Shown here piece after piece: positions 1-64,000 of a stretch of DNA of 64,000 nucleotides. Every line of letters starts with the position of its first letter. Positions within the stretch are counted from its first letter, which is position 1. The notes below the pieces were generated by a model. The model did not search any database, was not told the origin of the DNA, and saw nothing but the letters and a program-made list of their open reading frames with translations. This DNA is from Bifiguratus adelaidae (Eukaryota > Mucoromycota > Endogonomycetes > Endogonales). The stretch is from the NCBI GenBank assembly GCA_002261195.1, contig MVBO01000025.1, positions 94,114 to 158,113 on the forward strand, given 5' to 3'. Both the position numbers and the translations under genes were made by a program.

Positions 1-576
1 ATAATAAATGTTGTCTGCACACCACCTTGTCTAATCCTTCATCTGTCGGATGAGCCTACTCATGTGAGATTGAGTATCATTCAGGGAGAAATCGCCTGAT
101 TGGGGGAGATGCGCGTTGAAACGCATGCTCGCGCCGCTCAAAATGGGAATGATCACGCTGAACGGTCATTTCTAGTTGCCATATTCGTTCAAAAAAGTAC
201 AGGTCGTTTTGGCATGCTTCATTGTACGTGAGCGCGTGGGTCGTGCAAGTGTTACCCACAACCATCACTATGCGCTCAAGACCCCTTCCACCACCCCCCA
301 AAACGGTGACACGAATATTTTCAGGACGATGCATAGGTCCGCGTGATGTGCAATATCTTATTGCTACCATACGGGGGCGGAAAGTGTCAAAAAAAAAGTG
401 CCCTGATTCTGCACGTACAGTCCAGGGGGGACATTCCCAGACAAGGGTATAAAGTGAGGACACTTTCTACCTTATGTCATATTCTGTCGATACTTTCTAG
501 CTTACTCGTTAGTCATTATAAACTCTTGCACTTCCGCCCCTGTACGAGCGAAGTACTTTTACCCTGTTCTACCGCC
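1..576. other. Intergenic, 5' flank of the cyclin gene
   Basis: I see no convincing gene here. Open frames on both strands are short and of mixed composition. The last ~100 bases before the cyclin ATG are pyrimidine-rich, as is common in fungal core promoters, but I could not pin a TATA box. Confidence 0.5.
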
Positions 577-1116
577 ATGGACTTTACGAATTCAAGTAGT
601 GAAAGTCCACAGGCGCACCTTGCTATTCGAAGTCCGGAACTTTTGATATCTTTTACTGCTTCGCGCAGTGACAACCTTTTGGAGTGTTCAAAGCATCCTC
701 TACCCTACCATCACCACCTTCCCAACCTCGAGCGATTCATCTCCGACATATTCCACAAGACACACTTGTCACCCTGCGTCTCCGTTATCGCACTAATATA
801 TCTGGAGCGCTTAAAGAGTATGTTGCCAGAAAGAGCGAGAGGCGAATTCGACACTCCCTACAAGGTCTTTTTGGCGTCTATCCTTGTTGCGTCAAAGTTC
901 TGCGAAGACGTTGGTCTTACGAATCGCGTTATATCAGAAATGACTCGCGGTCTCTACACGATACAACAACTGAACGCCATGGAACGCTCATTCCTCTACC
1001 TCATCAAATACAACCTTAAAGTCGATTACAACGACGTTGACAACTTTGTTCAACGCTACGGTGACCAATTAGATCTCGAGTGGCAGAGGGAAATGATGGA
1101 ACGCTGTACATGCTGA
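577..1116 (+). CDS. Pho85-type (Pcl/Pho80-like) cyclin
   Basis: Single-exon 179-residue protein. The cyclin fold runs from about residue 40 to 165: the run LSPCVSVIALIYLERLK is the helix-1 signature of Pcl1/2-Pho80 cyclins, followed by YKVFLASILVASKFCED (helix 3) and a helix ending in LKVDYNDVDNF. Proteins of this family bind and steer a Pho85/CDK5-like kinase in cell-cycle entry or phosphate signalling. The ATG at 577 is chosen because it sits in a good context (ACCGCC before ATG) and because the frame upstream lacks conserved sequence. The reading frame is open further upstream, so a longer N-terminus cannot be excluded. The protein is short after the cyclin box, as usual for Pcl cyclins. 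Which subfamily it belongs to is inference. Confidence 0.85.
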   Translation: MDFTNSSSESPQAHLAIRSPELLISFTASRSDNLLECSKHPLPYHHHLPNLERFISDIFHKTHLSPCVSVIALIYLERLKSMLPERARGEFDTPYKVFLASILVASKFCEDVGLTNRVISEMTRGLYTIQQLNAMERSFLYLIKYNLKVDYNDVDNFVQRYGDQLDLEWQREMMERCTC

Positions 1117-1644
1117 GCGCTGGACCGATTCCATTCCACCTTGCAATTTGCGATGGTGCGACAACTCCCCCTTATCTCGATACCCTGTAACACCAGGAAG
1201 TGTATATACCACTTTTCTTTTCCTCGCTGGCATGATGCTCAAAAGATGTATAGTAGGCTTGTTATTCACACTTGTATTATCCATGGAGTTGATGCTCATG
1301 CGATAAGCAAGCGCATTCATAGATGCCAGACCACCAAAAAGAAAAAAGTGTCATGCTTACTCAATAAAATTTACGTTGTCAATTCTTCATTACTCTTCTT
1401 TCATCTTAAAACATTCACCTGTCAAAGTTAAAAGTACGTGAACCCCCTTCCTTGTCTTTTAAATGGATTGACATTGCCCCACCACCCCTCAATGGCTTGC
1501 CCATTCAACCCCCCATTTTGTCACGTTAGAATAGGCTCCAATGGTGCCTTCAATTTTGCTGACGTCACATGGTTAACCCCTAACCCTATCGGAAGCGTTG
1601 ATTCAATTTTTTTGTTGACGACTTTGCACTGACTTGTCCACAAC
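1117..1644. other. Intergenic between cyclin and prohibitin
   Basis: No gene seen. The distal part probably holds the cyclin 3' end (T-rich runs, AATAAA-like CAATAAAATT near 1361). The proximal part holds the prohibitin promoter with a CRE palindrome and a CCCTAACCCTAT box. Confidence 0.5.
1560..1567. promoter_or_regulatory. CRE palindrome TGACGTCA
   Basis: A perfect 8-bp ATF/CREB site lies 78 bases before the prohibitin ATG, followed about 15 bases later by a telo-box-like CCCTAACCCTAT. Stress or mitochondrial-biogenesis control by a bZIP factor is inference. Confidence 0.5.
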
Positions 1645-2584
1645 ATGGCCACGGTACTTAGTACGATCGCGAAATGGGCTATTCCCATTGGCGCTACTGT
1701 CTCTCTTGCGCAAGGTGCCATGTATGATGGTAAGTTGATTGCACTGCGGCGATATTTTTGGTTATGATTGCCGGGATCGACTTACGTTGGACATAGTACA
1801 AGGTGGATACCGTGCGGTTATTTTCGATCGTATTCAGGGTGTAAAGCCTGTCTCTGTCGGTGAAGGTACTCACTTCCTCGTGCCTTGGCTCCAACGAGCT
1901 GTTCAGTTTGACGTCCGCACAAAACCCCGCAACATCAGCACCACGACCGGATCTAAAGACATGCAGATGGTGTCACTCACTCTCCGTGTCCTTCACCGAC
2001 CGGAAGTCGCTCAGTTGCCCGTCATTTATCAGAATCTAGGACAAGATTACGATGAACGTGTCTTGCCTTCGATTGGAAACGAAGTGTTGAAGTCTATTGT
2101 GGCGCAATTCGATGCCTCCGAATTGATCACGCAAAGAGAGGTCGTTTCGTCTCGCATTCGTGAGGATTTGTTGAAGAGAGCTCGGGAGTTCAATATTGAG
2201 CTGGAGGATGTTTCAATAGTAAGCAGGTGGATATTGCGTTGGGAACGCTTAAACTCATAACGTTCGCAGACACACATGACTTTCGGTAAAGAATTCACCA
2301 ACGCTGTCGAACAAAAGCAGATTGCTCAACAGGAAGCTGAGCGAGCCAAGTTCATTGTCGAAAAGGCCGAGCAAGAGAAGAAAGCTGCCGTTATCCGAGC
2401 CGAAGGTGATGCTACCGCTGCAAACCTTATTTCCGCATCTCTTGAGAAGGCCGGTGAGGGTCTTGTTGAGTTCCGTCGTATTGAAGCATCTCGTGACATA
2501 GCCAACACCTTGGCTCAATCACGTAATGTCACATATCTCCCAAGTGGCAATGGAAGCAACATGCTCCTCAACCTAGGTGTGTAA
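1645..2584 (+). CDS. PHB1: Prohibitin-1 (inner-membrane ring subunit)
   Basis: Exons 1645-1729, 1797-2218 and 2270-2584 join to a 273-residue protein, the usual length for prohibitin 1. An N-terminal hydrophobic anchor (residues ~8-27) is followed by the SPFH/PHB domain, with the hallmark runs [21 protein letters not shown] and [21 protein letters not shown]. The C-terminal coiled coil is rich in Q, A and E. Exon joins restore the codons for V (after MYD) and the run DVSITHMTFG, which fits the family. The product forms the ring complex with prohibitin 2 in the mitochondrial inner membrane, where it chaperones respiratory subunits and regulates the m-AAA protease. PHB1 rather than PHB2 is supported by the THMTFGKEF run and the short N-terminus. 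Confidence 0.96.
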
Positions 2585-2861
2585 AGTAGCAAACAGATGT
2601 CGTTGGACAACCCTTTTGCCGGTGGGCATAGTGTTCGTCACCCTGCATAGCATGTAGTTAAAAACTTAGAAGTCAATATCATGGTAGAGCTCGGAAGGCT
2701 CCTATAACCATCATAACTGGTGGACAGTTGATGTCCCCACGCATGCGGCTCGAATTCGACAATGTATTACATGATATTTTCGGCTTCTAATTGTCATCAA
2801 TGATATATATATATATATACAACGTGAATCAGATGTTTGCACGACGGTTCTTGAATCATGC
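2585..2861. other. Convergent 3' region with (TA)n microsatellite
   Basis: Prohibitin and the permease converge here. A short (AT/TA) tract lies at about 2800-2819. Nothing else is recognisable. Confidence 0.6.
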
Positions 2862-5159
2862 TTAGGCTCGCGACTCCTCGACTTCTTGTGCAGTCGTCTT
2901 TTCGTCGGCCGCAGGCGTAATTTCGTCGTCAGATGATTCTTCATCCTCAGCATACGAAGGCGCCTTTTTGGCCCACTCAACAGCGGCAGGAGGCACCAAT
3001 AAATTCAAGGCCCAGAAAGCCAAGCCGGACATGAGAAATCCAATCATCCATGCCATATTGAACAGTTGAGTAAGACCCACGGTAACCGTGACATTGGTGT
3101 CCACGGTGGCAATGAAGCCGGGAAGAAGTGGCACCACTGGAGGCCATCGCGTGAGCGTTGCACATGCAGAGGAGAATTACATACCTCCAATGAGCCAAGC
3201 GGCAAAAGCTCGCCAATTGATTCCAAAATTGTACCAATAAACGCTGCTCTTGTTGCCCAGGTACATGTCAGGGACATTGATACGTTGACCGAGAACGCAA
3301 AAATAGTTGAAGACCATGATACCGGTGACGGGACCTAGATGATGGCAGACAAAGCATGACTATAGGCCCAAGTGAAGCTCTCATCGACGTGTACGTACCA
3401 AGGAAGACAGAGTAAGCGGAGAGAACGTTCAAGAATGTGTTGGCGCTACTCAGAAAATACCTGGATGGAGCGTCAACAAGCATTCAAATTACGCTCAAGG
3501 CAGTCATACCATGGGCAAAGAGCAATAGCAGACAAGCCAACAATATAAGCACCACGAAGTTGAGAAATGTATCGGGGCAGTAAGCCGCTCAGGTCAAAGG
3601 ACCCAGGCACAATGTTGGCCATATTGATACCGAGCTGACCGAGAATGAATGCAAGTGAGACAAAGAAGGCACCTGCACGAGCTCCCGGTTGACCATCAGC
3701 CTGGAAGGCGGAAATGACGACATTTGGATCCCACATCAACTGGATGAAAGGTCAGACATGAACTATGTTGCATGGCATCACAGCAATCTTACGGGTTGAT
3801 CAGGGTATATCTGCTGACAGGCGGCTATGCAAGGAAAATGTGAGGGACTTGTTTGAAGTAGACGTTGTGTTCTACTAACTTACCAGCAACGAGAATGCCA
3901 AAAAGAGCGACAACAACATTGATGATGGGAGATGTGACCAATTGAGGATAGAATTGATCCGAGGGACGACGCGCATACCGCGAGGTATCGGGGGTGTTGA
4001 CAATACCAGCAGAGATGCCACCGACAGCCGCGGAAATTGCAAATACAAAGGACCAACCGAGATCGGAGCTATCTAGGCTGCTTTGTTGATAGATCAATCC
4101 GCCTAAACCCTTGGATTTGGTCACTGCCCTATAGATGTCGTCAGAACTGGGGTTTAGTCTGCGAATATGCCCAAAACATACCAGATAAGAAGGATTAACA
4201 TGCCGGCGGGGCAGCAGATGATTTGGCATAAAAAGAGCCAGCGAAGCCGATGCAATGGAAGTCAGGCAAAGCACCTAATTACCCTGTCAATGGTGCTGTC
4301 AATCGTTGACCTCCGTGGCTTACAATTGCAGGGCCCAAAAGAGGCAGAACGCAATGAAGACTTGTGTGGTCAGCCCGCTCGACTCGGGAAAGACATTTTG
4401 CATGTTTGCAAACTGAGGTGCCAATGCAGTGATCAAATTGCTAGTAGTGTATCTCAGTGTCTCTGCTTTCTCCGCGTACACATGAACAAGTCTACTTACA
4501 CGACAGATTCAGCTCCAAAGTAGGTTTGCGTTGCCGTCCAGATAAAGGTAAGGATGACCCGATTGAGGATCGGCCAGTAAGCTCCATTGATACCCCAGAC
4601 CACTATCCAGTATTGAGTATATTTTGCACGAAGCAAGAGATGAAAATCTTACCTCTACTGTAGGCAGGATAGTTGATATGATAGGTGGCACTAGCCACGC
4701 CATTGAAAGCACTGGCGATACCAGCGATCAAGTAACCAATAAACACCGCAATGAGCGCTTGCCTGGGAAATTGAGCGTGAGAATCTCGGATACACCCCTA
4801 GCCTTCCCGTGTCAAAGCTTACCACCAGACCAACCCTAGTGCAATCATTGAACTTCCTGTGGTCCATCCCGCTAATTCTACCGTGAGTCCTCGAGAACAC
4901 AAAAATTGAGACATCTGTACTGATCTCACTTACAAATGTTGGCAGCTATGAAGACGAAGTCGACAATATCACTACAAGATCATGACAGCTAGATCCCCAA
5001 AAACATACCACCCGAACATGTATATGCAATGTAATTGATCGTCGTCCAATTTCTCTTTTCTTTGGGCAGTGGTAAAATGTCCTCATTTGCAAACCGAGTA
5101 GCCGCTTCTCCACCATCCGAAACTCGGATCTTTTCATCCAGACGTTGCAAAAAGCCCAT
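2862..5159 (-). CDS. NCS1-family nucleobase/allantoin-type permease
   Basis: Minus-strand gene broken by many short introns; the last one (3137-3184) is secure and joins ..FAAWLIG to VVPLLPGFIATV. Family signatures in order: the N-terminal cytoplasmic stretch ending LPLPKEKRNWTTINYIAYT, then AGWTTGSSMIALGLVWW, then near the middle SYARRPSDQFYPQ-like and PNVVISAFQADGQPGARAG, then INMANIVPGSFDLSGLLPRYI, and last WMIGFLMSGLAFWALN. These match fungal NCS1 (Fur4/Dal4/Fui1-type) plasma-membrane transporters that take up uracil, allantoin, uridine, cytosine or thiamine with protons. The C-terminal tail is acidic (DEESSDDE), a plausible endocytosis region. The start at 5159 precedes MGFLQRLDEKIR. Neighbouring purine-degradation genes suggest allantoin or a related ureide as substrate; that is inference. 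Several internal exon edges are unresolved. Confidence 0.85.
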
Positions 5160-5817
5160 GCTTGCCAAAGGATGAGCAGGAGATGTGAGAAGTTCTCCCT
5201 ACTTAACAATACAAAGAACCCTCTTTTCTGATGTCACGTTGGACCATTGTGGCGTTCTTACGACGGTCGCACCGCGTCCATGAAAATGTAGATATCGTGG
5301 ATTCTTGACGGTTATCGTTCCTGGGTCCAATGCCAATGTTCTTTTTATGGTATAGGCCGACAACGCGAGCGACATGCGATTCCTATTCTGGTAACCTCGA
5401 TAGCGTCCACCTTATCCAAGAGGGTCTGCCCGCCAATTGTGCCCATGGTGGCAAAGAGAGCGACAGGCATGATTGATCTGAGATGCCTCAAGCCAGCCAC
5501 TTTAGCGTTGATGGACAAGCCGGGTTTATATCGCTTTATGTAACAGTTTGCAGGCATTGACAAGTGATAGTGATGGGCATCTCAGTGTAGGCATGATACA
5601 TGGTATCCCCGGATGTACATAGATCCGTAAGCGGTGACCATGTGAGGTTGGTGTGCGGACAACGAGTCCGGACTATTGGTGACCATTGTGGTGATATGCC
5701 AATTACGGTATTTTCTCACGGTTAGGACAGACAAGATGAAGGTTAGCGGACACGCCGACGGACAGATTTTTTGTCTTTGTCTCATAAAGCTTGCGACTGA
5801 GACTAGGCCGATAAGAC
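5160..5817. promoter_or_regulatory. Divergent promoter, permease / hydantoinase-like gene
   Basis: A 658-base gap separates two divergent start codons (5159 minus, 5818 plus). It contains a CTTATC near 5412 and a GATAAG near 5810, ten bases before the plus-strand ATG. GATAAG is the core site of fungal nitrogen-regulatory GATA factors. Shared nitrogen control of the two genes is inference. No further open frame in the gap looks real. Confidence 0.45.
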
Positions 5818-8800
5818 ATGGGAAGTATAGGGCAAGACAAAAAGTATCGTATCGGCATTGACGTGGGTGAGTAGAGGCTGTAGATTACAAGAAGGCGACG
5901 TGTTGACAACATTCAGGCGGCACAAACACCGATGGTGCCTTGCTCGATTGCACGCTTGCACATCGGCCGGTCGACAGCATTATTGCATTCCACAAGACGC
6001 CGACGACGCCAAATGTCACTGAAGGCATCAAGACGGCGATTGAACAGGTGCTCAGCCAGGGCAACATTGACAGCAACGAAGTTTTGAGCGTGACGATCGG
6101 GACCACTCACTTCATCAACGCCGTGATCGAAGCGGATGCACGACGGCTTGCAAAGGTAGCTGTGCTGCGACTTTGTGGACCTTACACCAAGGTGTTGCCA
6201 CCCTTTTGTGATCTTCCCGAACCACTCAAGAGCCTGATCTATGGGTATCAGGCCATGTTAAGCGGCGGTTTTGAAGGTATGTTGGCATGGTGTTTGTTGT
6301 TCCGTTTCGCTGATCCCTCATCTAGTCGATGGCCGCGAGATTGCCGGTATCGATGAGCAAGAAGTGATTCGTCATTGCGAGATTATCGCGAATTTAAAGG
6401 ATGTCCGAAACATTGTGATTTGCGGTGTATTCTCGCCCTTGGACGCTACTGGAGCACATGAAAAGCGGGTCGCTACCATTGTCAGCAACTTTTTCAAAAT
6501 GGCAAACATGGAGGCCAACGTGGTCTGCTCTAATGATGGTATGTAGAGGCTACAGCTGCACACATCGAGCTGATCATTTTCTGTAGTCGGGCATATTGGA
6601 CTCTTGGAGCGTGAGAACGCATCGATTCTCAACGCGGCTATTCTCCCCTTCGCCCGCAAGACCATTCGGGGATTCCATAGAGCCATGAAGTCCCTCAACT
6701 TGACCTGCCCATTGTATCTCACCCAGAACGACGGTACACTCACGGATGCCTACAATGCTGCAAGACTCCCCATCCGAACCTTCTCCTCGGGTGCTACGAA
6801 CAGCATGCGCGGTGCTGCATACTTGACAGGCGCTAGCTTGCGTAAACCGGGCGAAACTGCCGAGACCATGGTAATTATCGACATTGGCGGAACCACAACC
6901 GACGTGGGTGCATTGTTGCCTTCGGGATTTCCCAGACAAGCCGCGTCCTTTGTAGACATCAATGGCATCCGTACCAACTTTGCCATGCCTGACGTGGTCA
7001 GTATCGGCTTAGGTGGTGGATCAAAGGTGCGCGAGCATCCTGATGGGCACGTCACGGTCGGGCCCGATTCAGTGGGTAATGCCCTATTGTGGGATGCGCT
7101 CGTTTTTGGTGGAAATGTGTTGACAACCACGGATGTGGCGGTGCGCGGTGGTGTCCAGGATGTGGGAGACGCCAACAAGGTCGGCCACCTTACCGAGAAC
7201 CTCTGCGTCATGGCCCAAGCTCAAATCACGCGTCTTTTGGAGAAAGTTATTGACAAGATGAAGACTTCCAAGCAAGATATTGATGTTGTCTTGGTAGGAG
7301 GAGGAACTATTGTCGCTCCAAGCAAGCTGTCTGGTGTTTCCAAAGTGCTCGTTCCCAAATATGCCACCGTCGCCAACGCTGTCGGTGCGGCGATTGCCAA
7401 AGTAAGTGGAATGTAATAGTCCAAGGAATTGATGTATTCATATTGGCATAGGTTGCTGGCGATGTGGACACCATCAAGATTTTGCAAGATATTCCATTGA
7501 AGGAAGCTGTAGCCGAAGCCAAGGAAACCGCTATCAAGAACGCTATTCAGAATGGTGCCAATCCCGAGACTGTATCCATTGTGGAGGTAGATCACATCCC
7601 CTTGGCTTACGTAACCAACAAGGCGACCAGGATCATCGTCAAGGCCGCTGGAGATTTGGATCTCTTAGCTGTGCCTGTTACGACGGATTTTGAGTACGAG
7701 GATGTGGACCATGAGGATGATGGGGAGAAGGTCGTTGCTGAACGAGTGGAGCAAGCCTCATTCGACCCAGTCGAATATCGGCCACATATTGATCCAAAGA
7801 CCAGAGAATGGATTGTAAGCGAAGTTGATGTAGAGTGGATTGCGGAAGGTTGCGGTAAGTCTTGCAATAGACATCTAGACAGGCGCCTTATCACCCTTCA
7901 TCAGGTATTCTCGGTACCGGCGGAGGTGGCGGTACGTACGAGCCTTTTGTGGCCTGTCGAAATGCTATTCGAGACGGCAAAGTGTTGAAGATCATTGACG
8001 TCGCCGATATCAAGGACGACCAATATGTGCCTGATACCGGATACATGGGATCTCCCTCGGTCGGAAACGAAAAGTTACCGTCCGGTACGGAAGCTGCGGC
8101 AGCTCTGGAATGTATCATGCAGTACACCGGCCTGCGCGACAGTATCGTCGGTCTCATTTCAGCCGAGATTGGAGGCGGAAATGGTGTGTGGCCCATTCTG
8201 GTTGCCAGCTTATTTGGCTTACCCGCTCTGGACGCCGATTGGATTGGCCGAGCCTATCCCAACCTGTGGATGATGACGCCTGTTCTCTATGGACATTCCA
8301 TCCATCCTTGCGCTCAGAGCGACGCTCGAGGCAACACGTTACTCATGACATCCGCCAGCTCCCCCTACATGGTCGAAGATGTTCACCGCGCAATCTGCAC
8401 AGAGTTTGGAGCAAAGGGAGCGGTGACCAGCAAACCATTCTCAGGAAAGGTGGTCAAAGATCTGTCCATATGGCGCACTCTATCTCAAGCCTGGTGGTTG
8501 GGACGCGCTGTGAGCATTGCTCGCTTGCAGAACTCGAGTATTGTTGCTTCCATCTTGGCCGAATCGCCCGGGAAGGTCCTCTTTGTCGGCAAAATCATTG
8601 ATGTTCAACGAGAAGTCATTGCAGGCTTCACGAGAGGCAAAGTGGTGATGGCCGGATTGGATCGTGACGAGTTGGATGGATTGGAAGACGTGGCGACCCA
8701 AGAGTACAGCAAAGAAGACACGCTGACTATCCCCTTCCAGAATGAAAACATTTACGCCGAACTTGGTCGTCTGGATGGGCAAACCAGCATTCTCGCTAGC

Positions 8801-9094
8801 TGCCCTGATTTAATCACGGTCTTGGATGCGCAGAATGGTGTGGCATTGGGAACGCCAGAATATCGTTATGGGCTTCGCGTCATTGTTCTTGGCATGGTGT
8901 GTTCGCCTCACTGGAGGACCGAGATGGGACTTAAGTGCGGTGGCAGTGGTGCTTTTGGGTAAGTCGCAGGACACGCGGATCTATTCTCCCCAGCATTAAT
9001 CCGTGTTTTGTTCAGATACAACAACATCAAGTATACGCCTCTAGGAGATTATCAGGCGCCAAAGAGTGTCATTGAGACTTACTTGTCTGCCTAA
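5818..9094 (+). CDS. Hydantoinase A/oxoprolinase fused to DUF917 (S-methylthiohydantoin desulfurase-like)
   Basis: Seven exons; introns at 5867-5916, about 6276-6326, 6542-6586, 7402-7451, 7856-7904 and 8959-9014 keep frame. N-terminal half: Hydant_A_N/Hydantoinase_A with the ASKHA phosphate loop RIGIDVGGTNTDGAL, GTTHFINAVIE, and the second loop IDIGGTTTDVGALL. C-terminal half (from about residue 610): GILGTGGGGGTYEP and SAEIGGGNGVWPI, characteristic of DUF917/S-Me-THD. ASKHA members of this group open hydantoin or oxoproline rings using ATP. The two-domain fusion is known from fungi and bacteria, but its substrate is not settled. Divergent from the permease and next to allantoin-pathway genes, so a role with a hydantoin-like nitrogen source is reasonable inference. 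The ATG at 5818 is the first before the GGT loop. Confidence 0.9.
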
Positions 9095-9250
9095 ATACAA
9101 TTAATAGAGCTAGTAACGCGGTTTGGCAGCGCGTTTTACAATTACACAGCACATAGACAACACAATCTCGCGCACATGTACACATTGGACGCAGTGAAAA
9201 GGGAGAAGAGTGCTCATACAATATACCGTCATCCTTTGCCTTCCAGTCTA

Positions 9251-9910
9251 TCACCATTCAACCTCAATCCCCACGGTGCCGTCTCGGGTTTCTTGACAAT
9301 CCTCGTCTGGCACTCCATTCTCAAAGACCAGTACCGTAAAATCAATGTCTTGTCCGCCGACAACCACCATCGGATGATGCCAAATCCCAGGCGAATAGGA
9401 GACGCCTTGTCGTGTATGTGCATAAAAAGCCTTGAGGCTACTCAGGTCGGGCGGAGCACCTGCTTTGCTGTTGTCCGGTAAGGCGACAATCACCAGGTAG
9501 CCGCGATCATCGGTGCCAATGGACCCACCCATGGGCGAGAAGAGTTGTGTGGAGTAGGGATGGCGTTCCAATAACCGCGTTGTAAAGACTTGCCCATCGT
9601 TGACGAGTGATTGGCATCGAAAGACGCAGAGATTGGGTTTGGCGGGTTTCAGAGAAGAGGCGGTACCGGAGGGTGAGCGGGCATTGATGAGATTGACGAG
9701 GTAATTGGATTTTTGAGCGGTGCCTTGGTTCGCGGCCGTCACGCCGTTGGATGGGTCGGATTGTGCTTGGATGACAGAACCGAAAGGTGCATAGGCTTCA
9801 CGAGTCAAGGGTATTGCTTTGATTCTGATCAGGCTTGAGGAAAGATCTGTAGGATAAGGATGAAATGTAAATGTATTTCCGTGAATGACGGTACCATGAA
9901 CAGTGCACAT
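9251..9910 (-). CDS. DAL3: Ureidoglycolate lyase
   Basis: Single-exon 219-residue protein of the ureidoglycolate lyase/hydrolase family. It splits ureidoglycolate to glyoxylate and urea, the last step of the allantoin pathway. Family runs are visible: PLTREAYAPFGSVIQA near the start, HPYSTQLFSPMGG in the middle, YLVIVALPD, and the cupin-like metal-site region GVSYSPGIWHHPMVVVG with ENGVPDEDCQE at the end. A ~25-residue N-terminal extension precedes the conserved start. The ATG at 9910 directly follows an in-frame TAG. It lies only 64 bases downstream of the allantoicase stop on the same strand, unusually close for fungal genes. A fused bifunctional transcript was considered, but no good phase-0 donor was found. 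Confidence 0.92.
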   Translation of the reverse strand: MCTVHGTVIHGNTFTFHPYPTDLSSSLIRIKAIPLTREAYAPFGSVIQAQSDPSNGVTAANQGTAQKSNYLVNLINARSPSGTASSLKPAKPNLCVFRCQSLVNDGQVFTTRLLERHPYSTQLFSPMGGSIGTDDRGYLVIVALPDNSKAGAPPDLSSLKAFYAHTRQGVSYSPGIWHHPMVVVGGQDIDFTVLVFENGVPDEDCQETRDGTVGIEVEW

Positions 9911-9974
9911 CTAATGAATCAGAGGTTCTATGTGAAAATGAAGCGGCCCTCTGATTCAAAGAATTAAGGCGTAC

Positions 9975-11389
9975 TTAGACATTACCATTGACTCCGATGG
10001 TTTCGGGCACACGGATACCCAGGAGACGCAGACGCTTCACTCCACCGTCAGGGAAAATTCGGATACGCGCATGCGTAAACACCTTGTCTTGCACAAGTGA
10101 ATCGAAATAGTGCTGATGATCCGCTTGCGGATAGAGCATTTCGGTCAATGGGAGCCATTCAGCATCGGCCGGCGGCACTTCCTAGATTACCATGGTCAAC
10201 ACAGGATGGTCCATGCTGCTGCAAACCTCGTACCTCGCTCGAGTTGGTGGCTTCGACAATAGCGCGATTAGGATAGTTGCCCTTAAAGTCCTTGGTATCG
10301 ATTTCTCCCTTGATCAATCGACCTTTGGCACCAAGCTTGACGACGACAAAGTCTTCATGACCAGGAGTGCGAGAACGCTTGGTCTCCCAGCCATCTCCCA
10401 TGTTCACACCACGTCCAGGATTCAGAATGTTGCCGCCAACACCATAATGTTGATCAGAGACCTGAACCGCACGGCCTTCGTTACCAATGAAGGCAAGATC
10501 GACCAATTGTCTGCAAGTAAGAACCCAAAAGTCAGCCGCTTGCGTTAAAAAACACAGGTTATACATACTGTGGGTCTTTGGGCCAGACGGCACGCACGGA
10601 TCCCCATACTCGAAAGCGCGCGATACCTCCATCAGGATAGTTGTTCAACCGAACATGTGTAAACACGCCATGCTTGGCGACCCAGTCCTCACTCAGGACA
10701 AAGGTTTGAGGCTTTGTAGGCTCTAGATCCACTGTTGGCAAGAGCTCGTGCCATTTGACATCATCAGCTTCAATGTCTCCTTCCGGGCAAAATGCAGCAT
10801 CGACGGAAGCACGCGGTGCATTGTTACCCGTAAAGTGAGAGGTATCAATGGTAAATCCTCGCAGGATACCGGCAAATCCCAGTTTGACGATAGCCCAGTC
10901 GTAAGTCTGATTGTGTCGCTTGGTTTCCCAACCATCCATCCATGCACCGCGGTCTAGCCATAGCGTCTAAGGCATTGCCGTACCGTTGTTGCTAGCACTT
11001 ACCAGTAAATCGATTCGGGCATGACACCGCGGGATGCGGTTGGATCATGTTTTCAGCTTCGGCGAAGAACTCATCAGTGAATGCAATGATCTGCGCTCCT
11101 GTCAGAGCATTGGCAAGATCTTAACAAGTCGAGATTAGTCTCCGAGTTCCCGAGACAACCCAAATATCACTATCCGTCACCTACCGACGCAACTCGCCAA
11201 CGGAGACGATTTAAAAGCATCCTCCTCAATCCTCTTGGCAGCCTCCTTGGGGACGCGACTCTTGACCTCGACCGGAGGCTTTCCCGTGCGACCAACGTTG
11301 TGAGGTGTGACCTTCTTGATAGCGGGATCGGCCGGCGCGGAAGGCGTATTTGAGGCAAAGGCGTTGGATACCAGACCGGCAACAGTCAT
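9975..11389 (-). CDS. DAL2: Allantoicase
   Basis: Five exons (11389-11185, 11119-11003, 10953-10569, 10510-10234, 10181-9975; introns 49-65 nt) give a 396-residue protein. Two tandem allantoicase repeats are clear, each with a GWETKR motif: the first has RGAWMDGWETKRH, then FTHVRLNNYPDGGIARFRVWG; the second has NMGDGWETKRSRTPGHEDF, then FTHARIRIFPDGGVKRLRLLG. The enzyme hydrolyses allantoate to ureidoglycolate and urea. The N-terminal ~60 residues before LANALTGAQIIAFTDEFF are not part of the repeat and look unstructured. The ATG at 11389 is the likely start; an upstream ATG at 11467 would add a low-complexity leader encoded by a GA-repeat, more likely 5' leader or intron. Confidence 0.93.
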
Positions 11390-11666
11390 CCTATGGACAG
11401 TAAACAGCAAGAGAGAGAGAGAGAGAGAGAGAGTTAAGAGAGAATCAGACCTGTGCTGAGCCTTCAACCCGGCGTTCTACGTTTTATACCTTATCACCAG
11501 AACACCTCCCAACAGTCACACGCCGGGAGCTTAAATGTCTTTACGTTGTCGACATTGGATCATTGTTGGATGGAATGACGCGACACGGATCAATTGCGGT
11601 ACCTGGATACGCACTAGAGTAGCATCATGGACAGCGTGGATGATGGAACTGGACAAGATGGGCCAT
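11390..11666. promoter_or_regulatory. Allantoicase promoter with a GATA-type site
   Basis: Between the OHCU decarboxylase stop and the allantoicase start. Besides the GA tract it contains ACCTTATCACC near 11488, a GATAAG site on the minus strand, fitting nitrogen-regulated expression. Weak evidence from one hexamer. Confidence 0.35.
11411..11433. repeat. (GA)n microsatellite
   Basis: About eleven GA units just upstream of the allantoicase start. On the transcribed strand this is a CT-rich tract followed by CCATAG next to the ATG, so it may be the polypyrimidine stretch of a 5'-leader intron. Confidence 0.9.
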
Positions 11667-12303
11667 TTATTGCATTTTCCGCAAACGATCACTGGCAATC
11701 AACATCATATCTCGCAGACCGCGCGCTAATTCTGCTTCCCGCACGGCTTGACGCTCTTGTTCTGGGATCTGACGGATGCTGTCAAGGTGCTGTTGGAGGA
11801 TGGGCACAATGGCAGACTTTGGACGGCCATTGACAAAGATGACAAATTTGAAGTGATAGAGAGATTCGTATTCCTGAAGCATAACAAGCGTCAGCAGGCG
11901 TCTGAACGGGTTATGCAAGATGATGAATGACATCTACCTGATTGAGACGCGCCAACGAGTCAAGGATGTCTTGATCTTCCGACGCCCCTCCGCCGCTTTG
12001 CTCCCTCTGGCTCGCTGCGCTCAAACCCTTGGTCTCGCCTATCCTTGGGTGCGCGTTGATTACTCGTATGAGCTCATCTTTATTAAGCTCGCTGTTGATG
12101 ACAGAGGATGTCTCTGAGGTTAAGGCGACCCCACATAGTTGAGCAGACTTCTCAATCAAGCTTTGGTACGAATCAAACGGCCGAGCTTGATACAGTTTGG
12201 CAGCCAACGGAGGCGCAGGTTCAAAGAGGTCATGTATAGCTTGGCTAAACTCTGCTTGATTCAACGTGTTTAGTTCTTGAATGGAAGGTAGCCTTTGTGA
12301 CAT
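11667..12303 (-). CDS. OHCU decarboxylase (urate pathway)
   Basis: Exons 12303-11938 and 11873-11667 (64-nt intron, join ARLNQ|EYESLYHFKF) code for 190 residues. The family signature FKFVIFVNGRPKSAIVPIL and the earlier NAHPRIGETKGLSAASQREQ identify 2-oxo-4-hydroxy-4-carboxy-5-ureidoimidazoline decarboxylase, which makes S-allantoin after urate oxidase and HIU hydrolase. The conserved His of AHPRIG, catalytic in the family, is present. The C-terminus (RLRKMQ) has no PTS1 peroxisomal signal and the N-terminus no clear PTS2, so the site of action is uncertain. The frame is open 35 residues further upstream (ATG at 12408), but the conserved start fits MSQRLPSIQEL. Confidence 0.92.
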
Positions 12304-12625
12304 GGTGAAGACCGGAAGGAAAGAAGGTTGAAAGGTACCGGAAGTGAGACGAAAAGTGGGACCCGAAATTGGAAATTCCCCGCCAATCTCAGGCGAAGCC
12401 AAAGGCAATGTTCTATGGTTGAGAACAGGCTATTGTAACCATGCGCACGTTATGCGTTGGAGACAGCTGCATCATTTACCCCATTATTGTACCAGGGCGC
12501 ATGTTGTCGCTTGAAAAACACAGGGCGAAGTTAAAAAACCTAATGTACATCCGCCTATTGCATATAGAAACAATGCATTTTCTGCATCAAGACAATGTCG
12601 GATCTCATGCGACATGGTTTCGCTG
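12304..12625. other. Intergenic
   Basis: Separates OHCU decarboxylase from the next minus-strand gene. It holds the OHCU promoter and the neighbour's 3' end. No motif recognised. Confidence 0.5.
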
Positions 12626-13434
12626 TTACATTAGTATTATATACACAAATGCAGCGACCGTCAGAAGTCTTAGAATGACTGCAAAGTCGTGGCCAATTTC
12701 AGATCTGCTCTGCGCCGGAATGAGGTGCAAGGCATACGCCGAGTTGAGCTGTAAAATATCAGGTCAAAGTCGTTGTACTCTGCAAACCACATACCTGATA
12801 GTCTGGCAATGCTTTCTTGTCGTAGAGAGCGTCAGCATCGGTCTGGTAGGAAATATTTGGTTTAAAGGTATCATGCTTTCTTGCGGCACATATGCACTCG
12901 TTTCAGACATCACTGGGCTGGTCATTCAGCATTGAAGCAAGGCTATACAGCCAATTCCATCCACATACCACAAATACTTTGACAAAGCCAGCCCATGAAG
13001 GCCACTTCTTCCTCCAAAACCATTGCACATGTCTGAGCCCAGGAAGTACAGTAATCCATCTCTGCCTATAAAGCCATGGTATGAGGCATTACACCTTCAC
13101 AAGCCATGCCTCTCCTGCTCACCTTGAATTCCACGTATTCATCCTGGAGACGAGCCTTTTCAATCAGCTGCGCTCGTAAAACACGGTCGCTCTGGGATAC
13201 GAGCGCCTGTATTGCCGGCAAGACATCGTCCACCTTCTGAGGCCTTGTTTCAAGCCAGTGGAATTGCGCCCTTGTGTTGCCCAGCGTGCGCACTCTACTT
13301 ACAATCAGGGTATAACATGCGCTACCAAGAATTACATCGTGGATGGAATTATCTCCGAGAGCATCAATCGCTTTCGTATTTTGGGTTAGGGCATATGTGG
13401 AAGCGTACGCGCTCACAAGCCGTCTATCGTACAT
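12626..13434 (-). CDS. Unknown protein with predicted C-terminal membrane anchor
   Basis: Not recognised. Exon-like segments with good splice sites are 13434-13303, 13236-13123 and 13059-12969, followed by one or two exons ending at the TAA at 12626. The joined frame reads ..SIHDVILGSACYTLI|KVDDVLPAIQALVSQSD.. then ARLQDEYVEFK|MDYCTSWAQTCAM and a stretch AFMGWLCQSIC; the last exon ends in SEIGHDFAVILRLLTVAAFVYIILM, a single hydrophobic helix at the very C-terminus typical of tail-anchored proteins. The middle is helical and probably coiled. The junction into the last exons could not be placed in phase. The start lies only 41 bases below the neighbour's stop. Codon periodicity and several compatible introns argue it is real. 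Confidence 0.5.
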
Positions 13435-13474
13435 TCGACCTCTCTCTCGATATATATACACACGCGAACCCCAT

Positions 13475-14352
13475 CTATTCATCCACGCGACCATCACACA
13501 GTACCACGTACTCCCGCGTACTCTCGCCAAATTTCAAGACATCCTTGACTTTGAGTTCAACGTACCGCGATTCTGGGATACGTTCTCCGTTGATGTGCGT
13601 CCCATTCGTGGACTCTAGATCGATAAGAAATGGTCTAAGCGTCATTAGCAAATGATTTCAATTGTCCATGATGATTTACTTACTTTATGTGCTTTCCCAC
13701 CTGCATCGTCTCTTCATCCTTTTCAATGATTTGTCGAAACTGAATGACAGCGTGTTGTTTCGAGCATGAAGGATGATCTATGGGTACATCTGCAACCTAC
13801 CACGCTTATCAGTTGGGTGCATGCGTCATAAAGGACTTACTTGTCGATCTCGACCAAAAAGATAGGCACTCTGTCGATGAATGTGCAGCACATCTATTCA
13901 GCACATTGTCTCAATCCTGGTGCTCACAGCCTGTATAAGATGCGCTTACCTAGTTGTTTATCCCCCTTGAAAACGTATAGCCGCCACCGTTCGTTAGGCT
14001 TGCGCGCTTCAGGCGGCTCATTGTACTTTACAAAGACGCCCTTGACCGTATTCGTTTCTTGAGCAAGCGCACCCGACAACCCAAAGTTTGGCTTCTCCTT
14101 GTCTTCTTCCGGTATCTCTGGTTCCTTGTCTTGTTCTGGTCGGCCCCATGTCATTCTGGGAGGTCGATCGTTGCCTCTGTTGCGGCGAGGTGACAGATCG
14201 CGGCGTGGGCGATTGTCTTGTCGAGGTGAACGTGATGTCGCTCGCCGGCGATAACCGTCCCGTTCTCGCCGTTTTGGTGACGCCGAGCGTGATCTTGACC
14301 GATACCTCGAAGTTCGCGGCAAAGGCGACCGCATTGTCTGTCCTTCGTCCAT
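13475..14352 (-). CDS. FHA-domain splicing factor, SNIP1/Pml1-like
   Basis: Exons 14352-13950, 13893-13841, 13796-13684 and 13634-13475 (introns 44-56 nt) join to 242 residues. Residues 1-75 are an Arg/Ser-rich tail (repeated RSRSRS, SPRR). The rest is an FHA domain in the form specific to SNIP1/DDL/Pml1: WRLYVFKGDKQL, LHIHRQSAYLFGRDR, DHPSCSKQHAVIQFR and IDLESTNGTHINGERI. The FHA phosphothreonine-binding residues (R in GRDR, S in SCSKQH, N in TNG) are present. Relatives sit in the RES complex or on snoRNA/miRNA processing machinery, holding the activated spliceosome. Nuclear location is expected from the RS tail. The assignment is strong at family level. Confidence 0.93.
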
Positions 14353-14405
14353 CGTGTGAAAAGTGTATAATTCTCTAATGGTATGAAGAAATGTACAAAT
14401 TGCTT

Positions 14406-16997
14406 CTATGACATCTTGCCTTCCTCGTCGTTGGGAATAGTGACCAATAAGTGGCCATTGGCGCCTGATGCATTCCAATCATCCCTTTCAATCCATCCGG
14501 GATGCACAATGTTGCGGGATCGTTGTCGAATATGGCGAAGCATCGTCGGCGGTGTAGAGTGTCTGCCATGGCGTGAGCTTTCTGACGGTCCGTGTAGTCC
14601 GGCACCGACAGAGCCACCGGTGCGGCTGAGAATAATATTCCATACGATGGGAGTGACCAAGAGAGTTAGGCTTGTTACCGCCAGCAGGAGGTAATAGACT
14701 TCACGAGTGATAATACCGAGTTGTTTGGCGCGAGAGGCGAGCACAAAGGCGAATTCAGAGATTTGAGCCATACCGATGGCCATGATGGATGATTTGGCAA
14801 TGTCGAATTGAAAGAGGACGAGTATGATGCAGGTAATGACGTATTTAAAGCCGACGACGGCCGCGGTGAGGGTCAAGAGGAGAATAGACTCGGACATCAA
14901 AAAAGAAGGGTAGACATGCAAGCCAATGGAGGCAAAGAAGAGGCAGGCGAAAAGATCTCTGACGGGTTCAATGACGAGTATGGATGCCTCAAACATGGTT
15001 TTGCGAGAGCGTACAAGTAGCCCACCAACAAAGCAGCCCAATTCCATACCGAGGCCGAGGTTTTCAGAAATGACGAGCATGAGAAGGCAGGTGGCGATCG
15101 TACCGAGTAGCAAAAGCTCATGACTTTGCTCAACAGTTTTGGGGAGGATTCTGCGCAAGATCCATGGCACGCCGTAATGGAGAGCTCTACTCAATGCAAA
15201 AGAGATGGCTCCAAATAGGACCAGCGACAGGAGTGTTCGGCACACGGCAAAGAAGATTTCGAAGCCCGATTTGGTCAAGGTCGGCATGACGGCCTACGCA
15301 AACAATGCTCTTAGCCGCATACGCTGGGAGTTTTCGTGTACCTACCAGCATCAAGCCCAGGAGGACATCCTGCATAATGAGTAGGCCATACATGTGTTCA
15401 AGTTCTTCGAGTTTGACACACTTGACCACGACCGCCGTGCTCGACAAGGAAACACAAGCGCCAATAAAGATGGCTTCATTCATGGATGCTCCGAGGAGCA
15501 GACCACCAGCCACAAATAGCAGGACCGACGCCAAAAGAATCAGGATGGCCCCACCAAAGGCTACCCTCCACATGGACCGTAGCTTGTCAATGGAGAACTC
15601 GATGCCCAAGACAAAGACGATAAACACGACACCGAGCTGCGCCAATGTTTCGGTTTGAATCAGTTCCTGCGACCGCGTCAATCACACACATTCATGTCCA
15701 CAGTGTGCGCTTGTCCTACCTGAATGAGATTGTAGCCGGATGGGCCAAGTGCAACACCAGCCAGGATATACCCAAAGAAGGCTAAAATTGAAAGTCAGAG
15801 GATCGAATTTCCATATGTACGATATCACCTACCGGGTAATCCAAGCGCATTCAATACCCAACCGAGGCCAAAGGAGACAATGACAATTAAAATAAGGTCG
15901 TGAATAAAGCGAACGTCTATGGTGTGATCCATGAGCGGCCAATTTCCATGTCATTGCTTCCGCTGCTTACCTTCATAAAACACTGTGGTATCGAACGGAC
16001 GGGTCAAGATATACTGATTGTTGTCCTGATCAATCAGCGTCACCAGTTCCCCTTCATTGGCAGCTTCCTTGCCACGAACATTCTTGTCCAGGGCCGCATT
16101 TCCACCGTGTTGGGCTCCATCCCCTCCTTCTCCACCCACTTTGACCACGGTTTCCAGAATGGCACCTTCGTGAGCTTGACCCTCAGAAAAGGGATTTTTC
16201 TTGTGCATGCCCTGTTCCAACTTGTCGGCCTGATGCCGTACTTCGGACAAGACATTGTCAATCAGGGCTTCAATGGCCTTATCATTTCCTGCCACAGGAT
16301 GTGATTGGAGTGGATCCAAAGAAGACGTCTTGGCACCCTCCTCTCCGTCTTCGTCGGCCATTGGCTCCTCTATGGTATCATCCAGATCTGCATCGTCCAT
16401 CCTATCCAACATGTGCGCTCGTCGCTTCACCGAGAGTTGGAAGTTGGCTAACAACCGGATCGATTCGCTCTTGTAGTCGACGTCGTGACGCAACGAGTGT
16501 TCCTTTGCATCGTTGGACCAACCTTCTGGATCCGACGTCATATGGTGTTCAACCACATTATTATACAATTGGAGCACACCTGTCGCTAGACCTTCGAGAT
16601 CCTTGAAGTCTTCTAGTCGCGCCTTGAGAATGAGCGCCTCTTTGGCTCTAGCTCTAGGAGATTTGCTCTCGTCTCTCTCAGCTGATTGTCGTAGATGGGA
16701 AAGGAGGGATTTGTACGCATTGCCTCGCTGAAAGGTGGAAAAGACTTGATCAGAAGACGCGAATTGGCGGTTGTGGACGAGAGGATAGGAGGCGCGCTGA
16801 GTAGGAGGGAAGAGTTTGAGGGGTTAGCTTGACATATCAAAGCCATGGAGCACGGTGCCTGAACTCACGAGTTCAATGGTATCATTCTGGTTGGCGGGAG
16901 ATGGCTGCTGAACGTCATCCTTGACCTCTTGAGCATTTGTTAAAGCACAGAGCACTAGCCATGGCCACGTGCAATGAAACAAGCAAGAGAATCTCAT
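14406..16997 (-). CDS. TMCO3/KEA-like cation:proton antiporter (CPA2)
   Basis: Minus-strand gene with about five introns. It starts with a signal peptide (MRFSCLFHCTWPWLVLCAL), then a long lumenal/cytosolic region rich in charged helices (residues ~40-290), then about 11-12 membrane helices. CPA2 signatures: LGVVFIVFVLGIEFSIDKL, FIGACVSLSSTAVVVK, LGMELGCFVGGLLVRS and MAIGMAQISEFAFVLASRA. The run NNQYILTRPFDTTVFYE just before the first transport helix is characteristic of TMCO3/KEA4-6-type exchangers and separates it from bacterial KefB and yeast Kha1. Family members swap K+ or Na+ for H+ in endomembranes. No regulatory RCK/TrkA-N domain follows the transporter. Internal exon edges are only partly placed (first join ..NDTIEL|RASYPLVHN). 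Confidence 0.88.
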
Positions 16998-17053
16998 GAG
17001 ATGGGCAGCATAGAGTAAATGACCACGAGAGCACAAGAGATGTGCAATTTGTT

Positions 17054-18274
17054 CTATTTGAGCGCCATCAAGGCCTCCGCGCAACTTTTGATGGCCGCAA
17101 AATAATGGCACAAGACAGCAACATCTGTAGTAGCATCCATGTCTCGCTTGAGCTGAGAGAGCTTTGTGAGCAAGCTATGTCGAGTAGCCTCGATAATGTC
17201 GGCATCTGTATCCTTGTATCCTATAATCTTGGAGTATGGTATATCTGGATCTGTGGACACGTGGATGATGAGTTGAGAGGGATCTGGCAACTGCATGCAT
17301 GGAATGAGCGTGTACCAACCTTGGTTAAGCGTAGGTCGTACCTTTTCCTTATCGGTTGTTTCGTCCACCTTGATCTTCTTGGTTTGGGGAATGTGCGTCG
17401 AGGAGAGCTTGGCGGCGGTTTCATAGAGTCCCATGCGGTCATTGGTAGGGTCCTTTGAGACTGTTGTGGCTTGGGTCACTTGCGTGGAGGGGGTGGGTGT
17501 AGGTGCATTGCTTGTTTCGAGCTCTGAACCGGGGTCTGTAGGGTTAAATGTCTTTCCGCAAATGACGCATTGGATTTCCTTGTTTCTGTTTTGCACTAAG
17601 GGAATCTGTGGGTGGAAAGAGGGCGTATGAGCACGTTATGGATCCAAGGCATCGTGTGATACTTGCCCCGTAGCATGTCGGTGTAGGACATATGTCATTG
17701 AGCATGGTCCATCCCACCATCATGCGCTCGCCAATAAGACGAGATCCTCGGGACGATTGCTCGCGTTTAAGGCTGGCCAGTTCTCTTTCTGACAGTTCTC
17801 GATTGTCCGACGTTGTTTTGCCGGTAGGAACCGGGACATAGGCATTGATGCGCGCTTGTATCCGTTCTGCTTCCTCGTCCGAGTCCGTCTCGGTGGTCGA
17901 CGCCTCGTTGTCAGCAGCAGAAACCTCTGCGCGCGGGTGATGGTTGGGCGTTTCCAGTGCAGGTGTCGATGGGTTCGCGCTCGTGTTGCTCTGCGCGGCC
18001 TGTTTATCGTGAACAACACATAAGCGTATTGACCGATCTTTGGAACGCAACATGGGCACATTGCAACCAGGCACTGGACAATTCTCGTCGGTCAGGACCT
18101 AGGTTAAGCAATAAGTCGTCCGTCAACACATATGAGTCTCTTGCTTACCCATCCCTGTAGCAAATACTTGCCAATGAGTGCAATGGCCTCATCGTCGGTC
18201 ATGGCTGGGTGATCCAATAAGGAAAGTGTTCCAAGATTGCGCAGACTTTTGGCTTGCGTTGTGCTTGTGCTCAT
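17054..18274 (-). CDS. ZNRD2 (SSSCA1/p27)-like zinc-ribbon protein
   Basis: Starts MSTSTTQAKSLRNLG at 18274. First zinc ribbon: ALIGKYLLQGW|VLTDENCPVPGCNVPML..CVVH. Second: IGERMMVGWTMLNDICPTPTCYG|IPLVQNRNKEIQCVICGKTF. Both have the R/G-x-L/M-x-x-GW-x-M/L-x-x-x-CP-x-C arrangement of the Sjogren autoantigen-1 family, whose human member is linked to centromere/mitosis and tankyrase binding; fungal function is unclear. A C-terminal helical region (residues ~270-end) ends KSCAEALMALK. One intron (17606-17666) uses a GC donor. A 51-nt stretch around 17292-17342 is bounded by GT..AG and has no stop, so it may or may not be removed. Having two zinc ribbons instead of one is common in fungal members. 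Confidence 0.82.
17606..17666 (-). other. GC-AG intron in the ZNRD2-like gene
   Basis: Donor GG|GCAAGT and acceptor CCCACAG give a 61-nt intron; removing it keeps the zinc-ribbon frame CYG|IPLVQ. No GT donor nearby does so. Confidence 0.7.
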
Positions 18275-18521
18275 CCTACAGCAATTGTCTTCAATCATGA
18301 GATCCAATTAGGCGATAGTCATGTTACAAAGTGCACTCTATGGACAAGGAATCATTTAACCAAGCCTGAAGGGAAAGACTGACTTCTCAATCCTGATGAT
18401 CTCTCCCCCGTAGTTATAGACAAAGGCCACAGTGTTGCATCTGGACTGGTCGGCAACGTCGTATACAGTGATTCAGTTTCAACCATAATATGCACCATCT
18501 TCGCACCAGTTTGCATAGTCT

Positions 18522-18929
18522 TCATAATCCGAATTGGCCGAGATTACCAACGGGATCCCAGAATTCGCGAGCAATCATGCGTAAGTGTCGAAAGTAGTCT
18601 ACAAACTTTAACAGGTCCTCGTCCCTTCCTTTTTGGCAAAGATGAACGTTTCGCCTTGCAGCGTCCTCGCGTCGGCAATGACAAGATTCAATGGAGACGA
18701 AACGAGGCTTCATCGGGGGTAAAGTTGGCATATTGAGGACCCTCGAGAATGATGAGATGCGGGGACGCGGGGACGCTGGGAATTCGCCGTCGTCTATGAG
18801 AAGTCGAAGCTCTGTCCACCGGATGTCGTCGCTATAGTCGGTGCGCACGCAAACGGCGTTATCACCATCGTGTTTAGAGTTGGTCCATGCGAGTATTTTC
18901 ACGTTCTTGTTTTGCGAGTTGTCGGCCAT
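18522..18929 (-). pseudogene. Frameshifted copy 1 of an unknown two-copy gene
   Basis: Not recognised. The best frame starts MADNSQNKNVK and carries CVRTDYSDDIRWTELRLLID, then ends FVDYFRH..REFWDPVGNLG. Compared with copy 2 at 21588-22057, the middle has moved to other frames: LIILEGPQYANF aligns with copy 2's MIIYFEGSQYADL, and IADARTLQGETFIFAK aligns with LADSRTTRDETFV. At least two frame changes are needed, and one comparison frame crosses a stop, so I call it a decayed gene. An unseen intron is the alternative. It points towards the centre of the inverted duplication from the opposite side to copy 2. Confidence 0.6.
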
Positions 18930-18938
18930 GTGAAGCAA

Positions 18939-19480
18939 CGTAGGGAAGCGAGCTCGCGATGTTTGATATCATGTTCCTTTGATCGTCTTGCCGCAGTACT
19001 TGTCCCACGTGTCACGAACGTGTGATCATGTGGCTTTGATGTGCTGGGCATGAGTAGTAATACGTCAAGTCAACCCTTTAGTCAAAGACAACACCTTGAG
19101 GTTTCTCAACCAAACGGTCTTGATGCGTTCATATGGCAGAGCTCCTCACGGACGCTTTAGGGTGGTATGGACGGTTCGGACCTCTTGCGGCCGCTCAGAC
19201 ACACTTGGAGACGGTTACGGCGGCTTACCGTCGCTTACAGGCGATTTCTCTTGGTTACGGTCGCTCAAGGTCTGTTATGGACACTTAGGGATGGTTACAG
19301 TGGCTAAGATTATCGTTATGGATTGCTTATGAGAACGCCTGACAGCCGGTGACGGACACTTCTGGACTGCGGGTCACCGTCCCTCCACGGCTGTCATGGA
19401 CAGTCAGACCCCTGGTGGCTACTTATGTTCCGTGCTGAGAAGTTTTGGTGTCGAGCCCGGTAAAAAATAAAAATTAAATT
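18939..19480. repeat. Degenerate short repeats and an imperfect palindrome
   Basis: From about 19140 to 19330 the sequence cycles through variants of a ~20-base unit such as GGTTACGGTCGCTCAAGG and GTTATGGACACTTAGGG. From 19341 to about 19402 an imperfect inverted repeat pairs TGACAGCCGGTGACGGAC with its complement downstream. No coding potential is convincing. This block has no counterpart in the right arm of the inverted duplication. Confidence 0.45.
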
Positions 19481-19551
19481 GCCCACAGGCAGGATCGAAC
19501 TACCGACCTTCAGTTTACAAGACTGACGCACTACCACTGTGCTATGAGGGC
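19481..19551 (-). tRNA. tRNA-Thr(TGT)
   Basis: The minus strand folds as a 71-nt tRNA. The acceptor pairs GCCCTCA with TGTGGGC with one T-T mismatch. The D arm contains box A (TAGCACAGTGGTAGTGC). The anticodon stem TCAGT/ACTGA closes the loop CTTGTAA, giving anticodon TGT (threonine). The T arm GGTAG/CTGCC contains TTCGATC (box B). No intron. A pol III T-run (TTTTTATTTTTT) follows directly downstream. Confidence 0.92.
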
Positions 19552-19569
19552 GTTTGATTATCCGATAAT

Positions 19570-19925
19570 ATGGCTAGCAAAATACATTCTAAAAATAGTT
19601 TGCAGCCCTAACCCTGAAGTTCTACAGTCACCTTCCAAATAAATGAGCAATTTTCGTGGCTGCAGAAAGCGGGTTTAAGTTGTCACAATACCAGCAAATG
19701 CCCCAAGTTTACTTCAACCGCTCAAAAGCTGTAGGTGGTATGCAGTAATCTCCAGTAGCATTGGAATATGAGCCCTTTACCGTGGAGTTCATATCTTCTG
19801 ATTAAAGAGGCAGAATCGAAAAACAGATATGCAAATCCGTTTCACATTCTTGGCTGACCATCTACGTGCAACACTTTATTGGCATTGGATGGCGTCTTGC
19901 CGTTTGCTCTTGAAGCGACATGTTG
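19570..19925. repeat. Left arm of an inverted duplication
   Basis: This stretch, lying 5' of the tRNA, matches the reverse complement of about 20795-21190 over some 350 bases with interruptions. A well-kept core reads TTTAAGTTGTCACAATACC in both arms. Most differences in the right arm are C-to-T or G-to-A. No gene is visible in either arm. Confidence 0.8.
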
Positions 19926-20794
19926 ATACCTAGATACATTAGTTGGATCGGTAGCGATCGTGAGCCCATAATGATATAAACATGTAATCAATCGGGTCAG
20001 GATGATAGCATCAGCAACAAGAGATAGCATAAGAGAAATAGCGAAAAAAGGAGAGAATCATCCCTAGTGTTGCTCTTGCAAATAGCTTGCTTGACTCGTA
20101 TGAGGTAAGCGTATCCAATTTTTGTGCATGCTATGTATATGCCACGTATGCGACCTTCTATCGCGTGGCACTATTATATCTGAGTATCTTTGATATGGAA
20201 CTGCTATATTTCTGAGCCTTTGCTACACTTTCTGGACGATTGGCTATAACTGAGCACATTTTCATCTTTAATTGTTGCGAATTTACGCGACCTGATTAGT
20301 CAATGTCGTGAATGTTGACACCTTGCGTGTGGTCGAGAAAGCAAAACCTCTTTATCGTGACGCGCGGAACAACGTCTATCGAGCGGCACCATTCTTTTCC
20401 TTGAGTCGACGTTGGTGTATGTTTGGCTTACCGGTCAAAGCAATCAAAGCAAAGTGGATAATTTTTGTATTGAATGAAGGCCACACTCATCAATGGAATC
20501 GGGAATGATCAATAGCAAAGCATGCGGAGGGAAATGGTGGCGGCCCATTTCCCAACAACTTTTATTTGATCCTTTGAAAAAGCTTTTCGTGATAAAGATG
20601 GGAGGAAATTAGTAGCACTATTTGTATTTATTTCTCATCCTTTAACGAGAATCGGTACTCACGATCTCGCATCCGCTTGGACTCTATGGCTTAGCCACTG
20701 AAAGCCAAGTCCGGCTGGAACCGGTTCCGGCTTGGGTCTGCGAGGGTTCAACGTATGGTTCACGATGAACCTGTGGAGTGCTGTGAAGTCACCA
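19926..20794. other. Spacer of the inverted duplication
   Basis: About 870 bases between the two arms. The longest open frame (20308-20508, plus) resembles nothing I know and has no supporting signal. I see nothing functional. Confidence 0.5.
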
Positions 20795-21190
20795 GCGTCT
20801 AGTCGGGGTCTTCAAGATCTCAAGAGATTGCATCAAGAGCATGTGGGAAGACCCCATCCAATTTAGATAAATTGTCGCACCTGCAGGATTTGCCAAGAAG
20901 AGAAAGTGATTTGCAATCCGTGTTTTGTCAAATTTGGCTCTGGAATCTGAACGGGTATGAACTCCACGGTAAGGGCTGATAATTTCAATGCTACTAGAGA
21001 TTACCGCAGAGCATCTACAATGTTTGAGCAATTGCGGTAAACTTGGGACACTTGCTGGTATTGTGACAACTTAAACCTGCTTTCTGCAATCACGAAAAAT
21101 ACTCGTCCTTTGGAAAGCGGATGTACGAACCTCAGGGTTAGAGCTGTAAACTGCCTTTAGAACTAGGTTCTCTAGCCCAATTTCCAGGTA
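20795..21190. repeat. Right arm of the inverted duplication
   Basis: Inverted counterpart of 19570-19925, with the shared core near 21045-21085. It runs directly into a tRNA relic in the same relation as the left arm runs into the intact tRNA, so the duplicated block included the tRNA 5' part. Confidence 0.8.
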
Positions 21191-21197
21191 ATGCATA

Positions 21198-21240
21198 GCC
21201 CTCATAACACAGTGATAGTGCATCATTGGCGTTCGCAACC
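21198..21240 (+). pseudogene. tRNA-Thr relic
   Basis: GCCCTCATAACACAGTGATAG followed by TGCATCA copies the first 28 bases of the intact tRNA at 19481-19551 with three G-to-A changes in the D arm. The anticodon region is lost and only a TTCG..CC fragment of the T arm may remain. It cannot fold as a tRNA. Confidence 0.8.
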
Positions 21241-21587
21241 ATGCGCTTCCTATGAAGTGATCAAAGTATATTATATCTAATTTAGTGTATTGTAAGCAAA
21301 TGATCTGATAGCCTGAAATTGGATGTAATGGTTGCGACGATTCCGAGATGGGAATTGAAGATATACAAGTCGACCTAGGGTGAAGCTTGCGTTTCTTTGT
21401 TATGCGGCGCCTATTTCATGAGTGGCAACTTACACTATATGAGCGCAAAGTAGAGCAATACTTTTACTTGCCGACTGTACCTCTTTGGGTTGTGTGATTG
21501 CTCTATTGAATCAAAGCGTGGGGCGTCAAAAGGTGATGTCCGCGTGCCAAATCCGTGGAATGTAGGACACAATTGAAGACTATTCAC
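21241..21587. other. Intergenic
   Basis: AT-rich stretch between the tRNA relic and unknown-gene copy 2. No feature recognised. Confidence 0.4.
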
Positions 21588-22057
21588 ATGTCTTCATGGC
21601 GATCAAAAAAGGACAAGGATACACTTTTGCAGTGGACGGAGGACGACTTCGATGGTGCTTGGACCATGTGCGTCCGCACAGAGTACAGCGATGATGTGAG
21701 ATGGGCAGAATTCAAGTTACTCGTGGACGAATTTGATGCCATGATTATCTATTTCGAAGGAAGTCAGTATGCAGACCTGGGCTTGGAAGACTTATTTCAA
21801 CGCTTGCGGTCCCGTCCCTTATTCCTCGCCCTTGCGGACTCCCGCACTACGCGAGACGAGACATTTGTTTCGCTGCGCGTGATTTCGATTCCAATGCAAA
21901 GGACTCCTTAGATCCCTTTCGCAGCTTTTGCATCATTACTCACGAGCTCTGGGCACCAGTCAACAACCTTGGGACTGCCAACTCGGATTTTGAGACCTTT
22001 GAGCTTGATTGCGTAGACGGTATACAATACGGGCTTCCACCACCGACGGCAAAGTAG
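21588..22057 (+). pseudogene. Frameshifted copy 2 of the unknown gene
   Basis: Starts MSSWRSKKDKDTLLQW and contains CVRTEYSDDVRWAEFKLLVD, MIIYFEGSQYADLGLEDLF and LADSRTTRDETFV. The frame then ends early at 21911. A shift by one base near 21865 continues the match to copy 1: ARDFDSNAKDSLDPFRSF, THELWAPVNNLG, ending at a TAG at 22057. The one-base difference could be a real lesion or a sequencing error. About 155 residues in all. The family is unknown to me; no domain, signal peptide or membrane helix is visible. Confidence 0.6.
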
Positions 22058-22544
22058 CTTCCCGGAGAGTGTGACTACATCCTTTGTTCGTGTCTTAATG
22101 TGTTACACATGCTATAAAGACACCCACCTTCTACACTTACTTGCTAAAACGGCTTTTCTGGCTTCCTCTAAGTTCTTGTCGAAGAATATTCCGTTTGACA
22201 GCTGGAAAGAAAAGAAGTATGCGATGTATGGCAGACGATTGTGGATTGGCAAGCGAATATTACTCTGCCCCGCTTGCGCTCAAGCTACGCCTGGTTGTCT
22301 TGCACTTGCTTGTAAAGCAATGACACGGCGTCAAGCAATGTGTAGATATTAAGGCAAGCGAAGCGAATCCTGATCATATTGACGAAAGAAGCATACAGCA
22401 TGTCTGCTCACGGTACCGACTTGGGGGTTCACTAGACGCTCGGAGCATGTGCCTACTGAGTTATTGCGTGACGCCGTATTAGACCGCGACACTTCTTCAC
22501 TGATCAGTTCTTTTTGCCGAAGGGCCAGTTTACGAGCCGGCAGC
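22058..22544. other. Intergenic
   Basis: No gene recognised. The open frame entering from 22449 is the 5' extension of the methyltransferase frame, and its sequence is not conserved-looking. Confidence 0.45.
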
Positions 22545-23503
22545 ATGCTGCGACATAACAGCCTTGGCCGCACAGTCTGGCAGTCTACACTACGCATCCC
22601 TCACATTCACTATGCGCATCGCGTTGCTGCCCGCAAGTCAGGTGAGGGAGACAGCAACGTCGAGTCAAACGATCTATACGAACGTTACCTTACCTCTGTG
22701 ACGTCGCCTACGCCTCCTATGCTCTCCAAACTCTCTCAGTTCACGGAGCAAAAGAGCAGGCGAAGCCATCAAATGGTGCACCCGTCTCAAGGTCGTCTGC
22801 TCTATCACCTTGTCCGTCTACAACAACCGCGCCGAATCTTGGAGATTGGCTGTTATACTGGATATTCAGCGATCTGGATGGCACTTGGACTGGGAGAGCA
22901 AGCTCTTTTAAAAGGCGAGCCACGGATATGGACTTGCGAAGTGGATGCAGATGCTGCTAGCATCGCCCAGGGAGCCTTCAAAGAGAATGGAATACAAGAC
23001 TTGATTGTCTTGAAACACGGCCCGGCAATTGAAAGGTAAGGCCGGGAATGTGACTTGTCGACACACTCACTTTTTGCAAAGCCTGCGTCAATTTCCGGTG
23101 GGCATGTCTGGTATACAGTTCGACTTTGTTTTTCTTGGTAAGTCCCCTCACGTTTGAATGAGCATGCCATTGACGCAACGTAGATGCTGACAAGTCCAAC
23201 TACATCACATACTACTACACCATCATGAATCGAAACCTCCTTAGTCAACATGGAGTGATTATCGCAGATAACGGTAAGCAGGGTTGGCGGCAATTCACCA
23301 CCCACAACCCACATTAAGGGCACCGTGTAGTTCTCTTTCGCGATGAAGTCTATCTAGACGAGCCCCCAGGAGCGACATCCAGGCATATGCGCGCGTTTAA
23401 TGAACATGTCGCCAATGATCCACGCGTGGAGCAAGTCGTGTTGCCCCTATTCGATGGCATATCAATCATTCAACGAAAGCAGAAGCTGCGATGCCCTCTA
23501 TGA
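22545..23503 (+). CDS. Class I SAM-dependent O-methyltransferase (CCoAOMT-like)
   Basis: Exons 22545-23035, 23082-23137, 23184-23273 and 23331-23503 give about 269 residues. The family 3 methyltransferase fold is clear: motif I RILEIGCYTGYSAIWMALGL, motif II region RIWTCEVDADAASIAQ, and the metal/catalytic run FDFVFLDADKSNYITYY followed by HGVIIADNVLF. These resemble catechol/caffeoyl-CoA O-methyltransferases and fungal Omt1-type enzymes that need a divalent metal (D of FLDADK, DN of ADN). The first ~30 residues are basic with Ser and Arg and no acids, so a mitochondrial presequence is possible. The substrate is unknown. An alternative start at 22449 would add 32 residues. Confidence 0.9.
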
Positions 23504-23660
23504 CAATGCTTACGACGCAGAGCCGTAGACAAAACCTCTTCTTCATTATCAAATAATACAGTCATCTATCACATTTCCACACGGCCTATTGTACATGATG
23601 ACAAGTCTCTTTGGTATGCTGAATAAAAGTCTATCCTGCAAAGTACCTGTCTTGCGTTCC

Positions 23661-25127
23661 TCAATCAAGATCCTCTGGGAAGGTCCCCGGTAGTGTTTCC
23701 TCTCGCGGTTGACTTGCAGAGTTCGCGGTTGTACTCGTTCCGCTACTGCCTTGGTTTTGAGCTGAATTTGCGGCATTAAAAGGAGAGGTGCTGGCATTAG
23801 CACTATTTGAGCCGTCCTTGTCGTCGTGACCTGCCTTTTGCACTAAAGAATATCGGCTACCGAGAGATATTTAGCACCAGACTCGATAAGCGCTTTAAGA
23901 ATATTTACCAGACAGGACAGGTACCATTCACCTTCAGCCAAGGTTTTATGCACTCCTCGTGAAATTCGTGGTGACACGGCAATTGCGTTGTTTTGTCATC
24001 CAGCAAGAACTCATCTTTGCAAATCGCACATTCTGGGGACCGATCTAAGCTTCGCAGTCAGCCGTCTTGTAGAACATGCACGATTTGGCACTCACCTAGA
24101 TCCGCTTGTGTTATTGTCCGACCAGGTAAATGCTCGATGGTTTCCTCAGATGCCGGTGGTGGTGCGTTTTCCCTGTTTGTCAAGAGTTGAGGAATTACGA
24201 AATCAACAATGCCCCCCCCCGCGGTGGCTACATACTGGTTATATTGCTCCATCATACGTGAGACTATATTGTCGAGAGCAGCCTGACTACCAACATAATC
24301 ACCAAGGTTCATATTCGGGTGTGGCGCTAGACCGAGCAGCTGGAAGAATGCCTCTAGTGGATGCCGTCCCTGCTGCTCGCCACTGGAGGTGTTATCAGAG
24401 CCAACATGTTCGGCTTCGTCCACGTTGTTCGATGCTCCGCCACTGTTGGAACAAACATAAATGTTAACGTAACCCTTGAAGTGACATGTTGATGCATATA
24501 TTCACCTGCTATCCCCAGTATTCCCCCATGTTCGACGAAAGACATAAGGTCTACCGCCAGCGCCTATGGTAGAGAACTCAAATGTGACCCCACCCCCGCC
24601 GCTAAAGGCCCCACCGAAAGGACTAGAAGCTCGGTTGAAGGGAAACGCGCCAGGATTCCGCGTATTGTCGTTTCCACCTGATTCGGTAGAAATATTTGTG
24701 TTTGCATCTCCTTGTGGAGGACCTGCTCCGGAATCTGTCGAGAAACCTCCATCCTCCTGTTCTCCTGGTTGTCGAAAACTGGCGTCCATACGACCGCCCA
24801 AGAGTTGCTGTAGAAAGAGTTGTACCAAGTCTTGGTTTCGGGTGATTCGGCCCGGATGTGAGAAAGGAAGGTCGCTCAGCCTCTCGTTGTCATACTCCTC
24901 CGCCAAAAGCTCAAACTCGTTGGCGTCTGAGCCTTCAATCTAACATGAACGAGATCCTTTTAGAGTCGCTGCGCATTTTAGGCCAACATTGAACTCACCT
25001 CTTCCACGAACTGCCCGTGACACATAGGACACGTGGGCTCCGGCGCCATAAGTGCGGCTACTTCGGCCTCGCATTGATGGCACCAGTATGCAGGTTGAGC
25101 CCGGGGCGTTGGACTCCCTTCTGACAT
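23661..25127 (-). CDS. RNF115/RNF126-type RING-H2 ubiquitin ligase
   Basis: Starts MSEGSPTPRAQP at 25127. The N-terminal BCA2-type zinc finger reads YWCHQCEAEV..PTCPMCHGQFVEE. Low-complexity acidic and Gly-rich stretches follow, then a second conserved block around PLEAFFQLLGLAPHPNMN, then the RING-H2: [36 protein letters not shown]. All eight zinc ligands are seen once the intron inside the last CPVC is removed. The tail is Ser/Asn-rich. Members of this family take mislocalised or cytosolic hydrophobic proteins to the proteasome with E2s of the Ubc4/5 type. About five introns; those in the central low-complexity part are only roughly placed. Confidence 0.92.
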
Positions 25128-26204
25128 GTTGGAAGAGAAGTAGGGCGGAAAACGTTGCTGGCAATGATATCAAGTGCGTAGGTCACGTGACTATAACCAG
25201 AAAGCATTGTGTTTCGACCTAGCTTAGGTTGACCTTTGTTCCCTGCATCATCATACTATATTGGCTTTTAAGTGGCAACGACATGAGTGAAGTTCTCCTA
25301 CTTGATCGGTCAATTGGAGGCAATCTGTAGCCAAGCCAAAGCGACCGTGGCAAGACCTTTCGGAACTGACCGTCTTAGGTCTGCCAGCCTCTCTGCGATC
25401 TCTGTCTTCCTATGACGGCGCCTGGCACTCAAATTGCGGTTATCATTGTCGGTTTGTACGTTTCCTCCTGCTCTACGGCAAACACGCTACGTCTACGCAA
25501 GTAGTGAAAGTCTGTCAGCTGGTTCTAGGTCAATGCGAACAACCGACCTCAAGTGGCCGCGGTGGAAGCGCCTAAAACAGTCATTACGCCTGCCTTCCAG
25601 ACAAGGCGTTATTGAAATTCCATTTGTCAGACTCAATATGGGCTCGACAATCAAGCTTATGGCTTTTGCTCGCTAACGGGACTGGAGTACCGAGCCTGCT
25701 TATGCTGATTCTTCAAGCGCAAGAGTCGTTTCCGGAACTCGATGGCGGCTTTCGTACTTCACTCAGCTATCAATTAAGCTACCTTAAGGGTCTTTGTAAT
25801 CCCCTCTTGAACTTGCCATGCTAGAACCGGCCTTGGTTGCGATATTTCATTCCAATTTAGACTGTCTTGTCATGTGAGGCAGCTTTCTTCGTAGCAGCAT
25901 GAGATGAATCTCACCGACCGAATCCGACGTTGAGACGATTCAAAACATATTAGCAATATTGGACGAGGTGTAGGCAAAGAATGCTCACCATCTCATCAGT
26001 GATTAGATGCCTGAATACCTTGACGCTTCTCGGCAATTGGATCGAGGCATCGACCTCCTAGAGTTAAAGAGGTCTTACTGTAATATTGTAGCTGAAGGTC
26101 TGACTCTGAAAATTCGCTTAAAGATTTCGTCAGGTACAATATCCGTCATTGAGCAGAGCTGGGATCACAAAGAAAAGGAGAACCAACGCTTCTCATATGA
26201 AATG
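25128..26204. other. Intergenic, no secure gene
   Basis: A frame from 25412 begins MTAPGTQIAVIIVG, like the dinucleotide-binding start of a flavoprotein, but it stops quickly and no downstream exon restores a family motif. It may be a dead fragment. Otherwise nothing is seen before the footprint island begins. Confidence 0.4.
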
Positions 26205-27461
26205 TACTGTACTGTACATGTTTCTCATCCCGCTAACAAAATGTTATAGTAACTACATGCGTGTAACTCATATTTGGCCATGACAGCGAGAAGACCGTAA
26301 ATTGTGATTAAAAGCCTCTAGTAAAATGATAGTGACAATCCGTTGTGTCTAAAAGGCCCTTGATACTGTGTTGCGGTCGCAAGAAATAAGAATGATAATG
26401 TAGTACAGTGTTGAACGCTACTGTACTGTATACAGTAGAATGATATGGAATTGATGGAACTCTTTCGGTTACATTAAATTGTTGCTTGATATCGTCTTCC
26501 CTACAGTATTCTACGACTCGCAACTACGGGTTATTTGCGCAATTTGCTCAGTTTGATTGAGGTCGAGAAAATCGTTTACAGTCTTACAGTATTGTACAAT
26601 GGTACAGTATCACAAACTATGAGTTTACTACTGTATTTATAGAACTGTACTGTACCTCTGCAATCCAAACTTAAGGTAATATATACTGTACAGTACAGTC
26701 ACATCTCTCAACAGATGGTTCACACTGTACTGTGCTGATTGATTACTGTAGCGCAATGGGAAACACACAGTATGTACTCTGTCCTACAGTACGGTACCTT
26801 CTGTTTGCCTTGCCGAAGTTTCAGACTCCTTGACAAGGAAGGATCACTTTTTCTACTGTACAGTATATTCTGCGGTAGCCTGGTTATAGTCCATTACAGT
26901 ACTGTACACCAGATTAATGAACTTTTCTATTTTCTTGACCGTTCAGATTCGTGGCATCTGAGTGAGATGTGGTCATCTTTCATCTCAAGTCTCCGGACAG
27001 ACGTCTCACCTACAGCACTGTACCTCAGGATGGCCTCAGATCTCAGCTGAATGATTAATCCATTTCCTTTCCAATTCTAGCTTACTGTACAGTATCTCAG
27101 TTGAGATACCATGAGCTGTCGAGAGATTTCGGCGCAGCTATTACAGTCACACTAACAACTAAGATAGCTTGCAGCAGTTGCTTGTTGCTCCATTCCCAAC
27201 ATAAAATCATTAAATTTCGCTCTTTACAATAAAAATTCCAGTTACTGTAGAAGGTACAGTAGAGTTAAACGTTTTGATCGTTGGAAATACAGTACCGTAC
27301 TGTACTGTAGGTTTGGATAAATTTATCCTCTGCTATTCGTGTAGCTGCTGTTACTGTATCTATGGAACCCGTTACGGTATTAACTTCGCATTATCCATAC
27401 CGACACTCTGTAGGAAGGTCTACATCGTCAATACGCTTGAGGGTAAGCAACTGCACATGTA

Positions 27462-29074
27462 CAGTGGCAGTCAATAGCGTCCCAAGAATTGCCTATTTTG
27501 ACTTTGACGCGTAATTGCGTAACACCCGAAGCAAGTGGGGATTCCAAACTTCTATCAGCCATACATGTGTCCTTTGGCTATCATCTGCCTGAGTTTCAGC
27601 TTCTTAGCCCTTCTGGTGCCGTCACAATCAATGCTAGAAGGCCATAAATTCCTTGGGACAGTTTTGTCCCTGCGCGTCGGACAAATTTGGGAAGGCAAGA
27701 ACTCCTTGTACACATACCATTGGCCAATGGCGTGCCTAGTGTAACATTTAGAGGGTACGCGCTATGTATATAAGCTTCAAAATCCCCAGAAGCCCCCCCA
27801 ACTGTCGCTCCTGCAGCCAGTTTTGTTCAAACAATGGGTCTCAGCAACGCCAAGGCAAACAACATCAAAATGCTCCACCAGAAAGGCTATTCTGTCCGCA
27901 AAATCGCATCCGAGACCGGTATTTCAAAGTCTACGGTACATCGGTATACCTCAAGCCTGCCTGATGGGCCGCCAATGAACGTCGGTGGGCGTCCAAAGGC
28001 CCTCGGCACCCGCGAAATTAACACCATACGCAAGCTGATCTGCAGCGGTGAACACGATAATGCGGCGGCAGTTTCTCGGTGCCTCGAGTCAGATTACCAC
28101 CTGGCTGTCAGCCCAGCTACAGTTCGTCGGGCGCTGCGGTCAATTGGGCTCGTTTCAGCCATCAAAAAGAAGAAGCCTCTGCTCAGCAAGTAGCACCGAC
28201 AAGACCGCTTAGACTTAACCGATCGGCATTGCGACTGGACTGTGAAGGATTTCAAGTCCATCTTGTGGTCGGACGAGACCAAAATCAACTTTTGGGGTAG
28301 CGATGGCCGGCATTATGTATGGAAAGAGCCGGGAGAAAGCCTCAGTGATCGACTTGTTCAGCCTACGCTCAAACGCAACGGAGGACATATCATGATCTGG
28401 GGCTCGTTTATGTTCCACGGCAGGGGCGATCGCGTTCACATCGAGAACACTATGAACGACCAAGTCTATTCTGTGATCCTGAAGGAGAATGTGCCTCAGT
28501 CTTTACGGTATCTCCGTCGAAATGTCTCGGAAATCATCTTCCAGCAAGACAATGATCCCAAACATACGTCGAAATTGGCACAAGATACCATGGATGATAT
28601 GAGTTTGGACGTTCTACTGTGGCCAACGCAATCCCCAGACCTCAATCCAATCGAACATTTGTGGGACTATCTCAAGAAAAGGCTCGCCAAGTACAACACA
28701 AGGGCATCGGGTGTTAAGGAACTTTGGGACCGGATACAGGTGGAATGGAGCAATATACCTGCCGATTTGTGTGCGAAGCTAGTATCTAGCATACCTGATA
28801 GAGTCCAAGCTGTAATTGCAGCAAAGGGGGGCTACACGAAATACTAATAAATGGAGATTAAAGATTTCTGGTGGGTCGGGGACAAAAGTGTCTCAAGGAA
28901 TGGCCCGTCCTCTAGGTTTAATTGTGACGGGACAAGAAGGTCTAGAAGCTGTAAACCGAGCATATGATAGCCAAAAAACAAGGCTACATACATTAGGAAG
29001 CTTTGGATGGTTGTTGCGCAATGGCTGGTTAAAGCCAAATTAGGCAATCCTTGGGACGGTTTTGATTGCCACTG
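27462..29074 (+). mobile_element. Tc1/mariner element, complete ends, one nonsense codon
   Basis: A 1,613-base element flanked by TA target duplications (27460-27461 and 29075-29076). Its ends are CAGTGGCAGTCAA on the left and TTGATTGCCACTG on the right. The inverted repeats are long: about 210 bases with an internal repeat of the terminal CCTTGGGAC..GTTTTG motif (27650-27670, 28886-28905), the IR/DR layout of Sleeping Beauty-like elements. It encodes one transposase frame. The arms differ from each other by scattered substitutions, so the copy is not recent. Confidence 0.93.
27834..28847 (+). pseudogene. Tc1-type DD34E transposase, interrupted by one TAG
   Basis: The frame begins MGLSNAKANNIKMLHQKGYS at 27834 and runs to 28847, about 338 codons, broken only by TAG at 28191-28193 in the same frame. 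N-terminal paired-type HTH domains: KGYSVRKIASETGISKSTVH and then the second HTH around AVSPATVRRALRSIG, with GRPKAL (GRPR-like hook) between. Catalytic core: ILWSDETKINFWG (first D), IIFQQDNDPKHTS (second D), and SPDLNPIEHLWDYLK (E), with 34 residues between the second D and the E, the Tc1 spacing. The TAG is one transition from CAG (Gln). As it stands the copy should not make a full transposase. Confidence 0.93.
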
Positions 29075-29184
29075 TATAGGATTGGGCGTCAGAGTGTCCG
29101 AAAGAGGATATCTTTACAGTACAGTACTTTCTCGGTCAATTCCGTGAGTCCCAGCAGCTTTTTGCGTTCCAAAACAATAAAAGA

Positions 29185-29245
29185 TGTACAGTAGCACGCA
29201 GACCGGAGTCCCTCTTAATCAACCCTAGGGCCGTCCTACTTAATT
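29185..29245 (+). repeat. Probable 5' LTR fragment of the gypsy element
   Basis: TGTACAGTAGCACGCAGAC begins a stretch that recurs at 33632 with a shared CCCTAGG about 40 bases on. It starts with TG, as LTRs do. The full LTR length could not be set. Confidence 0.5.
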
Positions 29246-31082
29246 AACTTCATCTCTGCTCAAGAAAGAAGACCCTTTTTCTCATCCCTTCAGCCTCGCC
29301 TTCTACAGTGATAGCGTCGGGCATACGGTATCCCCCGACCTTGATTTTTACTTGCACCCTTGAACCTTAGGCCATTTGTAACCCCTTGCGTTTGCATGCA
29401 TGGTTACTTCGTATCGCTCGCAGTCACAAGACGACACTGACGCGAGACACACCAAGAACCTTTCGAAGATTTGCCCACCGAAAGACCTCAAGACATGGAC
29501 CCATCAAATATGCAAAGCGTACTTCATGCCATTCCGGAGCACTTAGAGAGAATTAATGCAAGGATCACTTCTCTGGAGATCATGAACCATAGAGACGAAC
29601 CCTAGAGCAACACCCAAGGGAGAAACACCAAAAACATTTCTGCCTCTATGAATAGCCTAAAGCTGGATAATCCACCGATTTACAGAGGGCAAAGAACTGC
29701 AGCTGCCGTTGAAAACTGGTTGTGGCAAGTGGAGACGTACGCGGATCTTTATGCCTTAGGCGACAAGCTCACCCGTCAAACTTGCAACGACACTACTGAG
29801 GGAGGAAGCGCAAACCTGGTGGAGGAACCATTTGCGAAACACGCCGGCTAGTCAACGTATTTATACCTGGGACAACATCTGCGACGGCTTGTAAGAAGAG
29901 TCCAAGCCGGCTATTAGCGAGCGAGCTATCCGCAACCGGTATATGCGACTGCAACAGACCGGCAGTTTCATCGATTATACGAACGAATCGGGAGATCTTC
30001 TGCTTCTGCTCGGTAACATGGTGTCGCAACGAGATGCGTAGATATCCCTATCTAGATGGGTTTAAGACGGCGACCCGCGACCTGCATCGAGGTCGTTGAA
30101 GACATTCGACGAGGCAAGCGTATGGCCACTAGGTTCCAAGCCGTTCTGCCAATTTCAACCGAAGCCCGCGAAGAGCGAGACCATATGGCGTAGCCATTTG
30201 TGCCCGCCTTTCGATACCATTAACGACTCTGTCGGTGGTGAAGTCCGCATGATCTTTGACAATATCAAGGTGTTGACTCCGCTTGGTCTGCAGGAGCGCC
30301 AGCGCTGTACGAATAGGTCTCTGCCTACGATGCCGCTCCCCACCGAAAACACAATCGCCGCGCCATACGACGACACCGCGCCTCAATAACATCGAGGAAT
30401 AACCCCCAGAAGAACAACCGGAGTCGGAAAACGACGATCGACAGTAGAAGTGGGAACATCTACTGTCAACAGTCAAGAAGTTCCCGAGAGCAGACACACC
30501 TCTGCGGCTTGGTCACCTTGGACAAGAAAGTACGGATACATCATCGACATTGTTCACAGTGCAGGGTTATCTCAACGGCTACTCCGCCCGCTTACTCATA
30601 GATAGCGGTGCGTCTAGTAACTTCGTTGACGAGAACTTTGTAACTAAAAGCAACGAAATGAACAAGTCTCTGAAACTTTATCCTGCAGTTGCCAAGTTGA
30701 CGGATGGCTGAGAACGCAATATCGATGGGAAGTCAAACATTACACCATTAGAGTTGCCAATTATAAGGACGAGTTATCCTTCAATATCTTCGGCCTCAGT
30801 AGCTACGATGCAATCCTCGGCAAAGCTTGGCTCAAAGGGATCACTCCCGAGATCGATTTAAGAAGACGTGATGCGATTCATACACAATAGGGAAGCAGTA
30901 GAGACACGATCAGACGAGCATCCTTCGCAATAAGTCACACCGATTCAAGTCGTCGAAGAATATGTCCAAAGTTTTGAGCTAACCGTAGGCAACCTACAGG
31001 AGGAAGGCGCCTGTTTGGGGTCTTTGTAACGCCACCAAATGTAGAGGAAGAGCTGCCTCAAACCAGTGACAGCCACCCCAAG

Positions 31083-31433
31083 ATGTCCGCCTTGCTACAA
31101 GAGTATGAGGAAACATTTCCTTCTGAATTGCCTGCGGGCTTACATCCTAGTCGGCCCAACTCCGATCATGAAATAGTGTTGGAACCAGCCACCACCCCGC
31201 AAGCGCGTTCGCCATACCAAACTTCCCTTAAGGAACTCGAAGCCTTACGTCAAGAAATCGACACAAGGTTGGCTAAAGGTTGGATCAGACCCACCTGCTC
31301 ACCGTGGGCTGCGCCCATGTTATTCGTCAAGAAGCCGAATGGGACGCTGCGCCTTCGTCATGATTGCCGAATGCTAAACAAACACAGCGTCAGAAAGCGA
31401 TATCCGTTAACTTTGATGCAAACGGCTGATTGA
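31083..31433 (+). pseudogene. Gypsy reverse transcriptase, N-terminal fragment
   Basis: Contains ELPAGLHPSRPNSDHEI, then ARSPYQTSLKELEALRQ and GWIRPTCSPWAAPMLFVKK with LRHDCRMLNK, the standard start of Ty3/gypsy RT (finger and first palm strands). It loses frame after RYPLTLMQTAD. Confidence 0.9.
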
Positions 31434-31603
31434 CCTCGTTAAAGACGCTAATTTTCTCCACGCTGGACTTACATTCTGGACATGACAAGTTCGAGTGAAA
31501 GAAAGCGATACTCTGAAGACAGCGTTCAAGACACGCTACGGGTCAAACGAATGTTTAGTAATGCCGTTTGGATTAACGAACGCCAACGACGTTTCAGGCG
31601 CTA

Positions 31604-31813
31604 TTGAATCACTTGATCCGACCTTACCTTGATCAATTTGTGGTCATATACATTGACGACATCCTGGTGTTCTCGCGAAACGACGAGGAGCGTTTGGACC
31701 ACCTACGGACAGTGTTTGAGATGCTAAAGAAGGAGAAGCTTTACGTCAAACGAAGCAAGTGTAAATTCTTTCAAAGAGGCCGTGCCATACCTGGGACGTA
31801 TTATTACTCGTGA
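31604..31813 (+). pseudogene. Gypsy reverse transcriptase, catalytic fragment
   Basis: Frame with DQFVVIYIDDILVFSRN, which includes the YIDD catalytic pair, then HLRTVFEMLKKEKLYVKRSKC and a frameshift inside KFFQRG. Belongs to the same element as the frame 170 bases upstream. Confidence 0.92.
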
Positions 31814-32706
31814 CGGCGTCAAAGTGGACGAGAACAAGGACCCAATCAATCAAAGAATGGCCGAGGCCTCGCAATGCGCACGAGATACGCTCATTCTTGG
31901 GATTGGGTAATTATTATCGCAGATTCATTTAGCTATACGCGCGAATCACCGCCCCACTTACCAATCTGGCGCGCCAAGCTGTGTCCTTCCATTCCCACAA
32001 GCTTACCGATGCGGAGACAAGGTATCCGATACACGAGAAGAATTACTAGCGATTATGTTGGCGCTGAAAGAATGGCGGTGTTACCTGCATGGATGTCAGA
32101 CGACAATCTATGCTGACCACGAGCCACTCACGTGTTCCCGACGCAGTCGACATGGAGCGACCGCGAAGCCAGGTGGCAAGAGAATTGGCAGTGTTTGACG
32201 TGACAATCCTATACCAGCCCGGCAAGCTCAACGTTGTAGCAGATGCTATCTCGCAGCGCCCAGATTGGGAAAGACGAAACGCTCAGCCGACAGAAGCGAA
32301 TGCTGACGCCCTGCAAGCCTTCACCCTATCGACAATTGACAGTAACCTGAACAGCAGATCCTTGCAGCAACACGAGAAGATGACGCATTCGGCGAGGAAT
32401 GGGAAGAATTGACGGAAGATGCAAAAAACGAGGACGGAATCAGGAAGTGTCAGGGACTACCGACGATAGGAGCCCTTATCTCCGTAACCAACGACAGAGA
32501 TCTACGCAGACAATTGCTCGGCCATCTTGGGCAGGACAAGGCGTATATCAATTGAGACGAGCCTTCACCTGGCCGAATATGCGAAGGATGTCAGAGATTT
32601 CGTTAGCGGTTGCCCCTCATGACAACGCAGCAAATCGTCGAACATTCACCCGGCCGGTCTTTTGCAACCATTGCAAATACCGAGCGCCAACAGGAGCGAG
32701 ATTGCG

Positions 32707-32829
32707 ATGGACTTTATAGTGGGACTGCCGGAAATAATCCGTGGACATGATTCGATACTGGTAGTAATCGACAGGTTGAGCAAGATGGCTCATTTGATCC
32801 CGACGAGGACGACAATTTCGGCGAAGGAA
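32707..32829 (+). pseudogene. Gypsy integrase core fragment
   Basis: MDFIVGLPEIIRGHDSILVV followed by IDRLSKMAHLIPTRTT is the first part of the rve integrase core with its catalytic D (in MDF). The match ends abruptly at about 32829 where Tc1 terminal sequence starts, so the second and third catalytic acids are missing. Confidence 0.88.
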
Positions 32830-32832
32830 CGG

Positions 32833-32891
32833 CGCAATTACGCGTGTCAAATCAAAATAGGCATTCCTTGGGACGGTTTTGACTGCCACTG
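32833..32891 (-). mobile_element. Remnant of a second Tc1 end
   Basis: Read on the minus strand this 59-base stretch repeats the left terminus of the element at 27462: CAGTGGCAGTCAA, then CGTCCCAAGGAATGCCTATTT, then CGCGTAATTGCG, next to a TA. No transposase or opposite end is attached. It truncates the gypsy integrase. Confidence 0.85.
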
Positions 32892-33005
32892 TATTGTACC
32901 CCCCTTACCGAAGACAAGCCCACGCGGTCCTTGACAAGCTTTCTGTACTGTATATCAGTTGTTCTTGGAAATGGATTCTGCCTTCCAGATCACCAAGTGT
33001 CCCTT

Positions 33006-33037
33006 TACAGTACAGTACAGTACAGTACTGTACAGTA
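33006..33037. repeat. Five-base ladder TA(CAG/CTG)TA x6
   Basis: Thirty-two bases made only of TA followed by six units, in order CAG, CAG, CAG, CAG, CTG, CAG, each closed by TA. Shorter ladders occur at 27288-27309 (four units, one CCG) and 34953-34969 (three units). Confidence 0.95.
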
Positions 33038-33631
33038 CTTACATTACATTTGATGCTAAAAGGAACTTCAAGTCTTATTCATTCTACAGTAAACAACGGG
33101 TTCGCAGAGAAAAGAGTTTTTCCTACCGCCCTGTTGTACAGTGCAAATTTCACTATTGATACAGCATACTGTACGGAAGAAGCATGTGCATGCAAGATGA
33201 TAAGCGAAGTGGCGCAGCGGTACATTACGGTATACTGTATTGATGGAGAAGAGGCCAGAAGAGGGAGCCCTGTGAGACTGAATTGTCACCCGTTCTCGGA
33301 AACTACAGTAATTATCCGTGGGGGAATGCTTATCCAGGTCATTTACTGTATGTATTGCACAGTACTGTCAGTACTGGAAAGCAGGCAAGCCATCCCGAAG
33401 ATACAGTACTGTATAGTGCTGCTCTGAGACCAACTGTGTTCAGAGGGCGAGTTAGTGAACGAAATATTTACAGTAGGTACTGCACAGTACTGTACTGTAG
33501 ATCCGTGCTTGAACAAGTTTTGCTTCCCTTAAAAAGCACTGCGTAGAGGTACAGTAGTCTTCTCGTCGTCAAATGTGTAAGTCAAAATACTGTAATGTGA
33601 GATTTTGAATATCCATTCAGCATGCGCGCGC

Positions 33632-33700
33632 TGTACAGTAGCACGCAGACGGAATTCGCTCTCTTACGCAATCCCTAGGACCATTCTACACTATTTACAT
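33632..33700 (+). repeat. Probable 3' LTR fragment of the gypsy element
   Basis: Starts TGTACAGTAGCACGCAGAC as at 29185, with the shared CCCTAGGACCATTCTAC region. The two copies differ at roughly a quarter of positions, so the element is old or the sites are independent insertions. Confidence 0.45.
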
Positions 33701-35772
33701 GTACAGTATAGTACAGTACTACAGCTTACCGTAGGAACGGTAAATGAAGTATGTGCAGTAAAGCTAATCTGTAGCGCATGCTGGAATTTTACAGTAACTC
33801 TTCAGCGATCTCTAGCTTCAAATAGACTATCATCTATTATAACTACTGTTCCCTTTCAATGTACCCTTTTTTATCCCCTATACAGTATTGTAGTTGACGT
33901 CAACGATACTTTGATCCTCGAATGCAATCCGTAATGACACCCTGGAGGATAATTGGGAGTGCGTGCATACTGTACTGTAGTGTCGGATTTTGAGACGTAA
34001 TCTCAGTTGAGACTAGAGATGAGCCTAGATAAGACGCGCTTGCTGAGATTGTGAGGAGTTTAGAAAGATTTTCCTGCAACTGAATTCGCCTATACAGTAC
34101 TTTATATTTCTCTTGAATATTAATTTTACAGTACTGTGGTCAACCATTAGTTACGCGAAATTTATTTACTGAACCTGAATTTTGATGTCAGTAAAAGTGT
34201 GCGCCTTGTTCACTTTTCTGCCCTCAAGAGTTGGCTTTTGCTACTGTATACTCTACTATGAAGCTACTACTGTACATTGCAGAATATTAAAAAGACTTCC
34301 CTTGCTGGTTCTCGATTTCAGAGAGAACGCAGAATGCTTGCCACTGAGTTTAACTTGCTTCATACGGTTGTGGTGGGTAGAAAGGTGACGACTCGAGGTT
34401 GCTAGCAGATAAGTAAACAAGAAGGTTCCTTTATCTAATTAAATATTTGGAATCTGAATATTAATGAGCTACTTCACACATTGTCTGGCATTCAAGTTCG
34501 CCGAGTGGCTGCAAGAAATGCCACACCAAGGAACTTGTTATAACTTGGATTCATTTTGTGTTACTGTACTCAGAATTACTTATACTGTATGTCTTAACAA
34601 TTTTACAGTACAGTATGTACTGTAGTGCAACATAATTCTGCAGACGTTGCTTAGCTACTGTACCTGAGAGGACCAAAGGAAAATAATAGTCATCGACGTT
34701 TATCTGAACTTCGGCGTAGGACCCTTGGCTACTTCACCTGAGACCTACAGATTTGAATTCTGCTGATGCCTACCACAAAGCCTAAGTGGCAAGAGCTGCC
34801 TACACGGCAACAGTATTGAATACTGTACAGTGATGATGTGCTATACTGCACGTTTACTGTATTGGACTTTCTTACTGTAGGAGCAGCATGCTGTATCGCA
34901 CCTTGACGAGGAAAGCTATGATACAGGAAAATGCTGTACAGTGCTGATAATATACAGTACAGTACAGTACAATCAAATCCTAATACTGTACAGTAACCTT
35001 TGTGATTGATTGCAGCATTGTGATCATCATTTCCAGCTGCGTATACTGTACTGTATGGATACAAGATTTGCAGTGGGGCTGTATATTGTAACCGGCAAGT
35101 GTGTGCAAGGGGTCGAATGCTTCATTTTATGCTTCTGATACTTTGTGGAGTTGTTCTACTGTAGCTGCAGATTACAGTAACCAAACTCGATGCAAGAGAG
35201 TCTTGCCAGAATTCTCTGCCATCCTACTGTAAAGTGAAATTCTCGTGTTCTATGGTACAGTCACTGTAATCCAGCAATTGTACAGTCCAGTATTTTTGCT
35301 CGAGAGACTGACTCCATTCCAAACGTATGGCTAAACCGAAGATGCAACTCATGCTGACGGAGACGCATGCTGTATGCGTTTTTGTAGTAGTATGGTGTTG
35401 GAGTGATGAAGCCAACAACTATTGGGTAACACCAGTCTCCTTGCACTCTTTTATTGATTTTAGTCGCTACTGTAGCATGTTACTGTATACTGTAATGCAT
35501 ACATTCTTTTGAGTTGCAATACTCTTTTTGTGCGTATCAGATCTGCATAGAGGACTGAACATTACTACTGTATACAGTACAGCTGTCAGTATCAACTGGT
35601 CTCGAAATGTTTTACTGTTCCCTTAACCACAAATACTACTACATCACTTGCCCGTGGGAGCTTTCTAGGCATGCAAATATTGCTTCCACTGGCGTCAGCT
35701 CTTACCCAAGAGAGAAGCACCTGATAGGCATGGCTCGAGCTTGAAGTCGATCACAGCAACAGCCATACAGTA

Positions 35773-36887
35773 AATGTCGCTATAAGTGGCTGGAGCGCTA
35801 GCATTGATGGCCATAGCAGTCCAGTGGGCCGGTCAAAGTTGCCATTCTTCATTCGTAATGCAAACCTATGTCATGTTATATATCCGTCAAGCGGTTAAGT
35901 GACTTTGAGAGCAAATGTTCACCGACAGCTGAACCAAAAGTGACTAATCATTGTTTGGCGCAAACGCTATCGAGATAAGAAACTGGTGGCAAGTACACGG
36001 TGGAAGTGCTTTATGAACCCAAAGAAATTTGGTGGGAAACTTCTTGTCTGTAGTCCGAGGCAGATCAACCTCCTATGTTGCAAAATGAATCGAAACCAAG
36101 CGAGATTTGGCACAAGTTTGTCGGACACCTCGAATGACCACTTTGACTAATCTCGACTTCGGCGAAGATTGCTTTCGCAAGCGAGCCTAAAGCGGTCCAA
36201 ACAACGTTGAGCATTCTCGACACGTAAAAGCGCGTCCCAAATTTTGTGGCCATACGCGCGCATAGGAGTTGGCAGTTCATTGACTTGCGCTCCCTGGAAC
36301 AATGTCAACATCCTGGGAATACTATGACATCGATGCCATACTATCGGAGCAGCAGCGTGTGCCCTGTACATTCAAATACAGCATACCCAACCATGCTTTC
36401 CTGGAGGGTGGTGAACAGCAAGGGGACGTACGTACTTTGGGAATCTCTGCTTAGCTCCAAAGTCTGACAATGCGCTGATGCAGCTGAAAAGTGGAACACG
36501 AGCTGAGCTACCTTTTTGGATTGCGGCAAACCTTGCGGCTGCAGATTTGACATCTTCGTCCACAACTTCGTCAGAGTAAGTGAGAGCGATATCTTATCGA
36601 AGAAGGTCTGATACACGATGATCAAAGAGCGAGTCTTATCGAGTTGCAAGTACCGAAACATTATGGCTCCAAAGTGAGGAACGCACTCGACGCGTCTCCT
36701 GTTAGCATCGACTGTAAGGCCTTGAGTCGATATTACTTCAGTTTCGGCCAAAAGTTAGTCAGCCTTATCGTTGCCGATGAATTGACGCGAAGCTTGCGTG
36801 AGGTGAGAGACATCATACATTGAATTCGAGCTTGCGAGAACCCTGACATTATATCGGTAGGCATTTCAGGCAAGACTCTCTGCAATC
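35773..36887. other. Intergenic with a possible decayed minus-strand frame
   Basis: Minus-strand frames at 36341-36751 (..FGAIMFRYLQLDKTRSLIIV..) and 36372-36563 (VDEDVKSAAARFAAIQK) look protein-like and could be neighbouring exons or one gene in two frames, but no join I tried gave a recognisable domain. I do not call a gene. Confidence 0.35.
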
Positions 36888-37101
36888 ATGAATCACGCAA
36901 TGATAGGGACCTCCATGGGGGAAGCAGATTTCCTTCAGATGCTGGATGAAACTGAAATAGATAGTACGTATGATTTTTGCGTACGCTCTCGTCGTTCTTT
37001 AGCTAACTTTGAACCCAGTCTACAAAGCCGGACAAGACAGTGCCATCATGCTGCGAAAATGGCGTGCAAATACGAATTACAGACTTCAGTCTGCTGTATA
37101 G
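36888..37101 (+). CDS. Small unknown protein, 52 aa
   Basis: Two exons, 36888-36963 and 37019-37101, with a 55-nt intron (GTACGT..CCCAG) join in phase to 52 residues: MNHAMIGTSMGEADFLQMLD..YKAGQDSAIMLRKWRANTNY. The second exon is basic and helical; no membrane segment or signal peptide. The clean phase-preserving intron and the sensible composition favour a real gene, but I recognise no family. It sits 150 bases before the SPX transporter on the same strand and could alternatively be an upstream reading frame in that gene's leader. Confidence 0.4.
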
Positions 37102-37252
37102 GTCTCTAGAACACACGAAGTCCATAACACCACTGTATCATAGTCGTCAACTGTATATCCTACACACGGCTTGACCTTTTGGCCCCAGCAGCTTCAATGC
37201 CAAGGAATGCCCAAATTGGGCATTGGCTCGGTATATCTCTCGTTCGTCCCTC

Positions 37253-39823
37253 ATGAAGTTTGGGCAATTGTTGCTGCTCAATGTTGTCCCAGACTGGGAG
37301 GAGTACTACCTCAGGTAGGGGAATATTGCAGGTATCTTTTGAAACGAAAGAGATGACAAAAGATCCTACCGTAGCTACGACGACCTGAAAGCTCTCTTGC
37401 GTGATGCGGCTAGCGAAACAAGAACAGAAACGTTGTTCGACGCTGAGGGCCACGACGAAACTGAGATTGCCCTGAGAAGGTTTACAGATCGGATATATCA
37501 AGAAGCCGACAAAATCATATCTTTCTATGCAGCAAAAGAAGAACAGCTCCTTGAACGTTTGGAGAAGGTCTGTCGGCAGTCTGAGAGAATCGTGCAGGAT
37601 ACGGAGGACATTGTATCGACGCAAGATCTAGAGGAGGCGAGAGGTTTTGCATTAGCACCGGTTGACGATGACTACGAGGCAGATGGCGGCGAGGAGAATG
37701 CCAAGTTACTCGATAATGACATTGCACCGCCCCAAGCTGTTCGTAAATCAATGGAAAGTTCAATCGAGCGATTGCATCCACTGATCCCAAAGGACATCAA
37801 TACAAGCTCAATGCACGTTTACATTGTGCGAAAGCAAGTCGTCGACCTCTACATCCTTTTTCACGAATTATTGCAATTCAAGGAGGTCAATAGGGACGGC
37901 TTTGAGAAATTGACATCCAAGTACACCTCTTATTGGCCAGACCTGTCAATCTTGCGCGGCGACGTTGCCCTAGTAGAAGCCTATCCATTCACGGAGAGTG
38001 ACACCGAAAAGATCAATGCCGCCTTGGAGCGATTGGAAAATTGCTTTCTTCAACTGCAACTCGACGATGCCGCAGATGAAAACGCCATACTCAAACATTT
38101 GCGATCACAAGTGCGACCAAACTGGGTGTCTGAACGAACAACTGTGTGGAAGGATTTGCAAGCAACGGAACGACGTTCGGCAAATCTACTACTACGACGA
38201 TCGAGCTACGGTGGTGATGACAGCGGCATACTAGGTCGGCTAAGGAAATCTGTGGCTCGTGGAGACAATTTTTGGAAACTCACACTGGTGTTGCTTGGCT
38301 TCATTGTGCTTTTCGGCTTTTCCATGTCTACAATTTTCTCTGCTGGCGAGGCCAATCGGTGTTTTGGCATTTTTCTATTGTGCAGCTTACTATGGGCGAG
38401 CGAGGTATGCATCATGATATCCAGAGTGGATACAGACTTATGCGCTGTTAGGTGATACCGCTATTTGCTACCTCCATGTTAATACCATTTCTCGTCGTGT
38501 TGTTGCAAGTGCTAAAGGATGAAAATGGTCAGCACCTTTCAGCACCCGATGCCATGCAAGCTGTATTTTCAGCCATGTTCTCGCCCGTGATTATGCTGTT
38601 GCTGGGTGGCTTCGCTGTTGCCGCCGCGCTATCAAAGCATCAAATTGCAAAGACAATAGCTTTGTGGTTACTCTCATTTGCAGGCAACAATCCAAAACGC
38701 GTACTTTTGGCTAACATGCTGGTCGCAACTTTTATGAGCATGTGGATAAGCAATGTGGCCGCACCCGTTTTATGTTTCTCGTTTATTCAGGTAAGGAAAA
38801 TGCATATTTGTTCAAAACGGCGGATGGGACTCACCCAATTTAGCCTATAATACGACCGTTGTCGTCAAGTTCGACATTCCCTCAGAAACTCATCCTTGGT
38901 ATTGCTCTGGCGTCGAACATTGGAGGCATGGCTTCGCCAATCTCTTCACCTCAAAATGTGATTGCGATGGCAAACATGAATCCTCCGCCGTCATGGTTTC
39001 ACTGGTTTGTTGTGACTATACCTGTGTGCTTGCTTGCGGATTTTTCCATTTGGTTGCTGTTACTCCTTTGGGACAGACCGCGAGAGGTCGATCATAGCTT
39101 GTCGACTCAGCGCCCACCAAAGCTCCCAAGGACTTGGCAAACGATGACGGTGCTCGTCGTCACGGTCGTCACAATCTTACTTTGGTGCTTTTCACACGCT
39201 CTGAGTGGCCTTCTCGGGGGCATGGGCATCATTGCGTTGATACCACTTGTGGTGTTCTTCTCTTCTGGAATCCTGATCAAGGAGGATTTTAATAACTTTC
39301 CATGGACAGTAGTGATGCTCGCGATGGGTGGGATCGTGCTTGGCCATGCCGCTAATTCCTCAGGTCTGCTCCTGAGTGTAGCGACATACATCCAGAAACA
39401 AGTCGGTTCACTTTCCGTCTTTCAAGTCCTTGTCATCTTCGCATTGTTTGTGGTGACAGTCGCAACCTTCATATCTCACACCGTAGCTGCGCTAATCATC
39501 TTGCCCATTGTCTCAAGCGTAGGCGCAAACATGGAATCCTCACATACACGTCTTCTGGTCATGGTAAGTCTTTGGAATAGGGGAAGGTAGCATGGTAGCC
39601 AACCGATCTTTTCGCTTAGGGATCGACTCTGATGTGCTCAGCGGCCATGGGTCTTCCAGTGTCTGGGTTTCCAAACATGAATGCCATATCCTTGGAGGAT
39701 GAGTTTGGAAACCCATATCTATCGGTGGCCGATTTCATCAAAACGGGGCTTCCTGCCAGCTTCATATCTTTCCTCTGCGTTGTATTACCCGGTTACCTCC
39801 TCATGCAACTGGTCGGATTGTAG
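37253..39823 (+). CDS. SPX-domain low-affinity phosphate transporter (Pho87/Pho90/Pho91-like)
   Basis: Exons 37253-37314, 37375-38404, 38452-38790, 38844-39563 and 39620-39823 code for 784 residues. The N-terminal SPX domain starts MKFGQLLLLNVVPDWEEYY and continues YDDLKALLRD; further on are ISFYAAKEEQLLERLEKV and MHVYIVRKQVVDLYILFHELLQFKEVNRDGFEKLTSKY, the inositol-pyrophosphate-binding helices. About residue 300 onwards are roughly 12 membrane helices of the Na+/sulfate (DASS/CitMHS) type with NVAAPVLCFSFIQ, SNIGGMASPISSPQNVIAMA and the repeat SHTVAALIILPIVSSVG..STLMCSAAMGLPVSGFPN. The architecture is that of fungal Pho87/90/91, plasma-membrane or vacuolar phosphate carriers. The start chosen gives the canonical SPX first residues. 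Confidence 0.95.
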
Positions 39824-40070
39824 ACAGGAGAAAAAAAATGCTCACACGGAGTCATACGGATAGATGTATATATTATGTATAGATACCACATTTGCAGTTC
39901 GATATGGGCAACTAGGCTCACTCAGCATGGGGCTTCGAGTTGTTCTAGCGTTCAAATAGTCTACTAGAGCAAGCATAACAAACAGAAAAGCACGCATCGC
40001 AATAGCTGAACGTTATTAGTTTACAAGACATATGAATACATCGTAGAAGTCAGCCGCTAACAACACTTTT
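39824..40070. other. Convergent 3' region
   Basis: Phosphate transporter and Duo1 gene converge. A poly-A run (AGGAGAAAAAAAATG) and TATATATTATG near 39868 are likely 3'-end signals. Confidence 0.5.
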
Positions 40071-41018
40071 TCACCGATTCTCAGTTACAGAAACAGCCGA
40101 CTTCTGTCCACGTGGCTTGCGTAAGTAAGATGCCCCTCTGCCCGCGCTCATATGCCCTCGCCCTCGCCCTCGCGTATTGGTATTCCTTGCTACGGTTGCA
40201 CCTCTGCCTCTTGCACTTTGCGAGCTCTGTCCACGACCACGTCCTCTTGGCAATACACGAGTGTCTTCAGCTACTAGATGGACTTGAGCGAACAGCACAA
40301 TGTGATTTAAAATCGTACCTCTACGCCGTTTCTCTTCATCCGCCAGTCGAAGTTGCAACTCCCTCTGTTCTCGTTCTCTCTCCTTTTGCGCTGCGATCTG
40401 TCGACTTATCGCAATATCCTAGCGACGTGCATCAGTACAATGGCGTCTATCTGAGACTAGTACGTGAACACTCACAACGATACCGCCTTGCCATTGTGCG
40501 TTTTCCAATAACCGTTTTGTATGTTCGCTTTGTGAGAGAATGTTAATCCAGAGATTCAACAAGTCATCCGTTTGATCTACTGTAGCCGTGAATTGCTACA
40601 AGTATGATGAGTCACTTATGCAGTTTCTTTGTGTAGCTAAGCTCACCTTGAGGTTTCCTCTTGCTTGTTCCATATTGGCAGTAATTGCTTTGACGGCGTT
40701 ATTCAGAGTGCGCAAGGTCGCCAGCTCCTTTCCACGCGGTGAGTCGTCATCTACAGTGTCGTCTTCTATCTGGCTGAAAGGTCGTTTCCGTCCTTTGCCA
40801 TGGCCTGTGTAGTTTCGATCCTCGGCTATGTTCTTCTTATCGTCGTGGTTCTGAAGCATCGTGGGTTGTGCGTCGTCATCGTCAAAGATTTTAGTAGGTG
40901 TAGGCATGTCCAGCAATGCAGCATTATCGTCTTCTCCTATAGACTGGTCGAATATATTTGAGCGGTCCCCGAAAGATGTATCGGCGTTGGCCGATATGGA
41001 CGGCATCGGAGAGTCCAT
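40071..41018 (-). CDS. DUO1: DASH/DAM complex subunit Duo1
   Basis: Starts MDSPMPSISANADTSF at 41018. The Duo1 core is GKELATLRTLNNAVKAITANM, then after a short intron TDDLLNLWINILSQSEHTKRL and WQGGIV, the helices that build the DASH ring heterodecamer. The complex couples kinetochores to microtubule ends in fungi. After the core come a charged helix (RQIAAQKEREQRELQLRLAD..EKRRR) and an Arg-Gly-rich tail (PRGRGRGQSS, TRGRGRG, SAGRG). The intron after NLK (about 40595-40645) and the one before DIAISRQ are phase 0; the last candidate (GTACGA..CATCTAG) is in frame either way. The RG tail is unusual for Duo1. Confidence 0.88.
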
Positions 41019-41292
41019 GGTAGCGAAAGAAGCAGGACACCAGAACGCGCAAAAGGTGAAATGGACCGCGTCACACCCATAAAAGGAAATTTCGCGTTTT
41101 GCTTCATTGCATCGACCAGTGACAGGAATCAAAGTGCGCCTAGTCTAGTCGCAGCCTAAAGCTGATGTCAAGTCAGGGTTCAAGGCGATATAGCTTTAGC
41201 TTTATTCAAGCGTTACACAAGAGCCCTGAAACGTGCGGAGGAAAAGAGCCCGCGATTTCCTACAAGTTATATGTTTCGTTCATACAAAGCCT

Positions 41293-42596
41293 TTACAAAT
41301 TGGCTTGGCTGATAAAGGAAGTTCCCTTGACAATATTGCCGTTCAACTCTGGCAAAGCAGTCTTCAAAAGACCGGCTTCGTATTCGGACAAATTGCCAAT
41401 GGGCAAAATGCGTTGGACACCAGCAGGCTGCGAGGTAAAGTTCAGTCAGTTAACGCGCCTATAGATTACCGCAGTATTGGTATACATACTCCCAATTCCA
41501 CTGGCACGGAGAAGAATTGAATGTCACCGGTAATCTTCTTGGTGGCGGCACCACCTTGAGCATCGCTATTGAGATCAACATATGTGCATTCAACGACAGG
41601 CTTGTTGCTGGCAATGGCGTCCAAAATAGAGAAGGTGAATCTAGCACCAGCATATGCCATGGACAACGTGGCACTACCAGCGCCAGCCTTTGCCTTCACA
41701 ACTTCATCACCACCGAATTGAATGCGGTTGGTCAGCTTCTCAATCCGTTCTTGCGACAAGCCGGAGGTGCCCCCGACCTGGGAGAGGAGAGGAATGATGG
41801 TAACACCAGAGTGACCGCCAATGACAGGTACACGGAGGGTTGCCGCGTCACCGCCGACAATCTCGCTGACGAATGTGGAAGCGCGGACAATGTCCAGGGT
41901 AGTGACACCAAAGAGTCTAATGGAAACTGTAAATTCGGAGCCCGTGCAACACGCGTAGCACATAACGTACCTCTTGGGATCATAAACACCATGTTTCTTG
42001 AACACCTCGGCGACGATGGGGACCGTAGAGTTGACAGGGTTGGAAATAATGAGCATAAATGCCTTGGGGCAGTTCTTGGCAGCAGCCGTGGCGAGATCGC
42101 GGATAATGCCAGCGTTGATCTTGAAAAGGTCATCTCTGGTCATGTCTGGCTTTCTAGGGACACCAGCGGGGATAACAACTGCAAAATGAATCTAAATGTC
42201 AATGATGTTGATCCCTCAGTGCAGTCCTAGCCAGCCATTCGTGAAGCGTTGTCGCCACAGGCATGCTATGCATCGTTAAACGACTCTGCCGGAGAACCGA
42301 TAATCCATCCCGACGCCTTCCGTGGGACAACTCTACCTCGGACCATCGAAAGCTTCCGAAACCCAATTCATAAGATATTTACCAATATCGGATCCTTCCA
42401 ATGCAGCATCCATCTGAGCAGCACCGATATGACCAGTCACCTTGGCACGAGTATTGATATGCGAAAGGTCGGCAGCGACACCGGGCGTGTTTACGATATC
42501 GTACAAGGAGAGATGAGTGATGTGAGGGGATTGCTTGAGCAAAAGCGAAAGAGGTTGGCCGATACCACCAGCAGCTCCACAGACTGTAACCTTCAT
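41293..42596 (-). CDS. Malate dehydrogenase (NAD+)
   Basis: Four exons code for about 330 residues. Signatures: NAD loop [75 protein letters not shown] and the catalytic [14 protein letters not shown] (His in GGHSG). The last exon restores [20 protein letters not shown], ending SFISQANL. It interconverts malate and oxaloacetate. With the ATG at 42596 the protein lacks a presequence and could be cytosolic or peroxisomal; the frame is open upstream for a basic, hydrophobic 23-residue leader (from 42665, RFTRLLIMK) that could act as a mitochondrial presequence. Dual targeting by alternative starts is possible but unproven. The sequence is closest to the mitochondrial type. One intron of about 205 nt is long for this window. 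Confidence 0.94.
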
Positions 42597-42907
42597 GATG
42601 AGTAAACGAGTAAAGCGAACGAGGAGAACAAGAGAAAGAGAGAGGCGCTCAAGAACCCAAACCAAGGGGCAACCCGCGGAAGTGTGGGTTAGGGGAAGGA
42701 CTGTTTTTCTCCACGTTGAGAGTGATAGTTGAGCAAGTTTTCGACTTCTTGACTTCTACGGTGTAAGTAAGAGGGCATACATGAATTTGGATGTTGAAAG
42801 AGAGCACATTAGCGCTCTTTGTCGTGCCATGCTATACCCTCATTGAAAGGACATTCACATTTATGCATGACATGTAGCATTACATCGATTATCCAACAAT
42901 AGACAAT
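42597..42907. promoter_or_regulatory. Divergent promoter, malate dehydrogenase / DUF427
   Basis: 311 bases between the two start codons. No clear consensus site was recognised. Confidence 0.5.
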
Positions 42908-43451
42908 ATGCCATCTGCAGAGTGGAACGGTAAGTGAATATCGGATCTTGTCAGCGATAGCATGGAATGGTCATGGCATGCATCATCCACATTCCGTATT
43001 TTTCCGCTGTACCATGTGCCGTCGCCACGTCATTTTTCCACATTTTAACCATCTCTTTCTCGATTTCCTTCCGCAGGTGCCGTTCTAGCGACGACTGACA
43101 AGTTTGAAACAGTCGAAGGCAATATTTACGTACGTAACCACCATGTGAAAATCCCACTTTTGCTCACACGTGTTTATTCTACCGCAGTTCCCACCTAGCT
43201 CGATTGACAAGCAGTATTTCCATGCATCCGATCACACCAGTCATTGTCCGTGGAAAGGGGACGCAAAGTATTATGATGTGGTGGTCAATGGACAAGTGAA
43301 CAAGAATGGCGCGTGGTAAGAGAATGCCGTTACCGGATTTGGAAATGAGGGGACTGAGCGTTGATCTAGGTACTATCCCGAGCCTTATGCCGCCGCTGCA
43401 AACATCAAAGATCACGTTGCTTTCTGGAACGGCATCACTGTCAAGAAATAA
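42908..43451 (+). CDS. DUF427 domain protein
   Basis: Exons 42908-42929, 43077-43129, 43188-43315 and 43370-43451 join to 94 residues. It is a single DUF427 domain: VLATTDKFETVEGNIYFP, SSIDKQYFHASDHTSHCPWKG (with the conserved TSHCPWKG signature), AKYYDVVVNG and YYPEPYAAAANIKDHVAFW. Function in the family is unknown; small DUF427 proteins are found in bacteria and fungi. The first intron (147 nt) is longer than the rest. It is convergent with the BCKDH gene, about 100 bases apart. Confidence 0.93.
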
Positions 43452-43548
43452 AAGGACTGAGAGATGACGACGGGGGATAAATTATGTGAATATGAGTTTT
43501 TAGTACGTAAATACGAGTATTTTGTTTCTCTGTGAACCTTCCCTTCTC

Positions 43549-45085
43549 TCACAAGCCTTTGGCATAACCGTCGGTGGAATAGTGCTCTGGATACTTTTTC
43601 ATGAGCTCTTCTAGTTCTTTCTTTTGGTCTAACAGGTTGGGAGTGAGTTCGTCGTAGACATCGGTGAAAAGCTCGCTGACTGCAGGTTTCTTTCGTTTCT
43701 CGGCGGCCGAGAAGCTCTTCATGATCTCCTTGCGGCGAGTAGTTCGGTATTCTGTATCTTGGTCCAAATCCCACCATCCCTTCAGCTCCATGTAACGCCT
43801 AAGTCGGGTAATTGGATTATCGAGCTCGGCTCGCTTCTCGACTTCCTTGTGGTCGCGATATTTTGTGGAATCGTCCGATGTTGAATGATGGCCCACTCGG
43901 TACGACATTGCTTCAATGAGAACCGGTTGATGAGACTCCACGGCCATCTTGCGAGCAGCCACAGTGGCATTGTAAACCGCCCAGAAATCGTTACCGTCAA
44001 CACGGATGGTTGATATGCCGTACCCTACGCCACGAGAAGCAATACCATCGCCCTTGTATTGATCAATGGTAGGCGTTGAAATAGCGAATCCATTGTTTCG
44101 ACTGAAATGCCCAGATTAGCGTATTACTTTCACATAAAGATATTTGCGGTAAGGCAAATCGTGTGCATCTTACCAAAAGAAAATCACAGGACACTGCATG
44201 GTAGCTGCGATATTGAGCGCGGCATGGAAATCACCTTCCGAGGCTGCACCTTCTCCAAAGTAGCACATAACACAGTTCTTTTTGCCAGACCGCTTGAGTG
44301 CATACGCTGCCCCCGAAGCCTGAGGAATCTGGGTAGCTAGTGGAGAGGAAATGGTTTGGAAGTTCAGTTTTGCTGAACCATAGTGTACTGGCATCTGTCG
44401 TCCCTTGCCGTGATCAAGTTCATTGCTATAGCATTGGTTCATGAATTCATCAATTGTGAATCCACGATACAGCAAAACGCCAGCCTCACGATATTGCCCA
44501 AACACAACGTCTTCCGGATCAAGTGCAGCAGCGCTACCCATGTATGCTTCCTCCCCATAATTGGTCATGTAGAAGCTGATGCGCCCTTGCCGTTGAGCTT
44601 CATACAAGATGAGGTCCATAATGTTCAGCGTCACCATATCTTTGTAAATTTTGAGCGTTAATTCCTTGGATACCTGCATATTCGCTCAATTCATAAGTCT
44701 TTTTCATCTGGCCAGATAAAGCTACCTGTGGCTCCTGGTCTGGCACCATGATTTTGCCTTCTTGATCCATGACGCGGTATGTAGGTATACCTTCCATGTT
44801 TTGTATGAATTTCATCTCGTGCGTGAAATACGAGTCGGTAGCGCCAGGTATGCGAATCTTCTCCCCATGCTTGTCTTGTCGAATTTCTTGCGGGCATAGG
44901 GACGTGGTCGAGAGTGTCTTTAGACAGGGCATGTCAGTGTTGGCCCTGACACCTCATGGCTACTCGAGCATGCAACTTACTCTAGGTAGCACAGACGCGG
45001 ATTGCGCGCATCTCTGCTTTACAAGAGCGTACCTACAATGTGTTCTAGCCGAAGCCGAGACCGAACGCTGTACTTGTCGCAGCAT
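43549..45085 (-). CDS. Branched-chain 2-oxoacid dehydrogenase E1 alpha
   Basis: Starts [20 protein letters not shown] at 45085, a basic, Ser/Arg mitochondrial presequence. Then [90 protein letters not shown] and the thiamine-diphosphate motif [21 protein letters not shown]. Next come RNN-G-type residues across an intron, and the [16 protein letters not shown] phosphorylation loop (Ser of HHSTSDD is the regulatory site in homologues). It works with E1 beta, E2 and E3 in the mitochondrial matrix on the 2-oxoacids of Leu, Ile and Val. About four introns; the ones near 44105-44180 and 44660-44730 are not fully resolved. Confidence 0.95.
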
Positions 45086-45208
45086 GTCTACAGGCAAAGA
45101 GAACAAGAGTCGCAGCACAAAAAGTTGAACCAAGGTTCCCACGCCAAAAAAGGAAATCATTGGATAAATGGATCGCGACGATTGTTGGGAAGCTATTGTT
45201 GCAGAAGT

Positions 45209-47969
45209 TTATATACACGCTTTGACACTGTTTAGATCTATGTAAATGGCAAGATATCCCATCTGTGCACGCCTTTCGTTGACATCTTGCCAATTGCCAG
45301 CATCCGTTAGACGAGTATCATTGTAGCACATCCACCTATCTCCCATGTTGATATCGCAGATATAATGACCACTTCCAAGGCTGGAGCCGATATGGCTCAC
45401 GACGGCAGAGAGTCTGTACTTGCGAGACGTTTTGCTTCCATCGTCGCGCTTGTATCGTGTCTGCTTGAATCGATCCATTTCTGCTATTAGCGCAGTCAAA
45501 GGTCGCTTCTGTTCTTTACATTGATCAGGAAGCACTGGCATATTCTCTTTGTCTTCGAAGGCTATTGGCGATGAGTTTCATGGTGCAAGTACAAGTCATT
45601 CATGCAGCTTACCTTGCGAAATTGGTGATATGGGGTTGGTTTGTGATCTCGGCGTGGTCAGACTGCTCGAGAGTTTATCTCCCAAGAGATGCGGATCCCC
45701 AGCTTGCTCTTGTAATGTATGGTACAATAGTCCGTACTCGCTCAATTGCGAGGCATCCTCGCTGTGCACCTGAAAGATTGTGTAAGATAATTACGTCTAT
45801 CGCAACAAAACACCTCAACTGACCTCGTGCCAGTTTTTGACTTCTTGGACGGCACTGACCAACATGTTCACATTGGCATTTGGATCTAGATAATGTGACA
45901 CTTGACTCTCGTTTCTTGGATCTATGGGACGGATCGAAGCCATATTGAATCGGCCTTTTGTTTTCGTTACTGAAGAGCAAAATTGACCTGAGGAACATTT
46001 GAGACTGTCAATGCCTTGAACCGAGCATACACTGAATTCACGTACCGATATCAATTTCCTGATCCAATCGAACGGCGTCCGAACGCTTGAACATTGACCC
46101 TTTGCGAGGATCGTATGCAAAACGCTTCAAGTGTACAACCAATACTCGTGGCAATTTCTCAAAAGACTGCGCTAGTGTCACTTCATCATGACCACATTTT
46201 TCACATTTGTAATTAAGTTGCTGATCCTGTCGTCTAGCGTTAGCGTTTTGCAAACATCTTTCCAGTATGGGTACTTACCTTGAAAAATTGGTAAATGAGC
46301 ATATTCACGTCCATGGACATTGGTGATTCCAACCTAAGTCAAAGATTGGTCTTGTAAACGGCTGCTCGCATCAGTACAAGTAGCGACTCACATCCATTCG
46401 GAAGCATCAAGAAGATCCACAGAGAGATCGCGATATTCGTCTGAGCGTGAAGAAGAACGGAGACATTGTTTGCATGTTATTTGCTGTGAGACTTTGAATG
46501 AGAATGTGTCGGCGATAGGGTTGAGGGGGGGGAATGGAGCTTTCAGTGTCTTCTGATGTTGTTGCATCTCATTCTCCAGCTTGTCGAGACAAGCAGTGAG
46601 ATATTCATGTGCGTCCTTTTGGGTATCATCATTCACTGAAAAGCATATCAGAAAGCAATAGACGTACCTGCTGGGTATATGGAGTGAATTGTGATCCCGA
46701 ACGTTCAAGGCATGTTTTTAAGATGGATGCACTGACAGGCAATGAGCATCGTTTTCTTGCAAAGATGTTTGCCATTGGTCTAAAGTTTGGTCAGCGAACA
46801 CCTCTCCGAACGTTGCATACTCACTGTAAAAGTGTATCCACGGCATCCTCGCCGATGCGCCATCGCTCAACCAACATAGAAAGAGCCAGCCAATCAAAAT
46901 GCATAAGAAGTTGAAGGATTGAATTCATGTAGCATGTATTTCCCAAGTTGATTAAGCTGAAACGAGCGGCACACTGGTGTCAAATAAAGGCGCATATCAT
47001 TCGGACGACTTACCCTGGCACGACATGAAAGTAGTGAGGAGAAGGTGGCCGGCGTGTGGAAGATTCGGCGGCCAATGGGGATGACTCTTGCATGGCGACT
47101 GGCGCGAATGAGAACGATGGGTACGATTTTGTCGCATTCTCGTATGAGATATCGAGACGTTGACCTGTTATCACTCTTATTAGGCAAAATATGAAAATAG
47201 TCTCCGCCGTCCGGACTTACGTTGTGGTGAAGGTATCATGTCTTCATCTTCGTTGTTGCTTACTCCTTTCGAAGGTGATGCCTGCAAATCCCGCCGGGAC
47301 ATCAATCGTTTTCCTGGAGTCTTCGGCGAGCTAGGGGGAAGAGACTTGATTGACTCCGGTTCTGGCTTCCCTATATTCTGGATAGTGTGGTCCCGTTTCA
47401 ACTCTATGGGGTATCGTCTGGGCTTTGAAGAAGCGAAAATTGTTTCATGCTGTGCTGCTGTTTTGATGCTTCCAGAGTCAGTTCGAGCTAACGCGAAGGC
47501 CAAATGTAAGAATTAACTGTATGGCGGCAACTGTGTGTACCTACATCGTATACCTTTGACATATTGGACAATCTTCTTTCGTAGCTCTTCCTTTTCGAGC
47601 TCCAGTTCCAATGATATGTCCGATGACTTCAAAGTAATTTTGACCTTGTGATCCGCTGTAAGGTCGAAGGCATTTCTCACATTATTGAGAAGCTGCGAAA
47701 CCCAGTTGTTTAGTCGTTAGAATGACACTTGAGCTAAATGCCTTACCACAAAATCTTGTTGTTTGCCATCGTCACAGACAATCGAAACCATATATCTTGT
47801 TTCTGCAGAGGACATGGTTATTCGTAGCTCGGTCAAGCATACGACCAGCCAAACTACCTTCTCCACCAAAGATAATACTGCCTTCAAATGGTACAGCCAC
47901 CTTTTGACTACTGCTGAGGCAGCCTTTGCATCGAATAGTGATGCCCAGCTGAGTGTCGTCGTCCTCCAT
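45209..47969 (-). CDS. Ubiquitin-specific protease, USP37/USP26/USP29-like
   Basis: Starts MEDDDTQLGITIRCKG at 47969 (or 47990). The N-terminal PH-like region (ITLKSSDISLELELEKEEL) is followed by a disordered Ser/Pro-rich linker (LPPSSPKTPGKR). Catalytic domain: Cys box INLGNTCYMNSILQLLMHFD at about 46900-46955, a zinc-finger/fingers part with CEKCGHDEVTL and ITCKQC, VLVVHLKRFAYDPRKG, and the His box VSHIGSSLGSGHYICDI..WMCYNDTRL near 45310-45420. Catalytic Cys, His and the following Asp (NDTRLTD) are present, so it should be active. It would remove ubiquitin from substrates; the human group is linked to cell cycle and DNA replication. Roughly nine introns; the middle ones are approximate. Confidence 0.88.
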
Positions 47970-48200
47970 GGCGAGGCGAGAAAGGGACAAACTCGCCTCG
48001 GTTGGGACGCGTCGCGCGCGTCACGCCATTTAATTATGTTAATGAATTAAAGCATCCAACCATGCGCAAAGCTACAAGGCGGATCACCGATTGCTCTCAT
48101 TGTGGACACATTTTGGGACGATCGCGCTTAAATCCTTGCTTCAGGTGACAAAAAGGTGTATTATACTCGGCAAGACTGAATAATTGATATAGTTGCGGTG
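47970..48200. promoter_or_regulatory. Divergent promoter, USP / GATA-finger protein
   Basis: 231 bases between the start codons of divergent genes. Contains GGACGCGTCGCGCGCGTC near 48002-48021, with a double CGCG, reminiscent of MCB (ACGCGT) cell-cycle boxes; ACGCGT occurs at 48005. Regulation by MBF is inference. Confidence 0.4.
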
Positions 48201-50776
48201 ATGACAGCGACTACAGTGGCCGCAAACAAGAAGAAGCAAGAGAATGGTGGAGTGAGAAATGTTGCTTTACCGACGGTGGAAAGCGAAAAGGAAGCAAACG
48301 ATGGCGAAAAGTCCATTGCGACAAGGTATGTAGAAGCTAGATCGGCTGTTCTTCTCTAACGTATAAACTTTAGCGGTGTGCTTTTATTGTCATTGCTGCA
48401 GTCGCGGCAGAACTATCTGTCAAGGATTTTCCCAAGTTATATTGAAGATCCTGTTCAGCAGCCTAAGCGAGTCAGCACTTCAAGACGCAAATGGCCAAAC
48501 ATGAAATATCTAGGGCACGGCACGGTGCATCTAGGCCCACACATATTCTTGGACACAACCTTCTATGAGGCTAGACGGCAGGAAATGAAGAGTCAGCCCC
48601 CACCGAATGTCGTTAACGATTCTCAAGCTGAGATATCCAATAGTGAGTCGACCGCAAGACCGGCACCGGGTCCCGATGTTGGCGCTCCGTCTTCAGGTCA
48701 GTATGCTCATCTAAATCCACACCTTGCGTGTCCCTCGTTGCGCTTCTGACCATGAATTAGATACAGGCACTGGTCCTCTAAAGACAGTTTTTAAGTTCGT
48801 CACCGGCGAAGATCTGAAAGCTGCAGTTGAAAAGTCCTCAAATGCTGCGACGTCCAAAGAGAAGCTTATATCGTCAGCATCGTCCGTCGAAAAGCACACC
48901 GTCCCATCTGATGCAAACGTTAACCGGGATGCATTCAATTCAAATGCCAATCAGACATTGCAGAGCCAGGAAGAAAGTCCCGCTGCTGAAGTGGTCGATA
49001 TCGTTTTTGAGTTCAAAGAGAACCCCGGCGAGCGCTTCGTTCTTCCACGCAAAGCGATATTCGATGCAGTAACTTTCGTTCCGCCATTGGAAATTCTATT
49101 GTCTTTCCATCTACCGTTGGAACCATATACTCTACCATCATTCTTGAGTAGTCCTCAAGCAAAGTCCGAGCACCGGAAGTCGTCAAAAACAATTCAGAAC
49201 CAACCATCATATGCTACTACCATGCGAATCTCTGGGATAAGCGACGTTTTGTTCGCTGGAATATGTCGGCATATAGGTTCCGTGGGTGGGCGCCAACAGC
49301 ACTATGAGATGACGACTGAGAAGGTAGTTGAACACCGGTGGATTTTCCGTGTATTAATCAAGACTTCAAAGATGCGACGGATCCCCTCTAGGCAGTATTT
49401 GAGATACAAGCTATCTGATACAGTCGGAAATGACACTTATGAAGTTTGTATTGGGAGGCTCGGAAGTCTCAAGGCTTATTGTTACTTAGGAAATCGCTTT
49501 GTCGACCTTCTTTGCCGCCAATCAACCTTATCAGCGAAGCCGAACATCGACTTCCCGAATGGCACGCGTGCGAACCCTTTCAGTTCATGATTTAGAAGGT
49601 TCTCCAGCCAAAAGGGCGCGCATAAAGTCAGATCGCCGTAGTGACTTTACCATTCAGAGAGCAGCAAGACCAGCGATACCAGAAAATCCGTACGCCATTA
49701 CATATCAACCGCGAAAACCACCTGTCCGAAGATCCCCAATACCATTACCAACACTCAAGGCTCGATCATCGCCCAGGCCACCGATCTCTCGGCAGTCTAC
49801 GCCCGCCGACAGCGGTGGCATCAAGAAATGCGGCTATTGCGGCACACGCTCTACACCAATGTGGCGCCGAGGGCCGCACGGAGCGGGCACATTATGCAAT
49901 GCATGCGGAGTCAAGTGGAAACAAGGAAAGATTCTACGCGGTGTGGAAATAACCTATGACCAAGACAGTGGTAACGAAGGACGAGGATCCACACCTTTTA
50001 GTGATGATGGAGGTCTAACTCCATCTCCTTCTTCATCCACACCCATCAAACAAGTCAATCTGGAAATAGTGGTACCTCCGGTGCCCTCTGAAGCCACGGA
50101 TTCAATCGGAGACAAGGCGCCAGAGAAACGTGAAAAATTAATGCAGGTAGCCATAGAGCATGTGGAAATCCCGCAGGCAACCAGGACGAAAAGTCGTTCG
50201 AGATCTGGCAACGGCAAATCGGCCAACGAAATAGCGCGAAATGGGTTCACGAAGATTGTTTCGGTGGATAGCGGTAGCGATTCACCAGTAACAAAGCCTC
50301 GCAAAGCGGCAAACACCAAACAAACGAAGAAGCAGAACATAACGACATCCGCACCCGTACAAGCAAATCGATCGATACCTCCGTCGTCGCCAGATGCCAA
50401 CCCTACCGCTATACCATTACCGACTCTTAGCGTAGAATTCCCGCAGATTGATACCAAATTCATTCATCCTCAATGCGGCGTAACACTCTTTGGTACTCAA
50501 TTACAGATTCGTTTACAAAAGGAAGGCCACGACAAGACGGCGTTCGTCGTTGCAAAGCAGGTTATACAGCAAGTCAGCTTTGAAGTCGTCAAGGAAGAGG
50601 ATGACCGGGAAGTCCTGATTGCTTCGATGCATATCAACCTACATGTCAATCGATTCGATGAGAACCTCCTTCATCCTGGTTTAGGTCGAAGCTTGGTTCG
50701 GATACGTTTTCTGGAAAAATTGGATCAGCAGGGAGACGGAGTGGTGAAGCGTATTCTAGAACGTGTTCTGGCCTGA
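48201..50776 (+). CDS. GATA-type zinc-finger protein
   Basis: Exons 48201-48325, 48374-48696, 48761-49443 and 49490-50776 give an 805-residue protein. The single GATA finger (about residue 540) is [20 protein letters not shown] then [14 protein letters not shown], the class with 17-18 residues in the loop. Other parts: an N-terminal region with [22 protein letters not shown], a middle conserved-looking block ([36 protein letters not shown] at the 49443/49490 join), long Ser/Pro/Lys linkers, and a C-terminal block [39 protein letters not shown]. It should bind (A/T)GATA sites in the nucleus. Its being a nitrogen regulator of the purine genes 40 kb away is possible but unsupported. I recognise no named orthologue. 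Confidence 0.82.
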
Positions 50777-50835
50777 ACCATGTAGATAGATTTGTTATGC
50801 AACAGTAATGTACAATGAAGAAGGCTGCGTCACGA

Positions 50836-53800
50836 TTAGAATGCAGCGCGTACACGCATATCTTCAATCTTTTTGTGGACTTCTTCGACAGTCCGATCCA
50901 AATCCTCCGCGATACTACGCTTCTTATCTGCAGAGAGTAAATTAAAGCCTTCGCACAAGGTTCCGTCAATAACATTTCGAACTGGTACGTAAAAGCTACG
51001 ATAGGCCAAATGATCACGTCCCAACAATGGACCTCCTTCACTTCGCATATGGGCTTCCAATTGTTGAAAGAATTCCACATCCTCTTTGCTGATGAAAGGT
51101 ATGAAAACGCCAATGCCGCCAAGCAACGAAGAATATAAAAGCACCTCGCGACCTCCGGGAACCAGGATGGCTCGGTGAATCGACGTCAAAATGTCACCGA
51201 CATGGTAGTGAGCTTCGTAGTGCAATTTGTTGGCGGCACCTTGCAGATATGACCGCTCAATCATGACGCGGTTTCCAGTCGGGTCCTCATCAAACTCTTC
51301 AGATACTTCGGCGGGTAATCGGTCCACAAAGAAATTTCCAAACTTGTCACCTCCAGCCATAGTATCGTAATCAATCATGACAGTGCTTGTTAGCCAGCGT
51401 GGAGTGGTATCATCGGCAAAGATGAGGATGCGATTGTCCATATGCCGATAGATGGCATAATGAACTGATTCTTGCATATCGCCAATAATTATTCGATCAC
51501 CCTGATTGTGCAAAGACACAATGCACGTAGGGATAGCTTTTGACTCGCACTTTCGAAGCAGTTTCTTCTTTCCAAGATCATATATCCGCAAAGCCTTTCC
51601 GACACCAGCAAGCAAGCGACCTTGGAAGGGGAGGAGGGCCAGAGGAACATCGTCTACCTCTGTCTTGTAAACAAACTCCAAGGTGCCCATTTGATTGAAT
51701 CGATATAAGTGAAGGTAACCAGCAGAGCAGTTTCGAGGAGATAATGTGACATCTTTGCCAGTGCCGACGACCACGAACAATTCCTGGCTATGTGCGTGGA
51801 ATTGAACAACGCCGACACTGAAAGCAGCTTCGTTCTCTTCAAGCTCGATGACTTGTCTCGATTCTCCTCTGTAAGGATCGATAATGCGAATGCAGCTCGC
51901 CCATTTACCCGACTTGTAGCGCACAAGGCCGAATTGTTGAGGATCGAGATTTGTAATCTCTTCTTCGATATCGAAGCCTTCTTCCTCCTGAGAATTGAGC
52001 AAATGTCAGCCATTGCACCACAACACTCTCGCATGTGCACTCACCTTTTCTTTCAGGACCCTCGCCTTCTCCGCAGGCGAATACACGAAATGCTCAGCTT
52101 CCACAACGACGAAAACATGCGCCACTGGATGGTACATGAACTTTCTTGGGGTATATGAGAGCGGAATTGAAGTCTGATTAAACACCATGCCCAATTTCTC
52201 CACCATAAAAATCCTAAATATAAATCATCAGTCACCTACGGAATTCATGAGGCATGTATGGTTCCCAAGTTTTACCTGAGCGTGTTACCAGCCACCGCAA
52301 CCACACCTTCCGGACAAGGTTCGGACGTAAAACCACAACCAGATTCCAACATTTCGGTGGCGAGCGGTGTCATGACGATGCGTGATTGGAATGTGTACGA
52401 TAACCACGGACGTGTGGATAAGGTCAGTACAGCAGGTTTGCCTCCAATGTTGACGCGCTGCAATCTGACAGCTTTTGCTCCCAAAAAGCGCGTTCGAGAG
52501 TCTGATAATTGCCCAGTAACGCTGTCCAAGACTGTCCGTAGCATTACACCATTCGATAGACCAATGTGAAGGTATAAAGTTCCGTGTCCGGCGGCGGAAC
52601 CCGAGTCTGCCATCTCTACGACACACAAGCTCGAAGATACACCTTGCAACGCTTGCATGGACATGGACTCGAGGCACGCATTAGGATCCGTGCCAAAGAT
52701 GCGCACTGTGCCATCTTCGCAACCGACGGCCAAAAAGCGACTCCGTTGGCGACCCTCGGGCACGTCACCAAGTGCCAGGCAAGTGATCTCGGCACTCAAT
52801 TTCTTCCGTTCCGTTTCATTCAGTCGTCCACTTTGATCGAGCTCAAAGTACATGATCTCGGCGCCAGTGAGTGCAATTGCTACTTGTCGCGAATTAGTCG
52901 CTGCTTGGACGATTTCTTGGCCAGCTGAAGCTGCCCACCGATTCACCCGTCCGTCACCGAGAATATGTATGATACCGCCCGGATACACTTGAATCAAGGC
53001 ATCTTCGCCAATCTGCTGTATAGCCAGTGTGGGCGTGGTACCCAAGAATCCGGTATCCGTCACTTCTTCGACTGTTTCGCCGATAGCCAGAACAAGTGTC
53101 GCATTCACAAAAGACACCACAATGTAAGCATCGTATTCATCCGATCGTCGCACCTTGGTCGTCCAGACAGCTATTGGGCTACCAGGAAGCTCGGAGACCG
53201 CCATTTCCGTAATTTCCATACCATGTCGCAACGTTCGAAAGGTTGACCTCGCTCCTTTACCGCAGAGCGCGTATATTTGAGGTGTATCTTCTCCAGTCAG
53301 ATTCAAGACCTTTGCGTCCATAAAAGGTGCCATGGATGCCATCTCATCGACAAGCGAGAGGTTCTTTAGTGCACGAGGTTTAAAATAGACTAGTGGTAGC
53401 TCGGCGTCATTTTCAACCGTCTCCACGAAGTCTGCCGATGAGTACTCTATGTCGTCATCGTCATCACCGAGATGTTCGAAAGAATACAAGTGATGATTGC
53501 CAAATTCGCTGCCCACGAAGAGAAAGCCACTTCGCAGTATGCAAAGGCCGGCAGCAATAGGAACGGTGTCAAAGTACTTGATGGAAATGGATTTCGCCAC
53601 CCCTTCTTCATGATCAATAGTGATCTTGTAAAGGTCTCCTTCCTCACTTTGCGCCAAAAAGAAGAATTGCTGTACTTTGTTGACCCGCATCTTGTGCAAA
53701 ACCGCTTTGACGAGCAATAAACCTCTTTCAGAGTCTTCCAGAGGTTGAGCACGTCGCGGTATGGGAACGCGCAGCTCTGGCATATCTTGATGCTTGTAGG

Positions 53801-54621
53801 CGATGGAATTTTCGGAGCACACAATCACGCCACTGGGCCCATCCGTGCCACCGGGTACTTGAATTAACATGTTTGCCCTAGCATCCACCGGATCGCTCCA
53901 TTTACGAACAACATGGTTAAGTCCGAGATCCAGCTCGTAATAAGTGAGCATTTTTTCTGTATTTTGAAAGGTCTCGCCAGTAGGGTCTTGATCTGCCTCA
54001 GAATAGTCCACCTCGATGCAAGCGAAAATGGGATTTTCAAAGCCAACATCGAGCCCTATGCAGTCGTGTACCAGCGTATGTGATTTGTGAGCTTCCAATG
54101 GCGATGAAATTGTTAGTCGAGCAGCCGAGTCACGATTAAGAATATATACGAGCTTTTGCTTCTCAACGGCTCCAATCATGACAGCGCGACCCTTTGGGTC
54201 TGTGGCAAGATATTGCCCTGGTACGATCCGCCGTACACCTGACTTGCCAAATACCTCTTGATGGACCTTGTCAAAGACATTTCTCGTGGGATTGTATTCG
54301 AGTATGGTGATCGCGCCTGAATCCGATCCAACCACGATATAATCTGTATACAGGTCAGTCACCGCGTCAACGCGACCAGGTCAAGAGATACTCACCTTTG
54401 CTGGCACCCGTTAACCGAAACGGGGCCAAAGAACGCACGGCGCTAAAACATTCCCAGTCAAGGACACTGGCTATCTTGCCTGTAGCCGTGTCTGGTCTGA
54501 GTAATTCTATGCGTGTGTTTCTTGCTACCACGATCTCTTGGATCTTTTGCCCGCTAAAGTTGCCGAGAATACTAGCATTGACGACAGCTGCCGGGTTTAA
54601 ATTGAGATTGTAGAGGTACAT
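50836..54621 (-). CDS. RSE1: Splicing factor 3B subunit 3 (SF3B3/Rse1/SAP130)
   Basis: Starts [17 protein letters not shown] at 54621. Three introns: at about 54348-54396 (join [18 protein letters not shown]), near 52208-52274 and near 51990-52045. About 1,200 residues of WD-like propellers (MMS1_N and CPSF_A domains). Near-invariant runs: [84 protein letters not shown]-like [51 protein letters not shown] and the end [16 protein letters not shown]. It is a core subunit of U2 snRNP SF3b, which recognises the branch site. Rse1 rather than DDB1/CPSF160 is clear from these runs. It converges with the GATA-finger gene, 59 bases between stops. Confidence 0.97.
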
Positions 54622-54874
54622 GTCAAGCGGCCTCTCGAGCCCTTCGTTCGCTTCACCCAAATTTTTGAAATGCCAACGTCATCAAGTGTACTGTAAAGAT
54701 GTAGTGTTTGGATTACCCAGAATGGAGTCCTTGGACATGGATTAGAGGCAGGCAAAGAGTAAGATAAGAAGAGGAAGCCAAAGCAATAAGCATAAAAGAG
54801 AGGACACTACAACATGTAACCATGAACAAACGGTTTATTTGGATACATCAAGGGAAAACAAAAGGGAGATGGAT

Positions 54875-55481
54875 TTAAGCGCGCTTGGCAGCACGAGGAC
54901 CCTTGGTCTTCTTGGTGTGGGGCTTGACGGCCTTTTGAGAAGCGCGGACGCGGGAAAGACGTCCCAAAGCGGCCTATCAACGCAGGACAATGTGAGCCAT
55001 GTGAGTCATAGACATGCGTCTATATCGTCGTCCTACATACCTCACGGAGGTCAGGTCGGTATCCGTTGCGAGACACGACATTGTTAAGGGCTTTGGCAGC
55101 GTGACGAGGACCCTTGGAGATGGTCACTCGCGTTGTGGACTTGGCGGGCTTGTGAGCGCCAACCTTGGTGTTTCTGGTGTGAACTTCAACTCCTCGACCA
55201 GATTCAGCGGCAGTGACGTGAACAACCTAAGGTAGAGATAAAGGGTAAGCACGAGAAGGGACGATCGCGAGCAGGCATGATCTCTCATCATCTTGGGCTC
55301 TAAGCCACCGGACGAGAGATCATCTTGGAGGAGAACCCACCTTGTGGTTGGCAAGGCCAGAGTATTTGTAGGTGTTGAGATTCTTCAAGTTTCCTGGCTC
55401 AGTAGAGAATTGAACGCCGGAGCGTTTAACCAAGAAAGAGTTGTTATCCTTCACCAAAGCCCAGATCAGATCGGAGGACAT
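54875..55481 (-). CDS. RPL28: 60S ribosomal protein eL28
   Basis: Three exons: [20 protein letters not shown] to [10 protein letters not shown], then [26 protein letters not shown], then [18 protein letters not shown] and the basic end PRAAKRA. About 139 residues, the usual length. It is a large-subunit protein found in animals, plants and many fungi but lost from budding yeasts, which helps place the organism. Note the name clash with yeast RPL28 (uL15). The ATG at 55481 is preceded by a TATAG, so a leader intron ending there is possible, as is common in ribosomal protein genes. Confidence 0.96.
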
Positions 55482-55908
55482 GTCTATAGCTAAAAGAAGG
55501 CAAACACATCGGGTGAGCCCATGTCTCGTCAATAATGATAGGGTGTCTCGTGATTGGGTTCAATCAGCAGAGAAGAAGCAGATCTAGTGATGATGGTGAC
55601 CACGGGGGAGGATCGATCATCACTAGATCTGCCCTCATCCGCTCAAACTGACTGTTCCATCCACCGTGGAGTACTCTCTTAATGGCTTGCATCAAGTCGA
55701 GCCCTTCCATATGCTCAAAAGCAAGCCCTGTTTGCGATCGTCCCCTCCTACTTACATGTAATGCGGTAAGAAACGAAGAAACAGCCACTCACTCAAAGCC
55801 ACCAAAATAGACGGGGTCACGTGTAATTCAACCAATCAGCGGTCGAGAAAATATACCTACAAGTTCTATGGATACATTGTGCTACAAGTCTACACATTGG
55901 CCCCTTGC
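55482..55908. other. Intergenic with an inverted repeat
   Basis: Promoter of eL28 and 3' end of the RING gene. A near-perfect inverted repeat, AGATCTAGTGATGATGGTGA (55578-55597) against its complement at about 55613-55632 (CATCACTAGATCT), could form a hairpin around GGGGGAGG. No gene seen. Confidence 0.55.
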
Positions 55909-57526
55909 CTACTCCTCGTGACGGTCGGCATGTCGTTCAGGAACCGGAGATGATGCGTGCAGGGCTATGCCAGCATCATCGACGATCGGTACGTCGTTCC
56001 ACTCGTCGTGTGCGCCCTGCGAATTGTTGGATGAGGTTTCGGGGAGATGGTCAGTAGATGTACTTTTGTGCGCTTGCTCGGGACCTTCGTAGTCTGAACT
56101 GTCGAGCGGGCTTTCCACGTGATCAGAATCTACGGTGAGCTCGACTGTATGCGCTTGCTCTTCAGCCACTTGCGGCTCCTCTCCAGCTTCCTCCACTTGG
56201 TCACCATAGTCAAATTTGCACACCGGACATAGACTAGACTTGGTGCTGAGCCAATCATCGACGCACGCAGAACAGAAACCATGTCTACAGGGCAATAGGC
56301 GAACAATGTTGGGCTCTGCAATGGAAGCTGCTTCAAGATCTTCGCCTAGTCCCGATGGTCTTGACGCTGACCTGAAATCGTCCACTAGAATCGCAATTAG
56401 CCAACAGTGAACACTGTCTCGTCATCAACTCACGACATATAGGACAGGTGGAATTCTTCACTTTGGCAGGATCGTAAACGATCAAGGGAAACTTGGTGAT
56501 ATCCGCCGTTTTGAGGACTTTCAATTTTAGTTCAGCGCGAGCCATAGCTGCTTGTCGTCTTGCCACTTCTGAAGCACGAAATTCTCGTTCGCGCTGCCTC
56601 CAGTAGCGTGGATTCCATCCATAACGATGGATACCATAGTAAAGACCGATTGCTAGCATGACCGGCGTCAATACGATCGTCCCTGCAAACAACGCCTCTA
56701 CTTACCAACGAGAATGAGGACCGACAGGACAATGGTGACATTGAACCATATTCCAATCGTGGAAAGATTGGATGTTTGCACCAGCGTAGCCGACAAGAAA
56801 AAGTAGAGAATACCATTTTGCGCGCGTTGAGGATACACCGATTGCATCGCCGATGTCAATTGCGTCCCTAGTGAATTCATAAACAAGACGATGGGCAAGG
56901 TAATGCCTTGAGTGGGTGTAATGTCGTTGTCTGTCTGGTTAAAGGTACTCGAGTCATTCATACTCATAGTCGCGTAGGTATCAGCGATAAATATGCCACT
57001 TAAATTGAAGGGCGCCTGGTGCGACACATTGACGGCCGTATGGTATATGGTTGAGAAGGGGCAAAAGCCACGCTGAGTGACAACGGCAATAATCGGCTCC
57101 GCAAGTAATGAAGGATCGACCGGGAGTGTAAGCCGATTATTGGCAACAACATCAGACCAGGTATTGTTCGGTGGACAACCGGTATCAAAATCCAGCATGA
57201 TACCCTATTCAACCGAGGTTTCCGCGTTAGTCGTACTGCTGGCCATGTCGAGCACAAAGCAGCTGCTTACCACAAAGCTTTGTCCGGGGTCGACGGTAAC
57301 TGTCACCAAGTCTTGTCCACCCGTCGCTATCCACACAAGTCAGTCGTTACCGCTCGAGTGTCAACATGAACCTCTTCTTCTACTCACGCGGATTCCCTGT
57401 TTGCAAAGCTAAGTATTGTCCTTGGCTCTCAAACGCATATCGTAGCTGGAAAAAATAGCTTGACCCTCTCACTATCCCACTGCACCATAGCAGGACGAGT
57501 ACCAGTGCAGCAAGCATGTCAAGCAT
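55909..57526 (-). CDS. PA-TM-RING ubiquitin ligase
   Basis: Starts with a signal peptide (MLDMLAALVLVLLWCSGIV) at 57526. A lumenal protease-associated-like region follows with several N-glycosylation sites (NNT, NVS, NLS, NDS, NQT) and PIIAVVTQRGFCPFSTI. Then one membrane helix (IWFNVTIVLSVLILVG), a second hydrophobic stretch (GTIVLTPVMLAIGLYYGI), and a cytosolic RING: NSTCPICR across an intron to IVRLLPCRHGFCSACVDDWLSTKSSLCPVC. The tail is acidic. The order matches the RNF13/GRAIL-like endomembrane E3 family, which sorts membrane cargo. Whether the second hydrophobic stretch is membrane or part of exon joining is uncertain. About four introns. Confidence 0.85.
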
Positions 57527-57612
57527 AAGGAGTGAGAGCGTTCAACTCCATTTTTATCCCGCGGGATTTGTTCCAAAATGGAAATGGCCATTAGCCACAA
57601 CGCCCCATTGTT

Positions 57613-60147
57613 TTAAGTGGCTCGATGCATTACACCCAGTACACGCAACAACATATCCATCTTACTGCCTCTCTTTGATTCTCCCAACAAGCCACATCCT
57701 ATACGAAGTTGCGCTTTGCTGAGTTGACTGACCTCGTCTCGGGTAATGGGACCCGAAGCCGTGGAGGTGGGAGCAACAAGCCGTCTGAAATCGTTTTGGA
57801 GGATGTTTTGTATACACAGCTTGTACTGCTCGCCTGCAAAAGTTTTGAGAGTCTGAGCATTCTCTCGCGCTTTTGACGACAAGGGTAGCTGTAATTTGCG
57901 GCACAAAATCTTGATCTTTTTGTTGCTGAAACAGTCGATGCGATGGGGTGCTAGTTGTCGAATAATTTGGGATCGAGGCTCAACATCGTCTGAGGGGGGA
58001 CGTGAAGCTTTGAGTTTGCTGTACATTTTGAAGCGTTTGACTAGCGCTGCATTGTTGACAATCTCTTGTGAAGGCTGGTAAAGGATACTTTCTTCTTCAT
58101 CGTCCTTTTCCAACATTTCCAAATCTCGTCGGGAGATGCGCTTGAGCTTGGAGAGCAATGGCATTTCCTTGTCGGGGGCCGATAAATAAGTCATTTGTCG
58201 ACGTCGCATGGTCTTGTAATTAGCGATAATGTCCCCATCCGTCTGCGGCAGTTCGCGAAGGTTATAGTGTACATCCCACTCCTGTGATGAGGCTGGGTCC
58301 AAATCGATCGGTTCGGTTTGCCTAATCTTGTTAACGGTCGAATAAGAGTCGAGGACGTATTGTGTCATGGGAAGATAGGGATTGAAGGTGGGCTCTTCAG
58401 CAACAAAAAAGTCGCTGCTTGACTTTTCGAGTTCATCGGTGACATTGACATCTGGTACCGCCTCTACAAAAACATCCATTTGTTGCCGTTTGGCTCGTGT
58501 CTCGAAGGATATCCGAAGTGTTTGCTTTGGATACTTTTCCGTCACCGCGTCCAACACATTGCTCAACAGTTGAAGCGATGTCTTAAACGCCTGTTGACCA
58601 ATCGTCGAATTGCCAAACAATCGCGCGTCCATTTCGTCTAGTGAGATGTATTGAAAGCCAAAGATCCTGGCCGTGTTGTGAAAAGCGACAAAGACGCCAT
58701 CCATATGTCCGATTCGGACCTGAAAGCTATATCGACCGCGTCAGAGATCAGGTTGATACAATGATCAGATGGTCATTACCTGTATTTGAGAAAGGCAGAC
58801 CGCATCATGTCATAGTATTCTCGTTCAAAGGACTCGTAAAGTCCATGTGATCGTTTGAGTTGGTATCCTTGGTATTCCTGCAGTAAAAGATGCGTCAGCC
58901 AGTGCTATGGCCCCAGATTCACGCACTATGACACTTACCATGTAATTTCGTTGATCCAGCCGAACAGGTACGACTGCACGCGTTTTGAGATCAAACACCT
59001 TGTTTGGTAAGCGATCGTCTTGACAATCCAATTGTGAGCGCAATAAAAAGTTGGCAATCTGTCCAGACAGGTTGGCACAATAATGCAACTCGCCTGCGGA
59101 TGAACGTTACCTTGCCATAGGCATAGGATTCAGGCTGCTGTCGCCGATCATCCGATAGAGCATCCGAATTTTCCTTTCTGTACAGTTGAAACTCTTCAGG
59201 ACTTAGCGTCAGCATCTTTTCCATGGATCGTCCCTACGCAAATTTTGTTAAGATCATCCAGTAACAGGCAGTACCACTTACCAGGACAGACAAGATTGTT
59301 TCATTGACGTCGTTACTCTTGTCGACATCTACCGCATAAACACCATCATTGTATCGCAAAAAGATGGACGCTGGCGCTCGAGAAGCCCGAGTAAAATTGG
59401 TCGATTGATCAGCAAAAGCACTGGATAGGGATGATGTATTGACAGGTTTCCAGCCCGAGATCAAAAAGTAAAAGTGGGAAAGGACGGCTGACATGGATGA
59501 CGTTGATCCTACGTACTTTTTATCTTGCCTTTTGGCCATGGACCATAGGTTCTAGAGTCGTTGAGTGTAAGCATCCATAGCGGATCAGGCAAAATCCCGT
59601 TCACTTGCCTTGTCTTGGGAGGATGTAATGTAAGGCGCTAATACATTGTAATCGAATTCGGATGGAGGACAAATGTGCCGCAGATAGGGATCGTAATTGA
59701 ACACTTTGGATCGTGGATCTTGAAGATAATGTACACCAGGGCTGCAGCGATACGTGAGCTTAAGGATCAGGCGCATGGCTAAATACTCACTTGAAGAGGA
59801 CACGGTCAAGATTATGGGCCAATTGGCTTATTTTTGGCGACACCGTGGGCTCCACGCCTAGACAACGTCAGACAAGCATACCATCGAGCCTTACACTACT
59901 CACGTTCATAGAGTAACCGCTTTGGATGGATCGTTGCATACTCGGACAAGGTAGACTGAGGTGTCGGGTGGTTGGCTTTTAATCGGTCGTAAAAGATAGA
60001 AGCGCTTTCTCGCGCAGCAGCGGTCGTCCCTAGCGCACTACCACTCACACCCTCTCTCCTAATACCTTCCACCTCCTCCTTGACCCTTCCAGCCACGCCA
60101 TGCAACCTCCGAACCAGACACCGAGGACAGCGATAGAGGTTGGCCAT
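57613..60147 (-). CDS. PET127: Pet127-like mitochondrial RNA-processing protein
   Basis: Starts MANLYRCPRCLVRRLHGV at 60147, an Arg-rich presequence without acids. Pet127 runs in order: AHNLDRVLF, GVHYLQDPRSKVFNYDPYL, EFDYNVLAPYITSSQDK, KKYVGSTSSMSAVLSHFYFLISGW, FLRYNDGVYAVDVDKS, NFLLRSQLDCQDDRL and VFDLKTRAVVPVRLDQRNYM, the last carrying the D..EVK-like nuclease fold of the PD-(D/E)XK type. A long C-terminal part (from ~58700) is lineage-specific: DPASSQEWDVHYNLRELPQ and a helical end. In yeast Pet127 trims 5' ends of mitochondrial transcripts on the inner membrane. About eight introns, edges partly placed. Its start is 33 bases from the divergent TOM6-like gene. Confidence 0.9.
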
Positions 60148-60180
60148 GTCTAAGCCACAGCCCATTCCTCTCTTTCCCGC

Positions 60181-60354
60181 ATGTCTGGCAAGCGACAAAT
60201 CAAGGATAACGAGTCTGCCTTTGCACGCTTTGTGCGTACCGAGATCACAGCGCCCGAGAAGCGACAAGGCAACATCAACATTGCCATCTCTCTGACGGTG
60301 TTTACGGGTGCCATTGTGTTTTTGAGGAATTTTGGCGATCTCTTGGCGGTCTAA
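60181..60354 (+). CDS. Tom6-like small outer-membrane protein, 57 aa
   Basis: Single-exon 57-residue frame: MSGKRQIKDNESAFARFVRT, a basic amphipathic cytosolic part, then NINIAISLTVFTGAIVFLRNFGDL, one membrane helix with RN-F-D at its end, ending LAV. The layout (short soluble N-terminus, one C-terminal helix, R-N after it) resembles Tom6/TOMM6, which stabilises the TOM40 import complex. It is too short for standard gene callers. It is divergent from the Pet127-like gene with a 33-base gap between start codons. The identity is tentative; the reading frame itself looks real. Confidence 0.6.
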   Translation: MSGKRQIKDNESAFARFVRTEITAPEKRQGNINIAISLTVFTGAIVFLRNFGDLLAV

Positions 60355-60617
60355 AGGTAAAGGAGAGCTCACGTTCAACGGCTGCCTTTCGTTAACTCTT
60401 GCGTCTAGATGGTGATGCGCGTTCTTTCATAGAACTGTAGTAACATGTTATATATAATCGTGAATCTCGCGTTCAAACAATACACGCACTACTGGACATC
60501 CAATCATGGATGCATTTGCACCCTGTAAAGGATAAGCATAAGCGCGCTCTTTTTCCACAAAAAGTGTATATATCATCTACATGGTCTACGATACATCTAT
60601 GTGTGTCTATTATACAT
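60355..60617. other. Convergent 3' region
   Basis: Tom6-like and P4-ATPase genes converge here. T-rich and ATGTTATATATAATCG (60445-60460) suggest 3'-end signals. Confidence 0.5.
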
Positions 60618-63600
60618 CTATAGGACAATGCCCTTGATTTGAGCATCTGCCTCTTTTTGCCATGCGGCCATGATCGCCGGATTCTTCTCGGCAATTTGGA
60701 ACTCGCGCAACGCATCGGTGGAGAAGAAGCGTTTGATGAGAAAAAAGGGTATCGAGACGAGGTAGCAGATGGCGCAAGTGATGATAACGATGGCCCAAAA
60801 GCTTGGATTTCGGGCCGTGTAGATGAATGCGCCGTGTACAGCGTACTCTCGAGAGTACTTGAGGGGATAGGCAAAGTTGTAAATGATTTGATACAGTAAG
60901 AAGGCGCCAATCTCCAACCAAGCAGTGATGTGCGTTAAAAAGGTTTGATTGTGGTTCTCCACGTACGCAATCTTGGTGGTGACGACAATGACGACGGAAA
61001 GGTATCCCATGACGCCGACGGTATAAATTTGCGGCGTACCGAGACTACCGAATTCGAGCTCGACGTTGAAGCTTCCCATGGTAGCTAAAGGCACCAGAGC
61101 GCAGACGATGGCGTGCACCCAGGCGGTCAGAATCCATTCAGCGAAAATGGCCAGATTGAAGGCTCCGTTGCGTTGTCCGATCCGGTACCGCTCTGGATTG
61201 GCAATCAAGGTGGCCCGCTTGAGATCTTGCTCAAAGATGCCGAGAAAGATGACAGGCAGAGATGAAAAGAGGGTATTGTACATGCTGAGCGTCCAACCTT
61301 CGTAGAGACTTGTTCCCGTGAATCCATCAAAGCATTGATACACCGCCTGTGTCATATAAAAGACCATGCACTTGTAAAAGGTGCCCAGGACAAAGGTCGA
61401 CACACGTATATAGGACCAATGGCCATGAACAAACAGCAAGGTGCACAAGAATCGAAACTGCCCAATGGAGTAATCGGCCGATCGAGCCGCTTGCATGCCT
61501 TCCTTGCCAGCGATGCCAATACCGACATGAGCTTCTTGGATCATGGCAATATCGTTGCCTCCGTCTCCAATTGCCAATGTCACCGCCTTGGGTACCGTCA
61601 CCCGCATAGAGCGAACCACCAGTGCCTTTTGAGATGGACTGACGCGACAACAAATGACGGATTCGCAAAGGCAACCAACTCGGCAAAATAAGCTCATCAG
61701 CTCCGTATCGTCCTCCAACTGTCCCAACGTGGCACCATCGACGACCAGAACGGTATGAGATACCTTGGCATGGAGGGTACTCAACGCATGCGTCAGGACA
61801 TCCGGCAAATTCATTTCGCGATCCAGAATGATGACTTTGGAATCATCGCGAATCAACTTGCACGAATGCCCGATATTAATCGCGGTCTCCCGCTTGTCGC
61901 CCGTCAACATCCAAATCTTCATGCCGGCTCTACGTAAGCGATCGATAGCATCGGGTACGCCCTGTTGCAATTTGTCTTCAATGGCGGTGGCACCGGTCAA
62001 GCGCATATTGACCTCGATGTCTTCGGCCACTTGCTCGACCCTAATCTGTCGATCGCGTAGCGCCATATTGGCTTCGGTATAGGCACGATTCCAGTGGGTA
62101 TATTCTTGCGGACTGAGGAACCGATGGGCGTACAGGAGCGTTCGTAAACCGTCGGTGGCGAATTGCTGGATGTGTTGCAATGTCCGAGCGTATTCCCAGG
62201 CTTCATCCCCTAGAGGCGGATCGCGGTAGGCCGCAGCCGAGGCAATGGGATCGACGTCGCCCACCACCTCATCCATCGTCGACGCTGTTTGATCGATGCC
62301 CTCCTTGTCATGATTGGGCTTGAGCACCCGCTCGAGGATCGTCGTATCGGCACCTTTACACAACAGGACGATGCGTCCGTCGGGTAAACGTACAATGACA
62401 GACTGTCGCTTCCGCTTTGACGTGAACTCGATAAGGTCGAGAATTTCGAATGTGTGCTTGACTTGCGCATCTTCATGGGTGGAGCAGACAACGAGCTTCC
62501 GATGCGATCGTTCCAGCACCACGAAACCGAGTTCCTTGGCTGCTGATACCAGAGCGTATTCGTCAGGGCTAGCCGCCTGATACTTTAGGCTACCGTCGGC
62601 GGTCACCTCAGGCAGGACTGTATGACAGAGTGCAATGGCGAGAAGAAAGAAGCGAGCGCGCTGAACAAAGGGCGTCTGGTTGGCCCCGTCATGTATCTGA
62701 GTCTGAAGCGAAACGGTCGCCCCTAAGGACGTCGGTCTGGGATGACGATCAGGCACCAACTCTGAGGGTGACAAGGATCGAAGCAGCGAAGCATCTTTGC
62801 GCACCGACTTGCTATCGGCGCTGAACACCTCCGTCACGTCGCTCTCGTTAGACGTCATCATCGGTCGCCGACTTGTCTTGACTTGCGCCAGCTCGGCTCC
62901 CCCCATGGCGGTCACCAGTTCCACCTCTTCGCCGCCCACCGGAGAAGGATGCCGGTACCAATGTTCCTTGACCTGATGAAGACTGTGGCGGAGTGTATCG
63001 CGGATCGAACGCCTTCGTCCAGGTGTATCGATGGCGATGGTGTGACTCCATTTTATGGAGACGTTTCCGCCATCCTTTACCTCTTGCCATTCGGCGTCTG
63101 CCATCCTTTGCTCCTCGTCCACGGCCGGCGAGCGAGAGGCCGTCGGCTGCTCTTCGTGCACATAGGCCCAACCGCCCACACTGCACTTTCGGAATTGCAT
63201 CACATTGTCGGTCAGTGTACCGGTCTTGTCGGAAAAGACAATGTCCACCTGGCCCAATTCTTCATTGATCGTCGACGTCAAGGCTCGAGCAGGTGTCCCT
63301 TGCACAGGATGATCATCGCCCGTCTGGGGTGGGTCATAGTACATGGTCACGTCCTGTCCGATAAAGTATGCCTGAGCAAGCTTGACAATTTCCATGGTGA
63401 CGTAGAGAGAGATGGGAATGACGGTGTTGAAGAGGATGATGAATTGAAACACGGTCTGAGCCGGATCTTGAGTATGATGGACGAGATCGAGATACCACAT
63501 TCGGGTGATGTTCTTGTGTTGCCAATTAAGAGAAAGACCGGTGAAGATACCCGAGAGAAGGATGAGGAAGGTGAAGATGATGATGATGACCTTGTTGACT

Positions 63601-64000
63601 TGACGTTGAAGGGTAGGCGCTTTGGTGCGGATGTTGCGGTTGGCATTCTGTCGAATCTTTGTATCCTCGCCGGTGGAAAGGATGAGTCCGTGAACGCAGT
63701 GAGTGTTACGCAGCAAGGTACCACGAAGGAGAATGTTTTGCACCGTCAGGGGTAGGCGTTTTCCGGAAGGCTCCTCGAAATACCCATCGAAATTGTAGAG
63801 GTCATTGTTCGGTGTTTCGGTACCGACGATACCCGTCAGGGTGGACAGACCTTCGGGCGACGCAAACCCAACCTGTGGTAACCTCGGCGCGAGAGCACTC
63901 CGCTGCTTGAGGTTGGTCTCACCGTCCAGGGCAGCGGTTTCCACATGACATTGCTCGTCAGCATTGGACGACCAGAGGACCAAGACATCGGCGGGAATCC
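60618..64000 (-). CDS. P4-type phospholipid flippase ATPase (5' end beyond the window)
   Basis: Partial: the start lies beyond 64000; 1,127 residues are visible in one exon. Motifs in order: actuator-domain ALDGETNLKQR, membrane helix with IPISLYVTMEIVKLAQAYF (P4-specific PISL in place of PEGL), phosphorylation site VFSDKTGTLTDNVMQ (D is the acyl-phosphate residue), nucleotide-binding YQAASPDEYALVSAAK and LLCKGADTTI, then MLTGDKRETAINIGHSC, AIGDGGNDIAMIQEAHVGIG, and the C-terminal helices with FDGFTGTSLYEGWTLSMYNT. P4-ATPases flip phosphatidylserine or related lipids to the cytosolic leaflet with a Cdc50 partner. The short C-terminus and spacing suggest a Dnf3/ATP10-like member, but that is inference. 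Confidence 0.95.
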   Translation of the reverse strand, partial: IPADVLVLWSSNADEQCHVETAALDGETNLKQRSALAPRLPQVGFASPEGLSTLTGIVGTETPNNDLYNFDGYFEEPSGKRLPLTVQNILLRGTLLRNTHCVHGLILSTGEDTKIRQNANRNIRTKAPTLQRQVNKVIIIIFTFLILLSGIFTGLSLNWQHKNITRMWYLDLVHHTQDPAQTVFQFIILFNTVIPISLYVTMEIVKLAQAYFIGQDVTMYYDPPQTGDDHPVQGTPARALTSTINEELGQVDIVFSDKTGTLTDNVMQFRKCSVGGWAYVHEEQPTASRSPAVDEEQRMADAEWQEVKDGGNVSIKWSHTIAIDTPGRRRSIRDTLRHSLHQVKEHWYRHPSPVGGEEVELVTAMGGAELAQVKTSRRPMMTSNESDVTEVFSADSKSVRKDASLLRSLSPSELVPDRHPRPTSLGATVSLQTQIHDGANQTPFVQRARFFLLAIALCHTVLPEVTADGSLKYQAASPDEYALVSAAKELGFVVLERSHRKLVVCSTHEDAQVKHTFEILDLIEFTSKRKRQSVIVRLPDGRIVLLCKGADTTILERVLKPNHDKEGIDQTASTMDEVVGDVDPIASAAAYRDPPLGDEAWEYARTLQHIQQFATDGLRTLLYAHRFLSPQEYTHWNRAYTEANMALRDRQIRVEQVAEDIEVNMRLTGATAIEDKLQQGVPDAIDRLRRAGMKIWMLTGDKRETAINIGHSCKLIRDDSKVIILDREMNLPDVLTHALSTLHAKVSHTVLVVDGATLGQLEDDTELMSLFCRVGCLCESVICCRVSPSQKALVVRSMRVTVPKAVTLAIGDGGNDIAMIQEAHVGIGIAGKEGMQAARSADYSIGQFRFLCTLLFVHGHWSYIRVSTFVLGTFYKCMVFYMTQAVYQCFDGFTGTSLYEGWTLSMYNTLFSSLPVIFLGIFEQDLKRATLIANPERYRIGQRNGAFNLAIFAEWILTAWVHAIVCALVPLATMGSFNVELEFGSLGTPQIYTVGVMGYLSVVIVVTTKIAYVENHNQTFLTHITAWLEIGAFLLYQIIYNFAYPLKYSREYAVHGAFIYTARNPSFWAIVIITCAICYLVSIPFFLIKRFFSTDALREFQIAEKNPAIMAAWQKEADAQIKGIVL

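Follow-up and report, generated by a model that had tools for sequence, protein, structure and literature searches.

Excision of the Sleeping Beauty element leaves two consensus footprints, TACAGTA and TACTGTA (PMC4378557, in part); its mechanism has been described (PMC7827188, in part) and the target consensus is ANNTANNT (PMC2756404, in part). The scars described here, found on contigs of the soil fungus Bifiguratus adelaidae, share with it the two footprint sequences, the TA target and the end-triplet rule (PMC4378557, PMC7827188, in part), as well as the target preference (PMC2756404, in part). Sleeping Beauty differs in being an engineered element with about 100-200 candidate sites in the mouse genome for each tumour sample (PMC4378557, PMC7827188, in part), whereas the B. 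adelaidae scars are natural, reach about 20 per kb, are nested up to six and are concentrated in islands. The second system for comparison is the mosaic centromere of Mucor circinelloides, from the same subphylum; like the islands, these centromeres are short transposon-bearing regions with one shared unit, a 41-base motif in M. circinelloides and a 123-base repeat in the islands (PMC9089191, in part).

The window is the whole 64-kb stretch of DNA. Its features, in which a scar is a TACWGTA heptamer (W is A or T) and a scarred TA is one that carries it, are the following.

26076 to 27358, no strand: left part of the scar island, with 27 TACWGTA by motif count; 20 of 101 TAs scarred in 26060-27459.
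27462 to 29074, plus strand: full-length Tc1-family element of 1,613 bases, flanked by TA at either end, with the termini CAGTGGCAGTC...GATTGCCACTG and no scar inside.
29115 to 29193, no strand: scars between the Tc1 and the gypsy-like element, a nested pair at 29115 and a single one at 29187; 1 of 6 TAs scarred in this gap.
29193 to 32845, plus strand: putative decayed gypsy-like retroelement, named by reading; 0 of 166 TAs scarred.
32833 to 32891, minus strand: what is left of a single Tc1 terminal inverted repeat, with CTG-TA at its end.
32946 to 35772, no strand: right part of the scar island, containing 55 of the heptamers; 42 of 196 TAs scarred in 32892-35780.
33006 to 33037: run of six nested scars within the right part.
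33634 to 33700, plus strand: fragment of the repeat start also present at 29187, with the same TA scarred.
34385 to 34507, plus strand: unscarred copy of the 123-base island repeat, the reference for the empty-site test.

Between 26205 and 35772 the heptamer occurs exactly 84 times (44 TACTGTA and 40 TACAGTA), in agreement with the hand count of about 84 in 9.6 kb given by the first-pass annotation. The same annotation noticed only two in the remaining 54 kb, which was wrong: six lie outside that range, at 4656, 13047, 26076 (just beyond its edge), 40578, 54689 and 60892. The whole window thus holds 90, against a mean of 4.24 and a maximum of 8 in 100 dinucleotide shuffles. In the two main stretches of the island 62 of 297 TAs were scarred, a fraction inflated by the islands being delimited by the scars themselves, compared with 5 of 2,389 outside the island, a confinement of about 100-fold. 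The search of 26000-36000 against Rfam at gathering thresholds gave no match.

The doubled motif was found at 72 places on 26 contigs of the assembly, less than 10 kb apart on each contig. From 24 fetched stretches and the window we delimited 34 island segments (68.8 kb), with 1,316 heptamers, 43% of the genome total; the scars make up 6,580 of 68,831 bases, about 10% of island DNA, and the GC content of the islands is 0.407 against 0.48 in the window. Among the 2,045 TANNNTA heptamers of these segments the inner triplet was CTG in 673 and CAG in 643, followed at a distance by CAA (60), TTG (53), CCG (47) and CGG (41), each of them one step from CTG or CAG; the check proposed in the first-pass annotation therefore gave no equal enrichment of other triplets. 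The two main forms were used equally (p 0.42). Variants of the heptamer differing in one base were 564 more than expected; the excess was present at each of the seven positions and comprised 312 transitions and 252 transversions, and this pattern is that of ageing neutral scars, with a mean age estimated at about 6% per site. The scarred TAs also share the target preference ANNTANNT: of 567 isolated scars, 62.8% carry an A at -3 or a T at +3, and for the 2,386 TAs without a scar the figure is 43.4% (p 1e-18).

The Tc1-family element of the window has, by eye, CAG...CTG ends flanked by TA, as had been read previously, and terminal inverted repeats of about 200 bases that are about 72% identical. 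Its frame comprises 338 codons (27834-28847, including the end stop) with one in-frame stop at 28191. In the profile search the protein matched DDE_3 (PF13358, E 2.3e-15), and HTH_7 and other HTH domains were above cut-off, while HTH_Tnp_Tc3_2 scored 28.3 bits, below its cut-off of 31.5. The DDE transposase with helix-turn-helix domains, the inverted repeats and the TA duplication place it in Tc1/mariner; the family departs from other Tc1/mariner elements in residing mostly in islands, in the length of its inverted repeats and in that its scars far outnumber its copies. Among 17 same-family matches to the last 201 residues no intact transposase was found, and open frames reached 243 codons at most. 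Sixteen of the 18 transposase matches were on island contigs, the enrichment thus accompanying the Tc1 family; one of the others was at the start of contig C261 and one on C1, at 35% identity. The Tc1 copies in the loci differ by 5-26%, the better-kept ones being mostly 90-95% alike, and few copies were placed outside islands in the contigs examined.

Very probably the heptamers are footprints that the resident Tc1-family element with CAG ends left on excision while hopping mostly among the islands. According to this mechanism, the element would insert at a TA, which is duplicated, and on excision three bases of each end would remain as 3′ overhangs, CAG on each side; these would anneal with a single A:A mismatch, and repair by end joining would yield TA-CAG-TA and TA-CTG-TA equally often. 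One TA would become two with each scar, so that later visits could nest and produce (TACWG)n, and with insertion almost wholly restricted to AT-rich islands the scars would pile up there. The insertion of five bases at TA, the inner triplet, the equal use of the two forms, a nesting close to geometric, the preferred target and the shared location with the Tc1 family are direct observations; from them we infer that the resident family is the very maker of the scars. The excision footprints proposed in the first-pass annotation are supported by the triplet, the nesting, the target preference and the bare-TA paralogues described below. The annotation had missed the comparable islands on many other contigs, the agreement of the nesting with repeated hits and the target preference resembling that of Sleeping Beauty.

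It is unlikely that the scars were left by another Tc1/mariner family, either extinct or represented by small non-autonomous elements that also end in CAG. The scars may on average be older than the better-kept Tc1 copies, CAG ends are no peculiarity of one family and additional DDE_3 transposases are present; in two loci with such copies (L025 and L026) clear inverted ends were sought and none was found. Against this, 12 of 16 exact terminal-repeat ends were located, by reading, in or beside islands or motif-bearing contig stretches, three of them (C152, C237 and C279) on thinner evidence, the remaining four being three on unexamined contigs (C93, C262 and C280) and one away from islands (C221:52283). 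Tc1 relics of 74-89% identity were also present within the island loci.

Regarding the confinement of the scars, it is strong but short of total: at more than 500 bases from island segments, in the fetched loci and the window, there were 44 heptamers compared with 12.5 expected. This small excess, together with the fact that five bases inserted in a gene shift its reading frame, would fit an element that hopped everywhere and whose scars were removed by selection outside the islands. We regard this as very unlikely, as selection in introns and spacers would hardly be complete enough to give the contrast of scarred TAs observed in the window, and element copies outside islands are few in the contigs examined. 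The bias would be in the insertion of the element and not in the survival of its scars, and the islands are probably heterochromatic.

Comparison of paralogous island repeats revealed a bare TA in some copies where others have TACWGTA, five bases longer. Among 74 distinct sites of 5-base insertion between paralogous island sequences, 32 were TACAG or TACTG, several of them the same repeat position in different copies and so not all independent events, and 34 were neither CWG nor TA-flanked. One such case is the 123-base repeat, which is common to the islands (27 matches in the genome, including the window copy). In 24 copies, 29 of 34 mapped scar runs coincided with a TA in the window copy, which is unscarred, and four further ones fell where at least seven unscarred copies have TA; nine more runs were outside the aligned repeat, and 131 aligned TAs were unscarred. 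When one 5-mer was removed, the alignment score rose at 40 of 40 scars, whereas decoy removals raised it in 3 of 7 other TANNNTA and in 44 of 221 XYNNNXY; removal of TA plus any three bases, scars included, raised it in 79 of 255. An ungapped joined-flank test, insensitive and with many self-matches in the controls, gave 75 of 1,123 scars and 38 of 1,255 controls, and in a looser setting with self-matches kept 107 scars and 89 controls; this test is not counted as support. Within the window, only 2 of 64 scar runs had a bare-TA paralogue by alignment (34562 and, doubtfully, 35566), in addition to those at 29187 and 33634. The scar at 29187 is in the TA that opens a repeat, which we interpret as a long terminal repeat, and this TA is bare in three other copies of the same start. 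The unscarred TA, five bases shorter, which the first-pass annotation had proposed to look for in other strains, was found in paralogous copies of one genome.

The 123-base repeat bears on two other explanations. That most scars arose as island DNA was duplicated, and not by separate visits, is highly improbable: loci L011, L014 and L024 have the same scar pattern in one copy of the repeat and at certain positions 8-9 of the 24 copies carry a scar, but the patterns differ among most copies, and the long alignments between loci are few and largely within transposon bodies. As some scars are shared by descent, the events are fewer than the scars. It is extremely unlikely, in turn, that the heptamer is a selected and multiplied binding site of a chromosomal protein, such as a centromere, pairing-centre or origin factor. 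It is nearly palindromic, is clustered in AT-rich islands and accompanies a repeat common to them; however, the insertions into TA are clean, of five bases and differently placed in different copies, where the TA is bare in others, the decay affects all positions and the nesting is near the random-hit law. The empty-site and nesting results led us to set this reading aside. Likewise, the heptamers do not belong to a longer repeat consensus, and the earlier rejection of a protein-binding or satellite motif is supported by the insertions at different TAs.

Nesting was analysed in 1,085 runs, which contained one to six scars in 889, 166, 27, 2, 0 and 1 cases, respectively. These lengths fit a geometric law of ratio 0.176 (p 0.38), as expected of repeated random hits; the nesting ratio and the inflated scarred-TA fraction, 0.209, would be equal under random hits and are close, although by estimate about three standard errors apart. 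In double scars the four combinations of forms occurred 48, 45, 37 and 36 times, and the forms are independent (p 1.0). Slippage of a simple TACAG or TACTG repeat, in spite of runs of up to six units (33006-33037), has a practically negligible probability and was set aside, since 889 of the runs are single, slippage would copy one form and the run lengths match repeated hits.

The excision-footprint reading does not account for the bodies of the transposons in the islands, whose near-absence of scars counts against it. In the window 0 of 76 TAs of the Tc1 body and 0 of 166 of the gypsy-like body were scarred, about 33 being expected in the latter; in the fetched loci there was one heptamer in 181 TAs of other gypsy-like matches, and eight in 627 TAs of Tc1 matches from 20 sources. 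The absence of the motif in these bodies, as first described, is thus correct for the window copies and fails for Tc1 relics elsewhere. The scarcity holds although gypsy copies differ by 18% and Tc1 copies by 5-26%. The scar-free bodies must have arrived late or be poor targets. Further points that weigh against the footprint reading are the excess of heptamers beyond the islands, the gap between nesting ratio and scarred-TA fraction, the lack of any intact transposase among the matches, the weak ungapped test, the small number of bare-TA paralogues in the window, the 34 insertion sites of another kind and the sharing of scars by descent.

The usual record of transposon activity consists of the copies that stayed. 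In the scar islands it is possible to count visits that left no copy, order them by nesting, date them roughly by decay and map them, and the confinement of the scars shows, in a natural setting, where a Tc1 element habitually inserts. As far as our searches reach, the density and the confinement are new, and they justify in part the term "new kind of genomic scar tissue" of the first-pass annotation, the scar itself and the element being of known kinds; no description of such scar fields was found among the open-licence papers searched, in the portions available.

A tentative extension, with the odds somewhat against it, is that the islands are centromeres of Endogonales type and the Tc1 family a dweller that hops from centromere to centromere, which may cluster in the nucleus; the scars would then be a tenth of centromere DNA, supplying new TAs. 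In that case they would be a self-feeding scar tissue driving change of centromere sequence and a countable clock of transposon visits. The Endogonales retain CENP-A according to a review, and centromere sequences of other Mucoromycotina could help to explain its loss in sister orders (PMC9089191, in part); the islands, if centromeric, would offer candidate centromere sequences from a branch of Mucoromycotina said to keep CENP-A (PMC9089191, in part). Stop-free stretches numbered 48 in islands and 10 in reversed islands, counts biased by the stop codons that reversed scars contain, and for this reason the comparison was not used. One telomere array was found in the assembly, and the islands are internal to the contigs on C44, C112, C167, C218 and C249.

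The window is the final 64,000 bases of contig C167 (158,113 bases) of the assembly of Bifiguratus adelaidae, a Mucoromycotina fungus (18.6 Mb, 286 contigs). The heptamer TACWGTA (TACAGTA or TACTGTA) was counted 84 times within 26205-35772, and the whole window held 90, against a mean of 4.24 and a maximum of 8 in 100 shuffles. The edges of this island were sharp, with zero heptamers in both 25250-25999 and 36000-36999. It is interrupted by two elements with no heptamer in their bodies:

27462-29074, Tc1 element (the resident element)
29193-32845, gypsy-like element, decayed

In the three remaining island stretches, 20 of 101, 1 of 6 and 42 of 196 TA dinucleotides were scarred, that is, carried the heptamer, versus 5 of 2,389 in the rest of the window. 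A solitary Tc1 terminal inverted repeat (32833-32891) directly adjoins the truncated gypsy-like element, and outside the island the frame 52272-54362 is a relative of splicing factor 3B subunit 3.

The double form TACWGTACWGTA of the heptamer occurred at least 274 times in the genome, versus 21 for the reversed control. The complete listing of the TACAGTACAGTAC form gave 72 places on 26 contigs, lying less than 10 kb apart within any one contig. We fetched 24 stretches from 24 contigs, namely 22 of these 26 plus C12, taken from the TACWGTACWGTA listing, and C112, picked for its Tc1 match; C237, C240 and C279 were left out. Defining segments by at least 8 heptamers with a chaining distance of up to 400 bases, the fetched stretches and the window yielded 34 segments (68,831 bases, 1,316 heptamers, GC 0.407), which make up 0.37% of the genome length, yet contain 43% of its 3,077 heptamers. 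The remaining 1,761, some of which sit in unfetched islands, are spread over 18.56 Mb (0.095 per kb; about 0.066 predicted from the shuffles of the window). Across the window and the fetched stretches, 186,870 bases lay over 500 bases away from any segment and contained 44 heptamers versus 12.5 expected, and the islands thus have a thin halo. Five further heptamers lie at one end of C209. The stretch from C218 contains 4,114 bases of N in its first 4-5 kb, before its first heptamer at 4280. One isolated double heptamer, TACTGTACAGTA, was seen at C1:708913-708924, on a contig of more than 900 kb with no island among the listed places.

The heptamers are very probably excision footprints of the resident Tc1-family element; the first-pass annotation had proposed such footprints for this element or related ones. 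According to excerpts of the respective papers, Sleeping Beauty leaves two footprints, TACAGTA and TACTGTA (PMC4378557), by 3-base overhangs and end joining (PMC7827188). Considering that the resident element starts with CAGTGGCAGTC and finishes with GATTGCCACTG, the same rule predicts exactly the triplets observed: CTG and CAG, in equal numbers, accounted for 1,316 of the 2,045 island TANNNTA, followed by their one-step changes, and neither TAN{2}TA nor TAN{4}TA showed a comparable peak in the islands.

The halves of the resident transposase match HTH domains and DDE_3, its relatives reaching at most 56% identity among the 120 matches listed, and 16 of its 18 genomic protein matches are on island-bearing contigs. 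Other DDE_3 transposases, of which some have long reading frames and the best reach 371-466 codons, were found on contigs outside the TACAGTACAGTAC listing:

C177:7678-8112, DDE_3 locus
C207:380413-380895, DDE_3 locus
C134:4090-4575, DDE_3 locus
C154:1527-2012, DDE_3 locus
C28, C43 and others, DDE_3 loci

For the two copies examined, heptamer counts over 3 kb were 2 and 1. This location on unlisted contigs, with few heptamers, points to the island habit as a trait of the resident family but is no proof of it; the others may be families with different target habits. Among 16 exact Tc1 terminal-repeat ends, 3 of them on unexamined contigs, a single one (C221:52283-52295) was placed away from known islands, about 45 kb from the island of its own contig.

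The cleanest empty sites came from a 123-base repeat that is unscarred in its window copy (34385-34507). From 35 query-region alignments, 24 copies were used after 10 short pieces and the window itself had been set aside. Scar runs occurred at TA positions 25, 29, 47, 51, 74 and 85 (29 runs), at position 70 (4 runs), where the window has TG and at least 7 unscarred copies TA, at position 45 (1 run) and beyond the aligned repeat (9 runs); TAs scarred in some copies were bare in others in 131 cases. Taking out one 5-mer gave a better alignment for 40 of 40 scars, with an average change of +6.6. Decoy removals did so in 3 of 7 (mean -2.4) and 44 of 221 (mean -9.3), or in 79 of 255 (mean -6.4) when any TA plus three, scars included, was the decoy. 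The ungapped test that preceded this one was weak, at 75 of 1,123 scars versus 38 of 1,255 controls. In the window itself, a bare-TA paralogue exists for few scars: 34562, with 35566 a doubtful case, plus two at the start of a repeat, 29187 and 33634; of 10 copies of that start, 3 were scarred, 3 bare and 4 uninformative. Conversely, the fetched stretch L020 has one extra scar beside the counterpart of 34583 and another where the window has bare TA (L020:4418 and 4620 for the two cases). Old repeats are common to the island sequences, and the frequency of gap lengths between paralogues falls from 5 to 6, with 4 almost as common as 5. The 74 distinct 5-base insertion sites past the flank filter comprised 32 TACAG/TACTG, several being a single repeat position in several copies, 8 other TA-flanked and 34 neither.

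Since each scar would present two TAs, further visits could nest, and if TAs were hit at random, run lengths would be geometric with a ratio equal to the fraction hit. Runs of 1 to 6 numbered 889, 166, 27, 2, 0 and 1 (ratio 0.176, p 0.38 versus geometric). The fraction hit was 0.209, near this ratio but an estimated three standard errors or so away from it, and inflated because scars delimited the segments; in the 123-base repeat it was 29/160. The halo and this inequality slightly reduce our confidence in the footprint reading. Slippage as the origin of the runs is opposed by the mutual independence of A and T forms in double scars. Isolated scars more commonly had A at -3 or T at +3 than unscarred TAs, matching the Sleeping Beauty target consensus ANNTANNT as it appears in an excerpt of PMC2756404. 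There were 564 more one-base heptamer variants than expected, spread over all seven positions, with transitions leading; if scars are neutral, their mean divergence is estimated at about 6% per site.

The near-absence of scars in transposon bodies does not fit well with excision footprints. The gypsy-like body of the window had 0 of 166 TAs scarred versus about 33 expected; the counts were 1 heptamer among 181 TAs for the other gypsy-like matches and 8 among 627 for the Tc1 matches. Judged by divergence, these bodies are not young: two gypsy-like copies differ by 18% and Tc1 copies mostly by 5-10% among the better kept, with relics up to 26%. They may have diverged first and arrived once most scars were already in place; alternatively, coding bodies may be poor targets.

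Excision footprints and Tc1 elements are already known. None of the literature searched, mostly open-licence papers, was found to describe a footprint field that is dense, nested and bound to islands, which is not proof of absence.

The islands are AT-rich and have in common the 123-base repeat, possibly a conserved island element, with no match in Rfam. No contig of the complete TACAGTACAGTAC listing carried two islands, and those on C44, C112, C167, C218 and C249 are internal. Candidate centromeres are our best single guess, though one less likely than not to hold; generic heterochromatin is the main alternative. Bifiguratus is placed with Endogonales. Endogonales keep CENP-A, and other Mucoromycotina centromere sequences would be informative, according to part of a review (PMC9089191). 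The 123-base repeat has at least 27 genome matches, whose identity to the copy in the window ranges over 72-89%; each of them lies on a contig that carries an island or an island end.
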